Positions 1-64,000 of a stretch of DNA of 64,000 nucleotides are shown in pieces. The DNA lies in contig NZQV01000007.1 in assembly GCA_002696035.1 (NCBI GenBank), positions 1 to 64,000 of the forward strand, in the 5' to 3' direction. The notes below the pieces were generated by a model. It worked only from the letters and a program-made list of their open reading frames with translations, did no database searches and was not told where the DNA came from. The DNA is from Balneola sp. Its GTDB lineage: Bacteria; Bacteroidota; Rhodothermia; Balneolales; Balneolaceae. The first letter of the stretch is position 1, and each line of letters starts with the position of its first letter. A program made the position numbers and the translations under genes.

Positions 1-130
1 ACTTTAACAGAATAGTCTGAAGTCGCTTAGGTACTGGGCTCGGCTTCCGGCGAATGTCAATCAGTACCTACACATGTAGATGCTAACAGGTCTACCTTCC
101 CGGACCGGGGTTCGACTCCCCGCACCTCCA
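1..130 (+). ncRNA. ssrA: tmRNA, 3' part (5' end outside window)
   Basis: This is the 3' portion of transfer-messenger RNA, which rescues stalled ribosomes. The last 35 bases form a tRNA-like acceptor and T arm, with the GGTTCGACTCC T-loop at 110-120 and a 3' end in CACCTCCA. The preceding stretch contains the helix and pseudoknot-type segments seen in tmRNA 3' halves. The terminal CCA is not encoded. The gene is cut by the window edge, so the tag-peptide reading frame is not visible. Its 3' end is the integration site of the following mobile element. Confidence 0.88.
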
Positions 131-131
131 C
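117..131. repeat. attL core (15 bp)
   Basis: TCCCCGCACCTCCAC is identical to 18624-18638. It covers the 3' half of the tmRNA T stem and the acceptor strand, the usual crossover region for tmRNA-targeting tyrosine integrases. Integration here preserves a complete tmRNA 3' end on the left side. Confidence 0.85.
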
Positions 132-144
132 TATATTAATTTTA

Positions 145-189
145 AAAGCTTGTAATGTATTATTAAACAATATGTTACAGGCTTTTTTT
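145..189 (+). terminator. Element-supplied terminator for ssrA
   Basis: A 15-bp stem (145-159 with 171-185, including three G-U pairs) closes a short loop and is followed by seven T residues. It lies about 15 bp after the mature tmRNA end and inside the integrated element. It would therefore replace the host ssrA terminator that was displaced to 18649-18683. Confidence 0.7.
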
Positions 190-204
190 ATATAGCTTCT
201 CTAG

Positions 205-226
205 AAAACAAGACGAAAACAAGACG
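205..226 (+). repeat. Tandem 11-mer pair, candidate integrase arm site (left)
   Basis: Two direct copies of AAAACAAGACG stand head to tail, 74 bp inside the att core. The identical 22-bp arrangement occurs at 18508-18529 near the other end. In the excised circle the two pairs would flank attP on both sides, as integrase arm-binding sites do. The binding role is inferred. Confidence 0.6.
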
Positions 227-296
227 AATTTTCTTGACCTTAGCTTAAGCATTCGCTTTATTTGCTTCAAATTAAGCCAGAAATAAAGCGAATATA

Positions 297-1382
297 ATGA
301 GCAGAGAGATCCCAGATGTAATACTAAGACACGATAAAAGAAAGAAGGGTAAGTCCTATTACTTGGACTATCATTTAAACGGAGAAAGGCGCAAAGAGAG
401 AATCGGGTTTGTAACAAAAAACCAAGCTAATCAAGCCAGGGCTAAAAAAATTGATGAGCTACTTAATCAGGCTGGTATAACGACTGGGAGAAAAAGAATC
501 AGCCTAACGCAGGCTATTGAAATTCACATGGGGATCAAAATGAGAAATGTCAAAGAAAGTACTCTTAAAAAATACCGCGCGAACAAGTATCATCTTATTG
601 AGGCAATTAAAGATGTGGGTGAAAAATATTTCAAAGATGTGGCCACCATATCTGAAGCTCAATTTGAGTTGTTAGCTGACACCTTAAAGAGCAGGTCAAC
701 ATCGGACCATAGGAAAAATAACCTTTTATATTTTCTAAAGGCTGTTGAAAATACAGCTATCAGAAAAGGGTATATGCAAAAAAAAGTCTCATATGACGTC
801 AAAAGTAAAAAACCAGATCCAAAATTAAAGGCACAATATTTTACCAAAGAAGAGCTGAAAGATGTTTGGAAATGCTCTGATAAGTTTTACTTGGACTACT
901 TTAAATTCTTTGTCTTTACAGGGCTTAGGTTGGGGGAGTTTATCAATCTCAAGTGGGAGAACGTTGATTTTGATAACAAGGTAATATCTATCGAGAAATA
1001 TATTGAAGACGGTGAGTTAATTTGGGAACCAAAGACAAAATCTTCTATTCGAAATGTACCCTTGAGTTCTGAAGCTTCTGATATTTTAAAAAAACAAAAG
1101 GGGAAGCATGATGTTTTTGTTTTTACGTCCAAGAAAGGGAAGAAACTCCATCCGAATACAGTTTATGGAGCTTTCAAGAGAGCTGTGAAGAAAGCAGAGG
1201 TTAGTGATGATAAAACAGTACACACATTAAGACATACATTTGCTTCACAGTTAGCTCAAAAAGGGGTAGTGCTATATAAAATTGGTACTTATCTAGGGCA
1301 CAGTAAATCTGAAACAACTCGTATTTATGCTCATTTGAGCCCATCTGACGATGCTGAGGTTTTGGGTCAGATTGAAGTTTAA
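297..1382 (+). CDS. int: Tyrosine recombinase / phage-type integrase
   Basis: This 361-aa site-specific recombinase would catalyse integration at, and excision from, the ssrA 3' end. The N-terminal part (about 1-60) is basic and resembles an arm-binding domain. Residues about 75-160 form a core-binding SAM-like helical domain, and 180-360 the catalytic domain. The catalytic set is visible: R211 (in FTGLR), a lysine near 246, H309 and R312 (HTLRH), H335 (LGH) and nucleophile Y344 (RIYAH). The ATG at 297 gives the normal family length, and no strong ribosome binding site precedes it. It uses only TGG for its tryptophans and ends in TAA, unlike the TGA-containing genes downstream. It lies next to attL, as expected. 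Confidence 0.93.
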   Translation: MSREIPDVILRHDKRKKGKSYYLDYHLNGERRKERIGFVTKNQANQARAKKIDELLNQAGITTGRKRISLTQAIEIHMGIKMRNVKESTLKKYRANKYHLIEAIKDVGEKYFKDVATISEAQFELLADTLKSRSTSDHRKNNLLYFLKAVENTAIRKGYMQKKVSYDVKSKKPDPKLKAQYFTKEELKDVWKCSDKFYLDYFKFFVFTGLRLGEFINLKWENVDFDNKVISIEKYIEDGELIWEPKTKSSIRNVPLSSEASDILKKQKGKHDVFVFTSKKGKKLHPNTVYGAFKRAVKKAEVSDDKTVHTLRHTFASQLAQKGVVLYKIGTYLGHSKSETTRIYAHLSPSDDAEVLGQIEV

Positions 1383-1490
1383 TCTAAAAAAGAGAGCAAA
1401 CCGTTCTCTTTTAAAAAGCCCCAGTTCTTTTATGGACGTATAGGATTCTTTGGTCGATAATATGATCTACTACCTTAAAATTAAGGATCA

Positions 1491-1645
1491 ATTCGCCATA
1501 CTTTCGGGGCGAAGTTAGCGCAGAGCGATTTATCCCTTCATAAGATTGCTCAATATCTAAGTTACAGTAAAAAAGAAACTACACTAATTTATTCTCGCTT
1601 ATTACTAGTGAGGATGCTGAACTCCTCGATATGATTAGGGCATAA
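1491..1645 (+). pseudogene. Remnant of a second tyrosine integrase C-terminus
   Basis: Conceptual translation gives IRHTF, then a segment matching the KIGTYLGHSKSETTRIYAHL region of the intact integrase (here KIAQYLSYSKKETTLIYSRL). After a two-base frameshift near 1604 comes TSEDAELLDMIRA and TAA. The alignment to the C-terminal 50 residues of the neighbour is clear, but the upstream catalytic domain is missing and the LGH histidine is changed to Tyr. It is a decayed duplicate or the relic of an earlier integrase. Confidence 0.7.
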
Positions 1646-1872
1646 TTAGAGTACTAACTTCGGATTCACGCACAGAATTAGCTCCAAATCTTAACCGGGT
1701 TTTGAGCTTTTTTTGTTTCAGATTTGAATAAATATAAAAAATGTCAAATAAGGGGTATATGTAGGTATGCCGAAATAGAGATAATTATTCTGAGAGGAAA
1801 TATGAGCGATTCATGCAGGATATAAAGTACTGTAATTTAATAGGCTTACATTAAAAAAAAGTGCAAATTCAC

Positions 1873-1901
1873 TTGACTTCTAAAGCATTCTAAAGTATAA
1901 T
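1873..1901 (+). promoter_or_regulatory. Sigma-70-like promoter for the TGA-containing module
   Basis: TTGACT and TATAAT are separated by exactly 17 bp, 65 bp upstream of the ATG at 1966. The spacer contains two copies of TTCTAAAG, a possible operator. The spacing and -35 resemble the classical sigma-70 consensus. Confidence 0.6.
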
Positions 1902-1965
1902 TAAGAGTATTCACATTAAGAGAGTGCTTACCATATTACACGGTAAATAACCTTAAAAAAATAAT

Positions 1966-2319
1966 ATGACAATAGACGAATATATAAAGCAATTTGAAGC
2001 TACAGAGATAAAAGATAATTGAATTAATAGAGAGCTTATAAGAGCTCATCAATACAGAGAGTTAGGTAAATATCATAGGGATTATATAATTGTCCCAGAT
2101 ACATACACAACACCTGAAGAGACGATCAAGCAGCTAAGCTTACCTGCTGCTGTACTAGAAGCCACTAAAATTTACTTCCAGGATGTACTGGATATTAGAA
2201 AAGATCATGCTGAGAGTGGTGTATACCATGAATTTAGTAAGGTTTTCTATGGTCCTGAATTTTGCTGGTTAGGGACAATAAAGCCACTTCTAGGAATTAA
2301 AATTAACGAAAACCAATAA
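1966..2319 (+). CDS. Hypothetical protein with in-frame TGA (codon 19)
   Basis: A 118-codon frame (ATG at 1966, TAA at 2317) is interrupted only by TGA at 2020-2022, after MTIDEYIKQFEATEIKDN. Reading TGA as Trp gives a continuous 117-aa, mostly helical acidic/basic protein. A second tryptophan (TGG) lies near the end. No family was recognised. It is the first gene after the promoter at 1873-1901 and is followed 14 bp later by the helicase gene, so it is probably co-transcribed. Under the standard code only an 18-residue peptide, or a product started downstream, would be made. It could alternatively be a pseudogene. Confidence 0.55.
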
Positions 2320-2333
2320 AAATTAAAGAAGCG

Positions 2334-3686
2334 ATGGAAATATTAGAACAGAAAAAGAAACAAGAATATAAAACAGACTTTGATGATCAGTCACCGGTGC
2401 AGGTGCAAAAACCAATCAGTATGGAGGAGTTTTGGAAAATAAAACTTGAAAATATCTACTACTACTCCAAAGACTTTTATGAGATTGTATTATCTGATAA
2501 GGGTATAGACCTGATTAAAGTTAGCAGCGAAACTGTTTATGTGCTATCTCAGGCTGACAGTCACGAAGAACAGAAAAAAGTAAGGCGGTGGGTATTGCAA
2601 AATAAGCGGTTGAAAAAGCTGCCTGATGTAGAAATTATTAATCACATAGGGGATGAGAGTTATTATGAGTTTGATGGAGATACCATTAAAGCCTATATAG
2701 CTCTTACACCAGTTGAAGAAGAAAACAATGACTTTATTGATGCTATTATAGATAATGCCTTTGGAGAGCATGCTGAGTGGTTTAGACAGTATCTCGCTAT
2801 GTTTGCTTATACCTCTCACAAGCGTTTACCTATGTTAGTCTTGTATGGTAAAAGAGGGACCGGTAAAAACGCTGTCGCCTGAATAATGCGTAGCATGTGG
2901 GCTGGACTCTCTACTAAATGGGATGGTAAAAAGGGAAGGTTCCAACCTGAGGAAGAGAAACGCTTTGCATATGTGGATGAGAATGGGACCTTTACCAAAG
3001 AGCAATATGAAGATTTTAAAGCCAAAAATGGTAATGAATACTTCACTGTGGAACTGAAATACAGAGACCCTAAAACGGTTAAAAATAATCTGTGTTTAGC
3101 GTTGATGAGTAATAATAACCCTCCTATGTATGTCAACTCGGATGAGCTGCCTACTGATGAGAAGGATAATCAGTTCTTTGTGTTAGAAATGACAAATAAG
3201 CCGGATAAGAAAGACCCGGACATCTTTAAAAAGATAGAGCGTAAAATTGGGCATTACGTACGCACCGTTTTAAAAGATGAGTTTGATCGAATCCAGGATG
3301 AAGGTATCAGTGATGGGTGTAGGTATGGTATTCCGGTTCCTATAACTCCAGAAGAGGAGCAGATGTTTCAAATGAACCAAACTCAAACGTCCATCCGGGC
3401 TGATGATGCTATCCTTGAGATACTAAATATTATTGAGGATAGACGAAATTGGTCAAATTGGTCTAGAGGTTTGATAAATACTATTTGTAAAGGAACAATC
3501 CCGGTGTTTTTATTAAGAAAGGCTGGAGGGAATTTAGATGCTGTAAGAAAAGAACTGCAACGCAGAGGAGTTTTAAGGCGAGGTGAATCTGAGGTAATCA
3601 GTATTGGTGGTAAAAAACATAGATGCTACCACATTCAAAATGTACCTGATGAACTTAAAGGTCACATTAAACTAGAAGACGATTAA
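2334..3686 (+). CDS. SF3-type replicative helicase with in-frame TGA (codon 183)
   Basis: The reading frame of 450 residues plus TAA resembles phage/plasmid primase-helicases of the P4/D5 SF3 class. The Walker A motif is GKRGTGKN (172-179), with Asn where Ser or Thr is usual. The in-frame TGA is at 2880-2882, four residues later (NAVA-stop-IMRSMW). A Walker B-like segment (RFAYVDENG) and the SF3 motif C-like ALMSNNNPPMY follow beyond it. The ATPase therefore needs readthrough to be whole. The protein has seven other Trp codons, all TGG. It probably unwinds the origin of the excised element together with the primase at 3950. The alternative is a gene broken by one nonsense mutation. Confidence 0.72.
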
Positions 3687-3713
3687 CAAAAATGATAATG
3701 TGTTCGCTGCAGC

Positions 3714-3915
3714 TCCGTAACTCTCCGTAACTCTAAAAAACCCTACAAACAGCCTTTACAGGGTCTACAAGGTATATATAGTAACAGTTACAGAGTTACA
3801 GCTAAATAAAAAAATATATAGAGGGCCTTATAAAAGGTTTGTTAGCCCTTGTTACTGCTGACCTGTCTTTAAAGGACTTCTAAGGCCGATTACGGTTACA
3901 GAGAGATTTCGCAGC
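3714..3915. repeat. Iteron-like repeats, candidate replication origin
   Basis: The 263-bp gap between helicase and primase genes holds a perfect tandem 10-mer TCCGTAACTC (3714-3733). The reverse complement of GTAACTCT occurs at 3792-3799 and a related GGTTACAGAGAG near 3895-3906, all in AT-rich sequence. Repeats with both orientations beside replication genes suggest an origin or autoregulatory site. No protein-coding frame was found here. Confidence 0.4.
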
Positions 3916-3949
3916 GGTTGCATTATCACTAAAAAGCACAAAAAACGAT

Positions 3950-4891
3950 ATGAAAAACGATATAAAAGACACACAAATTAGTTATTACCACGTAGCAAAA
4001 TCTACAAACTGCTGAACAGTAACGCTCGGCGGTTGGATGAATATTACTATAAATCCAAAGCCTTGGATGAAGATGTTATCTCTTAAATACCGGGAGACAG
4101 GAGACAAACAGGATAAAGCTAAGCTACCAGCTATTACACCTGGTGGAGTATTTACCCCAAATAGTAGAGTAGCAGATAATGTAGTACATAAAACGGGGCT
4201 GGTCTGCTTCGATATAGATGCTAAGGATAACACACATATCCAGGATTGGGAGAAAGTTAAAGAGGAGCTCATACATAATAAGTATATCATCTTTACAGCT
4301 CTTTCAACTAGTGGTAAAGGGTGCTATGGTTTTGTCAATGTAGAGGACCCGGATAAGCAGGAGGAGCACTTTACACAACTCTCAGCTGATCTAAAAAATA
4401 CCTATGACCTTGCAGTTGATTCTACTAAAGGAGAAAACTGTAATGATTTAAGGTATTACTCATACGATCCTCAGCCTTTTTATAATCCGGAATGGGAGAC
4501 CTATAAAAAGTTGCCCGTAATTAAATTTAGCAAACCAGTTTACCGTCCTAAATCTAAAATAGACTCACCTGATAAAACAATAAAGAAGGTCAGAGCGGTC
4601 ATCAAAGAGGTCCAAGACCGTAACATAGATCTCAACCCTGCCTATGATTATGAGAGGTACAGAGCCTTAGCCTGGGCCTTTTGTGATCACACAGTTAGCC
4701 CATATAACAGGGAGCTTTTTCATGATGCTATGAGGACTCACAGCAGGTATAATTACACGGTATCCGATAAGGAATTTAACAAACTTCAGAAAAGCTACAA
4801 GCAGGGCAAGACAACCATTGCTACATTCTTTAGTATATGCAAGAATCAAGGCATAAACCTAGGGGAGGTATATAAGAACAGGAGTATCTAA
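3950..4891 (+). CDS. VirE-N/BT4734-like primase with in-frame TGA (codon 22)
   Basis: The frame starts at ATG 3950, meets TGA at 4013-4015 (after STNC) and continues in frame to TAA at 4889, giving 313 aa. The first 29 residues (ISYYHVAKSTNC-stop-TVTLGGW) fit the usual N-terminus of the VirE-N/BT4734 primase-like domain, so the upstream start is favoured over the internal ATG at 4037. The catalytic-looking acidic pair is D88-x-D90 (GLVCFDID). A glycine-rich TSGKGCYGF segment follows, and residues about 215-305 look like a PriCT-2 primase C-terminal domain. Its other five Trp codons are TGG. It would prime replication alongside the SF3 helicase. Confidence 0.72.
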
Positions 4892-4919
4892 AAAATATTT
4901 AATGTATATATAATTACTC

Positions 4920-4948
4920 TTGAAAACATACAATAAATAGAATATTAT
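4920..4948 (+). promoter_or_regulatory. Sigma-70-like promoter upstream of the NUMOD gene
   Basis: TTGAAA and TATTAT are spaced by 17 bp, about 22 bp upstream of the ATG at 4971. It shares the -35/-10 geometry of the promoter at 1873-1901. Confidence 0.45.
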
Positions 4949-4970
4949 TAAATAAATAAGAGTAGAAATA

Positions 4971-5300
4971 ATGAAAAATAACGACAAAAGACACAGCAAG
5001 GAATTTAAAGAATTCCAGAGCAAGAGAATGACAAAGTATTTAGCTGAGAATCCTCATCCTACAAAGGGCCTTCCACGCTCAGAGGAGGTTAAAGCACAAC
5101 AGTCTAAAAAAATGAAAGAATATTGAGAGGCTAATAAGCAGAGAAAAACAGAACTTCAAAAAAGGGTACGTCACATTGACTCAGATAGGGAGTTTGCTTC
5201 AATGGGTGAAGCAGCTCAAGAATTTAATATTAACATATCTACAGTCAGTCGCCATTGCTCAGGTCGATTTGATAAAAAGAAATTCGAGTTTATCTCATAA
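4971..5300 (+). CDS. NUMOD-like DNA-binding protein with in-frame TGA (codon 52)
   Basis: A 109-codon frame (TAA at 5298) is interrupted by TGA at 5124-5126. The sequence has two imperfect NUMOD3-like segments (SKRMTKYLAENPHPTKG and SKKMKEY-stop-EANKQRK). It ends in a NUMOD1-like helix-turn-helix (SMGEAAQEFNINISTVSRHC). In such basic repeats an aromatic Trp commonly follows KEY or KRY, so reading TGA as Trp is natural here. No nuclease domain is attached, which suggests a stand-alone DNA-binding regulator or a homing-endonuclease remnant. It is followed by a strong hairpin at 5326-5351. Confidence 0.62.
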
Positions 5301-5325
5301 TAGTACATTAACCTTATGTAATACT

Positions 5326-5351
5326 GGTAGGGGCTGTGAAGTGCCCCTACC
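5326..5351 (+). terminator. Hairpin terminator after the NUMOD gene
   Basis: A perfect 9-bp stem (GGTAGGGGC / GCCCCTACC) with an 8-base loop is followed by a weak TATTTA tract. It closes the TGA-containing module. Confidence 0.5.
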
Positions 5352-5474
5352 TATTTAACTAACTGTAGTGCCACACTTTTACCATCAAATAGATCAGACC
5401 TCACAATTTAAATTTAAACTTTTGTCACACTCTAATCCCTTAAACTAAAAAAAGAAAGCTATAGCTCACTTTAG

Positions 5475-5783
5475 ATCAGCCCTAGTCGGACAGGTAAATA
5501 TTGGCAGCGTTTCCACCTGACATCTTCTTTTATAGGTAGAAAAATTGCTTCTATATTTGCAAGGTATAAGGGTTTTGTTGCGGTTAATGAAGGCAGTAAG
5601 GCCGTTCATTATTCTTATACCAGAAAGTTTGGATTACTGATCGATAGGTTGAATTACCTAGGTTGTCACATTAGGAGGGAACCCGGGGAGGGTTTGCGGA
5701 ACGAGGATAAAATTATTCAAAGGCAAATGGGCGTGATTCTGGTAAAACGGTTTGATGGTAGATGTAGCAAGATTTTAGTATAG
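5475..5783 (+). other. Open frame without start codon, possible gene remnant
   Basis: A 102-codon stop-free frame ending in TAG at 5781 contains segments such as IGRKIASIFARYKGF and VHYSYTRKFGLLIDRLNYLG, but has no ATG near its beginning. No family was recognised. It may be the C-terminal remnant of a gene cut at a module junction. The rest of 5352-5868 shows no convincing gene. Confidence 0.25.
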
Positions 5784-5868
5784 TAGGGGCAAAGACTCGG
5801 TGTAATGATAACAAATAGAATCAAGAACTCTAACGCTTATAAAATAACAGGTCATTAAGAGAATTTTT

Positions 5869-6924
5869 ATGTCCATGAAAAGTAAAACCGAAAGGCACAT
5901 GCGATTATACCTGTATATGGCCCTGCTTACCCTTTTTACCGCCTGTGGAATTTTAGGTAGTGATGATGACAAAGAACCCCTCGAGCCGGGGCCACGCAAT
6001 TATGAGTGGGCCGTAGACACCCTAAACAGCCCCCCCGGAGGATTTATTTATGACATTTGGGGTTCCTCACCTGAAGATGTATGGGCCGTAGCCGGTGGAG
6101 GGCTGAATAACCTGTGGCATTTTAATGGGAAAGAATGGAGCGTGTGGGACGAGCGGGTGGGTTCTGCTTTTTATAGTATTCATGGTTTTGCCCAAGATGA
6201 TATTTGGATGGGAGGAAATGATGGGCAATTGTATCATTTTGATGGGCAAGGATGGTCTCAAACCTATACTTTTGAACGGACAGGATTAAATAACTCTAGA
6301 ATTACAGATTTACAGGGAACTTCAACTTCTAATTTATATGCAATTGGGACAGCAACGCCAGAAAGCGGACCATTTCGAGTGAGTTTTATTTTACATTACA
6401 ATGGACGGATTTGGCAGGAATTGCTCACAACTGATTTTGGAGTACAGTTTCAACAACTAAGTACAGAAGAACTGCCAACGATTAGGGGTGAAAAATACCA
6501 TCAAGCATCTTCTGATACACTATTATTTTATCAATATTCGAATGAAAATTTAAAGGAGATTCTATCAAAAACAGATAACGAAGTTAATTCTATGTCAATG
6601 AATGATATAGGTAACTCTTTGTATTATTATATAGATAATCAAATATTATCATTTAAAAACAATGACTTTCAGGAAATATTATCGTTTCCAAATATGGAGT
6701 TAATTATAAGATTAGATGGGCGTCATAGAAAAGATCTTTTTCTACATACTCGGGATAAAATATTTCATTACAACGGAGAAAATAAAATTCTTCTTCTGGA
6801 AGATTTACCCCGGAATGTATTCCGTTCCCAACTGTTTTCTGATGAAGTTTTTTTTGTAATTAGGGATTACGAAAACGGAACAAATTTAGTTTACCATGGA
6901 ACTTTAACTCAGGAGGAAGAATAA
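5869..6924 (+). CDS. Lipoprotein with W-rich repeated segments
   Basis: The 351-aa product starts with a lipoprotein signal (lipobox LFTAC, Cys about residue 26 from the first ATG). An inner ATG at 5899 would give a more compact signal peptide. Repeats of the type YDIWGSSPEDVWAVGG / LWHFNGKEWSVWD (about 60-140) resemble beta-propeller lipoproteins found as paralogues in Balneola-like genomes. Base composition changes sharply near 6290: the first 420 bp are GC-rich like host genes, while the remainder is AT-rich with rare codons. This suggests a chimera between a conserved N-terminal part and a different C-terminal part. The function is unknown; it is probably anchored to the outer membrane. 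Confidence 0.7.
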   Translation: MSMKSKTERHMRLYLYMALLTLFTACGILGSDDDKEPLEPGPRNYEWAVDTLNSPPGGFIYDIWGSSPEDVWAVAGGGLNNLWHFNGKEWSVWDERVGSAFYSIHGFAQDDIWMGGNDGQLYHFDGQGWSQTYTFERTGLNNSRITDLQGTSTSNLYAIGTATPESGPFRVSFILHYNGRIWQELLTTDFGVQFQQLSTEELPTIRGEKYHQASSDTLLFYQYSNENLKEILSKTDNEVNSMSMNDIGNSLYYYIDNQILSFKNNDFQEILSFPNMELIIRLDGRHRKDLFLHTRDKIFHYNGENKILLLEDLPRNVFRSQLFSDEVFFVIRDYENGTNLVYHGTLTQEEE

Positions 6925-7180
6925 TGCCACATAAAAAAAGGGGCGTGCGGTAACACGATCCCCTGTGACTCAAAAACAGCCGATTCAGGTTGGTACCCTT
7001 CTGTCTGCCATCTTATATATTTATACTGGGTGAAAAAATAACGAAATTATCCTCGTTGCGGCGAAACCGCTTCTAACAAATTTTACATAATTATTATGGA
7101 GTAAGTTTATTTCCAAAGTTGCTTGTTTAGAATTTTTAGCCGTTAATTAACTCAAAATCTCCGCGTATTCTAAGACTATA

Positions 7181-8194
7181 TCAAGAGATTCCCGTCATTT
7201 CATGTTCATAGATTTTCACATAAGGGGTTCCTCGCTTGATCACAGCAAATGCCCGGTAGATTAATTTGCACACCACTGCATTCTTCACGCTTTGGGGATG
7301 TTTGCCTTCAGCACATTTGCGCTGGTAATAGGCACCAATTTCAGGATCGTACTGGATGGCGGAATTTACACCATTGAGCAGCAGTGTTTTCATGCGGGCG
7401 CATCGCCACCGACTGACCCGGTCCGGACTCCGATGGTTCCCTGACTGGTTCGGAAACGGGGCGCTGCCGGCAAAACAGGCAAACTCCCGGCTCGTGGAAA
7501 ATCGGGTAAATCCTTCCGTATAGACCAACAGCCATCCGGCAATAACCGGTCCGATGCCGGGGATGCTGACCAGCAGCTCATATTGGCTCCGAATGCTACT
7601 ATAACTACGCACCAGTTTTCTGATTTTGCGATCTACCTGTTGGAGTTGCCGGGATAGCCCCTCATGATGAACCTGCATCTGATCGTTTATCTCATCGAGA
7701 TTGGCTACTTGCCCAGTTAGGGTATTGGCTTTGATGGCGTTTGTTAACCCAGTCCGCATTTTTACCAACTTTTCCCGCCATAACAACCATCCGCGCAGTT
7801 CCAGCAGCGCTTTGCACGGCAGGTGGCTGGCAGACAACCGGTCTCGAAACCGCCAACCATATTCGGCCAGTCGCGCGGCATCAATCGGGTCGGACTTCCC
7901 ACGCCGGATTCCCAACGAGCGTTGGACCTGTGCTGCGGCCACCATCACATACCGAACGCCTGCCTCTTCCAGCATCGCCGCCAATAGTAGCCCATACGCG
8001 CCCGTATGCTCGAAACACACCATCATCTTCTCCAGGGAAATCCCCTGGCCCGACCACCTGTCCAATAGCTGGTGTATCCCGTCTGGGCTATTCCCAATGT
8101 CTCCAATCGCCAGCGGTCGGTTTTGCCCGTCATTCACCTGCCAATCCAGCCGCTGTTTGGATATATCAATCCCTGCATAATAGTTCGCTTCCAT
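7181..8194 (-). CDS. IS110-family transposase (DEDD)
   Basis: This 337-aa recombinase has an N-terminal RuvC-like DEDD domain (AGIDISKQRLDW near the start, then KSDPIDAARLAEYGW). Its C-terminal Transposase_20 domain has LLVSIPGIGPVIAGWLL, and a serine-containing region lies around GSAPFPNQSG. The start is placed at 8194 because AGGAG lies just upstream and MEANYYAGIDIS is the conserved N-terminus; a longer frame to 8245 would run through the leader. It is GC-rich compared with its neighbours. IS110 elements lack inverted terminal repeats and use a bridge RNA from the non-coding end, so exact IS boundaries cannot be drawn. Confidence 0.92.
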   Translation of the reverse strand: MEANYYAGIDISKQRLDWQVNDGQNRPLAIGDIGNSPDGIHQLLDRWSGQGISLEKMMVCFEHTGAYGLLLAAMLEEAGVRYVMVAAAQVQRSLGIRRGKSDPIDAARLAEYGWRFRDRLSASHLPCKALLELRGWLLWREKLVKMRTGLTNAIKANTLTGQVANLDEINDQMQVHHEGLSRQLQQVDRKIRKLVRSYSSIRSQYELLVSIPGIGPVIAGWLLVYTEGFTRFSTSREFACFAGSAPFPNQSGNHRSPDRVSRWRCARMKTLLLNGVNSAIQYDPEIGAYYQRKCAEGKHPQSVKNAVVCKLIYRAFAVIKRGTPYVKIYEHEMTGIS

Positions 8195-8390
8195 CGGTTT
8201 TTCTCCTATATTATTAATGGATAATCCGTTAACTGGGGCGGCCAAGCCACTATTACCTTTACCGGCTCTTGGTGAGCTTACATTCTAATTAGTGCATCTT
8301 TGGTCGAAAAGCTGCCGGGGACTCATACGCGGGATAGCTCTTTGCTGGCCCGTTATTTAGGTCACCCCGGCAGTCCCAGTTCACGATTTT
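8195..8390 (-). ncRNA. Candidate bridge-RNA region of the IS110 element
   Basis: The non-coding stretch upstream of the transposase is GC-rich and structured. A perfect 9-bp inverted repeat (CTGCCGGGG at 8312-8320, CCCCGGCAG at 8365-8373) encloses a 44-base loop. The heptad-rich phrase GGCCCGTTAT recurs at 8348 and 8432. IS110-group elements encode their bridge RNA on this side. The RNA limits and guide loops are not determined, so this is an inference from position and structure. Confidence 0.4.
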
Positions 8391-8645
8391 AAGTCAATAA
8401 AATAGAATATTTCTATAATAGGAATCTAAAGGCCCGTTATGCGCTGGGGCGTTATAGGGCTTCCCAATATCAAAAAATTGGATAGTCTACTTACAGCTTC
8501 AAATTTTCGATTGGGCGTAAGCTGATGTTCGTACTTTGATATTAAATTGGATTTCATCATGTGATCCTCATTATTTCAAGAATAACATGAATAGAACTTG
8601 CGTACGAAGCAAGTATAACCTCAACAGCGTTGGTTATATGCCAAT

Positions 8646-8652
8646 GTTAGGC
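8646..8652. repeat. GTTAGGC heptamer at start of cassette-like array
   Basis: GTTAGGC, followed by AACATTTGAC, lies 13 bp before the protease start. It matches the right-hand core (GTTRRRY) of integron attC sites. The left partner is not convincing. It sits amid small palindromes (8593-8638), and the stretch 8400-8665 holds no gene. Confidence 0.35.
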
Positions 8653-8665
8653 AACATTTGACAAA

Positions 8666-9379
8666 ATGAGCGATAAACCAATTCGAGATTATATTTTCCC
8701 TCTTATTAGAGCTAAAAGAATAGCGAATAAAATAAAAGAACCTGAATTAATTGGAACTGGATTTCTGATTGGTAAAAACGGATTTGCTTTAACTGCAGCC
8801 CACGTAATTGAACAACTGACAGATAATAAAAATAATGACGATGTCATTCTTGCTCTGTTTGTTGTAAATGGAAAATGGAATGCGATTGAAATCGCAAAAT
8901 ACGAGAAACATCCAAGCGAGGATATTGGAATAATATTACTTGATAATTATAAGCGTGAATCTTTTTTAAAGATTGTAAATACCTCTCATTTATCAGCTTG
9001 TGAATATCATTGTTGGGGATATCCTCACGAAGTAGCTAAAGAATTAAAGAAATTAGAAGAGAATGCACCTCAAAGACCAGATTTTATATTCACACAAGGA
9101 TATGTCCGAAGAAGAATCAACAATGAACTATATCCAACTATAATTTTTAGAGGAAAACAATTTTATGAATTGAGTGAAACTGTCGGCGGAGGAAATTCTG
9201 GAGCACCACTAATATATAAATTATCGGTAGGCAAAAATGTATGGGAAGTATTTGGAATTTACATTGGAGAAAAAAGTGAGGGAAATATTAGCTATGCAGT
9301 TAGGTCAGATGCTTTTGCAAATTGGATTCCTGAAATTTTGGATAAATCTATAGAAGATGAAAGTAAAAACGTCGCCTAA
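8666..9379 (+). CDS. Trypsin-like serine protease (cassette-borne)
   Basis: This 237-aa protein has a chymotrypsin/trypsin-2 fold signature. The triad appears as H46 (TAAHVIEQL), D86 (SEDIGIILLD) and S178 (GGGNSGAPL). No signal peptide is present, so it should act in the cytoplasm. The stop codon TAA lies inside the left core (GCCTAAC) of the attC-like site that follows, a typical integron-cassette layout. Cytoplasmic trypsin-like proteins of this kind occur in accessory and defence loci, but no partner is visible here, so the substrate is unknown. Confidence 0.82.
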   Translation: MSDKPIRDYIFPLIRAKRIANKIKEPELIGTGFLIGKNGFALTAAHVIEQLTDNKNNDDVILALFVVNGKWNAIEIAKYEKHPSEDIGIILLDNYKRESFLKIVNTSHLSACEYHCWGYPHEVAKELKKLEENAPQRPDFIFTQGYVRRRINNELYPTIIFRGKQFYELSETVGGGNSGAPLIYKLSVGKNVWEVFGIYIGEKSEGNISYAVRSDAFANWIPEILDKSIEDESKNVA

Positions 9380-9487
9380 CACCGTGTAAAAATAATTGCT
9401 TGGTTCTAGCCTACTCAGAAAATCCTACGGATTTTTCTCTGGTTCGTTCCATTTTAAGTAAGTTAGTTGCTTACACAAACACGTTAG
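9374..9487. repeat. attC-like site 1
   Basis: GCCTAACACCGTGTAA (9374-9389) pairs imperfectly with TTACACAAACACGTTAG ending near 9486. Inside are further complementary segments (CAGAAAATCC with GGATTTTTCTCTG). The length of about 114 bp, the RYYYAAC and GTTRRRY-like outer cores and the cruciform architecture match integron attC sites. Confidence 0.55.
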
Positions 9488-9512
9488 AATAGTTTCCAAT
9501 CCTTCCATAAAT

Positions 9513-9648
9513 CGCCCTATAACCAGCGTTTCAACGCGGACTTGGCCGCTTTTTGCCCTTGTAAAATTCATTGCCCAAAAAGAAATTCGGAGTATTATTA
9601 CATTACCAACCAATAAGGCCAAGCCGGTTAAACCGCAGGTCGTTAGGC
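9513..9648. repeat. attC-like site 2
   Basis: CCTATAACCAGCGTTTCAAC and the following ACTTGGCC pair, imperfectly, with GGCCAAGCCGGTTAAACC and CAGGTCGTTAGGC at the right end. It is separated from site 1 by only about 26 bp with no gene between. The next coding sequence starts 13 bp after it, as in cassette arrays. Confidence 0.55.
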
Positions 9649-9660
9649 TCATAAATAACC

Positions 9661-10251
9661 ATGGAAAGATTTACCAATTCAATTAATAAAAGCCTTGAAT
9701 CTAAAAATTGGTTTGCAGCTTTATTTATGACACTTGCATTGCATGACATTTGCGGCGCTCTTGAGGAGCCAAGCAGGCCTGTGGGTGAAAGATATAAAGA
9801 TTGGTTCAATAGGTTTCTAAAATCCAAGTACAATCCTGACACCATGTATGAATCAATGATGGTGTCATCTCCGGAAACTCTTGAAAATCTACCTGAAATG
9901 GTAGTAGAACAATTGAAAATCCACCCAACAATGCCTGCAACAGCATTCTCAGCAGAAGACTGTTATCGGCTTAGGTGCAAGTGCCTACATCAAGGCCTTC
10001 CAGAGAGAATGGAAAATGATCGAATACATTTTACTATACCTGACCCTACAGGCAGAATGGATTTTCATAGAAACAGTTTTAATGGCGTACTCCAACTTTC
10101 GATTGATGTTTTTTGCACTGATGTTTGTAATGCTGTAACAGAGTGGTCAAGTGAAGTACGTTCTAACACTGATGTACAGCAACGGATAGAAGATCTCATA
10201 AAAATATATGGCCTTGATGCAAAGGAATTGCCAATTGTTAATTATAAATAA
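9661..10251 (+). CDS. Hypothetical protein with R-x4-H motif
   Basis: The 196-aa protein is predominantly helical. Near residues 100-112 it has EDCYRLRCKCLHQG, which contains R105-x4-H110, the spacing used by HEPN-superfamily ribonucleases. The flanking helical context fits that fold loosely, but assignment to HEPN is only suggestive. It lies 13 bp after the attC-like site 2, consistent with cassette carriage. No signal peptide or membrane segment is seen. Confidence 0.6.
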   Translation: MERFTNSINKSLESKNWFAALFMTLALHDICGALEEPSRPVGERYKDWFNRFLKSKYNPDTMYESMMVSSPETLENLPEMVVEQLKIHPTMPATAFSAEDCYRLRCKCLHQGLPERMENDRIHFTIPDPTGRMDFHRNSFNGVLQLSIDVFCTDVCNAVTEWSSEVRSNTDVQQRIEDLIKIYGLDAKELPIVNYK

Positions 10252-10319
10252 GCCTGACGATGCGCATGAAGAGGGGAGTTCCTGCACCCTTTATGTACCA
10301 GGACGTTATTCCTTTATCT

Positions 10320-10805
10320 ATGATTAGACAATTTATTCTACTTATTTTGTTTTGCATGTATACATTCGGCTGTGAGGACACAGTCAATATCATCGAGGAC
10401 GCCAAAGAACCTGTTCATAACTTACAGATAAATGGTGAGGTTCAATTTTATGGAGAAATCTCATGGTCCACCTCTGATGACTCACTTAATTCAAAGATAA
10501 TGGTAGAGAATATCGGTACTGACACAGCCAGAATAGAAACAGGCCCCTGTGCATTCAACGTCATTGCTAATAATAAAAATAATGACCCGGTTTGGTATAA
10601 TCGGCCTCCAAGCAATTTTGTATGCTTTGATAAATTAATCACATACGAGATTGCACCGAAAGAGACAAAACAGCTCACTGATCAAATGTATATTAGTGGG
10701 AAAAATTGGTACTGGGATATTCCTGATGGCCAATGGGAATTTATAATAAAAAGCCGAACTAGGAACGGAGAATTAATTTCATTTGGTGCCAATGAATTAA
10801 AATAA
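10320..10805 (+). CDS. Hypothetical lipoprotein
   Basis: The 161-aa product begins MIRQFILLILFCMYTFGC, a hydrophobic signal ending in a lipobox-like Cys. The ATG at 10320 is chosen because the in-frame extension to 10260 would put a hydrophilic leader before the signal. The mature part is beta-rich with no recognised domain. A short cataacg/cgttatg inverted repeat follows, so it may be the last cassette of the array. Confidence 0.62.
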   Translation: MIRQFILLILFCMYTFGCEDTVNIIEDAKEPVHNLQINGEVQFYGEISWSTSDDSLNSKIMVENIGTDTARIETGPCAFNVIANNKNNDPVWYNRPPSNFVCFDKLITYEIAPKETKQLTDQMYISGKNWYWDIPDGQWEFIIKSRTRNGELISFGANELK

Positions 10806-10824
10806 ATTGGCTTTGTTAATAAGG

Positions 10825-10863
10825 CATAACGCGGACGCACCTCGCCCTCTCTAGTTCGTTATG
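10825..10863. repeat. Short attC-like inverted repeat
   Basis: CATAACG (10825-10831) and CGTTATG (10857-10863) enclose 25 bp. The outer heptamers fit attC core rules loosely, and the location just after a cassette-like gene fits. It is shorter than normal attC sites. Confidence 0.35.
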
Positions 10864-11015
10864 TTTTTCCAGAAATACTATGATTTTAAAGCAGTTTAGA
10901 CTCTTTTATGATTAGGGGAAAGCACTCATACTAAATACGGCCCGCCAAGGGCTTTTTAGTTACTAAAAACAGCGTATAGTGAGGGGTGCCATTTCATGTG
11001 TGGCAAAAAGTGGCG

Positions 11016-11120
11016 AAGTGGTAAAGAATTGAACAATAGTTCCTAACACTACCCGGAATGACACACCTATACAGTCATATATATCCTATCTAACAATTAA
11101 AGTTTAAATCTTTACCACTT
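11016..11120. repeat. 11-bp inverted repeat before the DUF932 gene
   Basis: AAGTGGTAAAG (11016-11026) and CTTTACCACTT (11110-11120) are perfect reverse complements 83 bp apart. Related words (GTGGCGAAGTGG, ACCACTATTTACC) lie nearby. The surrounding 495-bp gap (10806-11300) has no convincing gene. It also has a small GCCC/GGGC hairpin with a T tract near 10939-10957. A control region or second origin is possible. Confidence 0.4.
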
Positions 11121-11300
11121 AACCACTATTTACCATTCTATCTAAAAAAAGGATGAGCTCTGCTACATGTGGCATAATAATGGGGGTTAGATCGTACGAT
11201 ATAAGGTCATTAAACCAGTCTTTTACCCGATTTCCGAGAAATGTTGAGATTTCTTGGCATAAGAATACAGAACAAAAACCTGTAATTAAATCTTACTGTC

Positions 11301-12044
11301 ATGAACACTCAATTATTAACCCAGTGCGGATCTGAGCGGTGCAGCATAGAGCAGCTTCTTACGATCCCTGAACCTAAAAAGACAAAATCATATACCCCCC
11401 TAAATCACTATGATTTTGCAACCAATACCCGCAACATTGCCTCCAACCTTCTACAAGGATTTCAATTTGATGGAGATTCTTATGCCCTCAGTAGCGATGG
11501 TAACAAAATGTTTGGAGTGCTCACCTTTCGTAAAAAAACCACTCAACAGCCCGAAGAGCTAAAAGTGGCTATCGGAATTAGAAATAGTTTGGATAAATCT
11601 TTATCTGCGGCAGTAGTCGTGGGCAGTACCGTATTAGTATGCGATAATTTAATGTTCGCCGGAGATATAAAAGTGATGCGCAAACATCAAGGCTCCAATA
11701 TGCATGAAGATCTACACGATCAGATTGTAACGGCTATATATAAAAGCCAGCATCAGTTTACCCAGCTAGGGGAAGACATGCAGCGCATGAAACAAATCCC
11801 GATGCCCCGGAAACAGAAGTTTGAATTTTTGGGCATCCTGACTGGAGAGGGTATTCTCTCTCCTACCCAATCTACAGCCGCCTATCGAGAAGTTTGGGAG
11901 CCGGCGCATGAAGAGTTCGAGGCCGACTCATTATGGGCCGGATATAATTGCGCCACGGAAGCTCTTAAAAGTTCTCCGGTGCATCAGATCATACAACGTC
12001 ATAGCAAGTTGCATGAACTTACCCGCACGTTATATCTCAACTGA
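11301..12044 (+). CDS. DUF932 family phage/plasmid protein
   Basis: The 247-aa protein matches the DUF932 pattern. There is an N-terminal segment before HYDFATNTRNIA, a central IGIRNSLDKSLSAAVVVGSTVLVCDNL motif, and a helical C-terminus ending in HKLHELTRTLYLN-like residues. Members occur in phages, plasmids and integrative elements beside recombination genes, and their biochemical role is unknown. It uses TGA as a genuine stop, followed within 2 bp by the ATG of a small gene, which argues for an operon with the next genes. Confidence 0.78.
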   Translation: MNTQLLTQCGSERCSIEQLLTIPEPKKTKSYTPLNHYDFATNTRNIASNLLQGFQFDGDSYALSSDGNKMFGVLTFRKKTTQQPEELKVAIGIRNSLDKSLSAAVVVGSTVLVCDNLMFAGDIKVMRKHQGSNMHEDLHDQIVTAIYKSQHQFTQLGEDMQRMKQIPMPRKQKFEFLGILTGEGILSPTQSTAAYREVWEPAHEEFEADSLWAGYNCATEALKSSPVHQIIQRHSKLHELTRTLYLN

Positions 12045-12046
12045 CC

Positions 12047-12151
12047 ATGAAAAAACTCGAAGGTTTGATTTATATCGTCGGAGAGCTGGCTAAAGAAGTT
12101 GCGGTGTATCTGCTTAAAAAGTGGATAGAAGATAAAGAATGCAACAAATAG
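12047..12151 (+). CDS. Small hypothetical protein (34 aa)
   Basis: The ATG lies 2 bp after the DUF932 stop. The product (MKKLEGLIYIVGELAKEV, then LLKKWIEDKE) is an amphipathic-helix peptide ending in TAG. Tight spacing and plausible residue composition support translation, but no homologue family is recognised. A terminator follows at 12186. Confidence 0.45.
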   Translation: MKKLEGLIYIVGELAKEVAVYLLKKWIEDKECNK

Positions 12152-12185
12152 AACTTCAAGTAACGCACCCTATTACCCTTTAATG

Positions 12186-12213
12186 AAAGCCTCTGATACT
12201 CAGGGGCTTTTTT
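12186..12213 (+). terminator. Rho-independent terminator
   Basis: A 10-bp stem (AAAGCCTCTG / CAGGGGCTTT, one G-U pair) with a 5-base loop is followed by six T residues. It ends the DUF932 unit and shows that the next gene starts at 12246, not at the upstream in-frame ATG within the hairpin. Confidence 0.75.
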
Positions 12214-12245
12214 CTACAACCTATAACTACAAACATGAGATAACT

Positions 12246-12782
12246 ATGTCTATTACACAAACGCAATCACCAACAACGAACAAAGAATCTCTCTTTCAAA
12301 TCGGAGAGCATTTTTACGCCCTTGAGTCACTCCTAATTGATAACGAGGGAGAGATAGATGACACTATTGATCAGTGGCTGGAAGAGTATATCGCCAAAGA
12401 ATCTGAAAAGATGGACGCCTACTGCTATCTAATACAGAAGTTTCAGGAGATATCCGATGAAGCAAAGCGATTAGCCGAGCGCTCATCCTCCTATTCCAAG
12501 AAAGCCAGGTCTATGAAGGACAGGCTAAAGCTATATCTGGAGCGAAGAGGCAGGGATAAGGTAGAAACTAACAAGTTCACCATTACCGTCTGCCAGAATG
12601 GAGGTAAGCAACCCATCAAAGTATTTGATGAGGTATCTGTAGAGGAGTTGCCGAATCACTTTGCCAGGATAACTCGCGAACCTGATCTCGACGAAATTAG
12701 AACTGCTCTATTCGATGACAATGAGCAGGCGCAAAAAATAGCCACACTGCTTGAAAGAGGCACACACTTACGAATTAAATAA
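12246..12782 (+). CDS. Siphovirus Gp157-like protein
   Basis: The 178-aa protein has an N-terminal LFQIGEHFYALESLL segment, a long coiled-coil stretch (KESEKMDAYCYLIQKFQ...SYSKKARSMKDRLKLYLERRG) and a beta-rich C-terminus (KFTITVCQNGG). It resembles the phage Gp157 family, implicated in phage DNA metabolism or resistance. The start at 12246 follows the upstream terminator. The next ATPase gene follows after 13 bp, so the two are probably co-expressed as a recombination or annealing module. Confidence 0.75.
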   Translation: MSITQTQSPTTNKESLFQIGEHFYALESLLIDNEGEIDDTIDQWLEEYIAKESEKMDAYCYLIQKFQEISDEAKRLAERSSSYSKKARSMKDRLKLYLERRGRDKVETNKFTITVCQNGGKQPIKVFDEVSVEELPNHFARITREPDLDEIRTALFDDNEQAQKIATLLERGTHLRIK

Positions 12783-12795
12783 AACGGAGAACATT

Positions 12796-13509
12796 ATGTT
12801 TACCAAAGCAACACGAAAAGGAAAATTTATAAAACTCGCAATAACAGGACCAGCCGGCGCCGGCAAAACATACAGCGCATTACGACTGGCAAAGGGACTA
12901 ACAAAGAACGGGAAAATTGCCCTCATTGACACAGAGAATGAAAGTGCTAGCCTCTATGCTACGGACTTTGATTTTGACGTTATGAACGTAGAAGCCCCTT
13001 ATGAGATAAACAAGCTTGTACAGCCGGTAAAAGCTGCCCTAGAACAAGGCTACGACACCTTAGTCATTGACTCAGCTACGCATTTCTGGAACGGCATACT
13101 CGAGTATAAAACCAAACTCGACAAGCGGGGCGGTAACAGCTTTGCCAACTGGGCCGATGCCAACGTGCATTATGATCTCTTCTTGAGATCTATCCTGTTT
13201 TCCAAGATTCATGTAATAGTATGCATGAGAAGTAAGATGGAGTATGTACTTCAGGAAAACGAGAAAGGGAAAGCCGTTCCTCAGAAGATAGGTATGGCAC
13301 CAGTTATGAGAGACGGTGTAGAGTACGAGTTTACAACCGTATTCGACCTTGATATGAATCACCAAGCCCAAGCGAGTAAAGACCGGACCAACATGTTTGG
13401 TGATAGGATATTCCAGATTACTGAAGATACGGGGCAGTTATTCCATCACTGGCTGAATGAAAGCACCGAAAAGCATCAAATGATGTATGCTGATGCAGCC
13501 AATGGCTGA
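12796..13509 (+). CDS. RecA-like / Sak4-type AAA ATPase
   Basis: This 237-aa ATPase has Walker A GPAGAGKT (18-25) and Walker B-like DTLVIDSATHFW. Its architecture is the AAA_24 type found in phage Sak4-like single-strand annealing/recombinase proteins. The start at 12796 is preceded by a purine-rich CGGAGA sequence. It ends in TGA immediately before a strong terminator, so TGA is a real stop in this module. The likely role is homologous recombination or repair of element DNA. Confidence 0.78.
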   Translation: MFTKATRKGKFIKLAITGPAGAGKTYSALRLAKGLTKNGKIALIDTENESASLYATDFDFDVMNVEAPYEINKLVQPVKAALEQGYDTLVIDSATHFWNGILEYKTKLDKRGGNSFANWADANVHYDLFLRSILFSKIHVIVCMRSKMEYVLQENEKGKAVPQKIGMAPVMRDGVEYEFTTVFDLDMNHQAQASKDRTNMFGDRIFQITEDTGQLFHHWLNESTEKHQMMYADAANG

Positions 13510-13515
13510 CTCAGC

Positions 13516-13546
13516 GAAAGGAAGGGCAACACGTCCTTTCTTTTTT
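13516..13546 (+). terminator. Rho-independent terminator
   Basis: GAAAGGA (13516-13522) pairs with TCCTTTC (13534-13540) and is followed by six T residues, 7 bp after the ATPase stop. Confidence 0.75.
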
Positions 13547-13596
13547 AGGTTAGGTTTATAAACTATAACTACTTGAGCACTTGCTGAATTTTCTTT

Positions 13597-13872
13597 TTGA
13601 ATGGGGCTAAAAACAAATTAACTGTTCTGTCTGTAGGCTACCATGTGTCGATTCCGATATACCAGAATTCTGTAGAAAATGAAGACCGGATAAGAGAATA
13701 CTTAGGCTGTGGGCAAGATGTTGTTGATGAGTATCATGGCGGCCTTCTTAAGGTAGTTGAAGGAAATGATCCATTAGAGGAGCTAAAAGAAATAGGGGGC
13801 TGCTGTAACTCAGGTAAATTAAAAGTTAAAAATGATAAGGATAAATCAGCTCGAACCAAGATTATAGATTAG
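13597..13872 (+). CDS. Hypothetical protein (91 aa)
   Basis: The frame starts with TTG (13597) and encodes LTVLSVGYHVSIPIYQNSVENEDR, a cysteine-containing middle (YLGCGQD, GGCCNSGK) and a basic tail. No family was recognised. An in-frame TGA lies upstream at 13585, with no ATG between. The gene is convergent with the ubiquitin-like operon. It could be a small orphan gene or a spurious frame. Confidence 0.35.
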   Translation: MNGAKNKLTVLSVGYHVSIPIYQNSVENEDRIREYLGCGQDVVDEYHGGLLKVVEGNDPLEELKEIGGCCNSGKLKVKNDKDKSARTKIID

Positions 13873-13896
13873 ATTAAAATCGGTTTATAGATGCAA

Positions 13897-14316
13897 TTAA
13901 TTTTGTTCTTTGAATAATGTCACCAAGAATGTTTTAAATTTATGAAACAATTTTTCTCTATTTTCATCATTCTTCTGCTCAAAATGATGAGATTTTGTCT
14001 TCTGATCTGCCTCCCTTCCAGAATGAACTCTCTGCTCTGACCACCTTTCAGCCCAAATTACTTCCCCTTCTTTTACCCAGTAATGAGACTTACAATCAAA
14101 CTCCCAGTTTCCTATAGAAGGATATAGGGATACGGATTCGCCGTTATAGGTTAGCTTCCAATCGGTAGGAGATAATGGGGTAACTACTTGCTGATCACAG
14201 CCGCATACGCAGTTATGAACAGCCGTATCGTAATCTAACGAAATATAGATTACCCCATCCTCCATATCCTCATGTTCAGGGATGAATTCTACAAACTCAT
14301 GATCTATGATCTTCAT
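13897..14316 (-). CDS. DUF6527 family protein of ubiquitin-like operon
   Basis: The product of about 139 aa (start MKIIDHEFVEF; a 4-residue longer start at 14328 is possible) has a metal-binding-looking core HNCVCGCDQQV...PLSPTDWKL...SIGNWEFDCKSHYWV...GEVIWAE. The spaced Cys and His residues are typical of DUF6527. This family is found next to multiubiquitin and ThiF/E1-like genes. Its start overlaps the end of the upstream ThiF gene by about 20 bp, indicating translational coupling. The C-terminal 40 residues are charged. A role as ligase or processing partner is inferred from context only. Confidence 0.72.
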   Translation of the reverse strand: MKIIDHEFVEFIPEHEDMEDGVIYISLDYDTAVHNCVCGCDQQVVTPLSPTDWKLTYNGESVSLYPSIGNWEFDCKSHYWVKEGEVIWAERWSEQRVHSGREADQKTKSHHFEQKNDENREKLFHKFKTFLVTLFKEQN

Positions 14317-15475
14317 TGAACATCTCATTTACATTTGTGGAATAGAAGGCAGAAAACTCTCCCTCTTCATCCTGATAGAACTGAATATGTTTCTTCCACT
14401 TGATCACTGCCATGATTGCATTTAAGGCATTCAGGTCAGCGATTTGAATATTGGAAGCATATTCATCTGCATCCCGGTCCGTTAATGAAATACGGCTCGG
14501 GATGTGATCGGTCATTTGATCTGTGACCAATGTTGAACGGGCTGTTCCCAATAGGCTTTGACCTGCCACGGTCACATCAAGACCGACATCTATAAAAGGA
14601 ATCTTTTTGTCAATCAGGTAATCAATAATACCCTTCTTAGCAGAACCCTTGTCAATGCATAGGAATACAAAGTCCAACTCCTCTAACATGGACATATTTG
14701 ATTCATCCAGATATATGGGATGGGACTTTATCCCGTGGTGCATTTTTGAATAGATCATATTGAAGTAGCCCGTCTTAAAATACTGCCTGTCAAGCTGTTT
14801 TATGGTCGGAGCGCCGGGAGACCGGAAAGCATTGTGCTGCAAGAAACGGTCCCCATCATAAAGATGGATTTCTTGCACCGGTGTCTTGGCTACTTGATCG
14901 AGTACATAAGAACCCGTACCTCCAAGTCCAATTATTCCGATTTTATGCCCTTCCAGCTTCTCTGATATTACTCCTATTTCAGCACGAGTTGAATTCGTAT
15001 CAATGTAATTGAATACAGATTTGTCCTCCGGTACTTCAATAACCTCGTAAACTCTTGCCGTTTTCGAGGAGTCCATTGAAATTGCTGGCGCGGATATGAT
15101 TTCGATGTACCGTGTAATCTTATGGTGGTAATCTTTATACCCATGTGGTTTCGGTTTATTTGAAAAGGACCGATTCACTCTAATGTCAGTTGATAGGTTA
15201 CGGGTAGTTTGGTTGTGCTCTATTGCCGTAATTACGCTACCATCTTTATTACAGGGTTGATCACCAACAAAATGGATTACATGATTTTTCGGTTTAGCGG
15301 TTTTATTACCAGCCAGATCCAAATCCGTAACAAGAACCCCTTCTCCGATTTCGGAGGAGGAGTTCACATACGGAATACGGTGTACAAGCAAGTGCCCATC
15401 TCTGAGCTCTAACTTGTACCCTTCATCTTGTAGTCGTTTTAAATCAGAGCTATGATTTATCAGTGGCTGTGACAT
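14297..15475 (-). CDS. DUF6791-ThiF (E1-like adenylyltransferase)
   Basis: The 392-aa protein carries an N-terminal DUF6791 domain (about 10-150, with NHVIHFVGDQPCN) fused to a ThiF/E1-like adenylation domain (about 160-390). The nucleotide loop is GLGGTGS (183-189). A conserved acidic YDGD and RSPGA segment follows, and C273 (FVFLCIDKG) lies in the position of a candidate catalytic cysteine. E1-like enzymes adenylate the C-terminus of ubiquitin-like proteins. It overlaps the upstream multiubiquitin gene by 26 bp and the downstream DUF6527 gene by about 20 bp, so the three form one operon. Confidence 0.82.
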   Translation of the reverse strand: MSQPLINHSSDLKRLQDEGYKLELRDGHLLVHRIPYVNSSSEIGEGVLVTDLDLAGNKTAKPKNHVIHFVGDQPCNKDGSVITAIEHNQTTRNLSTDIRVNRSFSNKPKPHGYKDYHHKITRYIEIISAPAISMDSSKTARVYEVIEVPEDKSVFNYIDTNSTRAEIGVISEKLEGHKIGIIGLGGTGSYVLDQVAKTPVQEIHLYDGDRFLQHNAFRSPGAPTIKQLDRQYFKTGYFNMIYSKMHHGIKSHPIYLDESNMSMLEELDFVFLCIDKGSAKKGIIDYLIDKKIPFIDVGLDVTVAGQSLLGTARSTLVTDQMTDHIPSRISLTDRDADEYASNIQIADLNALNAIMAVIKWKKHIQFYQDEEGEFSAFYSTNVNEMFNEDHRS

Positions 15476-15731
15476 TGAACACCATCCCTTTTTTAATTAT
15501 GACTACATCACCTTTAACCATCACACCTTTAGGTTTTTGGTTAGCTCCCCGTTTATAGGTAACGGTATATACCATATGGGGTACGAATTTAGCTTCAGGA
15601 AAGGCAAGTTTTACAACTTGTTCGAATGAAAGCTTCTTTTTGGTTACTTCTTCTTTACGACCATTTACTATGATCTCTGTCGCCCTGGTATCGGGCTTCT
15701 TATCTTTAGATTTCTGTTCTTTCGTAGACAT
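15450..15731 (-). CDS. Multiubiquitin-domain protein
   Basis: The 93-aa protein has a charged N-terminal tail and one multiubiquitin-type beta-grasp domain (TEIIVNGRKEEV...LSFEQVVKLAFPEA...YTVTYKRGANQKPKGVMVKGDVVIIKKGMVFNV). This is the bacterial ubiquitin-like partner of ThiF/E1 proteins. It lacks a C-terminal Gly-Gly in the visible sequence (it ends NVTATDKS), so any conjugation would need a different terminus or mechanism. It is the first gene of the operon. Such operons are proposed antiviral or protein-modification systems; function here is inferred. Confidence 0.78.
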   Translation of the reverse strand: MSTKEQKSKDKKPDTRATEIIVNGRKEEVTKKKLSFEQVVKLAFPEAKFVPHMVYTVTYKRGANQKPKGVMVKGDVVIIKKGMVFNVTATDKS

Positions 15732-15737
15732 GCTTGT

Positions 15738-15793
15738 CTCCGTGTTTAAATGTTAGTAATTGACACGGAGCAGAAACCTTACTACATTGTAGT
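15738..15793 (-). promoter_or_regulatory. Leader and control region of the ubiquitin-like operon
   Basis: CTCCGTGT (15738-15745) and ACACGGAG (15763-15770) form an inverted repeat directly upstream of the start codon. The palindrome ACTACA-T-TGTAGT lies at 15781-15793. Both are upstream of the operon and could be an mRNA hairpin and a repressor operator. Confidence 0.4.
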
Positions 15794-15841
15794 GCTTAAA
15801 TACGCTGTAGCGCGGTTCTGAACCGTGTTATATGATTTTAG

Positions 15842-15876
15842 AAGGTCTAAGTATTCATATTACTTAGGCCTTTTTT
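15842..15876. terminator. Terminator-like hairpin
   Basis: A 12-bp stem (AAGGTCTAAGTA / TACTTAGGCCTT, one G-U) is followed on the plus strand by a T run. It separates the 57-aa gene from the ubiquitin-like operon. On the minus strand the trailing T tract is poor. Confidence 0.5.
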
Positions 15877-16048
15877 ATTTTTCCTTTCGGACACCTTTGA
15901 ACTTCCCGCCACTGGTTTTTACGTCCATAAACTTGCCAGTATCAGCATCTCGTTTCACAAATAACTTGCCATTCGAGTGCTTTACTTGAGTTCGCTTACG
16001 AACTGCACCATGTCGCCGGTTGTCGCCGGATTTACCATTGGTAGCCAT
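15875..16048 (-). CDS. Small basic Gly/Lys-rich protein (57 aa)
   Basis: The minus-strand frame reads MATNGKSGDNRRHGAVRKRTQ, then a VKRDADTGKFMDVKT and GKFKGVRKEK tail. Strong positive charge, a purine-rich AGGAGG before the ATG and a clean stop support a real gene. Similar small proteins of this pattern recur in accessory regions, but no function is known to me. It is divergent from the XRE-ImmA gene with a shared 100-bp control region. Confidence 0.7.
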   Translation of the reverse strand: MATNGKSGDNRRHGAVRKRTQVKHSNGKLFVKRDADTGKFMDVKTSGGKFKGVRKEK

Positions 16049-16087
16049 GATTACCTCCTTTTAGGTTTAGAGTTAATATTTTAATTG

Positions 16088-16123
16088 GTTGACAAAATAA
16101 AATAAAAAGATTAGTTTGTCAAC
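16088..16123. promoter_or_regulatory. Operator-like inverted repeat upstream of xre-immA
   Basis: GTTGACAAA (16088-16096) and TTTGTCAAC (16115-16123) are perfect 9-bp reverse complements 27 bp apart centre to centre. They lie between the divergent small gene and the XRE-ImmA gene. This is a likely autoregulatory operator for the XRE protein. Confidence 0.5.
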
Positions 16124-16149
16124 TAAGGAGAAACAAATCATGGCGGGTG

Positions 16150-17211
16150 ATGAAAGGACTTAACAAGCGAATAAAAAATGCACGTCTAATGAAGGGATTT
16201 TCACTTCAGGCGTTATCAGATAAAATGAATCAAAAAATTTCTCGACAGGCTTTGCATAAATATGAAAAAGGATCTGTTGAACCTGACTTAAATATGATTC
16301 AGGATATAGCTGAAGCCTTAGATATGAAACCCGACTACTTTTTCCGGGAAGTTTCGGTTGAGATTGAGGCTATTTCTTTTCGAAAGCTATCTTCTTTATC
16401 GAAGAAGGAACAAGGCCGTATTGTCGAAACTGCAAGAGATTTTTTAGAACGTTACCTTGAATTAGAGCAAATTATTGGAAAGCAACCTTTCGTTGAAAAT
16501 CCAATTAAAGATATCAAGATCAGCAATAAAGAGAATGTTGAAAAGGCTGCACAGCAACTAAGAGACTCTTGGGGACTTGGAATTGATCCCTTATACAATA
16601 TACTTGGCCTTTTAGAAGATCAGGGCATAAAAGTAGTGGAGTTAGAAGGAGATAATTCTTTTGATGGTTTGTCTACTTGGGTGAATGAGTCTATTCCTGT
16701 CATCGGACTAAATAAAGTAGTCAAAGACAACAAAGACCTTGACCGGTATAGATTTAATGCGCTACATGAACTGGGGCATCTATTCTTAGGCCTACAAGAC
16801 TTCTCCGATGAAGAACAGGAAAAACTATGCCATTATTTTGCCGGAGCCATGCTATTTGATAAGAGAAGCATAGGAAAGGAACTGGGTATGAAAAGACAGA
16901 ATATTTCTCTTCAAGAACTTAAAGCTATTAAAAAGCAGTACGGAATTTCTATGCAAGCTACTGTTTATAGGCTAAAAGAATTAGGGGTTATTAGCCAAAT
17001 CACTTATCAAAACTTTTTCCGATTCATAAATAAACACGGCTATAAAAAAAATGAAAAGGGACTTGCTGAGTATAATGGAGAGGAAGAAGCACTTCGTTTT
17101 GATCAATTGATTGGTCAAGCTCTCATTGAGCAACAAATCACTATTTCAAAAGCTGCTGCATTACGAAACCAGAGAGTGACTCAATTTAGAAAAGAATTTT
17201 TACTGGGGTAA
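16150..17211 (+). CDS. XRE regulator fused to ImmA/IrrE metallopeptidase
   Basis: The 353-aa protein has an N-terminal Cro/CI-type HTH (about 5-65, with ISRQALHKYEKGSVEPDL) and a C-terminal ImmA/IrrE zinc peptidase domain with H206-E-x-x-H210 (HELGH). ImmA proteins cleave repressors of integrative elements or act as antitoxins. An ATG (16150) or the GTG just before it (16147) can start it. An upstream ATG at 16140 with the better ribosome site (AAGGAG) opens an out-of-frame 7-codon reading frame that overlaps this start. The PIN gene follows with its ATG abutting the stop codon, so the pair is coupled. Confidence 0.88.
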   Translation: MKGLNKRIKNARLMKGFSLQALSDKMNQKISRQALHKYEKGSVEPDLNMIQDIAEALDMKPDYFFREVSVEIEAISFRKLSSLSKKEQGRIVETARDFLERYLELEQIIGKQPFVENPIKDIKISNKENVEKAAQQLRDSWGLGIDPLYNILGLLEDQGIKVVELEGDNSFDGLSTWVNESIPVIGLNKVVKDNKDLDRYRFNALHELGHLFLGLQDFSDEEQEKLCHYFAGAMLFDKRSIGKELGMKRQNISLQELKAIKKQYGISMQATVYRLKELGVISQITYQNFFRFINKHGYKKNEKGLAEYNGEEEALRFDQLIGQALIEQQITISKAAALRNQRVTQFRKEFLLG

Positions 17212-17721
17212 ATGAAAGTAGCAATAACAGATGCGTGTATTTTTATAGATCTATTGGAATCGGAGGCATGCACCGCATTCTTTCAGTTACCGTTAGATAT
17301 CGTGACTACGCGGCAGGTCTGGGGTGAACTTGAATCAGAACAAAAAGCAGTATTGCAACAATGGATTAAGACGAAGGACTTATCCATAATTGAGGTTCAA
17401 GGAACCTTAGAAATACTAAGAACCAACTACAAACTTTCTGTTCGGCTATCTATAGCAGACCTATCTGTTTGGTCTGTATGCCAGAAAGAAGGTGGTGTAC
17501 TTCTTACCAGTGATGGCACCCTTAGAAAAATGGCTCGAGAAAATAATATTGACACTCATGGCTTGCTTTGGGTGTTTGACCAGATTGTTAAGAACAAGTT
17601 GCTAACGGTCATTGAGGCTACTGAAAAACTCCAAAGTGTTTTTAACCAAAACGAGTATTATAAAGCTGATGTAAAACTTTTCGATGCTTATGAAGAAATG
17701 ATAACAAAGTGGCAAAATTGA
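17212..17721 (+). CDS. PIN-domain nuclease-like protein
   Basis: The 169-aa PIN-fold protein has D7 (MKVAITDACIF), a central Glu region (VWGELESE) and downstream acidic residues (SIADLSVW, LLTSDGTL). These fit the metal-coordinating set of PIN ribonucleases. It begins directly after the XRE-ImmA stop. XRE-ImmA/PIN pairs behave like toxin-antitoxin or element-control modules. The pair probably stabilises the element or reacts to stress or phage; this role is inferred from arrangement. It ends in TGA. Confidence 0.8.
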   Translation: MKVAITDACIFIDLLESEACTAFFQLPLDIVTTRQVWGELESEQKAVLQQWIKTKDLSIIEVQGTLEILRTNYKLSVRLSIADLSVWSVCQKEGGVLLTSDGTLRKMARENNIDTHGLLWVFDQIVKNKLLTVIEATEKLQSVFNQNEYYKADVKLFDAYEEMITKWQN

Positions 17722-17763
17722 GCTTGACCACTTGACAACAACTTTAAGTTATTTAAACGTTGT

Positions 17764-17782
17764 AGTACAAGGAAATTGTACT
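17764..17782. promoter_or_regulatory. Palindrome upstream of the excisionase-like gene
   Basis: AGTACAA and TTGTACT are perfect 7-bp inverted arms separated by GGAAA, 58 bp before the next ATG. It is a candidate operator. Confidence 0.35.
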
Positions 17783-17839
17783 CACTATACTTTTTCTAAA
17801 ATATGTAACAAAGAATATCTCGATAAATAAATTTCATAA

Positions 17840-18508
17840 ATGATATACCAGGCAAGACAAATAATCTCTCTCCGCGATCACACAAAGAGTGTGTACCTTT
17901 TACATATAGCATTTCCAGAATTGATAGAAATAAATGTGGATTTGGCTGAAAACAATCAACTATGGGGTGAGAAGCCTGCTGGTAATAAAATTGTTGATGA
18001 AAAAGAACTATCAGGATTTTTTGATAAACATGGCCATTATGTATTTAGCAGGAAAATTGAACAGCCAACTGCAATATATTTTGAATTAGAGAGGGGCTAT
18101 GAATTTCAGGATCTGGTTTTTGAAGATTCAGGTATGTTGAAGAATATTTTTCTCTCAGAAAAGGATAGGCTGATATATGCATTCTATATGACAGGCAGTA
18201 CTGACATTGTAATCCAAGGTCGTAAGGTAAAAAGTAATTACATTGAAAGCCTGATTAGTAAAGACCCAACTGATGCTAGAATAAGATATATATTATTCGA
18301 AAGGTGTAAGATGGATGATTCAAAACCTGAGTATTCCTCTGATGATATGCTCACAGCTACTGAAGCCGCTGAATTTTTAAAAATGAGTAAAGGTACATTC
18401 CAGAATAAGCTCTCAAGAGGTGAAATTATTGATCCTGTAAGCATAGGAGGGAGCAAAAGGTGGAGATATGAAGATCTAATAGACTGGATAAACAATTTAA
18501 GGCCCTAA
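17840..18508 (+). CDS. Excisionase-like HTH protein
   Basis: The 222-aa protein has an uncharacterised N-terminal part (about 1-165). Its C-terminal winged-helix/excisionase domain has LTATEAAEFLKMSKGTFQNKL followed by GGSKRWRYEDLIDWI, the arrangement of MerR-like/Xis DNA-binding domains. It ends exactly where the right-hand 11-mer pair begins and is only about 115 bp from attR. A recombination directionality factor is therefore likely. The long N-terminal part is larger than typical Xis proteins and may add regulation. Confidence 0.75.
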   Translation: MIYQARQIISLRDHTKSVYLLHIAFPELIEINVDLAENNQLWGEKPAGNKIVDEKELSGFFDKHGHYVFSRKIEQPTAIYFELERGYEFQDLVFEDSGMLKNIFLSEKDRLIYAFYMTGSTDIVIQGRKVKSNYIESLISKDPTDARIRYILFERCKMDDSKPEYSSDDMLTATEAAEFLKMSKGTFQNKLSRGEIIDPVSIGGSKRWRYEDLIDWINNLRP

Positions 18509-18529
18509 AAACAAGACGAAAACAAGACG
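18508..18529 (+). repeat. Tandem 11-mer pair, candidate integrase arm site (right)
   Basis: Two copies of AAAACAAGACG match the left pair at 205-226 exactly, in the same orientation, 94 bp from the att core. They overlap the last base of the excisionase-like gene. Confidence 0.6.
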
Positions 18530-18623
18530 TTTCCCGTGAAAAAGTGTGAAAAACCGTGTAATTACGTGATCCGAAAAATGTAAATAGACCTTATATAGCC
18601 ATATAACAGGTCTGAATCCTGAA

Positions 18624-18638
18624 TCCCCGCACCTCCAC
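18624..18638. repeat. attR core (15 bp)
   Basis: TCCCCGCACCTCCAC is identical to the tmRNA 3' end at 117-131. An additional 10-mer TAACAGGTCT occurs in the tmRNA (84-93) and here (18604-18613), at a different distance from the core. Confidence 0.85.
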
Positions 18639-18648
18639 AATAGTTTAC

Positions 18649-18683
18649 AAAGCCACCCTGATCAAATCAGGGTGGCTTTTTTT
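18649..18683 (+). terminator. Displaced original ssrA terminator
   Basis: A perfect 14-bp stem (AAAGCCACCCTGAT / ATCAGGGTGGCTTT) with a 3-base loop is followed by a seven-T tract. It lies 10 bp after the att core, where the tmRNA terminator would have stood before integration. The rest of 18684-19203 is non-coding and holds two regulatory palindromes. Confidence 0.85.
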
Positions 18684-18800
18684 ATAACTGAGGTATTTCT
18701 TTGATGGAATCAGTTTTTGAACTGAGAATGAATTTTAGTGCTCTTCCTGTAAATTCTCGCACATAGAATTTTCTCTTCTTATTAATTTATATGAGTCGTG

Positions 18801-18985
18801 TTAACCGGTTAAGTAAATTTTTGAGTTTTTATGCCTATAAAATTCTTATCTAAATAATTAAATATCAATGGGATAATATCCTATAAATACCTATAGGTAA
18901 ATTCTATACTGAAACGGCTCTACTAATATTGACTTTTCCCGAGTTTAGGTTAAATTCTATAGAGTTACTTAACCGATAACTTAAA
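18801..18985. promoter_or_regulatory. Two TTAACCGG-type regulatory palindromes
   Basis: TTAACCGGTTAA (18801-18812, followed by GTAAA) and a weaker version TTACTTAACCGATAACTTAA (18965-18984) stand upstream of the large secreted protein gene. They match the palindrome repeated through the pectin cluster. Confidence 0.6.
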
Positions 18986-19203
18986 TGGTATAATTAAGTC
19001 CTTTATTGTGATGTCATCTTTGATGAATAATATAAATCCACACTAAAGGCATTTAGGAATAAAAGAAGGCAAGTTGGATGATCAGCGATTTGGAACAAAG
19101 GTATAAATTCAAGTCTTTATATAGACACATCGGGTCATTTCTACTGGTTAATGATTTAACAGCTATTTCTTAATCAAACACACAATCACGAAAAAGGAGA
19201 AGT

Positions 19204-22200
19204 ATGAAACGTACATATACTATAATTTTAACAACGCTTTTGGTAGCGCTTTTTGCGACTACAGGAGCCTTAGCACAGGCTGACGGAGACTTCCGTTCTA
19301 CTGCTGATGGAGACTGGAGTGCAATAGCGTGGGAAACGTATAGCGGTAGCGATTGGACTGCCACAACAGACATCCCTGCAGCTTCCGATAATGTGTTCAT
19401 TAGAGGTGAAGATACTGTTTCGGTAGATTCCGATATCACATTCACAGGAACTATTACCGTTGAGGGTAGTGGTCCTGAAACTGGTGGCCAGTTAGCCGCT
19501 GGTTCTGGAGTTACTGTTACCTTTGGTGATGGTTCAACATATAACCATGCCAGAGATGGTGGATCAGTACCCGTAGCAACATGGGGTACAGGTTCTACTA
19601 TTGAATTTACAGGCATATTGGGTGAAGGTCCTGATAACAGTGCTCAGGCTTTTCATAATATAACCTGGAATAATTCTGGACAGATCTCTAATGTTAGTCT
19701 AGGATTAGGTACAGTAACTATAGGGGGAACCGTTCGAGTTGTTGACTCAGGATCTAATCGATTTCGTTTGAGCTCTGCAGGAGACGGTAATGGCGAGACC
19801 ATTACTATCGAAGGAGACTTCATTGTTGAAGGTGGAGCTGTAGAAACTACAGGTTCTGGTGATACAGCTGTTTATAACGTTGTTGTAAATGGTAACGTTG
19901 TTGTAAATGGAGGAACTACTTTTGCTACCAGTCGTGGCAGTGGTGGTAGAGCAACCTGGACATTGAATGGTGATTACACCGTTTTAGGGGATGCTGAACT
20001 TAGAGATTCTCATGACGGCGACTCTTCTCGTGTTGTATTTGCAGGAAATTCTGTACAAAACGTTTCTATAAGTGCGGATGCTGAATATAATGGTACTATT
20101 AATTATTCTGTAGCAAGTGGTTCTGAAATCGCTGTAGCTGCTGACAGTACATTTCACTATGAAGACAATTTCACACTAGGAGGTAGCTTAACCGTTTCTG
20201 GTGAGATTGTTGCAGGGGATACGCTGGTCGTTGACGGCGGAGCAATGACTGTTGCCGACGGTGGTACATACACCCATGCATATGATGCTGGTGAAGTACC
20301 TGATGCAACCTGGGCTGATGGCTCAACTATTCAGTTAACAGGTATTGTTACTAACGATCCGGATAATTTAGACCAGGATTTCTATAACTTTACGTGGAAT
20401 AATGCTGGACAGATCGAGAACATCAATATTGGGTGGAATGATTATACCCTCAGAGGTAGCATCACCGTACTAAGTACCAATGGTCAGCAATTCCGCCTTT
20501 CCTCAGCAGGAGATGAAGGAGACCCTGCCAGAAGCATTACTATTATGGGTGATGTTGTAGTTGATGGTGAGAACTCTGAATTCACTGCAACTGGTTCTGG
20601 CGATATTTTCGATTATGATGTTACTGTAATGGGTAATATTGAGATCACCAATAGTGGTTTTCTTTCTGTAAGTCGCGGAAGTGGCGGTAAAGCCGTTTGG
20701 ACGCTATACGGAGACATGACCATTGATGGTGGAGAAATTGGCGATTCAGATACAGACAAGCACGGTCAATTCCGTAGCTTTGTATTTGCCGCTGATACTG
20801 CCAGTTATGGAGTACCGGGACAGACCATTACTGCAAGCAACGTATCATACGATTCAGATGTATATTTTGAAGTAACGGATTCTTCTGGCGTTTTGATCGC
20901 CTCTGGTTCAGACTTCACGTTTGAAGGTATTTTCACAAACTACGGTGTTGTTGATGTTGATAGTGATGCAACGCTTGCCTTTGCAAGTGAAGCTACCTAC
21001 GACCATGCACGAGACGGAGGAGACCTTCCAACTGCAACCTGGGAAGAAGGATCTACTGTCTTAATTAGTGGTACCGTTACTTCCGGACCAGGCAATGGTA
21101 ATCAGGATTTCCATAACTTGGTTATTAATGCTCCAGGTAACATTGAAAACAATGATCTGGGTATGAGAGATAACACTATCGGTGGTAACATTGATGTTGA
21201 AAGCACAGGTACTGCACGCTTCTATCTATCTAATCCAGATTCATTCGATTCACTCAATATCGATATCATGGGTGATATCTACATGGGAGCCAATGCTACC
21301 GCATTTGCATCTAACGGAACAGGTAGTGGTGCAACTGAGATCAATATCAACCATTACGGAGATATTACCGTAGATGGAGGGAACTTCTCTATTTCCCGTG
21401 GATCAGGACCAATTGTAAACTGGTACATGCACGGTGGAAGTATTACCATGAACGCAGGAGAAACTCAAAACTCTAATGCACGAGCAACTCCTAAGTTTTC
21501 TGCATTTATTTTTGCGGGCGAAGATACTGTTCAGCACCTGACTGTATCTGACGACTTTGAGATCTCTCACTTACCGATAAGAGTTGCTTCAGGAGCCTAT
21601 TTAGATCTGGGCTCAAGTAGCCTTGCCGAAAGTGGAGACCACTTCGAATTAGAAGCAGGTGGTACACTTGCCAGTGCTGATTCTGCCGCATTCTCTTCAG
21701 CAGATGGCGGAAACCTTGAATTAGGTGGATCTGGTGATACTCAACTTACCTTAAGCCCTGAAGCACATTACGTGATAAATGGTTCTGAATCCCAAGCAAC
21801 AGGTTTTGCATTGCCACTTCAGGTTGCTTCTCTAACCATTGATAATGAAGCCGGGGTAACACAATCTCGTTTAATTACGATCAACGAGTACCTGAAATTA
21901 TCAAGTGGTGTATTTGATAATACCATTGGCTTTACTCTTGCAGCAGATGCCGAACTGATCATTGAAGGAGGTAGTTTACTGATTCCTATTGATGGCGGCG
22001 GCGACGAAGAGCTTCCAATTCCAGAACCACCATATGAAGTTGGTGATACGCTGAACTATAACGGTAGCTTTGCGACTGCTGAACTTGGCGATACTGAAGT
22101 AGATGCCTGGTTAATTGAAGGTACAGATGGCTCCTCATGGGAAGTTGTAGATGATGCAGCTGATGATGACGGAAAAGCACTATCCTTTATGGTAGCTCAT

Positions 22201-22833
22201 GAAGGCGAAAACTGGTATGCATCACAAGCGGTTAATGAACCTATCAACGTTGTTGAAGGCGAACGTTATACTGCTTCTGTTTATCTGAAAGCTGATGATG
22301 ATACTCGTCAAGCCCGCTTTTATGCAGGAATGCCCTCAAGTGGTGGTCACGAGCGAGTTAGAGGTTGGGACAGTCCGGTCTTGGAGCTTACATCTGAATG
22401 GACCGAGTACACATTCGACTTCACAGCAACAGCTGATCATGAAGAGCATGGTCTTAGACTTGCATTAGAGTATAATGTAGAAGCAAACGATGGCGGAACT
22501 CTATACATAGATAACGCAACGCTTATTAAGCAAGAAGCAACATCTAATGAGATCAATGACGAGATCCCATCAACATTTGCTTTAAGTCAAAATTATCCAA
22601 ATCCATTTAACCCTACTACAAGCATCAATTATGATGTGCCTGAAGCAGCCGATGTTAAACTACAGGTGTTTGACATTACAGGACGTCAGGTAGCAGAATT
22701 GGTGAACACCCGCAAATCTGCTGGTAGCTACACGGTTCAATGGAATGCGAAGAACTTTGCTACAGGCGTGTACATTTATCGTCTGACAGCAGGTGACTTT
22801 ACATCCGTTCGCAAGCTTACACTAATTAAGTAA
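19204..22833 (+). CDS. Very large T9SS-secreted repeat protein with carbohydrate-binding-like module
   Basis: The 1209-aa protein has a Sec signal peptide (1-25) and three long imperfect repeats of about 220 residues. Each repeat carries marks such as Y-x-HA-x-D/A-G, W-x-x-GST, DFHN-type and SRGSG segments, and looks like beta-helix sheets. Residues about 960-1105 resemble a CBM4/9-like module (ASQAVNEPINVVEGERYTASVYLKA and SEWTEYTFDF). The last 80 residues are a Por/T9SS sorting domain (QNYPNPFNPTTSINYDVP ... LTLIK). An AAGGAG site precedes the ATG. It is probably an exported adhesin or scaffold that binds plant polysaccharide. TTAACCGG-type sites upstream suggest co-regulation with pectin genes. 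Confidence 0.82.
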   Translation: MKRTYTIILTTLLVALFATTGALAQADGDFRSTADGDWSAIAWETYSGSDWTATTDIPAASDNVFIRGEDTVSVDSDITFTGTITVEGSGPETGGQLAAGSGVTVTFGDGSTYNHARDGGSVPVATWGTGSTIEFTGILGEGPDNSAQAFHNITWNNSGQISNVSLGLGTVTIGGTVRVVDSGSNRFRLSSAGDGNGETITIEGDFIVEGGAVETTGSGDTAVYNVVVNGNVVVNGGTTFATSRGSGGRATWTLNGDYTVLGDAELRDSHDGDSSRVVFAGNSVQNVSISADAEYNGTINYSVASGSEIAVAADSTFHYEDNFTLGGSLTVSGEIVAGDTLVVDGGAMTVADGGTYTHAYDAGEVPDATWADGSTIQLTGIVTNDPDNLDQDFYNFTWNNAGQIENINIGWNDYTLRGSITVLSTNGQQFRLSSAGDEGDPARSITIMGDVVVDGENSEFTATGSGDIFDYDVTVMGNIEITNSGFLSVSRGSGGKAVWTLYGDMTIDGGEIGDSDTDKHGQFRSFVFAADTASYGVPGQTITASNVSYDSDVYFEVTDSSGVLIASGSDFTFEGIFTNYGVVDVDSDATLAFASEATYDHARDGGDLPTATWEEGSTVLISGTVTSGPGNGNQDFHNLVINAPGNIENNDLGMRDNTIGGNIDVESTGTARFYLSNPDSFDSLNIDIMGDIYMGANATAFASNGTGSGATEININHYGDITVDGGNFSISRGSGPIVNWYMHGGSITMNAGETQNSNARATPKFSAFIFAGEDTVQHLTVSDDFEISHLPIRVASGAYLDLGSSSLAESGDHFELEAGGTLASADSAAFSSADGGNLELGGSGDTQLTLSPEAHYVINGSESQATGFALPLQVASLTIDNEAGVTQSRLITINEYLKLSSGVFDNTIGFTLAADAELIIEGGSLLIPIDGGGDEELPIPEPPYEVGDTLNYNGSFATAELGDTEVDAWLIEGTDGSSWEVVDDAADDDGKALSFMVAHEGENWYASQAVNEPINVVEGERYTASVYLKADDDTRQARFYAGMPSSGGHERVRGWDSPVLELTSEWTEYTFDFTATADHEEHGLRLALEYNVEANDGGTLYIDNATLIKQEATSNEINDEIPSTFALSQNYPNPFNPTTSINYDVPEAADVKLQVFDITGRQVAELVNTRKSAGSYTVQWNAKNFATGVYIYRLTAGDFTSVRKLTLIK

Positions 22834-22872
22834 GCTGCAAACGAACAGACTACCATAGTCTGATAAAATTAT

Positions 22873-22930
22873 AGCACCATCCCGAGCGCCTGAACATTGT
22901 GATTGAGGCCTCGGGATGTGTGCTTTTTTT
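22873..22930 (+). terminator. Rho-independent terminator, copy A of duplicated element
   Basis: CATCCCGAG (22878-22886) pairs with CTCGGGATG (22910-22918) and is followed by TGTGC and a seven-T run. It ends the large secreted-protein gene. The whole block to about 22955 recurs at 25718-25802. The remaining 22931-23165 contains no gene. Confidence 0.75.
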
Positions 22931-23165
22931 ATGTTTAGAAGAGATTGCCCGAAATCTCTACTTTAGATTGGTACAGTTTTTAGGGAAGCTGACACCCCCT
23001 CAAAGAAATTTTTTTGTTTTATAAGATCTGTTTTAGCACATTTTTCGTATTTAACACAACACAGTGAATCAAAAAAATAATGAGTTGAATTTAAGTTTAG
23101 GTATTCTTGTATATCGTCGATAAGAGAATCAAAATTTCTTATAAGAATTTTAAATTCATTCTTCT

Positions 23166-25562
23166 ATGTTGGTCCAAAAGTTTATGAAACCGATGTCCGC
23201 TAATATCTCAAAAGTTACTAAAAGACATGTACTTGCAGCTTTTAATTCGATTCCTGAAGCTATCTTTTACGCTAATAAAGACCGTAAGATCATTTCAGTA
23301 AATGTAGCTTTTTCGGAGATCTTCGGGTACGCACCAAAAGAACTTTTAGGGGTTGAAACATCAGTGCTTTATGCATCAAAAGATGATTTCGTACTTACCG
23401 GAAAGAAGACCTTCAATGCGTCTTCAAAAATAGAATCCATATTGTATGAAGTAGATTATAAAAGAAAGAATGGAGAAGTATTTGCAGGTGAAACCATTGG
23501 AAGTGTGGTCAAAGATGATGAAGGCCAAACGATCGGTTATCTTGGAATTATCAGAGACTTGACTGAAGAAAAAAAGAGAGGACAGAAAGTTGAGTTGTTG
23601 ACCAAAAGATTAAATCTGCTGGCAACTATTGTGACCGGAGAAGGCTTGGATTTTAACGAAAAGATCAAACAAGCCATTGCCCTTACAACTGAACTCCTTG
23701 AGTTCGAGATTGGGATAGTAAGTGAGATCAGGGATGGAATGTATACAGTAAGGCATTATTATCCGGAGTCGGCCGATCTGGAAAAGGGGATGCAATTTGA
23801 ATTGAGAGAAACCTATTGTAGCATCACTCTGAATGCCGATGATATTGTGGCGATAGATGAGATGCATACGTCAGATCACAGCAAACATCCCTGCTATGAG
23901 AAGTTCAAGTTGGAAAGCTATCTCGGCGTGCAACTGGAAGTGGGAGGAGAAGTTATTGGAACCATCAATTTTTCAAGTTCTATACCCAGAACCGAGCCGA
24001 TCTCCCAGGCAGATAAGGATACAGTAAGGTTGTTGGCAAAATGGATCAGCTCAGAATACGAGGCTCAGGAATATCAAAAGCAGTTGGAAGAAAGCAGAAA
24101 CAAATATCGGCTTATTTCTCATAATACAGCAGATATGATCTGTTTGCATTCTCCGGATGGGGTTTATGAATTCGTTTCCCCTTCCGTGGAAAAGATTTTG
24201 GGATATACGCCTGATGAGCTCATTGGTAAAACTCCTTATTCATTTTTTCATCCCGACGATCTGAAACGGATACAGGAAGAATCCCATGAAAAAGCCTTGC
24301 AGGGAGATGCGGTTCAATTCATCCATTACAGAATAAAGCGTAAAGATGGTGACTACATCTGGTTCGAAACAGCTACGGAGCCTATTCTGGATGAAAAAGG
24401 TGAGATCAAAAATCTGCAGACTTCTTCAAGGGAGATCACAGAAAGAAAACGATTGGAGAATTTACTCAAAGACACCAACCGACTTGCTGAAGTGGGTGGG
24501 TGGGAGTTTCATACAAAGTCAGGGGATATTTTTTGGACTGATGAGGTCTATCGTATCCACGAACTCCCGATCGGGGAAGAGCCGGATCTGGAAGAGGCTA
24601 TCAATTTTTTCGCCAAAGAAGATCAGGAGATCATTAGTGAAGTTTTTAACAGGGCTCTTAAAACAGGCGAAGGGTATGATGTAGAACTGACCCTGATAAC
24701 AGCAAAAGGAAACCACAAATGGGTTCGAGCCATAGGAAAAGCTCAGGTGGATGAAAATGGAAATACATACAAGCTTTATGGGGTTTTTCAGGACCTGAGC
24801 ATGCGAAAGCTTATGGAAGACCAGCTTACCGAAAGGAATGAACAGCTTGAGAAATTATTGAATGCCACAAATGAGATAAATTCGATCATAGGGCATGATC
24901 TAAAATCACCTCTCAATACCATTTCCGGTTTTTCTGAATTAGGTCTTGATGAGCTTAGCGAGCAGGAGATAGATAAGGAAACTCTAAAAACATATCTCAA
25001 CCTTATCTTTACTTCAACCAAAGGAATGCAATATACCCTTGATGACTTACTGAAATGGTCCCGGCTTCAGATGGGAGATATGCAGGCTGATATCAGGGCC
25101 GTGAATCTTTATGATATCAAAGATAAACTGGAAAACCTGTTTGAGGCAAATCTCAGAAATAAGAGTATTGAGCTTCATTTTGATTTCGGATCGGTAAGAA
25201 GCATCTATACAGATTCTCAAATGATAAGCACCATTTTACGCAATCTTATTTCAAATGCGATAAAGTTCTCCAACGCCGGAGATAATATCTATATAAACTT
25301 GCAGGAATTTGACCAATACTGGCAGTTTGCAGTACAAGATGAGGGAGTAGGGATGCCAAAAGAAGTGAAAGAAAGACTCTTTTCCTCAACAGAACATCCG
25401 AGCGAACGTGGAACAAATCAGGAGAAGGGAACGGGATTAGGACTCCGTGTGACGGATAAATTGGTAGCGTTGCTATCGGGGCGAATTCAGGTAGAAAGTG
25501 AAAAAGGTGAGGGAACTACTTTTACGATAATGATCCCTAAGCCACAGAAGCCTTCAGCATAG
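23166..25562 (+). CDS. PAS/GAF sensor histidine kinase
   Basis: The 798-aa soluble sensor kinase has PAS1 (about 25-135), GAF (about 145-290), PAS2 (about 305-430), a third PAS/PAC (about 435-550), and HisKA with H577 (IIGHDLKSPLN). The HATPase_c domain shows N (RNLISNAIKFS), G1 (DEGVGMP) and G2 (KGTGLGL) boxes. No transmembrane helices and no adjacent response regulator are present, so the partner is elsewhere. It is not obviously part of the pectin operon, but it lies between two copies of a duplicated terminator. Confidence 0.9.
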   Translation: MLVQKFMKPMSANISKVTKRHVLAAFNSIPEAIFYANKDRKIISVNVAFSEIFGYAPKELLGVETSVLYASKDDFVLTGKKTFNASSKIESILYEVDYKRKNGEVFAGETIGSVVKDDEGQTIGYLGIIRDLTEEKKRGQKVELLTKRLNLLATIVTGEGLDFNEKIKQAIALTTELLEFEIGIVSEIRDGMYTVRHYYPESADLEKGMQFELRETYCSITLNADDIVAIDEMHTSDHSKHPCYEKFKLESYLGVQLEVGGEVIGTINFSSSIPRTEPISQADKDTVRLLAKWISSEYEAQEYQKQLEESRNKYRLISHNTADMICLHSPDGVYEFVSPSVEKILGYTPDELIGKTPYSFFHPDDLKRIQEESHEKALQGDAVQFIHYRIKRKDGDYIWFETATEPILDEKGEIKNLQTSSREITERKRLENLLKDTNRLAEVGGWEFHTKSGDIFWTDEVYRIHELPIGEEPDLEEAINFFAKEDQEIISEVFNRALKTGEGYDVELTLITAKGNHKWVRAIGKAQVDENGNTYKLYGVFQDLSMRKLMEDQLTERNEQLEKLLNATNEINSIIGHDLKSPLNTISGFSELGLDELSEQEIDKETLKTYLNLIFTSTKGMQYTLDDLLKWSRLQMGDMQADIRAVNLYDIKDKLENLFEANLRNKSIELHFDFGSVRSIYTDSQMISTILRNLISNAIKFSNAGDNIYINLQEFDQYWQFAVQDEGVGMPKEVKERLFSSTEHPSERGTNQEKGTGLGLRVTDKLVALLSGRIQVESEKGEGTTFTIMIPKPQKPSA

Positions 25563-25669
25563 TTTGTTAAGGCAATTTTAATATAGATCTGGATATACCT
25601 GAGCAGATAAGGGCAATCCACAGACCATAAGCTTATTTTTTATTGTTGGTTTTGAAAATATTTACTAGG

Positions 25670-25689
25670 TTACTTAACCGATTAAGTAA
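25670..25689. promoter_or_regulatory. Regulatory palindrome upstream of fbp
   Basis: TTACTTAACCGATTAAGTAA is a 20-bp palindrome with a 4-base centre, belonging to the TTAACCGGTTAA family. It lies about 150 bp before the fructose bisphosphatase gene, though the copy-B terminator stands between them. Confidence 0.55.
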
Positions 25690-25717
25690 AATAATTTGAT
25701 AATCATTTTTTAAGCTA

Positions 25718-25802
25718 TTAGCACCATCCAGAGCGTCTGAACTTTGTAATTGAGGCCTCGGGATGTGTGCTTTTTTTATGTTTAGAAGAGACTGTCAGAA
25801 AT
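25718..25802 (+). repeat. Duplicated terminator element, copy B
   Basis: An 85-bp stretch matches 22871-22955 at about nine of ten positions, including the T run and the following ATGTTTAGAAGAGA. The left stem arm carries a C-to-A change (CATCCAGAG), weakening the hairpin. It lies between the histidine kinase and fbp, 156 bp after the kinase stop. Confidence 0.7.
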
Positions 25803-25841
25803 GGTACAATACAGCATTACTATTAATTAAAGATTTATGAG

Positions 25842-26834
25842 ATGAAAGATTTGATCACACTTGAAGAGTACATTATTCAGGCACAGAATAAATTTCCCGG
25901 TGCCACCGGAGAGTTGTCACAATTGCTGAGAGATATTGGTTTGGCTGCTAAGATCATTTCCAGGGAAGTGAATAAAGCAGGGATCACCAACATCCTCGGA
26001 TACGAAGGATCAGAGAATGTGCATGGCGAAAACGTGAAGAAGCTCGATCTGTTCGCCAATGAGCAGCTCATTTCCGCTCTAAGCCGCTCAAATATCACTT
26101 GTATGGTGATATCGGAAGAAAATGAGGGAATTGTTCGCCTAAGCGGGGAAGCCGGCAAATACATCGTATACATGGATCCACTCGATGGCTCCTCAAATAT
26201 TGATGTAAGTGTATCCATCGGTAGTATTTTTTCGATCTACATGCGAGATGATAACAATAAGAAATTGAGCGAAGAAGAGGCTCTGAAGCCTGGAACAGAA
26301 CAAGTGGCTGCAGGATATGTCGTATATGGTTCAAGTACCGTGTTAGCTTACACAACTGGTATGGGCGTGCATCTATTCACTTTAGATCCCAGCCTCGGGG
26401 AATTCATTCTAAATGACAGCGATGTTAAGATTCCGGAATACGGCAATATTTACAGCGCAGATGAAGGAAGTTATAACTTCTGGGATCCGGGGCTAAAGAA
26501 GTATGTAAAATACTGCCAGGAAATTGACGCTGACACGCAAAGACCATATAAGGCTCGCTATATTGGCTGTATGGCGGCTGATGTACACCGAACACTTTTA
26601 CAGGGTGGGATATTTATGTATCCGGATAGCACCAAATATCCGAATGGGAAATTGCGCCTGATGTATGAGTGTAATCCGCTTAGTTTTATTATTGAGCAGG
26701 CAGGGGGCTTGGCAACCGATGGCAATCAACGTATCATGGAAATTCAACCTGCGTCACTTCATGAGTGTACGCCAATCTATATCGGCTCAAAGAATAACAT
26801 TGAGAAGTTTAAGGAGTTCTTTGTAGAGGAGTGA
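25842..26834 (+). CDS. fbp: Fructose-1,6-bisphosphatase class I
   Basis: The 330-aa enzyme hydrolyses fructose-1,6-bisphosphate in gluconeogenesis, needed when growing on uronates. Metal and phosphate motifs are visible: SEEN (about 89-92), MDPLDGSSNIDV (about 110-121) and the C-terminal GKLRLMYECNPLSFIIEQAGG region. Length is normal for the class. The ATG at 25842 is followed by a conserved LEEYI start region. A palindrome of the pectin-cluster type lies upstream and a bidirectional terminator follows. Confidence 0.93.
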   Translation: MKDLITLEEYIIQAQNKFPGATGELSQLLRDIGLAAKIISREVNKAGITNILGYEGSENVHGENVKKLDLFANEQLISALSRSNITCMVISEENEGIVRLSGEAGKYIVYMDPLDGSSNIDVSVSIGSIFSIYMRDDNNKKLSEEEALKPGTEQVAAGYVVYGSSTVLAYTTGMGVHLFTLDPSLGEFILNDSDVKIPEYGNIYSADEGSYNFWDPGLKKYVKYCQEIDADTQRPYKARYIGCMAADVHRTLLQGGIFMYPDSTKYPNGKLRLMYECNPLSFIIEQAGGLATDGNQRIMEIQPASLHECTPIYIGSKNNIEKFKEFFVEE

Positions 26835-26963
26835 TATGGTGATTTAGTGATATAGTGAGGGGTGATCTTTTCAGCCTTGAGTTATTGTATTGTAAAGCAT
26901 TTGTGCTAAATCTTAAGTTTCTGATCTTTCTATAATTACGTTCAAAAAATTTCTACCGGAAAT

Positions 26964-26996
26964 AAAAAAAGCCATCCAGATCGGATGGCTTTTTTT
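26964..26996. terminator. Bidirectional terminator
   Basis: GCCATCC (26971-26977) and GGATGGC (26983-26989) form a 7-bp stem flanked by seven A on the left and seven T on the right. It serves the converging fbp and TRAP transporter operons. Confidence 0.85.
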
Positions 26997-27024
26997 GATG
27001 ATATCAGATCTGAGATCCTTCGTA

Positions 27025-28320
27025 TCAGAATCCAAATACTCTTGGCAGCCACATGGTGATCTCGGGGAAATAAGTGATCAACATCAGTGCTACGATCATC
27101 GCTATAAAAAGCGGCATCAGTGGCTTTATGATCTTGACGATGGTGGTCTTGGCGACCCCAACACCCACAAATAATATGGTTCCAACGGGAGGAGTACAAA
27201 GTCCGATAGACAAGTTCAGGATCATGATGATTCCAAAGTGAATAGGGTCGATCCCGAGTTCTGTTACAATGGGAAGGAAAATAGGAGTGAAAATGAGAAC
27301 TGCCGGCGTCATGTCCATAAAAGTTCCCACGAAAAGCAGGATCACATTGATCAATAATAGAATGATGATCTTATTCTCGCTTACCGACAATAGAGCCGCA
27401 GTTACAGTTTGAGGAATCTCTTCAAAAGACATGACCCAAGACATTGCTATGGAGGTACCAATAAGCAACATCACAACGGATGTGGTCATCACCGAGTCAA
27501 AGAAAACTTTTGGAAGTTCCTTGAACGAGAGCTCCCTGTACATAAAGCCCAACACGAGCGTATATATCACCGCGATTGCTGAGGCTTCGGTTGCGGTGAA
27601 AATTCCAGCTATGATCCCACCAATTACGATCACCAGAAGGGAAAGTGCGGGTAGTGCGCGTAAGAAACTTGTCGATAATTCTTTAATATTGGTACGTTCA
27701 CCAACAGGGAATTTCTTCCATTTTGCCCAAACGGCAGCCACGGCCATCAGCATCAATCCCGTTAAAATTCCCGGCAAATATCCGGCGATAAACAAAGCTG
27801 CGATAGAGACTCCGCCACTAGCCAGGGAGTAAACGATCAGGATGTTTGAAGGCGGAATTAATAGTCCTGTTGTAGAGGACGTGATATTTACAGCAGCAGA
27901 AAATTCTCTGGAATAGCCTTCCTCTTCCATTTTTGGGCCTAATATTGAACCAATGGCAGATGCTGCAGCTACAGCTGAGCCTGCGATCGCACCAAACATC
28001 ATGGCTGCTACAATGTTAACATGGGCCAATCCGCCGGGCAGAGAGCCCATCATATCCTTTGCGAGTTTAATAAGCCTCTGGGCAAGCCCTCCTTTATTAA
28101 TAAGCTGTCCCGCTAATATGAAGAACGGAATAGCCAGGAGGGTAAAACTATCGAGGCCGGTGCCCATCCGCTGGGCAAGGGTCGTGAAGGCGGCGATGGA
28201 GTCGATACTCACTAAAAGTGTAAGTAACCCCGACAGGCCAATACTCCAGGCAATAGGTACCCCAATTCCGAGTAAGACTAAAAAACTTAAAACCAGTATC
28301 AGTACTTCTGTTAAAACCAT
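27025..28320 (-). CDS. dctM: TRAP transporter large permease DctM
   Basis: This 431-aa integral membrane protein has about 12 hydrophobic segments and a glycine-rich N-terminal GIGVPIAWSIG region. GSAVAAASAIGSILGPKMEEEGYSREF and the NLSIGLCTPPVGTILFVGVG motif are characteristic of DctM (IT superfamily). It is the last gene of the uronate operon, 17 bp after dctQ. The likely substrates are monomeric uronates or keto-deoxy sugars, inferred from context. Confidence 0.93.
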   Translation of the reverse strand: MVLTEVLILVLSFLVLLGIGVPIAWSIGLSGLLTLLVSIDSIAAFTTLAQRMGTGLDSFTLLAIPFFILAGQLINKGGLAQRLIKLAKDMMGSLPGGLAHVNIVAAMMFGAIAGSAVAAASAIGSILGPKMEEEGYSREFSAAVNITSSTTGLLIPPSNILIVYSLASGGVSIAALFIAGYLPGILTGLMLMAVAAVWAKWKKFPVGERTNIKELSTSFLRALPALSLLVIVIGGIIAGIFTATEASAIAVIYTLVLGFMYRELSFKELPKVFFDSVMTTSVVMLLIGTSIAMSWVMSFEEIPQTVTAALLSVSENKIIILLLINVILLFVGTFMDMTPAVLIFTPIFLPIVTELGIDPIHFGIIMILNLSIGLCTPPVGTILFVGVGVAKTTIVKIIKPLMPLFIAMIVALMLITYFPEITMWLPRVFGF

Positions 28321-28337
28321 GAGATCTGTTGCTTAGC

Positions 28338-28844
28338 TTAGTTGTTCGTTTCGTTTTCTGGTTTTGGCTGGGGATATAGGTCGGGGACATCGGCGTCCAT
28401 AACCTTCATATCCCTGATCTTATAATAGATAATGAGTATTCCGCTAAGTGGGAGGATGGAATACACATAATACATGGGAAGCTGCATAGCTGCTGAGGTT
28501 TGCCCAAGCGTGTATGTAATATATACGAGGCGACCTCCCCCAATTACGAGTACTGTTAAAGCAAAAAAGATGACCAGCAAATTGATAAAAATGGCCAGTC
28601 GGTATTTCTTTTTCCCTTTTAACTTACTTGGAAGAAGGTCGATGGCCAGATGCATTCTTTGTCCTGCAGCATAGGCTGCTCCCAATGTTCCGATCCAGAT
28701 CAACAGATAGCGAGCGAGTTCATCGGTAAATGAACTGGCATCTCCCAGCAAGTACCTTGAAATAACCTGCCAGCTTACACTGACAAGCATCAACGCCATT
28801 AATGAGGCTAAAAAATGTTCGAGAAAACGATCAAATTTCTTCAT
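28338..28844 (-). CDS. dctQ: TRAP transporter small permease DctQ
   Basis: The 168-aa membrane protein has four hydrophobic segments and the DctQ pattern (LMLVSVSWQVISRYLLG...SFTDELARYLLIWIGTLGAAYA). It joins DctM in the Na+-driven TRAP complex. Its start overlaps the dctP stop by 4 bp. Confidence 0.92.
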   Translation of the reverse strand: MKKFDRFLEHFLASLMALMLVSVSWQVISRYLLGDASSFTDELARYLLIWIGTLGAAYAAGQRMHLAIDLLPSKLKGKKKYRLAIFINLLVIFFALTVLVIGGGRLVYITYTLGQTSAAMQLPMYYVYSILPLSGILIIYYKIRDMKVMDADVPDLYPQPKPENETNN

Positions 28845-29851
28845 GATTCTTGCTTAGGGTTTGCATCTTTAATTCGTTGAATGAGGTTATAAAATTCAGG
28901 TTCCGATTCTTTGAATGAATCATAGATCGGTCTGGTCATTTCGATGAAGGGTTCTTTGTCGGGATAAATTACCTCTACTCCGGCTTCCTGAACAATTTCC
29001 ATTGCTTCTTCTTCAGCTTCAGCCCAAACCTGACGCTGGTAAGCCGCCGACGAATCTGCTGACTCCTGAACCCACTGTTGTTCTTGCTCGCTCAGATTAT
29101 TCCATTGCAATGTACTGATGAGCAGCAGATCGGGAAGCATTAAATGTTCATCCAGGCTATAATATTTGGCTACTTCATAATGCCTTGATGCAAGAAAGGA
29201 GGGAGGATTATTCTCTGCACCATCAACTACACCTTGCTGAAGGGCTGTGTACAATTCACCCCAAGAGATTGGAGTAGGTGAGCCGCCCAGCTCCCTCACC
29301 ATATTTACCGACATCTGACTTTCCATGACCCGTATCTTTTGCCCCTGAAGATCTTCAGGAGACTCAACCGGTTTATTTACGGTATAAAAACTACGGTAGC
29401 CGGCATCATAATAAGTAAGGCCCCGGAGCCAGTAATCTTCACCGGCGAGGAGCAATTCTCTTCCAATTTCACCATTTAAAACCTCCAGCACATGTTCATC
29501 ATTTTGAAATAAGTAAGGAAGACTGTAAACACGTAGTTCCGGAACGAAATTCTCAAGAGCTGCGGAAGATACTTTGGTCATCCCTATGCTTCCGATCTGT
29601 AACAACTCCAACGTTTCCCGCTCAGACCCTAATTGCTGGCTGGGGAAGATGACAATTTCGAGCTGTCCGTCAGATTTTTCACCTACCAGCTTCGCCATCC
29701 GCTCCATCCCAATATGAACGGGGTGACTGGTACTGAGTGCATGCGCCAGCCGAATGGTTTTTTTCTTTTTAGTGACGGCATCACCACAACCTGAAATCAA
29801 TAATACGATTGCAATTAGAGCTGCAAAAACTGATGTAAACGATCTATGCAT
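28841..29851 (-). CDS. dctP: TRAP transporter substrate-binding protein DctP
   Basis: The 336-aa lipoprotein begins MHRSFTSVFAALIAIVLLISGC, with a clear lipobox. The upstream in-frame extension to 29908 would put 19 hydrophilic residues ahead of the signal, so 29851 is chosen. The DctP fold is indicated by IRLAHALSTSHPVHIGMERMA near the N-terminus, QKIRVMESQMSVNMVRELGG and PISWGELYTALQQGVVDGAENN. It overlaps the end of kdgA by 8 bp. Confidence 0.9.
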   Translation of the reverse strand: MHRSFTSVFAALIAIVLLISGCGDAVTKKKKTIRLAHALSTSHPVHIGMERMAKLVGEKSDGQLEIVIFPSQQLGSERETLELLQIGSIGMTKVSSAALENFVPELRVYSLPYLFQNDEHVLEVLNGEIGRELLLAGEDYWLRGLTYYDAGYRSFYTVNKPVESPEDLQGQKIRVMESQMSVNMVRELGGSPTPISWGELYTALQQGVVDGAENNPPSFLASRHYEVAKYYSLDEHLMLPDLLLISTLQWNNLSEQEQQWVQESADSSAAYQRQVWAEAEEEAMEIVQEAGVEVIYPDKEPFIEMTRPIYDSFKESEPEFYNLIQRIKDANPKQES

Positions 29852-30515
29852 TTCTGATGTCCTTGATGAGTTCCAGTGTGTTTTTGACATGTTTTTCCAG
29901 TCCTTCAAAATCTTTGGTATTCAGGAATTCTTTGGTAACCAGCTTTGAGCCCATTCCCACACAAGTCACACCGGCATTGAACCAGCCTTCCAGGTTTTCT
30001 CGTTGAGCCGAAACTCCACCGGTTGGCATGATGCTGGTCCACGGGCAAGGCCCTTTAATGGCTTTCACAAATCCAGGGCCAAGCTGACTTCCAGGGAATA
30101 CTTTAATGATCTCAGCTCCCATTTCTTCTGCTGTGGCAATTTCGGTCAATGAGCCACAACCGGGCGACCACAACACCTTTCTACGATTACAAACAATGGC
30201 AATATCTTCGCGGTATACCGGAGTAACAACGAAATTAGCTCCCAGCTGCATGTATTGAGAAGCTGTTCCGGCATCGGTTACAGAACCTACGCCAAGGATC
30301 ATTTCCGGGAGTTCTTTCTCTGCAAACTTATTGAGTTCGCCGAATACTTCATGCGCATAATCACCACGGTTGGTGAACTCGAGAATGCGTGCGCCTCCGT
30401 TGTAGCAAGCGGTAAGCACTTCTTTACACGTTTCAATGTCTTTGTGGTAGAAGAGGGGAACCAATCCGGTTTCCTCCATTTTTGATGCTACCTGTATGCG
30501 GGAAAATCTTGCCAT
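29844..30515 (-). CDS. kdgA: KDPG aldolase
   Basis: The 223-aa class I aldolase splits 2-keto-3-deoxy-6-phosphogluconate to pyruvate and glyceraldehyde-3-phosphate. The catalytic Glu (ARILEFTNRG) and Schiff-base Lys region (EIIKVFPGSQLGPGF) are present, with PTGGVS near the phosphate site. It is the end point of both pectin branches. A 90-bp gap to uxuA contains a LacI-type palindrome, so it may have its own promoter. Confidence 0.92.
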   Translation of the reverse strand: MARFSRIQVASKMEETGLVPLFYHKDIETCKEVLTACYNGGARILEFTNRGDYAHEVFGELNKFAEKELPEMILGVGSVTDAGTASQYMQLGANFVVTPVYREDIAIVCNRRKVLWSPGCGSLTEIATAEEMGAEIIKVFPGSQLGPGFVKAIKGPCPWTSIMPTGGVSAQRENLEGWFNAGVTCVGMGSKLVTKEFLNTKDFEGLEKHVKNTLELIKDIRNA

Positions 30516-30590
30516 GTTATTGAGAAAATTTTAGTTGTTCTGTGTGAAAATTACTATTCAAAGAAAGTTAACAACCAGTTGAAACACAAC

Positions 30591-30604
30591 TGAAAACGCT
30601 TTCA
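30591..30604. promoter_or_regulatory. LacI-type operator upstream of kdgA
   Basis: TGAAAACGCTTTCA is a near-perfect palindrome with a central CG, the form bound by LacI/GalR regulators. It lies in the uxuA-kdgA gap. Confidence 0.6.
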
Positions 30605-30605
30605 A

Positions 30606-31772
30606 TTACAAATTAAAACGAAGTCCTTGTTCAAGTCCTCGAAGTTCACTTAAGCCCTTCATCCGGCCAATGCAGGAGTATCCGGGATTGGTTTCTTTTC
30701 CAATATCATCCAGCATTTTATGCCCGTGGTCGGGGCGTACCGGAATGACCTGATCTTCCCGAATTTTAGCTGAAGATAGAATTGCTTGCATAACACCTGC
30801 GATCTCGGAGTTTCCTCTGAGATGATCGTCTTCATAAAAGCTGCCATCATCTTCCCGCTTCACGCTCCGTAAATGGAGAAAGTGAATACGGTCAGCAAAT
30901 TCAGCAGCCATCTTGGGTAAATTGTTGTCGGCCCTAACGCCATAGGAACCGGTGCAAAATGTGATTCCATTATTGGCAGAATCAACATCTGAAAGCAGTC
31001 GCTTGATATCTTTTTGCTTGCTGACAACTCTGGGAAGTCCAAGAATGGGATAGGGAGGATCATCGGGATGAATGGCCATCAGCACATTGTGTTCTTCAGC
31101 GATAGGAATAACTTCCTGTAAAAAATGCTTTAGATTGGCTTCAAGCTCGGATGAACCAATATTTTTGTATTCGTTTAAGATCTTTTTGAATGCTTCTATG
31201 CTGTAGCCTTCATGTCCACCCGGCAGGCCCGCGATGATGGTGTCGGTCAGTTTATTTCGAGCTTCTTTATTGAGGCTTTCGTGGTAGTTCTTCGCTTTCT
31301 CAATTTGTTCATCCGTATAATCAGCTTCAGCATTATTTCGTCGCAGGATGTGCAAATCAAAAGTAGCAAAGGCTGTGGCATCAAATCTAAGAGCATAAGA
31401 GCCATTCCCAACCGGATATTCTAAATTCGTCCGGGTCCAATCCAGAATAGGCATAAAATTATAGCATATAGTGGTGATGTCACATAACGCGAGGTTCCGA
31501 ATGGTCTGACGGTAATTTTCGATGTACTGCTGGAAATCTCCGCTTCTCTTTTTGATATCTTCATGAACCGGAACGCTTTCCACCACCGACCATCTCAGAC
31601 CTGCCGCCTCTATTTCCCGCTTTCGCTTCTGGATCTCATCCACGCTCCAGACATCCCCAACCGGAATGTGATGTAAAGCCGTGACAATTCCGGTGGCTTC
31701 CGTTTGCCGGATGTCTTGCAAGGTCACAGGATCATCGGGACCGTACCAGCGCCAGGTATATTCTAATTTCAT
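30606..31772 (-). CDS. uxuA: Mannonate dehydratase
   Basis: The 388-aa enzyme dehydrates D-mannonate to 2-keto-3-deoxygluconate. UxuA signatures are the N-terminal TWRWYGPDDPVTLQDIRQ, GIVTALHHIPVGDVW, IHPDDPPYPILGLPRVVS and RPDHGHKM near the C-terminus, with conserved His and Asp metal ligands. It is located between kdgK and kdgA in the operon. Confidence 0.95.
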   Translation of the reverse strand: MKLEYTWRWYGPDDPVTLQDIRQTEATGIVTALHHIPVGDVWSVDEIQKRKREIEAAGLRWSVVESVPVHEDIKKRSGDFQQYIENYRQTIRNLALCDITTICYNFMPILDWTRTNLEYPVGNGSYALRFDATAFATFDLHILRRNNAEADYTDEQIEKAKNYHESLNKEARNKLTDTIIAGLPGGHEGYSIEAFKKILNEYKNIGSSELEANLKHFLQEVIPIAEEHNVLMAIHPDDPPYPILGLPRVVSKQKDIKRLLSDVDSANNGITFCTGSYGVRADNNLPKMAAEFADRIHFLHLRSVKREDDGSFYEDDHLRGNSEIAGVMQAILSSAKIREDQVIPVRPDHGHKMLDDIGKETNPGYSCIGRMKGLSELRGLEQGLRFNL

Positions 31773-31800
31773 AGTTATGTGTTTTGGGGATCAATACGCA

Positions 31801-32838
31801 TTAGCGGGAAACACGTCCTGAGGCATCTCCGCCCATTAGTTTTTCAACTTCATCAACGGTTACCAAGTTGGCATCGCCGTAAATGGTATGCTTGAGGCAT
31901 GATGCTGCTACAGCAAAATCCAGGGCTTTCTGATCGTCATCTTCATAAGTGAGCAATCCGTAGATCAATCCACCCATAAACGAATCACCGCCACCTACAC
32001 GATCCACAATATCTGTGATCTGATAGGTTCTTGTTTCCAGAAATTCATCGCCGTTGTACAATACTCCCGACCATGAATTATGAGAAGCACTAATGGAACC
32101 GCGCAGCGTTGTAATGATCTTTTTGGCACGCGGAAATCGCTCTTTCAGTTTCTTGCAAACAGACAAATAGGCCTGACTATCCATAGAGTCGCCCTGGGTG
32201 ATATCCACATTTTCAGGCTCGATGCCAAAGTGTTTTTCAGCATCCTCTTCATTCCCGAGGATCACATCACAGCCTTCTACTAGATCAGGCATGATCTCAC
32301 CGGGCTCTTTTCCATATTTCCAAAGTTTGGCTCGGTAGTTCAGGTCAGTTGAAACGGTTATACCCAATTCATTGGCCGCTTTGATGGCCTCAAGAGTAAC
32401 ATCCGCAGCGCCTTGCGAAAGGGCAGGGGTGATGCCGGTCCAGTGGAACCATTCAGCTCCGTTAAATACTTTTTCCCAGTCAATATCCCCTTTTTGGATG
32501 GTAGAAATAGCAGAATGCGCACGATCGTAAACGACCTTGCTTCCACGACTTACAGCACCGGTTTCAAGAAAATAGATTCCGAGGCGTTCACCCCCGCGAA
32601 TAATATGATTGGTTCCTACATTTCGCTTTCGCATTTCCATGAGCGCGCACTCACCGATGTCATTATTCGGAAGCCGGGTTACAAATTCTACGGGAATGCC
32701 ATAGTTGGCAAGCGAAACGGCCACATTCGATTCTCCGCCGCCATATACAACATCAAAGGAGTTTGCTTGTGAAAATCTCAAAAATCCGGGAGGAGATAAT
32801 CGTAACATGATCTCTCCAAATGTGACTACTTTCTTCAT
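31801..32838 (-). CDS. kdgK: 2-keto-3-deoxygluconate kinase (PfkB family)
   Basis: The 345-aa PfkB-type kinase phosphorylates 2-keto-3-deoxygluconate. The N-terminal VVTFGEIMLRLSPPG and GGGESNVAVSLANYG match sugar kinases of this class. The C-terminal VDRVGGGDSFMGGLIYGLL holds the catalytic Asp and anion hole. It starts 11 bp after the LacI gene and is followed by uxuA. Confidence 0.93.
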   Translation of the reverse strand: MKKVVTFGEIMLRLSPPGFLRFSQANSFDVVYGGGESNVAVSLANYGIPVEFVTRLPNNDIGECALMEMRKRNVGTNHIIRGGERLGIYFLETGAVSRGSKVVYDRAHSAISTIQKGDIDWEKVFNGAEWFHWTGITPALSQGAADVTLEAIKAANELGITVSTDLNYRAKLWKYGKEPGEIMPDLVEGCDVILGNEEDAEKHFGIEPENVDITQGDSMDSQAYLSVCKKLKERFPRAKKIITTLRGSISASHNSWSGVLYNGDEFLETRTYQITDIVDRVGGGDSFMGGLIYGLLTYEDDDQKALDFAVAASCLKHTIYGDANLVTVDEVEKLMGGDASGRVSR

Positions 32839-32849
32839 AATATTAAGGG

Positions 32850-33923
32850 TTAGGTATTGATGTGTTCGGGTTCAATTTTTTGATCCTGAGGCTGCTCCAC
32901 TTTCTTAAGGGAAGAGCCACGAATAATGAGCTCAGGATTTAAAACGGTTTTGGTTGGGGTGTGATCTTTGCTTTTATCCTTCAGCCGGTCTAAAAATAAG
33001 TTGGCTGTAAACTGCCCCATTTTCTTACTGTGCTGATCTACGGAAGTTAATCCGGGGTCGATCAGCGAGGTAAACGATTCATTACTAAATCCAACAACTG
33101 CAATGTCTTGCGGAATTTCTATGTCGTGCTTTTTGAAAACTTCCATAGCGCCCATTGCAGCATAATCACTTGCTGAAAATATGGCATCGGGAAGCTCATT
33201 CCATTCTAAAATTTCTTCGGCCAGCCGTTTTCCGCTTTCCAGTTTAAGGTCACTGTGTATGATCAGATCTTCATCTACAGAAAGGTGGCTGCGCTTCATT
33301 GCTTCCTCATAGCCACGCCGCCGGTCCCGGTATATACTGACGTTCTCAGGTCCGGCAAAATGCACGATCCGTTCACAACCTTGTTCGATGAGGTGCTCCG
33401 TTGCTTTATAAGCTCCGAGGTAATCATCAATTACAACGGCATCAACATTAAATACATCCTGCATACGATCAAAGAGAATGAGAGGAATACCTCTGTTCAC
33501 AATATCCTCAAAATGAGAGAAATCGGTGGTTTCCTTAGCATAGGATGCAAAAATACCATCTACCTGTGCTTCTAATAATGCCTTGATGTTTGATTTCTCT
33601 TTCTCCAGGGAATCGTTCGACTGGCAAATGATGACGTTGTAATTCGTGTCATTCAGAACGTCTTCAACCCCGCGAACAACGGATGCAAAAAAGTTACGGT
33701 CAATATTTGGGATGATGACGCCGATCAGGTTACTGGTTCCACGCCGGAGAGCAGCCGCAATGCTGTTGGGCTGATAGTTCATTTCCTTGGCGGTTTTGAT
33801 TACCAGCTCTTTGGTTGCATCGCTAATTCTGGGGTGATCCTTGAGCGCACGAGATACCGTAGAAGCCGTAATATCCAGCTTTTTGGCAATGTCGTGTATA
33901 GTGGTTCTTTTCTTAGAGCTCAT
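32850..33923 (-). CDS. LacI-family transcriptional regulator
   Basis: The 357-aa regulator has an N-terminal LacI HTH (TIHDIAKKLDITASTVSRALKD), hinge helix, and a periplasmic-binding-like effector domain (NLIGVIIPNIDRNFFASVVRG). It lies within the uronate operon and probably senses a uronate intermediate such as 2-keto-3-deoxygluconate. Candidate operators are the TGAAA-N-TTTCA sites at 30591 and 36998 and the palindrome at 37616, and possibly the TTAACCGGTTAA family. Which set it binds cannot be decided from sequence. Confidence 0.92.
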   Translation of the reverse strand: MSSKKRTTIHDIAKKLDITASTVSRALKDHPRISDATKELVIKTAKEMNYQPNSIAAALRRGTSNLIGVIIPNIDRNFFASVVRGVEDVLNDTNYNVIICQSNDSLEKEKSNIKALLEAQVDGIFASYAKETTDFSHFEDIVNRGIPLILFDRMQDVFNVDAVVIDDYLGAYKATEHLIEQGCERIVHFAGPENVSIYRDRRRGYEEAMKRSHLSVDEDLIIHSDLKLESGKRLAEEILEWNELPDAIFSASDYAAMGAMEVFKKHDIEIPQDIAVVGFSNESFTSLIDPGLTSVDQHSKKMGQFTANLFLDRLKDKSKDHTPTKTVLNPELIIRGSSLKKVEQPQDQKIEPEHINT

Positions 33924-33948
33924 GCGTATTTCTGATCACTAGCTAATG

Positions 33949-35241
33949 TTATTGAATGCTCACCGGGGATGAAATTTTTTGCATTTCCTGCTTCATAAAT
34001 GAATCGAAGTAATCGGCATCGGCAAAATTCTCGTCACTCAGTTCCCATCCGGCAAATACATGATAGGTAAAGCTTTTATCCTGATTCAGTTCGATCAGAT
34101 TTAAATATGAGTTGGTAATTCCGGGTCCTTCATCAGGTGTAGTCGTGTATTTCACATAATTATCTTTAGGAAAGATCAGCCCCATTCCCAGATACCATTG
34201 GTCATCATAGGTCTGCTGATCGTGGGTGTAAAATCCGGTGTAATTTTCTGAAACTTGATCCAGCACAACAGGAGGATTATCGTTGTGAATATTGACAAGT
34301 CCGATAGCCAACGTATCCGTTTCTGCCATACTTGTCAGGCTAATTTCATTGGTGTGGCTGTAGCTTCCAGCCCAAATGGATACGGTATTTTCTAAATCAT
34401 ATGTGTTATCATTCGGAGTTCTCCATCCCTCATAGCTAAGCTTGAAAACAGAGCGAACCGGACCTTCAGTGATCAATTCGAAGTGTGTGGTTTGAATGTT
34501 GTTCTTTTCCGCATCCAAACGAACGCCAAGCCGAACAGCTTCTCCATTTTCAATAATACCAATACCTCCAATTCCTAGCGAATTTCCAACGGCCAGGATA
34601 TCACGCCCCCAGGGCAACATGACGTGGTAATCATCTTCTAAAGTCCCGTCATCAGCAATTCCCACGGTATCAAGAGCCATTGCAGGTAATGTTTTTCCAT
34701 ACAGATCGCGACCATTTCGCCCATCAATATACTGGCGAAAGCCTACTTTGTCATTTTCCCAGGCGGGACCATCCATCTGGAAACGGGTGAACAAGGGAAC
34801 AGGGAGTTCGTTAGCCTCCATGGTAAGCTCATCAACAGGAGTGACTACTCCACTTTTTATAACCCCAAAACGGACGTTGGTGCGATCTTCAAAATCAGGA
34901 AAATCGGAACTGTCTACATAAACAATGGAAACAGACTTTTGGGAGTTCGCATCGATCGGAAGCGTAAAAGCGACCTCATCCCAGCTTCCATCCCCATCCA
35001 TGTCGTCCAGTTGAGAGGGAAGGGGTTGCCCTTCGAAATGAGGAAGGGGAAGTTTTCCTTCAATGATCTGAATTTCCCCTGTTTTTTCGGTGATCATTCC
35101 GCGGGTTAAAACCACAGGTTCATCCTGTCGGTCCAATTTCGAGTTATTAGAAATGATGAAGTTAGCTTCGTTGGTAGAACAACCATTAAAAGCGATTCCA
35201 AAAAAGAAAACTCCGATGAGAGTGAGTGAGAAAATTCGCAT
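33949..35241 (-). CDS. DUF4861 lipoprotein
   Basis: The 430-aa protein starts MRIFSLTLIGVFFFGIAFNGC with a lipobox. The extension to 35295 is rejected because it precedes the signal by a hydrophilic leader. The remainder is DUF4861 (IISNNSKLDRQDEPVVL...DMDGDGSWDEVAF; GRNGRDLYGKTLPAMALDT). The family is common in pectin and rhamnogalacturonan loci, without a settled activity. It lies 10 bp after kduD and 25 bp before the LacI gene. It is probably a periplasmic or outer-membrane-anchored enzyme acting on uronate oligomers. Confidence 0.82.
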   Translation of the reverse strand: MRIFSLTLIGVFFFGIAFNGCSTNEANFIISNNSKLDRQDEPVVLTRGMITEKTGEIQIIEGKLPLPHFEGQPLPSQLDDMDGDGSWDEVAFTLPIDANSQKSVSIVYVDSSDFPDFEDRTNVRFGVIKSGVVTPVDELTMEANELPVPLFTRFQMDGPAWENDKVGFRQYIDGRNGRDLYGKTLPAMALDTVGIADDGTLEDDYHVMLPWGRDILAVGNSLGIGGIGIIENGEAVRLGVRLDAEKNNIQTTHFELITEGPVRSVFKLSYEGWRTPNDNTYDLENTVSIWAGSYSHTNEISLTSMAETDTLAIGLVNIHNDNPPVVLDQVSENYTGFYTHDQQTYDDQWYLGMGLIFPKDNYVKYTTTPDEGPGITNSYLNLIELNQDKSFTYHVFAGWELSDENFADADYFDSFMKQEMQKISSPVSIQ

Positions 35242-35251
35242 AATCAATGAT

Positions 35252-36037
35252 TTATTCGTTAGCTGGTTTACCGATGGTGGCCAAAATTCCGCCATCTACA
35301 TATACGATCTGTCCGTTTACAAAATCGCTTGCTTTAGAGGAGAGAAAGACGGCCGTTCCGGCAAGATCTTCAGGATCTCCCCATCTTCCGGCTGGAGTGC
35401 GTTGTATGATAAAGTCATTAAATGGATGTCCATCTACACGGATGGGTTCGGTTTGTGAAGTGGCAAAATAGCCCGGGCCAATTCCATTCGCCTGAATTCC
35501 GTGTTTAGCCCACTCCGTAGCCATGTTTTGGGTCAGCATTTTTAGTCCGCCTTTGGCTGCTGCATAAGCGCCAACCGTATCGCGACCCAGTTCCGTCATC
35601 ATAGAGCAAATATTGATGATCTTACCTTCTCCACGCGGTATCATGCGTTTTACTACATGTTTTGCCATAATGAAGGGACCCACCAGATCCACATCAACAA
35701 CCCGTCGGTAATCCTCCACGTCCATGTCTTGCAGAGGCACCCGCTTGATGATACCGGCATTGTTTACCAGGATATCAATAGAGCCGATCTCATCTTCAAT
35801 TTTTTCAATGTGTTCGATTACAGCATCTTCATTTGTTACATCAAAAATAAAGCCCGTAACTTTGTAGCCTTCATCACGATATTCTTTAAGTGCCCGTTCC
35901 ATTTTATCAGGAGTGGTACCGTTGATGATGAGCTCAGCCCCGGCATCGCCAAGACCTTTTGCCATTGCCATACCAAGCCCGTGAGTAGCTCCGGTTACAA
36001 AAGCTCGTTTTCCGCTTAAATCAAATAGTGAACTCAT
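35252..36037 (-). CDS. kduD: 2-deoxy-D-gluconate/2-keto-3-deoxygluconate dehydrogenase (SDR)
   Basis: The 261-aa short-chain dehydrogenase has cofactor motif TGATHGLG (16-23), NNAG, the Ser region ICSMM and active-site YAAAK. It reduces 2,5-diketo-3-deoxygluconate to 2-keto-3-deoxygluconate. It directly follows kduI (44 bp gap), as in classical pectin operons. Confidence 0.93.
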   Translation of the reverse strand: MSSLFDLSGKRAFVTGATHGLGMAMAKGLGDAGAELIINGTTPDKMERALKEYRDEGYKVTGFIFDVTNEDAVIEHIEKIEDEIGSIDILVNNAGIIKRVPLQDMDVEDYRRVVDVDLVGPFIMAKHVVKRMIPRGEGKIINICSMMTELGRDTVGAYAAAKGGLKMLTQNMATEWAKHGIQANGIGPGYFATSQTEPIRVDGHPFNDFIIQRTPAGRWGDPEDLAGTAVFLSSKASDFVNGQIVYVDGGILATIGKPANE

Positions 36038-36081
36038 TGGTGAAGTTATTTTAAAGTGATAATTATGCAGTGATGTTGAAT

Positions 36082-36921
36082 CTATCGCAGATCTTTGATC
36101 TCAACGTGATCCATATCGCCATAATCAAGGTTTTCACCATTCATGGCCCATATAAAGGTGTAGTTACTAGTTCCAGACCCACAGTGAATTGACCATGGGG
36201 GAGAAAGTACGGCTTGATTGTTTTTCATCCAGATGTGACGGGTGTTATCCGGTTCTCCCATGAAGTGACAAACGGCTTGTTCTTCAGGAACTTCAAAATA
36301 GAAATAAGCTTCCATTCGTCGGTTGTGAACGTGTGCCGGCATGGTATTCCAAACGCTTCCGGTTTCCAGCTGAGTCATTCCCATCTGTAATTGACAGGTG
36401 TCTACAATGCTGTTTACAATAAGCTTACGTATTACACGGTGATTGGCCGTTTCAAGCGATCCAAGCTCTACGATCTCCGCTTCATCCTGAGAGACTTTCT
36501 TGGTGGGATGAGCTTTATGCGCAGGTGCAGAGTTGAAATAAAACAATGGCTGCTTTCCATCTTTCTGATGAAAGCTGACCTCTTCTTCACCACGCCCCAC
36601 ATAGATGGCTTCCTTAAAATCAATTTCATATTCGGTATCACCAACTTTAACGATCCCGGGCTCACCTACATTAATGACCCCAAGTTCGCGGCGCTCTAAA
36701 AAGAAGTTTGCCTTGAGCGGGTCAATGGTTTCCAATTTAAGAGGAGAAGAACCCGGCTTGGCACCACCTACAATTTGACGGCCATAAAACGAATACACCA
36801 TATTGATCTCTCCATCTTTGAAAAGACCTTCAATAAGGAAATCATCGCGTAATCGTTCGGTGCCATAATTCTTTACGTCTTCAGGATTGGTAGCATATCG
36901 AACAGTGTAATTGACTGACAT
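36082..36921 (-). CDS. kduI: 5-keto-4-deoxyuronate isomerase
   Basis: The 279-aa cupin isomerase converts the 4-deoxy-5-keto uronate produced by GH105 or lyases to 2,5-diketo-3-deoxygluconate. The zinc site region MPAHVHNRRMEAYFYFE is present. MSVNYTVRYATNPEDVK is the conserved N-terminus, so the start is 36921 rather than 37017. The upstream part of the longer frame contains a TGAAA-N5-TTTCA operator. It is the first gene of the minus-strand operon. Confidence 0.93.
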   Translation of the reverse strand: MSVNYTVRYATNPEDVKNYGTERLRDDFLIEGLFKDGEINMVYSFYGRQIVGGAKPGSSPLKLETIDPLKANFFLERRELGVINVGEPGIVKVGDTEYEIDFKEAIYVGRGEEEVSFHQKDGKQPLFYFNSAPAHKAHPTKKVSQDEAEIVELGSLETANHRVIRKLIVNSIVDTCQLQMGMTQLETGSVWNTMPAHVHNRRMEAYFYFEVPEEQAVCHFMGEPDNTRHIWMKNNQAVLSPPWSIHCGSGTSNYTFIWAMNGENLDYGDMDHVEIKDLR

Positions 36922-36997
36922 AATAGATCGGCTTTTTAAATTTGATGTAATCGATTGCATGAAATATATAAAAAATTTACTCCTTTGCCAGATTTTT

Positions 36998-37012
36998 TGA
37001 AAAGCGGTTTCA
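36998..37012. promoter_or_regulatory. LacI-type operator upstream of kduI
   Basis: TGAAAAGCGGTTTCA is a 15-bp palindrome with a GCG centre, 77 bp upstream of the kduI start. It is related to the site at 30591. It lies in the divergent gap with the VOC gene. Confidence 0.6.
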
Positions 37013-37160
37013 TTCATATAGACATATATAAACCGATAAGCTGAATTATCATGGTTTTATATGGTATCAGGAAAATACTTTTTGAATCAATTCTTGCGCA
37101 ACCGATTGTTTCTTGTGTATTATTGAAAACACCACATAATTAACAATGCAGGAGTGAATA

Positions 37161-37532
37161 ATGGAGATCGAGCATGTAGCTTTTAACGTTTCAGGTCCAC
37201 TTGAAATGAGCAGGTGGTATGTTCAGAATTTAGGATTTGAGATAATCAGGCAGGAAGATAAATCACCTTTTACAACCTTTATGGCCGATAAAAGAGGGGT
37301 AATGGTGGAAGTCTATAAGAACCCGGCCGACCAGGTTCCGGATTATGAAAAGATGGATCCGCTGATACTCCATTTAGCATTTAAAGTTGAGGAGCCGGAT
37401 AAGGAAAAACAAAGATTGCTGGATGCAGGGGCAAAAGCCGTAAATGATGAAGAGTTAGCCGATGGTTCGCGCATAATCATGCTCAGAGATCCCTGGGGTT
37501 TAGCCATCCAGCTATGTAAGCGATCTTTATAA
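37161..37532 (+). CDS. VOC-family (glyoxalase-like) protein
   Basis: The 123-aa vicinal-oxygen-chelate protein begins MEIEHVAFNVSGPLEMSRWYVQNLGF. It has paired metal-ligand positions (H5, E51 in VMVEVYKNP, H71 in ILHLAFKV and a C-terminal DPWGLAIQL). It may be a glyoxalase-type enzyme acting on a uronate-derived aldehyde or a small binding protein. It is divergent from kduI and adjacent to GH105. The function is not determined. Confidence 0.82.
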   Translation: MEIEHVAFNVSGPLEMSRWYVQNLGFEIIRQEDKSPFTTFMADKRGVMVEVYKNPADQVPDYEKMDPLILHLAFKVEEPDKEKQRLLDAGAKAVNDEELADGSRIIMLRDPWGLAIQLCKRSL

Positions 37533-37557
37533 ATCCATTCATAGCGCTTTCAAAAGG

Positions 37558-37633
37558 ATAAGTAACCGGTTAAAAAAATCCTTGCTTTCTTTTTCCAAAT
37601 CCTGTTAATTGGAATAGCGCAAACGATTGCGCT
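37558..37633. promoter_or_regulatory. Regulatory sites upstream of the pectinase operon
   Basis: AAGTAACCGGTTAA (37560-37573) belongs to the TTAACCGG family. AGCGCAAACGATTGCGCT (37616-37633) is a perfect palindrome with 7-bp arms, 27 bp before the GH105 ATG. GCGCTTTCAAAA lies at 37544. Both regulator types may act here. Confidence 0.6.
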
Positions 37634-37660
37634 TAAATTTAATAATGTTGGATTCTGATC

Positions 37661-38839
37661 ATGAGAACACTCAGCCTACTCGTTTTATTTACTGTTTCTG
37701 CCTGTTCACCTTTAATTAGTCAAAGCGTTTCCACGGACCTGAAGTGGTCGGAGCGTATGGCGTTGTCCATCATGGAGCGAAATCCGGATCCTGTTTACAT
37801 GGATTTTCGGGAAGAGCCGAAATGGGAATACACTTTCGGGTTGGTACTAAAATCTATTGAGAAGGTTCATAAAGCCACCGGAGAAGAAAAGTACCTGAAT
37901 TATATCGATGCTTACTATGATTTCATGATCGAGGAGGACGGGACGATCAAGAAATATGACATCAAGAACTTTAACATTGATCGTGTGGCGCCCGGCAGAG
38001 CATTATTTCATTTATATGATGAAACCGGTAAAGAAAAATACAAAACAGCCCTCGATCAGCTTCGCTATCATCTGAAATTTCAGCCCAGAAATCATTTGGG
38101 GGGATTCTGGCACAAGCATCGCTATCAGTGGCAAATGTGGTTGGATGGTGCGTATATGGGATCTCCGTTTTATGCTGAGTGGGGACAGCGGTATGATGAA
38201 TACGAGAATTTTGATGACGTATTCCTCCAAATTGAGCTGATGTTTGAGTACATGCGTGATCCTGAAACCGGCTTGTTATATCACGGCTGGGATCAAAGTA
38301 AAACGCAACGTTGGGCAGATCCTGAAACCGGCCTTTCTCCAAATTTCTGGGGTCGTGCAATCGGTTGGTACGCTATGGCTATTGTGGATGTATTGGATTA
38401 TTTCCCCGAAGATCACCCTAAACATGATGACCTGGTGATCATTCTGGATACACTGGTGGAAGCGCTTGTAGATTATCAGGATGAGGAATCCGGTGTTTGG
38501 TATCAGGTTGTAGACCAGGGTGATCGTGATGGTAACTACCTGGAGGCTTCAGCATCCATTATGTTTACGTATGCCATTAAGAAGGGAGCTAATGAAGGAT
38601 ATTTGGATGGATCTTACCATGAGGTTGCAGCAAAAGCTTGGCAGGGTATCATGGATGAATTCATTGAAGTGGATGAAAATGGATTGGTGAATATTAATCA
38701 GGTCTGTGCGGTGGCAGGCCTGGGAGGAGATCCCTACAGAGATGGAAGCTATGAGTATTACGTAAATGAACGCATTCAGGTGAATGACACCAAGGCAACA
38801 GGTCCGTTTATAAAATTAAGTCTGGAAATGGATCAATAG
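37661..38839 (+). CDS. GH105 unsaturated rhamnogalacturonyl/galacturonyl hydrolase
   Basis: The 392-aa hydrolase removes the 4,5-unsaturated uronate from oligosaccharides made by pectate lyases. It has a signal peptide or lipoprotein-like N-terminus (VLFTVSACSPL) and an alpha/alpha-barrel. KHRYQWQMWLDGAYMGSPFYAEW contains the catalytic Asp of GH105, and GLSPNFWGRAIGWYAMAI and LEASASIMF are family motifs. It heads a tightly spaced plus-strand operon. Confidence 0.93.
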   Translation: MRTLSLLVLFTVSACSPLISQSVSTDLKWSERMALSIMERNPDPVYMDFREEPKWEYTFGLVLKSIEKVHKATGEEKYLNYIDAYYDFMIEEDGTIKKYDIKNFNIDRVAPGRALFHLYDETGKEKYKTALDQLRYHLKFQPRNHLGGFWHKHRYQWQMWLDGAYMGSPFYAEWGQRYDEYENFDDVFLQIELMFEYMRDPETGLLYHGWDQSKTQRWADPETGLSPNFWGRAIGWYAMAIVDVLDYFPEDHPKHDDLVIILDTLVEALVDYQDEESGVWYQVVDQGDRDGNYLEASASIMFTYAIKKGANEGYLDGSYHEVAAKAWQGIMDEFIEVDENGLVNINQVCAVAGLGGDPYRDGSYEYYVNERIQVNDTKATGPFIKLSLEMDQ

Positions 38840-38844
38840 ACTGA

Positions 38845-40209
38845 ATGAATAAAAAACGCACATACCACTTAGTTTTATTAATAGCATTCTTTGTTGCAGG
38901 AGAAATAATTGCCGTTGCCCAACCCCTGGCTTTTCCTGGAGCAGAAGGATATGGGAAGTATGTTAGAGGCGGTAGAGGTGGTGATGTCGTTTATGTATCT
39001 AATCTAAACGATGCGGGAGAAGGAAGTTTTCGTGAAGCTGTTGAAATGGAAGGACCACGAACAGTGGTCTTTTCGGTATCTGGAAACATTCAGCTTGAAT
39101 CTCCTGTAGTGATCTATAACGGTGATCTAACCATAGCTGGACAAACCGCTCCCGGTGAGGGCATCACAATCCAGGATTATCCGGTTGAATTGGAGGCGGA
39201 TAACATCATTGTTCGGTATATGCGATTTCGTTTGGGCGACGTGAATAAATTCCAGGGAGATGCTTTCAGCGGCACAGAAGTTCATGATGTAATTATCGAT
39301 CACTGCTCCATGAGCTGGGGAATTGATGAGGTTTCCTCTTTTTACAGGAATGAAAATTTCACGCTTCAGTGGAGCATCATCTCTGAATCCCTGGCAAATT
39401 CTTATCACGAAAAAGGTCGGCATGGGTATGGGGGGATCTGGGGTGGACAAAAAGCTACTTTCCATCACAATTTAATTGCCCATCACACCAGCCGAACTCC
39501 ACGACTAGCTGATTCTGACCCCGATGACAATCCCACAAACCGAAAGTTTGATTTCTACAATAATGTGATCTACAACTGGAGGTTTAACAGTATGTATGGG
39601 GGAGAGAAGGGTCAGCATAACATCGTGAATAATTATTATAAAGCAGGACCTGCTACCGATGAAGATGTTTCTGACCGAATCGTAAATCCTTCCCGCCCGT
39701 ATGGGACGTTTTACATAAGTGGTAATATCGTGGAAGGCTATCCTGAGGTTACCGAGAATAACTGGAATGGCGGAGTTCAAGCCAAAGATTTTAGACAAGT
39801 TCGTGTACAGCAGCCTTTTGATTTTGAGCCTTCTCAGGTGACTTCTGCGGAGAGGGCTTTTGAGAAAGTATTGGCTTTTTCCGGTGCGAATCACCAGCGG
39901 GATGAGGTTGATAAGCGGGTCGTTGAAGAAGTGAAATCTGGATCTGCTACCTATAAAGGTTCAAAAAGTAGACTTCCCGGCATCATTGATTCGCAGGAAG
40001 ATGTAGGGGGATGGCCAGAATTAAGTTCAGGAAAAGCTCCCAAAGATACCGATCGGGACGGAATGCCAGATGCCTGGGAAACCAAACATGGATTGGATGC
40101 CAATAATGCCGAAGATTCTAAAGCCACAGATCTGCACGAATATTATACCAACCTGGAAATGTATCTCAACAGCCTGGTTGTTTTTCCCAACAGTAAAGAG
40201 GATTCATAG
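38845..40209 (+). CDS. Pectate lyase, PL1-like
   Basis: The 454-aa secreted lyase has a signal peptide and LAFPGAEGYGKYVRGGRGG directly after it. The parallel beta-helix domain contains EADNIIVRYMRFRLGD, VIIDHCSMSWGIDE and RTPRLADSDPD, typical of PL1 subfamilies in Bacteroidota. The C-terminal DTDRDGMPDAWE calcium-binding repeat is common in these lyases. It starts 5 bp after GH105. Confidence 0.92.
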   Translation: MNKKRTYHLVLLIAFFVAGEIIAVAQPLAFPGAEGYGKYVRGGRGGDVVYVSNLNDAGEGSFREAVEMEGPRTVVFSVSGNIQLESPVVIYNGDLTIAGQTAPGEGITIQDYPVELEADNIIVRYMRFRLGDVNKFQGDAFSGTEVHDVIIDHCSMSWGIDEVSSFYRNENFTLQWSIISESLANSYHEKGRHGYGGIWGGQKATFHHNLIAHHTSRTPRLADSDPDDNPTNRKFDFYNNVIYNWRFNSMYGGEKGQHNIVNNYYKAGPATDEDVSDRIVNPSRPYGTFYISGNIVEGYPEVTENNWNGGVQAKDFRQVRVQQPFDFEPSQVTSAERAFEKVLAFSGANHQRDEVDKRVVEEVKSGSATYKGSKSRLPGIIDSQEDVGGWPELSSGKAPKDTDRDGMPDAWETKHGLDANNAEDSKATDLHEYYTNLEMYLNSLVVFPNSKEDS

Positions 40210-40211
40210 TT

Positions 40212-40982
40212 ATGACAATTTTTTCATTTAAGAAATGGATGGTTTTTCCACTAATGCTAATTCTGGGTGGATTGAGCCTTATGGCCTTCACCCAAAATGA
40301 AAAACCGGTGGTGTATTTGGTTGGAGATTCTACGATGTCGGATAAGCGAATTTCCTCTTACCCGGAAACGGGTTGGGGCATGCCTTTTCAATACTATTTA
40401 ACGGATGAAGTTGAAGTGGAAAATCATGCTCGCAACGGTCGCAGTACACGAACTTTTATAGAGGAAGGTCGTTGGGAAACCATAAAAGAAACCTTAAAAG
40501 CCGGTGATTATGTGTTCATTCAATTTGGACATAATGATGAAGTACCCACAAAATCCCGATACACCCCGCCTGAACAATTTCAGGAGTTTTTGCGACAGTA
40601 TATTTCAGAAACCAGGCAGCATGATGCACATCCGATTTTATTGACTCCGATTACCCGCCGACAGTTCGATGAAAACGGACAGGTTAAGGAAACGCACGAG
40701 CAATATTCCGAATTAATGCGCGAAGTGGCTGCATCTGAATATGTGCCTTTAATTGATATGGACCGTAAAAGTCAGGCTATGCTGACGGAGATCGGAGAGG
40801 AAAAATCTACACTATTGTTTTTGCATTTGGAACCGGGCCAAAACCCGAATTACCCTGATGGAGTGACCGATAATACGCATTTTAGCGAAACCGGCGCCCG
40901 CATGATGGCCGAGTTGGTGTTGCAAGGTCTGCAGGAATTAGATCACGAATTAGCGAAGTACATCGTGGAAGGAGAAGAATAA
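40212..40982 (+). CDS. CE12 rhamnogalacturonan acetylesterase (SGNH)
   Basis: The 256-aa GDSL esterase has a signal peptide, block I VYLVGDSTMSDK (catalytic Ser), block II NHARNGRSTRTF, block III FIQFGHNDE, and DNTHFSETGA with catalytic Asp and His. It deacetylates pectin to expose it to lyases and GH28. Confidence 0.92.
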   Translation: MTIFSFKKWMVFPLMLILGGLSLMAFTQNEKPVVYLVGDSTMSDKRISSYPETGWGMPFQYYLTDEVEVENHARNGRSTRTFIEEGRWETIKETLKAGDYVFIQFGHNDEVPTKSRYTPPEQFQEFLRQYISETRQHDAHPILLTPITRRQFDENGQVKETHEQYSELMREVAASEYVPLIDMDRKSQAMLTEIGEEKSTLLFLHLEPGQNPNYPDGVTDNTHFSETGARMMAELVLQGLQELDHELAKYIVEGEE

Positions 40983-42727
40983 TGACCAACTTATTATCTA
41001 CTTACAGGAATATGATGAAAGGCCTGACTTTCGGTTTAGGATTCTTGGTTTTGGCCGGTGTGGCTTGTACCAAAGTTCAATCCGATACAAACTACTTCGA
41101 ATCTGTTCCTGACCATTATTATTCGGAACTCCCTTTTGAAATGGATGAGGTACCGATTCCAACTTTTTCCGATTTTACAGTAAATATTGAAGATCATGGA
41201 GCAGTGTCTGATGGGCAGGTCTTAAATACGGAGGCCATTAACCAGGCAATTGATGAGGTATCTGAAAACGGAGGAGGAAGAGTTGTAATTCCCCGTGGTA
41301 TTTGGCTAACGGGACCGATCATCTTGAAGAGTAATGTTAATCTGCATGTAGAAAAAGGCGCACTGGTGAAATTCAGTGATAATTTTGACCTCTACCCATT
41401 GGTTGAAACGGTATTCGAAGGATTGGATACCTGGAGAGCTATTTCACCGATCTATGCAAAAGGCGTTGAAAATATTGCGATCACCGGAGAAGGAATTTTT
41501 GATGGTTCTGGTGAAGCATGGAGACCAGTAAAAAGGTTCAAAGTAACAGCCGACCATTGGGAAGATTTAGTTGAATCAGGTGGTGTGCTATCTGATGATG
41601 GCAGAATCTGGTATCCAACAGAAAAATCAAAAATGGGCGATCCGGGCACATTTAATGTACCACCAAACAGAGAGACAAAAGAAGATTATGAAGAAGTACG
41701 AGATTTTCTGCGTCCTGTATTAGTGAGTATCCGGGAAAGTAAAAACATCTTGCTTGATGGACCAACTTTCCAGAATTCACCTGCCTGGAATATCAATCCA
41801 TTGATGAGTGAAAACATTATTCTAAGAAACCTGACCGTACGAAATCCGGAATTTGCACAAAATGGAGACGGACTTGACATTTCATCCAGCAAAAACGTAA
41901 TCGTGTATAATAACAGTTTTGATGTTGGAGACGACGCCATTTGTATCAAATCTGGAAAAAATGAAGACGGCCGCAATCGGGGCGTTCCAACAGAAAATGT
42001 GATCGTGAGGGACAACCGGGTATATCATGCACATGGAGGTTTTGTAGTGGGTAGTGAGATGTCTGGTGACGTTCGCAATATCCATGTTGCCGACCTTACA
42101 TTTATGGGAACCGATGTTGGAATTCGTTTCAAAAGCACACGTGGCCGTGGTGGAGTGGTTGAAAATATTCATATCGAGAATATCCATATGGTGGATATGG
42201 TGACTGAACCCATTCGCTTCAATCTCTATTACGGTGGCGAAATGCCAACACCCGATCAAAAAACAGAGATTGTAGACAAGAAAAAGCTTCAGGAAGAAAT
42301 TCCCGAGGTAAATGAAGAAACCCCTCAATTTCGTGATATCAGCATCAGGAATGTGTATTCCTACAACTCACGAACAGCTATTTGGATTCAGGGACTTCCT
42401 GAAATGAGCGTTGAAAATGTAAGCATGGAAAATATGACGCTTACGGCACAGCGCGGTGGCATGATCATGGATGCAGATCAAATTCGTATGACCAATGTGG
42501 ATATCGAGGTTAAAGATGGTCCTGCATTGTTCCTGAATAACGTACATAATATGCTTTTTGAAAATATGACCGTGGGCTTTGCTGAGGGGACAACTGCCGG
42601 TACTGGAATTCGGTTAATTGGACCATTTTCAGAGTCTGTAACTCTTAATAATATTCAGTTTAAGAATGTTAAAGAAGAAGTTAGCACCGGACCTAATGTT
42701 GGAAGCGAAGTTTTAAGTAGGAATTAA
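40982..42727 (+). CDS. GH28 polygalacturonase
   Basis: The 581-aa enzyme has a hydrophobic N-terminus ending near a Cys (FLVLAGVAC), possibly a lipoprotein. A right-handed beta-helix carries the GH28 motifs NGDGLDISSS, VGDDAICIKSG (catalytic Asp pair), GSEMSGDVRNI and RFKSTRGRGG. It overlaps the CE12 stop by 1 bp (TAATG). It likely releases galacturonate from oligogalacturonides. Confidence 0.93.
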   Translation: MTNLLSTYRNMMKGLTFGLGFLVLAGVACTKVQSDTNYFESVPDHYYSELPFEMDEVPIPTFSDFTVNIEDHGAVSDGQVLNTEAINQAIDEVSENGGGRVVIPRGIWLTGPIILKSNVNLHVEKGALVKFSDNFDLYPLVETVFEGLDTWRAISPIYAKGVENIAITGEGIFDGSGEAWRPVKRFKVTADHWEDLVESGGVLSDDGRIWYPTEKSKMGDPGTFNVPPNRETKEDYEEVRDFLRPVLVSIRESKNILLDGPTFQNSPAWNINPLMSENIILRNLTVRNPEFAQNGDGLDISSSKNVIVYNNSFDVGDDAICIKSGKNEDGRNRGVPTENVIVRDNRVYHAHGGFVVGSEMSGDVRNIHVADLTFMGTDVGIRFKSTRGRGGVVENIHIENIHMVDMVTEPIRFNLYYGGEMPTPDQKTEIVDKKKLQEEIPEVNEETPQFRDISIRNVYSYNSRTAIWIQGLPEMSVENVSMENMTLTAQRGGMIMDADQIRMTNVDIEVKDGPALFLNNVHNMLFENMTVGFAEGTTAGTGIRLIGPFSESVTLNNIQFKNVKEEVSTGPNVGSEVLSRN

Positions 42728-42737
42728 GCCAACCGAT

Positions 42738-43703
42738 ATGAATAGAGCTAAGCAAAATGTGTTTTTAGTGCTTTTTATAGTTATTGCAACAGCCACGCTT
42801 CAGGCTCAGGACTATAAGACCGAATTGACGGTAGCAAAGGATGGAAGCGGTGACTACCAAAGTATTCAGGAAGCTGTTGACGCAACCAAGTCTTTCCCCT
42901 ACGAACGCATTACGATTCATATCAGAAATGGGGTTTACAAAGAGAAGGTGAAAGTTCACTCCTGGAATACGAAACTGAGTTTTCTGGGAGAAAGCAAAGA
43001 CTCCACTATTATAACATGGGATGATCATTTTGACAAGATGGATCGCGGACTAAACAGTACTTTCTTTACCTATACCTTGCTTGTAGATGCCAATGATTTC
43101 CAGGCAAAAAACCTCACTATTCAAAATACAGCTGGGGAAGTAGGTCAAGCCTTAGCACTACATGTTGAAGCTGATAGAGCTTTTTTTACGAATATCCGGT
43201 TGCTGGGAAATCAGGATACGATCTACTTGGCAGGCGAGGGCAATAGAAATTATTTCAAGAACTGTTATATCGAAGGCACCACTGATTTTATTTTTGGGGA
43301 AGCGACCGCTTTGTTTGAAGGATGTCAGATTCACAGTAAAAAAGATTCGTACATCACGGCTGCATCCACGCCCGCGGGGGAACCGTTCGGTTTTGTGATA
43401 AAAAACAGCCGGCTTACCGCAGAGGATGATGTTGAGGAAGTGCATTTAGGTCGCCCGTGGAGAAATTATGCCAAAACGGTATTTATACAAACGGAAATGG
43501 GAGATCACATTCACCCCGAAGGCTGGCATAACTGGAACAAAGAGTCAGCCAAGCGAACTACTTTCTATGCAGAGTACAACAACTCTGGCCCTGGATTTAA
43601 GCCGGGAGAACGTGTGGGATGGAGTCATCAGTTAAGCAGTAATGATGCAGAAAAGTATGTAAAAGCAGCCATCTTAGGTGGATGGGATCCACAAAATGAG
43701 TAA
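42738..43703 (+). CDS. CE8 pectinesterase
   Basis: The 321-aa secreted enzyme demethylates pectin. A signal peptide is followed by VAKDGSGDYQSIQEAVD. The catalytic Asp pair lies in GNQDTIYLAG and DFIFGEATALF, and the Arg in HLGRPWRNY. It is 10 bp after GH28. A second CE8 copy is at 62107. Confidence 0.94.
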   Translation: MNRAKQNVFLVLFIVIATATLQAQDYKTELTVAKDGSGDYQSIQEAVDATKSFPYERITIHIRNGVYKEKVKVHSWNTKLSFLGESKDSTIITWDDHFDKMDRGLNSTFFTYTLLVDANDFQAKNLTIQNTAGEVGQALALHVEADRAFFTNIRLLGNQDTIYLAGEGNRNYFKNCYIEGTTDFIFGEATALFEGCQIHSKKDSYITAASTPAGEPFGFVIKNSRLTAEDDVEEVHLGRPWRNYAKTVFIQTEMGDHIHPEGWHNWNKESAKRTTFYAEYNNSGPGFKPGERVGWSHQLSSNDAEKYVKAAILGGWDPQNE

Positions 43704-43730
43704 TCAACTATAACGCCAACGAACCTTTGA

Positions 43731-45251
43731 ATGATGCAAGTTGATCAAATAGATAAAGAAATGGTAGTAAAAGTCAAGAACCTGGTCAGGCAACTGGACG
43801 GTTATACTTTGTATGAGCACTCCGTGCATCAGGATGGTCCAAACGTTTTGGTAATCGTTCGAAAAGGAGTAGATAAGTATTTGTGGGTGATCCCTGGCGC
43901 TGCTGTGGAAACTGAGTTCGAAGGAAAAGAAATAAAGGTTGGTTCAGATTCAATTATTGAGTGTGATCTTGATCATAAAAATGCTGAGATCCTTCGCTCA
44001 AAATTTGAGTTCACGAATGCCATCTTGATCGGTAAAACAGATTCGTATGGTTTTGGAGACCGGCTTGGGAATGCAGGACCGGCGCACCTGAGAGCCGTAA
44101 AGGGAACGGGATTCAAGCCGGTGCTGGCACAGCAATCCATTCGTGAGATGGAACGAACCAAACGCACTCCGGAAGATGTGATGGATGCGGCCTCGTGGGC
44201 AGTTTTTCAGGAAGGTTATCACGATGGTTTTGGTGCCGATGGTGACCACTTGAAAACAACCGATGATATTGATTATGTGATAAAGGCCGGTTACACCATG
44301 TTCACCATCGATCCCAGCGACTTTGTGGTGAATGAAGTAGCAGAAATGAGCATGGATGATCTTGAAAAGAAGTTCAAGGAATTACCCTGGAAACACCTTG
44401 AGGATACGCCCTCCGAATTACTTAAAAGGGTGAAAAATAATTCCATTGAGCTTCGAACAGGTTACGAAATTTCACCGGATAAAGAAGAAATTCTACAGGG
44501 CATGGTGAAATATGGCCGGGTCATCAGCCATACTAAATTGATGGCCGAATACCTGCGCGAAACCTATCCTGATCACCCGGCGGAGCTGGAGCTTTCGGTG
44601 GATGAAACCGATGCACCAACCACGCTTTTTGAACACTACCTGGTGGCCTCAGAGTTGGACCGGCTTGGGATTGAACTGGTAAGTCTTGCCCCTCGGTTTT
44701 GCGGCGATTTTGAGAAGGGGATCGATTTTAAAGGAGATCTGGATCAGTTCCGGGATGAATATGTAGAGCATCTTGCCATCGCAGATCTGTTTGGAGGCTA
44801 TAAACTCAGTGTGCACTCCGGCAGTGATAAATTTTCTGTGTATGAAGTGGTTGGCTCGCTCAACTTAGGAGCTGTTCACGTAAAAACGGCCGGAACCAGT
44901 TATCTGGAAGCGCTGCGAACCGTAGCCGAATGTGCTCCCAATTTCTTCCGGGAGATCATGGCTTTCTCTCTCAAAAGGTTTAACGAAGACAAGAAAACGT
45001 ACCACATTTCTGCCGATCTGGATGAGATTCAGGATCCCGGAAAAGCCCCGGAAGAAGAGCTGGTAAATTATCTGGATGACGACAATGCAAGGCAAGTGTT
45101 GCACGTGGCTTACGGCTCGGTGCTTTCTGGCGAGCTCCCTGAAGCCAAAGATTTTAAAAAGCGATTGATGACTGTGCTTGAGGAAAACGAAGCTCGGCAT
45201 TATCAAAACCTTAAAAAACACTTTGATAAGCATTTAAGTCCGTTCGCTTAA
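43731..45251 (+). CDS. uxaE: Tagaturonate epimerase
   Basis: The 506-aa cytosolic enzyme matches the UxaE family (tagaturonate to fructuronate). Regions such as SYGFGDRLGNAGPAHLRA, QEGYHDGFGADGDHLK, SLAPRFCGDFEKGIDF and SVHSGSDKFSVYEVVG carry conserved acidic and His residues. It joins galacturonate degradation to UxuA in the other operon. UxaC and a fructuronate reductase are not in the window. No signal peptide. Confidence 0.9.
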   Translation: MMQVDQIDKEMVVKVKNLVRQLDGYTLYEHSVHQDGPNVLVIVRKGVDKYLWVIPGAAVETEFEGKEIKVGSDSIIECDLDHKNAEILRSKFEFTNAILIGKTDSYGFGDRLGNAGPAHLRAVKGTGFKPVLAQQSIREMERTKRTPEDVMDAASWAVFQEGYHDGFGADGDHLKTTDDIDYVIKAGYTMFTIDPSDFVVNEVAEMSMDDLEKKFKELPWKHLEDTPSELLKRVKNNSIELRTGYEISPDKEEILQGMVKYGRVISHTKLMAEYLRETYPDHPAELELSVDETDAPTTLFEHYLVASELDRLGIELVSLAPRFCGDFEKGIDFKGDLDQFRDEYVEHLAIADLFGGYKLSVHSGSDKFSVYEVVGSLNLGAVHVKTAGTSYLEALRTVAECAPNFFREIMAFSLKRFNEDKKTYHISADLDEIQDPGKAPEEELVNYLDDDNARQVLHVAYGSVLSGELPEAKDFKKRLMTVLEENEARHYQNLKKHFDKHLSPFA

Positions 45252-45340
45252 ATGCAACTAAAATAAATGACTTAAAAAATTGTATAACTGCCAAATTAAG
45301 GTTGATTCTTCATAGAAATAATCTTTATTTATTCTGTAGT

Positions 45341-45352
45341 TTAACCGGTTAA
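45341..45352. promoter_or_regulatory. TTAACCGGTTAA palindrome upstream of the first TonB receptor
   Basis: TTAACCGGTTAA, followed by GTAAATCGG, lies 143 bp before the receptor start. The motif matches 18801 and 52844. AAGTAAATTTTTGAG is also shared with the region at 18811. Confidence 0.65.
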
Positions 45353-45494
45353 GTAAATCGGTTGAATTCAAGTAAATTTTTGAGCTTTTGGCGACAATAG
45401 AATCAGTCAAATGGTGGAGTCGATTTTACTCAAGTTAAAAAATGAAGACATACTGGAAGCGCTTTGAGCTTCTAAGTTCAAGCAAGAAAATTCA

Positions 45495-48107
45495 ATGGAT
45501 GTTATGATTAATAATTGGAGTCAAATAAAAGTATCCGTGCCTGATATCTCTAAATTAAACATGTATAGATGGGCAACGATGGGAGCGTTCATAATAGGAA
45601 TGCTCTTTGTTCCAAATGAAAGCTATGCTCAAGAGCAGGAATCTTCACAACCTGATACAACCCAGCAAGTTCGTATTGGTGATATTGAAGGAGCTCAGGG
45701 AAAGACCTCAGTATTTTCTGAAAAGAATAATTTAAAAGATTTCATCAATTTTGGTGATTATTCTGTGCAGGATGTCTTAAGACGAATGCCTGGAGTTCAG
45801 GTTTCCAGGGATGGAAATGTGAATATTCGAGGTGTTGGGTATCAGAAATACGGCGTTAGTGTAAATGGACTCCGATTGGCTCCAACAGGGATGGGGTCAA
45901 GGGATATTGCCTTAGATGCTTTGTCAGCGGATGGACTCCAGTCTGTGGAGTTGATTAAAGTTGTTGACCCTTCAATGAGTGCCGATGCATTAGCGGGAGT
46001 CATTGAGATCAATTCTGAAAACATGGTTTCGGAAGGGGATCAACGGGCAATTAGTGCAATGGTTGGCGGTGGTGCCAATACCAAGTACTTGAGCATGAGC
46101 GGACCTGGAAGCAGAGGATGGGTAAAATATGCCGAGCGTTTTTCGGATAAATTATCCCTGTCTGTGAATTTGAACTATCATGAAGTATTTGATTCTAAAG
46201 AAGAACTTCAATTAGGGTTTGGCTCTCAAGATTTTGGCAATGGATTTGTCGATGTATACGACAGAGTATCACCAGGGGTGGCGATTGATGGACATGGGAG
46301 ATTTTCCAGCTCTGTAAATGTGGATTTTACCCCAAGTTCTACTTCTTCCTATTCTTTTAATGCCTTTTTTAATACCGATCAATCCAACTCTACTGCATAC
46401 CGTGATAGCTGGGTGACCGGAGGGGATTGGATCGATCAGTCCACAACGGGAGCAGATGGGGAAGCCGGCTCATTTAGTCATGAGGCAAATTTAAGAAGCA
46501 ACCAGGTTTCACAGCTTGCTTTTTCCGGGTTGGGAGAAAATGAATTTGATGCATTTACCTTAAGCTATCAGGCCGGATGGAGCCAGGGGAGCAGAGAGTC
46601 TGATTACTATACATTCCCGTTTCAGATCGAAGGATTAAATTATGCCCTCGATCTGAGTACAGAATTCCGTCCGCAAATGGAGATCACCAATAGTGAAACT
46701 CAGGTGTTGGATGATGGAACCGTTGACCGTCAGTTTATGATCGGGCAAAATTTCCACAGAACCCTGCAGGATCATATAAATAACCAGCTTTCAGCTCGCG
46801 TAGATGTTGAATTTCCTATTGAAGCAGGAGCATTGAAAGCGGGAGTAAGTTCCCGACTCACTTTTCAGGATGCTGAATACGGGCAGGATGAATTTGAGTA
46901 CAACCGTACATTGCGTATGATCAGTTTTAATATGTTAAGGGAACCGAATCGTAACATTGATGTGATCAACGACAATTATCGTATCCCCTGGTTTTTAAAT
47001 ACAGAACATGCAAAAGCATTTTTAGAAACTCAGCGACCATTATTTACAGCAGACGATAACTACCACGCCTACCAATCTGAGGTTCGAAATCATGGAACGG
47101 AAGAGCAGATTTATGGCACGTATGCAATGGCAGACCTCAACTTTGGAGGCCTCGAGGTTAAAGCCGGTGCCCGGATTGAATATGAATTATATGAGACACA
47201 GGGAAATGAAGTTACATTTGACGAGCAGGGAGATCTGTCTGGAATAAATGAAGTAACAGCCAGCGAGAATCGATTTTATCTGTTTCCAAACCTGCAGTTG
47301 GGATATGAATTACTGGAAGGTAGCAGACTTGATCTTGCCTACTCCAGTACCGTAGACCGGCCTGACTTTTTCACGCAAACGCCGTTTTTAAGAGTCCATA
47401 ATCAAGACTCCACCACCTTTTCAGGAAATGCTCAGATTGGAGCAGCAACGGCAGATAATGTTGATCTTAAATTCACACAACAGCTAAGCTCAAGCGGAGT
47501 GATCTCCGTAGCCGGATTTTATAAGTCGATCAATGATATGATCGTACAGCGAGAGTTTTCTGTGAACGATTACGATCAGACACAATTTGTCAACAGCGAT
47601 GAGACTGCAACCGTGTATGGAGCTGAAGTTTCCGTTGATCAGGCATTAGACTTTTTACCAGGACTGTTTAGTGATCTCAGCTTGTATGCCAATTACACCT
47701 GGTCACAATCAAATTACCAGACTTTTGAAAGTAGAGGGGAAATGCCACTTACCGGGCAAAGTCCGCATGTAGTAAACGCGGCGCTGAATTATACGATTCC
47801 CCGATTTACAGCACAGGTCTCCTATCATTGGAGTGATGATCTGTTAACAGATATTGCAGAAACGCAACAAAGAGCGCCTTCACTTGGGCAGGGAATGAGG
47901 TATCTGGATCGCTACGAAAATGGATATCAGGAACTCTCAGCCACAGCCAGTTATGAATTATCAGATCGATTTATGGTATGGGGAAATGCCCGTCATATGA
48001 TAAATAGTGAACGTAGTTCTTATCTGGAAAGCCTGTCAGCCTATCCCGTCAGCACCTACTTTAATGCCGGTTTTGATCTAAGAGTGGGGGTCCGTTTTGA
48101 TTTATAA
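45495..48107 (+). CDS. TonB-dependent receptor 1
   Basis: The 870-aa outer-membrane receptor has a signal sequence about residues 25-50 after an unusually long N-terminal extension. Its plug domain (FGDYSVQDVLRRMPGVQVSRDGNVNIRGVG) resembles the Xanthomonas/Caulobacter-type TonB receptors used for carbohydrates. It is followed by a beta-barrel ending in an aromatic residue (GVRFDL). No CarboxypepD_reg domain is present. It is strongly similar to the next gene and probably imports pectic oligomers. Confidence 0.9.
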   Translation: MDVMINNWSQIKVSVPDISKLNMYRWATMGAFIIGMLFVPNESYAQEQESSQPDTTQQVRIGDIEGAQGKTSVFSEKNNLKDFINFGDYSVQDVLRRMPGVQVSRDGNVNIRGVGYQKYGVSVNGLRLAPTGMGSRDIALDALSADGLQSVELIKVVDPSMSADALAGVIEINSENMVSEGDQRAISAMVGGGANTKYLSMSGPGSRGWVKYAERFSDKLSLSVNLNYHEVFDSKEELQLGFGSQDFGNGFVDVYDRVSPGVAIDGHGRFSSSVNVDFTPSSTSSYSFNAFFNTDQSNSTAYRDSWVTGGDWIDQSTTGADGEAGSFSHEANLRSNQVSQLAFSGLGENEFDAFTLSYQAGWSQGSRESDYYTFPFQIEGLNYALDLSTEFRPQMEITNSETQVLDDGTVDRQFMIGQNFHRTLQDHINNQLSARVDVEFPIEAGALKAGVSSRLTFQDAEYGQDEFEYNRTLRMISFNMLREPNRNIDVINDNYRIPWFLNTEHAKAFLETQRPLFTADDNYHAYQSEVRNHGTEEQIYGTYAMADLNFGGLEVKAGARIEYELYETQGNEVTFDEQGDLSGINEVTASENRFYLFPNLQLGYELLEGSRLDLAYSSTVDRPDFFTQTPFLRVHNQDSTTFSGNAQIGAATADNVDLKFTQQLSSSGVISVAGFYKSINDMIVQREFSVNDYDQTQFVNSDETATVYGAEVSVDQALDFLPGLFSDLSLYANYTWSQSNYQTFESRGEMPLTGQSPHVVNAALNYTIPRFTAQVSYHWSDDLLTDIAETQQRAPSLGQGMRYLDRYENGYQELSATASYELSDRFMVWGNARHMINSERSSYLESLSAYPVSTYFNAGFDLRVGVRFDL

Positions 48108-48147
48108 AAGTAGATATAGCCTAACTGATAAAATCAGCATCAAGAAT

Positions 48148-50685
48148 ATGAAAAACAGTTGTTCAACCCATAAAAAAGAGCTGCACTCTATGCCAAAATT
48201 TATCAAAGGCTTAGGAATAATGATGGTTTTAATGCTAGCGATCCCATTTCAGGGACAGTCTCAGCATGTACAAGTGGCAGATTCTCTGAACGAAACTGAA
48301 ATTTCGAATTTTGGAGACTATACCGTTCAGGAAGCTTTAATACGTATTCCCGGAGTTCAGGTAAACAGAGACGGACAGTTAAACCTTCGCGGAGTGGGCT
48401 ATAATAACTACTATGTTTTAGTGAATGGACAGCGACTGTCTGCTACAGCGGATAATACACGTGGGGTTGACCTTTCTGCGTTCCCGGTAGGCCTGATACA
48501 GAGTATATCATGGCAAAAAGTTTTGACCCCTGATATGGATGCAGATGGTTTAGCAGGTGCCATTCGATTAAATACGTTTAAGCCGAATGTTGACCGGGGA
48601 ATTATCTCGGGAAGTATTGGAGGCGGGCTGAATCCTGAATATTTAAAGGCTACAGGAGCAAATGGGCGTGCCTGGTTGCGTTATGCAGGTCCTGTTACAG
48701 ATGATCTGGGAATGACAATCGACATGAACTACCAGCGAGATCAACAAGCCCGGGAAACACTAGGAATGAATTATGGTACTGCAGATTTTGGGTCTGGTAC
48801 GGTTGATGTAGTTGAGAACTTTTCTCCGGGATTTCAACATCAAGATGCGAACCGTTTTAGTGCAAATCTTCGATTCGATTACGACCCTACTGAAGATGCC
48901 TCCTATTATGCGCATGGTATGATAAACCTGAATGAATCTGGGTCTGCTTTTCATCAAAATACATGGAATGCCGATGGTGGCTGGGTAGACGCAAATACCG
49001 TGGAAGGCGGATCATTCCGTTATGGCATGAACTTCACACAACGTGATGTTAGTCAGTACACCTTTCATGCAGGTGGTGAAAATGAATTTGATAATTTTGT
49101 ATTGGATTATAAAGCGGGCTGGTCTCAAAGTGATGTGAGTAATACGGAAAACCTATTTCCATTTGAGGATACCAATATTGACTACACGATAAACACAGAG
49201 AACTCTGAGCGTCCAGTTGTAAACCCTGCTGAAGGAAAACCCATGCCAGCTGATATGAGGCTGGAAGAAATGAATTACATCATTGATGATTACCGGGATC
49301 AGGAAATTACAGCCCGGATAAATGCAGAGATCCCTATGAGCTTCGGAAGTTTAAAATTTGGAGCCAATACCATCATGAAAGAGCAAGATGCCAACAACAG
49401 AGGGGCATATAGCAAGTACAGATATAGTTTCCTGGGAGCTTTGAATCTTGAAGGCTTTGAAACAGGTAACCTGGTGAATCGTTCTGTTTTTGATGATTAC
49501 CAACTTGATCGCCTGATCAGTACCGATGAAGCGTTATCGTTCTTTCAGTCAAGTATCCAGAATATGCGTTTAGATCAGGCTTCGTACTACAAGGAATCTG
49601 AAATTTACAACTACTACGCTGATCAGCAGGTTTATGGCGGCTATGGAATGGCAACTTTAGATCTTGATCCCATCCATGTATTGATAGGAGCCAGAGTTGA
49701 GCATACAAATAGCGAGTATGAAGGCCGGGTTGTTACTTACAACCGGTTCAATCAGTATCAGGAAACAGTAGATACAGCGGGAACCTCAAGCGAGACGGAA
49801 TTTTTCCCGAATGTGCAGTTAACGTACCAACTAACCCCTCAGGCTTCCGTTAAAGCGGCCTATTCCAAAACTATTTCGCGCCCAACATTCAGTTATCTGG
49901 CTCCTTTTGAGCTGCAGATTCCTCAGGATACTTCCTTTTTTGCAGGGAATCCCAATCTGTCTCCGGTATCCTCCAATAACATTGATCTTGATATCGATTA
50001 TAATTTAGAAACGGGTGGAAGTATTTCAGTAAGTGGATTTTACAAGAGCATCTCAAATTTAATAGAGCGCACGCAAACAACGAGACTGGTCCAGAGTGGA
50101 GAATACGAATACTACGAAGACCTGATCCCGGATGGGGAACAAGAGCTCACAGCAAATCTTGAAACGTATCAGAATAGTGACAGAACTGGTACTGTTTATG
50201 GTGTAGAAGTGGCGTTACAGAAGCAGCTAAATTTCCTTCCTGGAGTATTTGAACATTTTGGAACCTATGTAAACTACACTTGGTCAGAATCTAATTATGA
50301 GAACCAAAGAGGAGGCGAAACAAGTATTCCGGGACAAAGTCCGCATGTAGTGAATGCAGCTCTCAATTATTCTGAGGCCAAATTCTTTGCACAGCTTTCT
50401 TATCACTGGACGGCAGAACTGCTGTATGAGTTGGGACAAACCCCTCAGCAAGCACCAGCCCTTGGAAATAACCCGGTCTTTTTAGATTCCTATCAAGATG
50501 GTTATGAAGAACTATCAGCAACCCTGCGTTATGATGTGAATCCCAAGCTGCAACTTTGGGCCAATTTCTACAATATTCTTGGTAGAGAAAATACTACCTA
50601 TACTCAAGAGCAGGATCTGTATCCAACTAACATATATCAGCGCAACGGCACCGAATTTAATGTCGGCGTTCGCTTAACCTTTTAG
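48148..50685 (+). CDS. TonB-dependent receptor 2 (tandem paralogue)
   Basis: The product of about 845 aa has a plug (FGDYTVQEALIRIPGVQVNRDGQLNLRGVG) and barrel closely parallel to receptor 1, including a shared GQSPHVVNAALNY near the C-terminus and a GVRLTF end. The chosen ATG gives MKNSCSTHKK before the signal MPKFIKGLGIMMVLMLAI; starts at 48097 (overlapping the previous gene) or 48190 are also possible. Tandem duplication suggests different oligosaccharide specificity. Confidence 0.9.
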   Translation: MKNSCSTHKKELHSMPKFIKGLGIMMVLMLAIPFQGQSQHVQVADSLNETEISNFGDYTVQEALIRIPGVQVNRDGQLNLRGVGYNNYYVLVNGQRLSATADNTRGVDLSAFPVGLIQSISWQKVLTPDMDADGLAGAIRLNTFKPNVDRGIISGSIGGGLNPEYLKATGANGRAWLRYAGPVTDDLGMTIDMNYQRDQQARETLGMNYGTADFGSGTVDVVENFSPGFQHQDANRFSANLRFDYDPTEDASYYAHGMINLNESGSAFHQNTWNADGGWVDANTVEGGSFRYGMNFTQRDVSQYTFHAGGENEFDNFVLDYKAGWSQSDVSNTENLFPFEDTNIDYTINTENSERPVVNPAEGKPMPADMRLEEMNYIIDDYRDQEITARINAEIPMSFGSLKFGANTIMKEQDANNRGAYSKYRYSFLGALNLEGFETGNLVNRSVFDDYQLDRLISTDEALSFFQSSIQNMRLDQASYYKESEIYNYYADQQVYGGYGMATLDLDPIHVLIGARVEHTNSEYEGRVVTYNRFNQYQETVDTAGTSSETEFFPNVQLTYQLTPQASVKAAYSKTISRPTFSYLAPFELQIPQDTSFFAGNPNLSPVSSNNIDLDIDYNLETGGSISVSGFYKSISNLIERTQTTRLVQSGEYEYYEDLIPDGEQELTANLETYQNSDRTGTVYGVEVALQKQLNFLPGVFEHFGTYVNYTWSESNYENQRGGETSIPGQSPHVVNAALNYSEAKFFAQLSYHWTAELLYELGQTPQQAPALGNNPVFLDSYQDGYEELSATLRYDVNPKLQLWANFYNILGRENTTYTQEQDLYPTNIYQRNGTEFNVGVRLTF

Positions 50686-50720
50686 ATTATTATTCTAAGC
50701 TATTTTTGAAACTTACTATT

Positions 50721-52745
50721 ATGAAAAAAACTCACTATTCGTCAATTAAATTTAAAACGCTTCTTCAGTTTTCTTTTCTGTTTGTTTTAAGTGTGCTAAT
50801 AACCTCTGAAGGATTTGCACAAACCTTGGCATTCCCCGGAGCCGAAGGTTTTGGAAAATATACCTCAGGGGGGCGTGGTGGCGATGTTTATCAAGTTACT
50901 AACCTCAATGATTCAGGTCCCGGAAGCTTGCGTTTTGGAGCGGAAATGGAGGGAGCGAGAACAATCGTTTTTAATATTTCGGGCACCATACAATTAGAAA
51001 CAGACCTTCGAATCAGGAATGATTCTATATCAATTTTTGGACAAACAGCTCCCGGTGATGGTATTGCCGTAAGTGGAAGATCTACGGTAATAGATGCAGA
51101 TAACGTAATCATTCAATACGTCCGCTTTCGTCCAGGCGATATAGGATCTGGCGACCTTGATGGTTTGGATGCTTTATGGGGGCGGGAAAACTCTGATGTA
51201 ATTATTGATCATGTATCTCTGAGTTGGTCGGTAGATGAAACCGGAAGTTTTTATGACAATGAAAATTTCACGCTTCAGTGGAGTATTTTAAGTGAGAGCA
51301 TGTACAGTTCAGTACACTCCAAAGATGAACACGGTTATGGCGGCATCTGGGGAGGAGCAGGAGCGACCTTTCACCATAATTTACTGGCACATCACACCAG
51401 CCGTAATCCTCGTTTTAATGGAGCCCGTTATACAACTACTCCACAAACTGAATTAGTTGATTTTCGTAACAATGTGATTTACAACTGGGGCGGAAACAGT
51501 GCATATGGTGGAGAAGAGGGAAATCACAATATGGTTGCCAACTATTACAAAGCAGGTCCGGCCACCGAAAGTAACAGAGACCGAATTTTGGACGCAAGAA
51601 CGGTTTCAGGCGGATATGATTTTGGAAAATGGTATATCGAAGATAATTATGTGGATGGATATCCAGAAATTACAGCAGACAACTGGAATGGTGGCGTGCA
51701 AAGGGTCAGTGAGTTAGAACAGGAATATATCCGTATGGATGAACCTTTTGAAGCACCTGCGTTAGAGTCTTTTGAGTCCGCAGAGGAAGCCTATCAGCGG
51801 GTACTGGAATTTGCAGGGGCCGTGTTACCCCGCCGAGATACCGTTGATGCAAGAGTTGTACATGAAGTTGAAACAGGTACGGCTACCTTTGGTGGATCTT
51901 ATGGTGCAGGTACTGGGATCATTGACAGTCAGGAAGATGTTGGAGGCTGGCCCGAATTGCTTTCTGCTACTCCTCCGGAAGATACCGATGGTGATGGTAT
52001 TCCTGATAGCTGGGAAAATGACAATGGATTAGATCCTGAGAATGCTGATGATGGGCAAGCAATTACGGAAAGCGGATATTCAAACCTTGAATTGTATGTT
52101 CACTCCATTCAGGAGCAATCTGAATTCACACCCGCTCCAGGGGTTCTAACTTTGACTTCTCCGGTAGGGCAGACCGGTATCTCTACAAGACCAGAATTTA
52201 CCTGGACCAAGGCAAGTTTTGCAAACGAATATGAGCTTCAGATCAGAGATGGTTCGGGCGATTATGCAGCGATTATTTATGATGCAGTAGTCGAAGACAC
52301 AATGTACGCTATACCGCAAGATACTCAACTTGTGGGGGACGAAACTTATTTCTGGAGAGTCAGAGGTTTAAATGAAGCAGGGGGAGGTGTCTGGAGTGAT
52401 TATGCCTTCTTTGTAACCGAGATGACGACCTCAAACGAAGTAGATAAGGACCAGCCAGGTACATTTAGATTATCACAAAATTACCCGAATCCCTTTAATC
52501 CAAGTACCACGATCAGGTATTCAGTTCCTCAAAGTGCGGAAATTGAAGTGAACGTATTTGATATGGCAGGGAGAAAAGTAGCTCAGGTTGTAAATAAGCG
52601 ACAGTCAGCCGGACAACACAGTGTTCAGTTCGATGCTAGTAACTTATCATCCGGAGTATACATTTACAGGCTGAAAGCCATTTCTCTGGAAGGATCAGCA
52701 AGGGTGTTATTCTCTGAAACCAGGAAGATGACACTCATAAAATAA
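50721..52745 (+). CDS. PL1 pectate lyase with fibronectin-like and T9SS domains
   Basis: The 674-aa secreted lyase has a signal peptide ending SEGFAQ. The PL1-like beta-helix begins LAFPGAEGFGKYTSGGRGGDV and contains YVRFRPGD and VIIDHVSLSWSVDE. A DTDGDGIPDSWE calcium-type repeat and an Ig/FN3-like domain (about 475-570) follow, then a T9SS sorting domain (QNYPNPFNPSTTIRY ... MTLIK). The ATG at 50721 is preferred over the in-frame TTG at 50706. It is more elaborate than the lyase at 38845. Confidence 0.92.
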   Translation: MKKTHYSSIKFKTLLQFSFLFVLSVLITSEGFAQTLAFPGAEGFGKYTSGGRGGDVYQVTNLNDSGPGSLRFGAEMEGARTIVFNISGTIQLETDLRIRNDSISIFGQTAPGDGIAVSGRSTVIDADNVIIQYVRFRPGDIGSGDLDGLDALWGRENSDVIIDHVSLSWSVDETGSFYDNENFTLQWSILSESMYSSVHSKDEHGYGGIWGGAGATFHHNLLAHHTSRNPRFNGARYTTTPQTELVDFRNNVIYNWGGNSAYGGEEGNHNMVANYYKAGPATESNRDRILDARTVSGGYDFGKWYIEDNYVDGYPEITADNWNGGVQRVSELEQEYIRMDEPFEAPALESFESAEEAYQRVLEFAGAVLPRRDTVDARVVHEVETGTATFGGSYGAGTGIIDSQEDVGGWPELLSATPPEDTDGDGIPDSWENDNGLDPENADDGQAITESGYSNLELYVHSIQEQSEFTPAPGVLTLTSPVGQTGISTRPEFTWTKASFANEYELQIRDGSGDYAAIIYDAVVEDTMYAIPQDTQLVGDETYFWRVRGLNEAGGGVWSDYAFFVTEMTTSNEVDKDQPGTFRLSQNYPNPFNPSTTIRYSVPQSAEIEVNVFDMAGRKVAQVVNKRQSAGQHSVQFDASNLSSGVYIYRLKAISLEGSARVLFSETRKMTLIK

Positions 52746-52750
52746 GAGAT

Positions 52751-52783
52751 TCCCTGTCGACTGTTACAGATAGCTGACAGGGA
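52751..52783 (+). terminator. Weak hairpin terminator
   Basis: TCCCTGTC (52751-52758) pairs with GACAGGGA (52776-52783), followed by TGTTTTA. It probably ends the receptor-lyase transcript before a new promoter region. Confidence 0.5.
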
Positions 52784-52843
52784 TGTTTTACCATCATTTA
52801 TTTTTGATTCTTAGATGATAAAATTGTTAATTGTAATAAGTAT

Positions 52844-52855
52844 TTAACCGGTTAA
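52844..52855. promoter_or_regulatory. TTAACCGGTTAA palindrome just before TonB receptor 3
   Basis: The perfect 12-bp palindrome is only 13 bp from the ATG at 52869. A regulator bound here would block transcription or translation initiation. Confidence 0.65.
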
Positions 52856-52868
52856 GTAGCTGGAAGTC

Positions 52869-55800
52869 ATGAGATATAAAACCAACATTCGAAACAGTTC
52901 TGGATCACACAAATTTGTAAGCGCTTCTACTTTCACTGATTGTTCAAAGATCATAAAGTTGGGGCTTTTCATGATGCTTCTCTTTGGGCTAAATGCCAGT
53001 GTATATGCCCAAACAGGTGTATTGAGAGGTGAAGTGAAAGATGGTGAGACAGAGGAAGCACTAATTGGTGCCAATGTAATTATTCAAGGCACTGACAAAG
53101 GCGCCTCCACCGATATTGATGGCCGGTATGTGGTGAGGAATATACCTGCAGGAGAACATGAGGTTGTTTACCGTTATCTCGGATTCGAATCAAAGACGAT
53201 AACCATAACAATTGAAGCAGGTGAGACCATTGAGCAAAATATGGAGCTACTGCCCACTACCATTGAAGGTGAAGAGATTCAGGTTACAGCACGCCAACGC
53301 GGGCAGTCTCGAGCTTTAAGTGAGCAACGTAAATCTACGAACATAAAGAATGTAATATCAGCTGAGCAGATAGAGACCTTTTCGGATAATACCGTAACCG
53401 GTGCACTTTCAAGAATTGCAGGAATGGGGCATGGCGGTTCCAATATCAGAGGAGTGGGAGCAGGATCTGCCAATGTTACCATGAACGGGCAAAGAATGGG
53501 AGGAACGGGATCTGACCGAAGTGTAGATCTCAGTACCATTTCTTCCGATATGGTCCAAAGTCTGGAAGTTATCAAGGTTATTACCCCAGATATGGATGCT
53601 GATGCCCTGGCCGGGGTTATCAATATAAGTACACGCAGGCCTGTAGGGGGAGAACGAGATATGAACATCCGGTTGGGTGGTGGTTTTCAGGATCGGTATG
53701 TGCGGCACTCAGGAACTCAGCAACGGGCTTCTCTGAGCTACGGAGACTCTCCCAATGATAATTACTCTTTTGGATTCAACTTCAGTTATCAGAGAGATCC
53801 ATCAGCCAATGAAATTTTCAGAACAGAATGGGAAAGTGATGCTTTTGAGGTAAACAATGAAACTGATGTGTATGACATCTTATCTAGCGTTGGCTCTGAG
53901 TTTAATTATGACATTCCTGAGCGAATTGGAACTGGACTTCAATTTACGTTCCAACCTTCAGATATTTCTACCTATCATGTTCAGGGAATGTTTAATGTAC
54001 AAAACCGTACAAGGCACAGATATGTCCTGAGTTACAATCCAAGGATGGCTAATTACAGCGCTCCTACTTATACAGGAAACCCAGATGGTGGTGGCGGAGC
54101 TGATGCAGAAAACCAAGGTACTATCAGCTACGATCCCCGCCTTGATGAGTCCACAACCAATCAATACACATTGCAGGCAGGCGGTAGTCATCGTTTAGAT
54201 AACATGGACATTGAATATAAAGTAGGATGGGGACACGGTCGTTTTAGTGAAGACCAATACCGGATGAACTTTGAGACCAGTAGCGATTATGAATTTGTGT
54301 TTGATACGGAAGACCGCTGGAATCCCACCGTAGAGGTTGCAGACTGGAGCAGAGCTTCGGAACCCGGTTTCCCAGGTATGAACCGGATGTTATTTGGGGG
54401 TGATGGCGGTACTGATGGCATGGACCACCGCATAAATAGTAATGTTGATAATGATTTTGAAGCCACTTTTGATATTGATATTCCTTACTCAAACGGGACC
54501 ATAAAAACAGGAGTTAATGCATCCTTAACCTACAAAAGAGGCATTGGTGAGCGATTGGTAAGAGATTATGCCTCTAATTTGAATATTGCCAACTTCAAGC
54601 TAATTGAAAATGGGAACTGGAGCATTTTTAACCAAAGAGGATCAACCTATGAAATCCCATGGTTAGTAGATCTAGATCAAGCCAAACAGTTTTATATTAA
54701 TCAAACCCCACGTTTTACCACTGATCTGGATGAATGGGCCTTAGAAACAGAAACTTCCCGTTATAACGCCAACGAAAACACTTTTTCCTACTACCTGATG
54801 AGTAATTACAAAGTGGATTGGTTTACTGTTTTAGGAGGACTTAGAATTGAGCATACTGATAACAGCTATACCGGGCGAGAAAGTATTATAAGTGGTTCCG
54901 GAACATTTGAAGGCGCCACTGATGTAAGTGAATCCAGTAGCTACACCAACTTTTTTCCCAACCTGCAAACGGTATTTTCCATTAATAATATGACCAACCT
55001 TCGGCTTGCTTATTCCCGATCTATTGGCCGGCCTAATTTCAATCAGTTGAATCCATATGTGCAAATAAATAATGCTACCCGAAGCATTCAGCGTGGAAAC
55101 CCACAGTTAGACCCCATGCTTTCCAATAATTTTGATGCTCTGTTTGAGCATTATTTCATGAATGTAGGGCAGTTTACGATCGGCTTATTTTATAAAGACA
55201 TGAAGGATTTTGTGTTCTCCTCCAATGAAGTAGTTGATTACTCAGCAGCCAATAATGATGAGGGGTTGACCGGACGGTGGAATGTGAACAGTTTCAAAAA
55301 CGGAGAGGAAGCTACGGTTTATGGAGCAGAATTTACCTGGCAGCAAAATCTTGAATTTTTACCAGGATTTTTAAGCAATCTTGGAACCTATGTAAACTAT
55401 TCTTATTCCCAATCTATTGCCGATTTGGGAAGAACGGATGAACAGTCAACGCATGGTATTGCAGATTTCTTAGAGTTAATTGGACAAGATGTTGACAATA
55501 GTTACAAGTATGTAACCCCCCTTGAAGGGCAGAGACCACATATTGTAAATGCCGGATTGGATTTTACCAAAGGCGATTTCTTTACCCAGATTTCGTACCA
55601 ATGGGTTGCTCCTTCTATTTCTGCTTATGCAGGGGTAAAAACCGAGGTGGCGTCTCCAACTTATCGGAGAGTTTATTTTGATCAATACAATGATGGCGCA
55701 CAAGATTTTTCACTAACGGTTAGGTATTGGATTAACCCAAATTTCCAGTTTTGGTTCGATGCTTCCAATATTCTGAATCAGCGAGAAGAAAATTACTATT

Positions 55801-55877
55801 ACAATGCAAACTACTACCCCTATACCACAGAATTACAAGGCCGTGAGGTCACGCTTGGTATAAGATATAGACTGTAA
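52869..55877 (+). CDS. TonB-dependent receptor 3 with carboxypeptidase-regulatory-like domain
   Basis: The 1002-aa receptor has a signal segment about residues 27-48, then a CarboxypepD_reg-like beta-sandwich (GVLRGEVKDGETEEALIGANV...). The plug contains DNTVTGALSRIAGMGHGGSNIRGVG, and the 22-strand barrel ends LGIRYRL. It differs from receptors 1 and 2 in its N-terminal domain and larger size. There is no SusD neighbour. A role in import of longer pectin fragments is inferred. Confidence 0.92.
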   Translation: MRYKTNIRNSSGSHKFVSASTFTDCSKIIKLGLFMMLLFGLNASVYAQTGVLRGEVKDGETEEALIGANVIIQGTDKGASTDIDGRYVVRNIPAGEHEVVYRYLGFESKTITITIEAGETIEQNMELLPTTIEGEEIQVTARQRGQSRALSEQRKSTNIKNVISAEQIETFSDNTVTGALSRIAGMGHGGSNIRGVGAGSANVTMNGQRMGGTGSDRSVDLSTISSDMVQSLEVIKVITPDMDADALAGVINISTRRPVGGERDMNIRLGGGFQDRYVRHSGTQQRASLSYGDSPNDNYSFGFNFSYQRDPSANEIFRTEWESDAFEVNNETDVYDILSSVGSEFNYDIPERIGTGLQFTFQPSDISTYHVQGMFNVQNRTRHRYVLSYNPRMANYSAPTYTGNPDGGGGADAENQGTISYDPRLDESTTNQYTLQAGGSHRLDNMDIEYKVGWGHGRFSEDQYRMNFETSSDYEFVFDTEDRWNPTVEVADWSRASEPGFPGMNRMLFGGDGGTDGMDHRINSNVDNDFEATFDIDIPYSNGTIKTGVNASLTYKRGIGERLVRDYASNLNIANFKLIENGNWSIFNQRGSTYEIPWLVDLDQAKQFYINQTPRFTTDLDEWALETETSRYNANENTFSYYLMSNYKVDWFTVLGGLRIEHTDNSYTGRESIISGSGTFEGATDVSESSSYTNFFPNLQTVFSINNMTNLRLAYSRSIGRPNFNQLNPYVQINNATRSIQRGNPQLDPMLSNNFDALFEHYFMNVGQFTIGLFYKDMKDFVFSSNEVVDYSAANNDEGLTGRWNVNSFKNGEEATVYGAEFTWQQNLEFLPGFLSNLGTYVNYSYSQSIADLGRTDEQSTHGIADFLELIGQDVDNSYKYVTPLEGQRPHIVNAGLDFTKGDFFTQISYQWVAPSISAYAGVKTEVASPTYRRVYFDQYNDGAQDFSLTVRYWINPNFQFWFDASNILNQREENYYYNANYYPYTTELQGREVTLGIRYRL

Positions 55878-55903
55878 GGAATACACAAACCAAAGCCTTT
55901 TTC

Positions 55904-58255
55904 ATGGATGTTCAGCATCATAAAAGTGGAACGGGTACTAAATCACAATTCAAACCAATAGGATCAATTATGATACTACATGATACCATAAAAAATATGT
56001 TTGCACGGAGGGATACGATATCAAAATTGGTATCTCACGCAAGCAAGATGTTTTGCTCTGCCGCAGTTTTGGCAGCGTTAACAGTTTGCTTTTCGACAAC
56101 AGCAATTGCGCAAGAGAATTATACAGGTATTAATGAACAGGATTCATTAGCACTTGTAGCTTATTATGAATCTACAAACGGAGACCAATGGGTTGATAAC
56201 TCCGGATGGCTAACGGACAATCCGGTTGGCTCTTGGGTAGGCATAGAAGAAGTTGCCAATGTGGCCGGAGAGGGCGAACCAGAAGACTGGCGAGTGATCG
56301 TTATTGATATGCCACGTAACAACATGACCGTTCCTGGTCCGCTTCCAGCACAGTTAGCAGACCTGGAATTTCTGGAAGATTTTAAAGCGGATGTAAACCT
56401 TCATATAGGTAGTTTACCTGTTGAATTGGCAAATCTGGAAAGACTTCAGTTTTTACTGGTTCGTACCAACTTGTTTACAGGTGAAGTTGATTGGGATTCA
56501 TTTGGACAAATGCCGGTTATGGAACAATTCCGTATTCGTCAAAACTATTTTTCAGGCCCACTGCCACAGGTGTTGGGTGAAAACGGAGAATGGCCAGCAT
56601 TGCAACGATTTTATGTTGATGACAACCGGTTTTCAGGAAGTATTCCAGAAGTTGATCCTGCTCTGAACACTTTAGTACGAGTATACTTTCACAATAACCA
56701 GCTTACCGGCCCCATCCCAGACTGGTCTGACCTGGAGGGTATGGAGTATTACCGAATTGCAAACAATGACCTGGAAGCAGGACCGATCCCATCTTGGATC
56801 TATTCTGCATGGGGTGAAACTCTTATCCGGTTCCAGATTCAAAATACCAACCGTACAGGTTCAATTGCTCCTGAATTCACTAACATGACCGCTCTTGAGC
56901 AGTTTGTGATAGGAGGTCCCGGAGACACAATTGGTGAAGGTGAGACGATGGCAGATATCCCGGATATGTCAACGATGCCAAGTTTGACCGAAATTAACAT
57001 AACCGGTGGTGGCTGGACTGGTGAACTACCTGATTGGGTCGCGAATGTACCTAACATTACAGATGTTCACTTTCAGAGACTTAATGTAACAGGTACAATT
57101 CCTGCAGCATGGGCAAATGCAGACTTGAATAGCATTCATCTTGAAAGTCTTGGTATTGAAGGTGGAATTCCTGATGCATTTCAGTCTACAAATAGTTTGG
57201 AAGAAATCACTCTCATCAACAACGAGAATATGCAGGTTGGTGAAATTCCAGACTGGATCGGTGGGGTAATTGCAAATGTTGTTACTCTTCAACTCGAGAA
57301 TGTTGGAGTTACCGGTGAGATCACTCAAAATCTGGTTAACCTACCACTCGAAACTCTGAACTTAAGCGATAATCCAGATCTGACAGGATCATTACCAAAC
57401 TGGTTTTCAACCAAGAATTGGAGCATGCTTGAGCTTTCCAGAACGGGGCTCGATATCGACGGTATCCCTTCGTGGTTGTCTGATATGGAAAACCTGTCTT
57501 ACCTTGGACTTGGTGGTTTAGGCCTTGAAGGCGAAATTCCATCCTTCTTTGGTGAAGGAAGAATTGCTGTGAATCTTACTGCATTGGCATTGGATGACAA
57601 TAACCTAACAGGTAGTATTCCTGCCTCTTTAGGAAATACCATTCAGTTAGATTCCCTGAACCTGTCCAACAACAATCTTTCAGGTGATATACCTGCAGAA
57701 TTGGCGAATGTGGGACGAGTTACAGATGATCTCTCACTATTAAGTGCACTTCAACTTTCAGGTAATCCTGAATTGAGTGGAGAATTGCCACTTGGATTAA
57801 CCAGTGCATCTTTCATGAGAGTGTTGGAATATGACGGCACAGAGATCTGTGAACCCAATGACCCTGCATTTGATGCATGGATAGAGGGAATCCCGGATTT
57901 TGCAGCAGAAAGCTATCCAACAGCGTACTACAACGTCTCAAGAACAAATGTATCTTGCGAGTCGCTTTCCAATGAAGTTGTGGGAACACCCAATCAGTTC
58001 CGATTACAACAGAATTATCCAAACCCATTCAACCCAACAACCAACATCAAGTACGAAATACCTGAAGCTTCTACTGTAAGCCTTACAGTGTATAACATGC
58101 TTGGACAACGGGTTGCTACTTTGGTTAATGACCGAAAATCAGCTGGTTTCCACGAAGTGAACTTTGACGCCTCTAAATTGGCGAGTGGAAGTTATATCTA
58201 TCGCTTACAGGCTGGTGAAAAAGTGTTAACACAAAGAATGATGTTGATCAAGTAA
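55904..58255 (+). CDS. Secreted leucine-rich-repeat protein with T9SS domain
   Basis: The 783-aa protein has a signal peptide near residues 45-70 after a long extension. A DSLALVAYYESTNGDQWVDNSGWL cap, of the type seen before plant-like LRRs, precedes at least a dozen repeats with L-x-x-L-x-L-x-x-N and GxIPxx marks. It ends in a T9SS sorting domain (QNYPNPFNPTTNIKY ... MLIK). It lies 26 bp after TonB receptor 3, so it is co-transcribed. The LRR surface may bind polysaccharide or act with the receptor. Confidence 0.88.
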   Translation: MDVQHHKSGTGTKSQFKPIGSIMILHDTIKNMFARRDTISKLVSHASKMFCSAAVLAALTVCFSTTAIAQENYTGINEQDSLALVAYYESTNGDQWVDNSGWLTDNPVGSWVGIEEVANVAGEGEPEDWRVIVIDMPRNNMTVPGPLPAQLADLEFLEDFKADVNLHIGSLPVELANLERLQFLLVRTNLFTGEVDWDSFGQMPVMEQFRIRQNYFSGPLPQVLGENGEWPALQRFYVDDNRFSGSIPEVDPALNTLVRVYFHNNQLTGPIPDWSDLEGMEYYRIANNDLEAGPIPSWIYSAWGETLIRFQIQNTNRTGSIAPEFTNMTALEQFVIGGPGDTIGEGETMADIPDMSTMPSLTEINITGGGWTGELPDWVANVPNITDVHFQRLNVTGTIPAAWANADLNSIHLESLGIEGGIPDAFQSTNSLEEITLINNENMQVGEIPDWIGGVIANVVTLQLENVGVTGEITQNLVNLPLETLNLSDNPDLTGSLPNWFSTKNWSMLELSRTGLDIDGIPSWLSDMENLSYLGLGGLGLEGEIPSFFGEGRIAVNLTALALDDNNLTGSIPASLGNTIQLDSLNLSNNNLSGDIPAELANVGRVTDDLSLLSALQLSGNPELSGELPLGLTSASFMRVLEYDGTEICEPNDPAFDAWIEGIPDFAAESYPTAYYNVSRTNVSCESLSNEVVGTPNQFRLQQNYPNPFNPTTNIKYEIPEASTVSLTVYNMLGQRVATLVNDRKSAGFHEVNFDASKLASGSYIYRLQAGEKVLTQRMMLIK

Positions 58256-58274
58256 TCTAATTATAGTGCAGATT

Positions 58275-58348
58275 TTGTTGAGTCTACTCAACAAGAATCC
58301 ACCATAAACATCACCCGTACAGTCTGGAAAGCGCTGTACGGGTTTTTT
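58275..58348 (+). terminator. Double hairpin with terminator
   Basis: TTGTTGAGT/ACTCAACAA (58275-58294) forms a tight palindrome. It is followed by CCCGTACAG (58314-58322) paired with CTGTACGGG (58334-58342) and six T residues. The second hairpin is a clear rho-independent terminator of the LRR unit. Confidence 0.8.
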
Positions 58349-58453
58349 ATGGAAACAGGTTTATCAAAAAAGAAATTTTGTACTCATATTTGACGAGGAA
58401 TATTCTGTAGGAAATTCAGTTATTTCGAAAGTCTAACATAACTTCAGAAAAAG

Positions 58454-59374
58454 ATGACTTTAAGATTTCAAGTATTTTTAGTTTTACTACCATTTATATT
58501 TTCACTTTTAAATCAAGAAGAATATAAAGGCGGCGACGTAATTTCATGGGGCGGAGACAGAAGAGGACAAGTATCCCAAAGTCCTGCATTTGATGATTTT
58601 ATTGATATTTCTGCAGGGGAATTACATAGTATCGCTCTCAGAGAAGATGGAAGCGTTGTGGTATGGGGCTCAGACAGGAACGGACAAATTTCACAGGCCC
58701 CTAAAGAGAATAATTTTATAGATGTTTCAGCGGGCAGCAATCACAATGTAGCTTTAACGGAAAATGGCAAAGTAGTGTATTGGGGATGGGATTATACCAT
58801 GAATTCTGACTATTCAAGAGGTTCTGTTCCAACAAGACCTGGATTTGTAGCGGTTTCTGCTGCAGGCACGCATTCACTTGCATTACACAAAGATGGCTCC
58901 ATTTATGCCTGGGGCTGGAATGTAAACGGAGTAGTAGGAAGAACTCCCAAAGGCAACGATTTCGTGGCTATTTCTGCAGGAGCTCACCATAATTTAGCAC
59001 TGCGGGAAGATGGAACCATTGTGGCCTGGGGTGACGATATGTTCGGCTCTGTTGAAGATACCCCGACTGATGGTGGGTATATAGCCGTCGAAGCTGGTGC
59101 ACTTCACAGTTTAGCTCTGCGTGAAGATGGAAGCATTGCAGCCTGGGGATGGGATCTGAAAAATGAAGTATCTGACGCCCCAAAAGGAAAAGGATTTAAA
59201 GCTCTTTCCGCCGGCTACTCACACAGCCTTGCATTAACCGAAGATGGAACGATCAAAGTATGGGGCTGGGAACGCAATGACGAAGGACAAATAAGTGAAG
59301 TTCCGGAAGGCAATGGATTCACTCAAATTTCAGCAGGCTATTTTCACAACATGGCTATTAAGGGAAGTAACTAA
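58454..59374 (+). CDS. RCC1-repeat (beta-propeller) secreted protein
   Basis: The 306-aa protein has a hydrophobic N-terminal segment (FLVLLPFIFSLL) and six RCC1-like repeats of about 45 residues (marks VAVWGSDRNGQ, SAGxxHSLALREDGSI). These form a seven-bladed propeller-like fold. No enzymatic site is recognised. It lies among pectinases and may be a surface-binding protein; the placement is the only hint. Confidence 0.82.
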   Translation: MTLRFQVFLVLLPFIFSLLNQEEYKGGDVISWGGDRRGQVSQSPAFDDFIDISAGELHSIALREDGSVVVWGSDRNGQISQAPKENNFIDVSAGSNHNVALTENGKVVYWGWDYTMNSDYSRGSVPTRPGFVAVSAAGTHSLALHKDGSIYAWGWNVNGVVGRTPKGNDFVAISAGAHHNLALREDGTIVAWGDDMFGSVEDTPTDGGYIAVEAGALHSLALREDGSIAAWGWDLKNEVSDAPKGKGFKALSAGYSHSLALTEDGTIKVWGWERNDEGQISEVPEGNGFTQISAGYFHNMAIKGSN

Positions 59375-59407
59375 TCTGGCATTCAGTAATTTTAGCTAAG
59401 GAGTACA

Positions 59408-61102
59408 ATGAAGAACGTTCAAAAAAGATCAATAGATTTCAAACGAATTTTATTAGCAACAACCTGTTTTCTGATAGGTATGACAGCTTCAATTTATGGA
59501 CAAGAAGAATCAGTCTATGTATCTGAAGTTCATGTATCCGATAATGGAGACGGCACCTACACCAACCCTATTCTTCATGCCGATTACTCCGATCCGGATG
59601 TGGTAAAAGTTGGCGATGACTTTTACATGACTGCTTCCAGTTTTAATGCGGTTCCGGGGCTGCCCATTCTTCATTCTAAGGATCTGGTGAACTGGGAGTT
59701 GGTCAATCACGCTTTGCCAAACTTACACCCGATTAAACACTTCACAGAACCCCAGCATGGGAATGGCGTTTGGGCGCCAAGTATCCGTTACCACGATGGG
59801 GAATATTACATTTTCTGGGGTGATCCTGATTTTGGAATTTATATGGTTAAAACAGATGATCCTGAAGGTGAATGGTCCGAGCCACACCTGGTAAAAGGTG
59901 GAAAAGGACTCATTGATCCATCTCCACTTTGGGATGATGATGGCAGAGCTTATATCACTCACGCGTATGCACGCAGTCGGTCCGGCATAAACACGGTTTT
60001 AGTGGTTCAGGAAATGAAACCCGATGCTTCGGGGGTGATCGGAGATCCGGTACTTGCTTTTGATGGTCATGATGGAAACCGAGTGGTGGAAGGCCCAAAA
60101 TTTAAAAAATACAACGACACTTATTACATCCTTGCACCGGCGGGTGGAGTTACAGAGGGATGGCAGCTGGCAATGCGATCAGATAATGTTTTTGGTCCTT
60201 ATGAAGCTAAAACCGTGCTGCACCAGGGATCAACAAACATCAATGGCCCACATCAAGGTGGATTGGTTAAACTTGATTCTGGAGAATCCTGGTTTGTGCA
60301 TTTTCAGGATAAAGGAGTATATGGCAGAATTGTACACCTCAATCCTGTAAACTGGAAAGATGGCTGGCCCATGATGGGCAAAGATCTCAATAATGATGGC
60401 ATTGGTGAACCGGTTAAAACCCACCAAAAGCCTGATGTTGGAAATGTGGAATGGGCCATACAAACGCCTCCCGAAACCGATGAATTTGAAAGCGAAAAGC
60501 TGGGATTGCAATGGCAATGGCATGGCAATCCTGAGTCAACCTGGGCTCTAACCTCTCGGTTTGGGTTCTTACGTCTTTATGGTAAACCGCTGCCGGAAGG
60601 AACTAAGAATCTCTGGGATGTGCCAGGTTTGTTACTTCAAAAATTTCCAGCTCCTGAATTTCGGGCTACCACGAAACTTGAGTTTACATCACATATGTAT
60701 GGTGAAAAAGCCGGATTGATCGTAATGGGGGAAGACTACTCCTACCTTTCAGTAACTCATCAGCGGGATGGAATGTATGTATCTCAGGTAATTACCGAAG
60801 GTGCGGATGCAGGAAATCCTGAAGAGGAAATAGAAGGAGAGTTTGTTGATACAGATGAATTATGGTTTCGGGTGGATGTTACAGAAGGAGGAGAATCCCA
60901 GTTTAGCTACAGCACCGATGGACAGAACTTTGAAACGATCGGACAACCTTTCGCAGCTAAGGAAGGTCGGTGGATAGGTGCCAAAGTAGGACTATTCGCC
61001 AATCAACCCCGAAATGGAGATCCTGAAGATTATATCGATTACAGCAGCCAATATTCCGGTTTTGCTGATTTCGATTTCTTCCGAGTCACTCGTGTTGAGT
61101 AA
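59408..61102 (+). CDS. GH43 glycoside hydrolase with C-terminal beta-sandwich
   Basis: The 564-aa enzyme has a signal peptide (to about residue 30). The five-bladed GH43 propeller carries YSDPDVV (catalytic base Asp), LIDPSPLWDDDG (pKa-modulating Asp) and VVEGPKFKKYND (catalytic acid Glu). A concanavalin-like C-terminal domain (about 380-560) is usual for beta-xylosidase/arabinofuranosidase-type members. It likely removes arabinose, xylose or galactose side chains of pectin. Confidence 0.92.
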   Translation: MKNVQKRSIDFKRILLATTCFLIGMTASIYGQEESVYVSEVHVSDNGDGTYTNPILHADYSDPDVVKVGDDFYMTASSFNAVPGLPILHSKDLVNWELVNHALPNLHPIKHFTEPQHGNGVWAPSIRYHDGEYYIFWGDPDFGIYMVKTDDPEGEWSEPHLVKGGKGLIDPSPLWDDDGRAYITHAYARSRSGINTVLVVQEMKPDASGVIGDPVLAFDGHDGNRVVEGPKFKKYNDTYYILAPAGGVTEGWQLAMRSDNVFGPYEAKTVLHQGSTNINGPHQGGLVKLDSGESWFVHFQDKGVYGRIVHLNPVNWKDGWPMMGKDLNNDGIGEPVKTHQKPDVGNVEWAIQTPPETDEFESEKLGLQWQWHGNPESTWALTSRFGFLRLYGKPLPEGTKNLWDVPGLLLQKFPAPEFRATTKLEFTSHMYGEKAGLIVMGEDYSYLSVTHQRDGMYVSQVITEGADAGNPEEEIEGEFVDTDELWFRVDVTEGGESQFSYSTDGQNFETIGQPFAAKEGRWIGAKVGLFANQPRNGDPEDYIDYSSQYSGFADFDFFRVTRVE

Positions 61103-61164
61103 TTATCAGCTATATTGAGTAATACCTGTGACTGAAATAAAACCTGTGAACTTTCATACTATCA

Positions 61165-62097
61165 ATGATGAATAAGCATATTTATGGAGCCTTGTTACTG
61201 GGCCTGTTTCTGATAAGTGCAGTGCCATCATTTGCTCAGGATAAAATAATGGTCTGGCCAGAAGGCGAACTCCCAAATTCCAAAGGATTAGCCATTGAGG
61301 ACAGCGTGGAGAATGACCGGATCTATCTGTTAAAACATCCGCATATGTATGCTTTTCATCCTGCTAAGGAAGAGAATACAGGGGCGGCCGTACTGATCTT
61401 TCCGGGCGGTGGATATAATCACCTCACCTACGATCTGGGCGGATTTCAGCTCGCCAAATGGTTCAATACGCTGGGTGTTCATGCCTATGTTTTGAATTAT
61501 CGGATCCCAAAATCTCCCGATCTGATCCAAAGGGAGATAGCACCTCTGCAAGATGCACAACGAGCCATACGTATTATTCGCTCAAATGCTAACGAATGGG
61601 GCATTGATCCAAATAAGATCGGGGCAATGGGAACTTCAGCAGGTGGGCATTTAACGGCAACAATTGGGACTTTTGCTGAAGACTATGCATCAATTGGTGA
61701 CACATTAGATTCGATCTCATTTGTACCGAATTTTATGATCATGATCTCTCCGGTCATCACGTTTGGAGAATTTGCACACGAGGGAAGTAAACATAATTTA
61801 TTGGGAGAGAATCCTTCCAAAGAATTAGTTCAAAAATTTTCAGCAGAATTGCAGGTTAATGATCAAACGCCTCCTTCTTTATTGATCCACGCGGCCAATG
61901 ACCGATCGGTTCACCCTATGAACAGCATGTTGTTTTATGAAGCATTACTGGAACATGGTAGCACGGAATCGAGCCTGCATATTTTTCCTCAAGGCGGGCA
62001 TAGCATTGGCATGATCGGAAATCCCGGTTCAACCGAGTATTGGACAGACTTGGGTGAAGAATGGTTAAAAGAAACTGGTTTTTTAGAATTCAATTAG
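61165..62097 (+). CDS. Alpha/beta-hydrolase esterase
   Basis: The 310-aa secreted esterase has a signal peptide (LISAVPSFAQ), oxyanion motif PGGGYNHL, nucleophile GTSAGGH, Asp in HAANDRSVH and His in PQGGHSIGM. The family includes acetylxylan/pectin acetyl and feruloyl esterases. It is 62 bp after GH43 and 9 bp before a pectinesterase, so it likely removes acetyl groups from pectin or xylan. Confidence 0.88.
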   Translation: MMNKHIYGALLLGLFLISAVPSFAQDKIMVWPEGELPNSKGLAIEDSVENDRIYLLKHPHMYAFHPAKEENTGAAVLIFPGGGYNHLTYDLGGFQLAKWFNTLGVHAYVLNYRIPKSPDLIQREIAPLQDAQRAIRIIRSNANEWGIDPNKIGAMGTSAGGHLTATIGTFAEDYASIGDTLDSISFVPNFMIMISPVITFGEFAHEGSKHNLLGENPSKELVQKFSAELQVNDQTPPSLLIHAANDRSVHPMNSMLFYEALLEHGSTESSLHIFPQGGHSIGMIGNPGSTEYWTDLGEEWLKETGFLEFN

Positions 62098-62106
62098 GTC
62101 TATCTC

Positions 62107-63084
62107 ATGCAGTCAGCTAAGTATTTATTCATTCTACTCTTCATACTATTAATTTCTCCCTGTGTTGCCCAGCCAGCAAATATCGATTTCATTGTAGCTA
62201 AAGATGGTTCCGGAGATTTCAGCACTGTTCAGGATGCCATTGACGCCGTGCCAGATTTCCGAAGTAACGAGACCGTGATCTATATCAAAAACGGAATCTA
62301 TAAGGAGAAACTGGTACTAGCAACTTCCAAGACCAATCTAACTTTTGTGGGAGAAGATGTAGAGAAAACCATACTTACCTACGATGATTATGCTTCAAAG
62401 AAAAACCGGTTCGGTGAAGAATTGGGAACTACAGGCTCATCCGGATTTTTTGTGTTTGGGGATGATTTCACGGCCAGAAATATCACTTTTAAGAATACGG
62501 CGGGCCCGGTGGGGCAGGCGGTTGCCATTCGTATAACCGGAGATCGGGCGGTTTTTGAAAATTGTCGGTTTTTGGGATTTCAGGACACACTCTACACCCG
62601 TGGCGATGAGAGCCGGCAGTACTATAAGGACTGCTACATCGAGGGAACCACAGATTTCATTTTTGGAGCTTCCACAGCGGTTTTTGAAGACTGTCAGATC
62701 CACAGTAAAGAGGGCGGGCATTATGTAACGGCAGCCTCTACACCAGAAGACCATGAATTTGGATATGTATTCATCAACAGCCGTTTTACGGGCACAGCAC
62801 CGGAGGCTTCGGTGTATTTAGGACGTCCATGGCGGCCGTATGCAAAAGTGGTGATCATGAATTCGGATTTGGGTAACCACATCAAGCCCGAAGGCTGGCA
62901 TAACTGGAACGAACCGGCCAAAGAAGAGACGGTTTTTTATGGGGAATTTGATAATTCGGGAGCAGGATTTACTCCGGAAGAGCGCGTTTCATGGTCCCAT
63001 CAACTCACCCCAAAAGAAGCAGAACAATATACGCTGGAACGTATTTTTGATGGTTGGAACCCTCTGGAGCGATTGGGTAAATAA
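62107..63084 (+). CDS. CE8 pectinesterase (second copy)
   Basis: The 325-aa secreted enzyme has VAKDGSGDFSTVQDAID at the start, GFQDTLYTRG and DFIFGASTAVFED with the catalytic Asp pair, and YLGRPWRPYAK with the catalytic Arg. It is divergent enough from the copy at 42738 to suggest different specificity or timing. Confidence 0.94.
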   Translation: MQSAKYLFILLFILLISPCVAQPANIDFIVAKDGSGDFSTVQDAIDAVPDFRSNETVIYIKNGIYKEKLVLATSKTNLTFVGEDVEKTILTYDDYASKKNRFGEELGTTGSSGFFVFGDDFTARNITFKNTAGPVGQAVAIRITGDRAVFENCRFLGFQDTLYTRGDESRQYYKDCYIEGTTDFIFGASTAVFEDCQIHSKEGGHYVTAASTPEDHEFGYVFINSRFTGTAPEASVYLGRPWRPYAKVVIMNSDLGNHIKPEGWHNWNEPAKEETVFYGEFDNSGAGFTPEERVSWSHQLTPKEAEQYTLERIFDGWNPLERLGK

Positions 63085-63140
63085 AAATGCAGGTAACTTT
63101 GAATTGCAATATTTTCTAATCACCCTGTTGGGAATGCCTG

Positions 63141-63225
63141 CCGGGACCTCCCGGTCCCGGTAAGCAACAAAGAGCAAATTCACTCCAATAAAAAACCCCA
63201 GGCAACAACAGCTACCCAGGGTTTT
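63141..63225. terminator. Hairpin and bidirectional terminator between convergent genes
   Basis: A perfect 8-bp palindromic stem (CCGGGACC/GGTCCCGG, 63141-63160) is followed by AAAACCC/GGGTTTT (63192-63225) flanked by A-rich and T-rich sequence. It separates the plus-strand CE8 gene from the minus-strand GH28 gene. Confidence 0.65.
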
Positions 63226-63246
63226 ATAAAAGGATAAAAGCTTAAA

Positions 63247-64000
63247 TCACCAAGCCTGTGCTTCAGGTGCTTCCTTCACAATATCCTTGGTTAAACCATC
63301 GGTGAATTTCATTTGTCCGAGAGGGAAGTCATCGGTGAAAATAGCTCCTGTATGTCGGCCACTGAAGATCAGCGGTTTGCCCGGAGCTTCATCATTCAGC
63401 GTCACATTATCCAGGAATAATTCGTACGCATCTTCTACGGTCATAGCGACTTCTTCTGAGTTGATGGTCACGTTTTTCATGGTAAGATTCTTAGCTCTTG
63501 TTATACGAGCTCCCTGTTCGGAATTTTTCACGGTAATATTTTCAAGGTGAATGTTTTCCAGCCATTTTTCGGGAAGTCCCACCAATTCGATGGCAATAGG
63601 AACACCGTCAATTTCAACATCCTTGATCACTACATTCCGCATAAGGGGAGAGGGACCGGTGACTTCAGGCCCTGTATAAAACGTATTAAAGTTGATGGCC
63701 TGATAAGTGATATTCCGCATCTTCACATTTTCGATGTAAATATTCTCAACCACATTTCCCCGTCCGCGTTCGGTCTTAAAACGAATACCGCGATCGCTTC
63801 CATCAAACAAAGCGTTGTGCACGTACACATTTTTGATACCACCGGAAGTCTCACTTCCAAAAACTACTCCCCCGCTCCCGGTTCGTACTTTGCGAGCCTC
63901 AAAATTCCTTACAACAATATTTTTGGTAGGAATGTCTATTTCCAGGGCTTCTTCATTCAGTCCCGATTTCAGAACTACAGCATCATCACCGGTTTCAAAG
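63247..64000 (-). CDS. GH28 polygalacturonase, C-terminal part (cut by window end)
   Basis: The visible 250 residues continue off the right edge. GH28 motifs are TGDDAVVLKSG (at the edge), VVFGSETSGGIKN and RGIRFKTERGRGNVV, followed by a beta-helix C-terminus. It is the second GH28 of the locus, transcribed toward the CE8 gene. The start lies outside the window. Confidence 0.92.
   Translation of the reverse strand, partial: FETGDDAVVLKSGLNEEALEIDIPTKNIVVRNFEARKVRTGSGGVVFGSETSGGIKNVYVHNALFDGSDRGIRFKTERGRGNVVENIYIENVKMRNITYQAINFNTFYTGPEVTGPSPLMRNVVIKDVEIDGVPIAIELVGLPEKWLENIHLENITVKNSEQGARITRAKNLTMKNVTINSEEVAMTVEDAYELFLDNVTLNDEAPGKPLIFSGRHTGAIFTDDFPLGQMKFTDGLTKDIVKEAPEAQAW

Follow-up and report, generated by a model that had tools for sequence, protein, structure and literature searches.

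In-frame UGA codons in the replication genes of related integrative elements: evidence for a module-restricted UGA-to-tryptophan code and a proposed translational lock

Genetic codes are usually described for a whole genome or a whole phage. Stop-codon-recoded bacteriophages using codes 4 and 15 were reportedly described by Borges et al. in 2022, and SaPIs are switched on when a helper protein lifts their repressor. According to two papers that cite Borges et al., phages with codes 4 and 15 time their lytic or late genes and use suppressor tRNAs (PMC11210395, PMC10879173). Here, we present sequence evidence for a code change that affects a single functional module in mobile elements, found in hosts of six genera that use UGA as a stop. 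Standard gene calling splits such genes and the Codetta screen left out mobile-element and viral models (PMC8629427), which may be why such cases go unnoticed.

The window, a stretch of 64,000 nucleotides, carries an integrative element of about 18.5 kb inserted at the tmRNA gene, with all features described here on the forward strand. The integration target is the 3' part of the host tmRNA gene (ssrA; positions 1-133, Rfam RF00023, 67.3 bits), whose 5' part sits on contig C15. Read in the sequence, the attL core CCCCGCACCTCCAC lies at 118-131 and the attR core CCCCGCACCTCCAC, the right end of the element, at 18625-18638. A 22-bp direct repeat, AAAACAAGACGAAAACAAGACG, is present exactly at 205-226 and again at 18508-18529, and we propose these copies as putative integrase arm sites. 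Two genes at the ends are in standard code: a tyrosine integrase (297-1382, Pfam PF00589, E 2e-35; three TGG and no TGA) and, at the right end, an HTH_17 (excisionase-like) protein (17840-18508, Pfam PF12728). By alignment and clustering the latter is shared by the related, recoded elements L022 and L023, the L023 copy scoring slightly below the TIGR01764 cut-off. No structural (capsid or tail) gene was recognised among the ORFs of the window element that were scanned, and att repeats of at least 18 bp were not found at nine other element loci. Reading by eye, we also saw a broken integrase fragment at about 1510-1645, adjoining the module described below.

Four consecutive genes of this element are open under table 4, each over its full length. 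The first (1966-2319) encodes an unknown 117-aa protein, with a TGA at 2020 (codon 19) and without homologues in the domain, phage-family, IMG/VR and further searches. It is followed by a DUF5906 (SF3-type) helicase of 450 aa (2334-3686; Pfam PF19263, residues 170-269, E 8e-12; TGA at 2880, codon 183) and a BT4734-like primase of 313 aa (3950-4891; Pfam PF08800; phrog_14787, residues 6-303; TGA at 4013, codon 22). The fourth gene (4971-5300, 109 aa) resembles a homing-endonuclease tail (NUMOD-like; phrog_314, residues 6-104, E 1e-4), with weak matches to T4-type homing endonucleases, and the TGA at 5124 (codon 52) is its only Trp. Same-frame homology thus spans the TGA in three of the four proteins. 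All four frames end in TAA and contain 13 TGG codons in total, giving 17 Trp when the TGAs are counted as such. If random nonsense substitutions had struck the genes' own codons, the probability of obtaining TGA in all four would be 0.002-0.005, the lack of frameshifts being left uncounted. Translation therefore bore out the first-pass annotation, which had described continuous frames with a lone TGA each; its rule of exactly one TGA per gene proved peculiar to the window copy, as related genes have one to six.

Whole-genome searches with the window primase supplied the informative relatives. They gave 17 places outside the window, 15 of which (all but those in G079 and G056) were read upstream. 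Among these 15 BT4734-type primase loci, TGA was present only in L022 and L023, with L029 ambiguous; that most of these primases lack TGA counts against our reading. The L022 and L023 primases, from the same genus as the window, have an in-frame TGA at codon 18; the TGA-bearing primase family and the terminal HTH gene are common to these two and the window element. A helicase profile, A1, recovered 10 places in nine of 190 relatives' genomes, all of them helicase or primase-helicase genes; every one contained in-frame TGA (1-4) and none was broken by TAA or TAG. A second profile, A5, run on 244 genomes of the class, returned the identical 10 places with 2-6 TGA each, one of them also showing a TAA that is the gene's own terminal stop. 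The full helicase or primase-helicase genes have 2-6 TGA each. On these sequences, the recoded set of the wider family comprises a predicted helicase or primase-helicase, a primase and two small partner genes.

The link of the window helicase to this family is indirect. Profile A1 does not recover it, and its sole other genome match, in G044 (E 8e-4), has no internal stop; both points count against our reading, and it is therefore only by way of the adjoining genes that the helicase connects with the family. Close relatives of the window helicase, primase and first gene were not found in IMG/VR, nor those of the helicase in GTDB genomes or phage records, and A1 had no match in IMG/VR. Distant relatives are numerous: 33 phage records and one plasmid for the window primase, 795 phage and 202 plasmid records for the primase-helicase of L129. 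The relatives' fused primase-helicase gave matches to the NrS-1 primase and to PDB 7ola and 7pds, which we take to be SaPI replication proteins. A predicted structure of the L129 primase-helicase (mean pLDDT 73.5, pTM 0.47) was not used as evidence. A conserved stretch 3' of orfB in L022 and L023, considered as an RNA, reads by eye as a gene for a small basic protein on the opposite strand.

To what residue the TGAs correspond was assessed in a family alignment, where 35 of 43 TGA cells fell in columns with a TGG-encoded Trp of another sequence, and for 19 of these 35 a standard-code outgroup has Trp as well. As a control, TGG cells of the same alignment fell in such columns in 57/69 cases, and other residues in 0.5-18%. 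The remaining 8/43 TGA cells, with no Trp in any other sequence, count against this assignment. Opposite TGA we counted 155 Trp and five Cys, and a selenoprotein reading was rejected on these counts. Between L022 and L023, TGA and TGG interchange at helicase codon 60 and at orfB codon 57. In orfA, one of the small partner genes, Trp is invariant at two columns, of which the first is written TGA in 7/7 sequences and the second TGA in six and TGG in one. The window itself behaves differently: none of the 15 aligned homologues has Trp opposite W22 of its primase, the position being K, Q, T, G, V or a gap, and opposite W183 of its helicase two weak phage relatives have Asn. Codon 18 of the L022 and L023 primases also stands opposite non-Trp residues of standard-code homologues in a by-eye alignment, which again counts against. 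The expectation that the TGA columns would be Trp columns thus mostly held for the relatives and failed for the window primase and helicase; by the refutation rule of the first-pass annotation the window alone is unconvincing, since its alignable columns are non-Trp. We conclude that UGA is a sense codon, read as Trp, in the module across the element family, and infer by kinship that the window's own four TGAs probably are too.

Decaying pseudogenes, with independent nonsense mutations mainly from TGG to TGA, would mimic part of this pattern, and the first-pass annotation had kept decay as a weaker alternative. The Codetta paper warns that pseudogenes commonly show the transition from TGG to TGA (PMC8629427), and the broken integrase fragment beside the module would fit such a history. 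However, dN/dS downstream of the TGAs in relatives' genes was 0.08-0.21 in the three of four genes where it could be computed, far under 1 and comparable with 0.07-0.20 in four TGA-free neighbours; the fourth gene had a saturated pS of 0.87 and a pN of 0.14. Eight TGAs are retained at identical codon positions in two species whose synonymous sites are near saturation. The 23 genes contain 66 TGA and no TAA or TAG, partly by construction, since openness under table 4 was the condition for choosing a frame, but homology searches permitting any stop also gave TGA only, bar the one terminal TAA, and the pattern was identical at all 10 helicase-profile places. With purifying selection downstream of the TGAs and no matched gene broken by another stop, we consider decay very improbable.

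We then compared the module with its neighbourhood. Five shared neighbours appeared to bear TGA (the AAA gene of L126, a gene of L132, the RadC-like genes of L128 and L129, and the HTH gene of L127), but their homology stops at the first TGA or, for the AAA gene, before it, so that TGA is read there as a stop. The L129 integrase frame has TGA only at codon 390, taken as its stop, and other genes for replication or recombination at the element loci (YqaJ, DUF932, RadC-like, AAA) have none. Neighbouring ORFs end in TGA in 27/115 cases. These observations uphold the module specificity suggested at the outset: the replication genes are recoded, and the other genes examined have TGA only as a stop. 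The GC3 of 16 recoded genes (0.26-0.54) is close to that of nine neighbours (0.29-0.53), and a foreign low-GC code-4 donor is therefore not indicated. The elements might instead replicate chiefly in a different host, one that always reads UGA as Trp, and be dormant passengers here; their integrase and cargo genes, without internal TGA, would function in a standard-code host. This is hardly probable: all 10 helicase-type members, from six genera, belong to one host order, that of the window; 11 outgroup and nine viral relatives have no TGA within the matched stretches; and the TGA-free replication and recombination genes just named lie at the same loci.

The TGAs also tend to stand early. A TGA occurs within 25 codons of the start in 18/23 genes against 10.1 expected, and in 8/8 primase-helicases against 4.5 expected (p 0.008; p values for early placement ignore shared ancestry), the column (8, 21 or 27) differing between elements. 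Five of the 23 genes have no TGA in their first 25 codons, which counts against a general rule.

We then considered what could decode UGA in the hosts. RF2 was found in 14/15 genomes, with its autoregulatory frameshift site in 14/14. A suppressor tRNA or tRNA-Trp(UCA), for which the first-pass annotation had proposed a search, did not turn up in 15 genomes and the element loci. Anticodon patterns, run on 10 and then 15 genomes, gave no tRNA of canonical shape with a UCA anticodon (for G096, among the matches listed); in the tRNA search of G000, 150 of 207 candidates were scored. ARAGORN detected no suppressor tRNA in the window, the element loci or the G000 tRNA loci, and only noise under relaxed settings; Rfam with permissive thresholds detected none in the window, L022, L023, L125, L129 and L132. 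A single tRNA-Trp(UCA) pattern had no match in viral contigs. Two loop-like TCA pattern matches, in L112 and L118, are not tRNAs according to ARAGORN. A stretch of contig C12 of G000, which has a second tmRNA, was examined as a possible recoded helper (22002-52753); none of its long genes requires TGA as sense, and some short frames contain a single TGA.

A suppressor tRNA, cognate or unusual, might have been missed in host or element because of an odd structure or unassembled sequence and read UGA constitutively, in which case the module would be adapted to a local code without gating. Some observations leave room for it: the patterns demand a GAGC-type D arm and a canonical T loop, and no tRNA-Trp of any kind was found in G000, parts of which are therefore probably missing. 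In addition, a tRNA-Trp(CCA) with a 4-bp anticodon stem is reported to decode UGA in E. coli (PMC13092985), and the tRNA-Trp(CCA) of G059 has such a stem, with 27-43 unpaired. That is one of 13 tRNA-Trp examined (G000 and G096 being outside this sample); the other 12 have a 5-bp stem, and all 13 have G24. Besides the lack of a UCA tRNA in the 15 genomes and the failure of the L112 and L118 candidates, constitutive decoding would read through the TGA-ended genes of the host (27/115) and would leave the confinement of TGA to the module unexplained. We regard this explanation as unlikely, though it is the strongest competitor.

In many bacteria UGA leaks more than the other stops, and leaky readthrough by the ordinary tRNA-Trp(CCA) might throttle the replication proteins, which the early position of the TGAs would suit. 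With up to six TGA per gene, however, basal readthrough would multiply to essentially no product. The next base was C after 4/66 TGA and 12/91 TGG (p 0.19), and the MFE of the 60 nt downstream was -9.9 for TGA and -9.8 for TGG (p 0.74); apart from a mild excess of purine after TGA (p 0.02), context and structure do not separate the two codons. Throttling by readthrough is thus improbable. Editing of the mRNA, with A changed to I within UGA, would present the ribosome with UGG and explain Trp without a tRNA, UGI being decodable as UGG in principle. The 64 TGA sites examined have no strong shared sequence context and no common downstream structure, and we give editing the lowest chance of all.

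From the Trp columns of the family, the purifying selection, the confinement to the module, the early placement and the lack of a detected suppressor tRNA, we propose a translational lock, in which replication proteins would be made only if a factor acting in trans let UGA be decoded as Trp; we put the probability of this overall explanation at roughly 0.6. The four window genes would form the replication module of this small element, with UGA read there as Trp. Because UGA is a stop in the host, RF2 is present and no cognate tRNA was seen, ribosomes would normally stop early in module genes, mostly within about 25 codons, and the integrated element could not make its replication proteins; integrase and cargo genes, which avoid UGA, would remain translatable. 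The decoding may be brought in, for example, by a co-infecting phage that encodes a suppressor tRNA, or it may arise in a host or phage condition that stops RF2 from competing with tRNA-Trp. Two points weigh against a lock: the TGA of the window helicase comes late, after three TGG, and no gene is common to all element loci as a shared trigger. More tentatively, the genetic code itself might act as a sensor, the replication genes being unreadable at rest and readable when UGA-to-Trp decoding enters or arises. A recoded phage's suppressor tRNA would then unlock its parasitic satellite, or an RF2-depleted state during infection would do so. If the lock is real, it would be a translational switch for the replication of integrated elements that may couple satellites to recoded phages, and the purpose of stop-codon recoding in mobile DNA would become testable.

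Overall, the elements share features with three known systems and differ from each. Like the recoded phages as reported, they reside in a standard-code host and reassign a stop, and the recoding is proposed to time expression; in-frame TGA falls at Trp positions as in code-4 phages in 35/43 cells, whereas the alignable window sites are non-Trp. The phages recode lytic or late genes and use suppressor tRNAs, whereas here helicase, primase and small partner genes are recoded, integration genes remain in standard code (no TGA in the window integrase, codon 390 only in that of L129), and neither ARAGORN nor Rfam revealed a suppressor tRNA in the window and element loci. SaPI/PICI satellites combine an integrase with a primase/VapE-type gene; the window has an integrase with separate primase and helicase, and the relatives a fused primase-helicase. 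Among these relatives an integrase was seen in L127 and L129 only, and defence genes lie near several recoded modules. The SaPI switch is the lifting of a repressor and the switch proposed here is the decoding of UGA, the dependence on a helper phage being hypothetical in our elements. Finally, in Mycoplasma, Zinderia and others UGA means Trp genome-wide (PMC13092985), the same meaning as in the module; unlike those genomes, the hosts studied here keep RF2 (14/15), stop at TGA and yielded no tRNA-Trp(UCA), and UGA would carry its second meaning in one module of the elements they harbour.

The four frames at 1966-2319, 2334-3686 (helicase), 3950-4891 (primase) and 4971-5300 (NUMOD-like), with their single TGAs at 2020, 2880, 4013 and 5124, were confirmed exactly as the first-pass annotation had described them. 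Homology in databases continues in frame across the TGA for three of these genes, and the probability that four of four nonsense changes would be TGA was 0.002-0.005 under random nonsense mutation from the genes' own codons. The expectation of Trp in the TGA columns was not borne out in the window: opposite the primase TGA, 15 aligned homologues show K, Q, T, G or V, or are gapped, and none has Trp, and the residue opposite the helicase TGA is Asn in two weak phage relatives. The single other genome match to this helicase, in G044, has no internal stop. Relatives of the fourth protein are weak matches, and none was found for the first in database searches. Since these columns are non-Trp, too weak or without relatives, the four sites, at the level of sequence comparison, are not provable as Trp from the window itself.

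The tmRNA-end repeat, the 22-bp repeat and the integrase establish that the window carries an integrative element of ~18.5 kb. The window spans contig C11:1-64000; the 3' end of the tmRNA gene lies at 1-133 (its 5' part is on contig C15), and its 14-nt end, CCCCGCACCTCCAC, is repeated at 18625-18638. The 22-bp repeat (205-226 and 18508-18529) lies just within both element ends, the integrase is encoded at 297-1382 and an HTH gene (17840-18508) is the terminal gene. No structural genes were recognised among the scanned ORFs of the element. We also observed by eye a frameshifted remnant of a second integrase C-terminus (1510-1645) adjoining the recoded module. A 354-aa ORF on the minus strand (7181-8245), within the element, resembles an insertion-sequence transposase. 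A trypsin-like protease gene (8666-9379) matches PADLOC LmuA over ~185 residues (E 7e-12). At 16147-17721, an HTH-ImmA/IrrE peptidase gene and the next gene, whose PIN match is sub-threshold, are possibly a toxin-antitoxin or regulatory pair.

With the window primase as query, 190 genomes yielded 18 places, its own included, spread over 15 genomes; 15 of the 17 others were read upstream. Codon 18 is an in-frame TGA at two same-genus loci, L022 and L023; 12 loci have no TGA, and L029, with an uncertain start, is ambiguous. L022 and L023, which also contain the HTH gene found at 17840-18508, are elements related to that of the window. Their helicase, primase and two small partner genes, orfA and orfB, are open only if TGA is sense, with three and two TGAs (L022 and L023, respectively) in the helicase, one each in the primase, two each in orfA, and three and four in orfB. 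Four further genes of these loci have no TGA in the shared frame, three longer TGA-bearing readings of them overrunning a stop or beginning further upstream. At codon 60 of the helicase and codon 57 of orfB, one of the two loci has TGA where the other has TGG. The proposed dN/dS check favoured functional genes, with values downstream of the TGAs of 0.08 (primase), 0.21 (orfA) and 0.12 (orfB), and of 0.07-0.20 in four TGA-free neighbour genes; for the helicase, pS was saturated (0.87) and pN was 0.14. Judging by these substitutions, the recoded genes are under selection, and because it is purifying, the product would be required at some time. Contig C12 of genome G004 carries L022 and a different recoded module, L131, ~31 kb apart.

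A first profile, built from the L022/L023 helicase alignment and run on 190 genomes, identified 10 places in 9 genomes. Each of them contains in-frame TGA, 1-4 in the matched part, whereas TAA and TAG are absent throughout. This profile missed the window helicase, which is a member of another branch. A second profile was made from eight fused primase-helicases and, in 244 genomes of the class, recovered the same 10 places in six genera, with 2-6 TGAs each; one also has a TAA, the terminal stop of the gene. No TGA was found within the matched stretch at 11 loci of GTDB genomes outside the order or at 9 viral loci; two GTDB loci outside the order, L093 and L094, have one TGA each outside that stretch. 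The 23 recoded genes contain 66 internal TGA, 91 TGG and no TAA or TAG, zeros that are partly by construction because an open reading under table 4 was the basis for selecting the frames; stop-type evidence independent of frame choice comes from the two profile searches, where any stop was counted. One recoded primase-helicase (L128) lies on a tiny contig (C72 of G091, 5795 bases), perhaps a separate replicon; an end overlap was sought and none was found.

Ten recoded proteins were aligned with five standard-code outgroups. Of the 43 TGA cells, 35 fell in columns with TGG-Trp in another sequence, and for 19 of these an outgroup had Trp. The same measure gave 57 of 69 for TGG and at most 18% for any other residue (Tyr highest). 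The residues facing TGA were Trp (155), Tyr (40), Phe (31) and Cys (5). One invariant Trp column of orfA is TGA in 7/7 copies, and a second is TGA in six and TGG in one. As read from these alignments, TGA in the recoded family stands for Trp. The Codetta report warns that pseudogenes can mimic Trp at TGA (PMC8629427), an objection that is answered for the recoded family by the Trp columns, selection and related evidence; its screen left out mobile-element and viral models (PMC8629427).

By gene content, the recoding is limited to the module. YqaJ exonuclease, DUF932, RadC-like and integrase genes, and an AAA protein with its 740-750-aa partner, each common to several recoded loci, have no internal TGA. 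Neighbour gene calls extending through a TGA were rejected: homology stops at the TGA (before it in the L126 AAA gene), and a TGA inside the L129 integrase frame was likewise read as the stop. A count of 510 TGG across 136 standard ORFs has no value as a test, since absence of TGA was a condition for including these frames.

Placement was tested in the 23 genes by permuting the TGA and TGG codons over the Trp positions of each gene, ignoring common ancestry and leaving aside two orfA copies (L127, L130) with uncertain starts, in which TGG precedes the first TGA given the starts as called. With ancestry thus ignored, TGA was the first Trp in 20/23 genes (12.9 expected, p 0.00015), lay within 25 codons of the start in 18/23 (against 10.1 expected; p printed as 0.0 over 20,000 shuffles), and did so in 8/8 primase-helicases alone (4.5 expected, p 0.008). 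More telling than such p values are the differing early columns: 21 in L125, L127, L128 and L129, 8 in L126 and L131, and 27 in L130, L131 and L132. Five genes depart from early placement: the first TGA is at codon 183 in the window helicase, at codon 52 in the fourth window gene and at codons 37-39 in three orfA copies.

As for decoding in the hosts, 115 neighbouring ORFs are 150 aa or longer, and 27 of them terminate in TGA. The suppressor-tRNA check found no exact UCA-anticodon tRNA pattern in 15 genomes among the matches listed, nor any with a variable-length loop. RF2 was detected in 14/15 genomes, and the autoregulatory frameshift site is present in 14/14; the genome without RF2, G083, has a completeness of 81%. 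tRNA-Trp(CCA) has G24 in all 13 genomes examined and a 5-bp anticodon stem in 12, the stem being 4 bp in G059; PMC13092985 describes a 4-bp-stem tRNA-Trp(CCA) that decodes UGA in E. coli. Gene sharing compared across loci revealed no trigger gene common to all recoded loci. The window's genome has a second tmRNA gene (L089 1760-2065, contig C12; tag GKNNILPLFGGAGVKAAA), which adjoins several consecutive small phage-like genes that use the standard code.

The TGA sites are not distinguished by next-base context or by downstream structure, and with several UGAs to pass in each gene, leaky readthrough would yield next to no protein. The most economical interpretation is that the replication module is under a conditional lock, which would be opened by UGA decoding supplied from outside the element.

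Among the matches listed from the open-access literature, with subscription papers mostly outside it, no paper described module-limited UGA recoding in integrative elements; Borges et al. (2022) is cited through PMC11210395 and PMC10879173. Defence genes occur at several loci, including a class II pAgo adjoining the L023 module and a SIR2-pAgo adjoining the L131 module, and the window element has a ubiquitin-like defence-type operon (DUF6527, E1-like DUF6791-ThiF and multi-ubiquitin genes, 13897-15731). By eye, a retroelement near the L126 module (4489-8145), with a reverse transcriptase, an accessory protein and a target-like repeat, resembles a diversity-generating retroelement. The primase-helicases match the NrS-1 primase, 7ola and 7pds, the last two of which we take to be SaPI-type replication proteins. 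Because of these SaPI-type matches and the defence genes, a satellite life-style is an attractive possibility, and a helper phage would be the most attractive putative source of the outside decoding.
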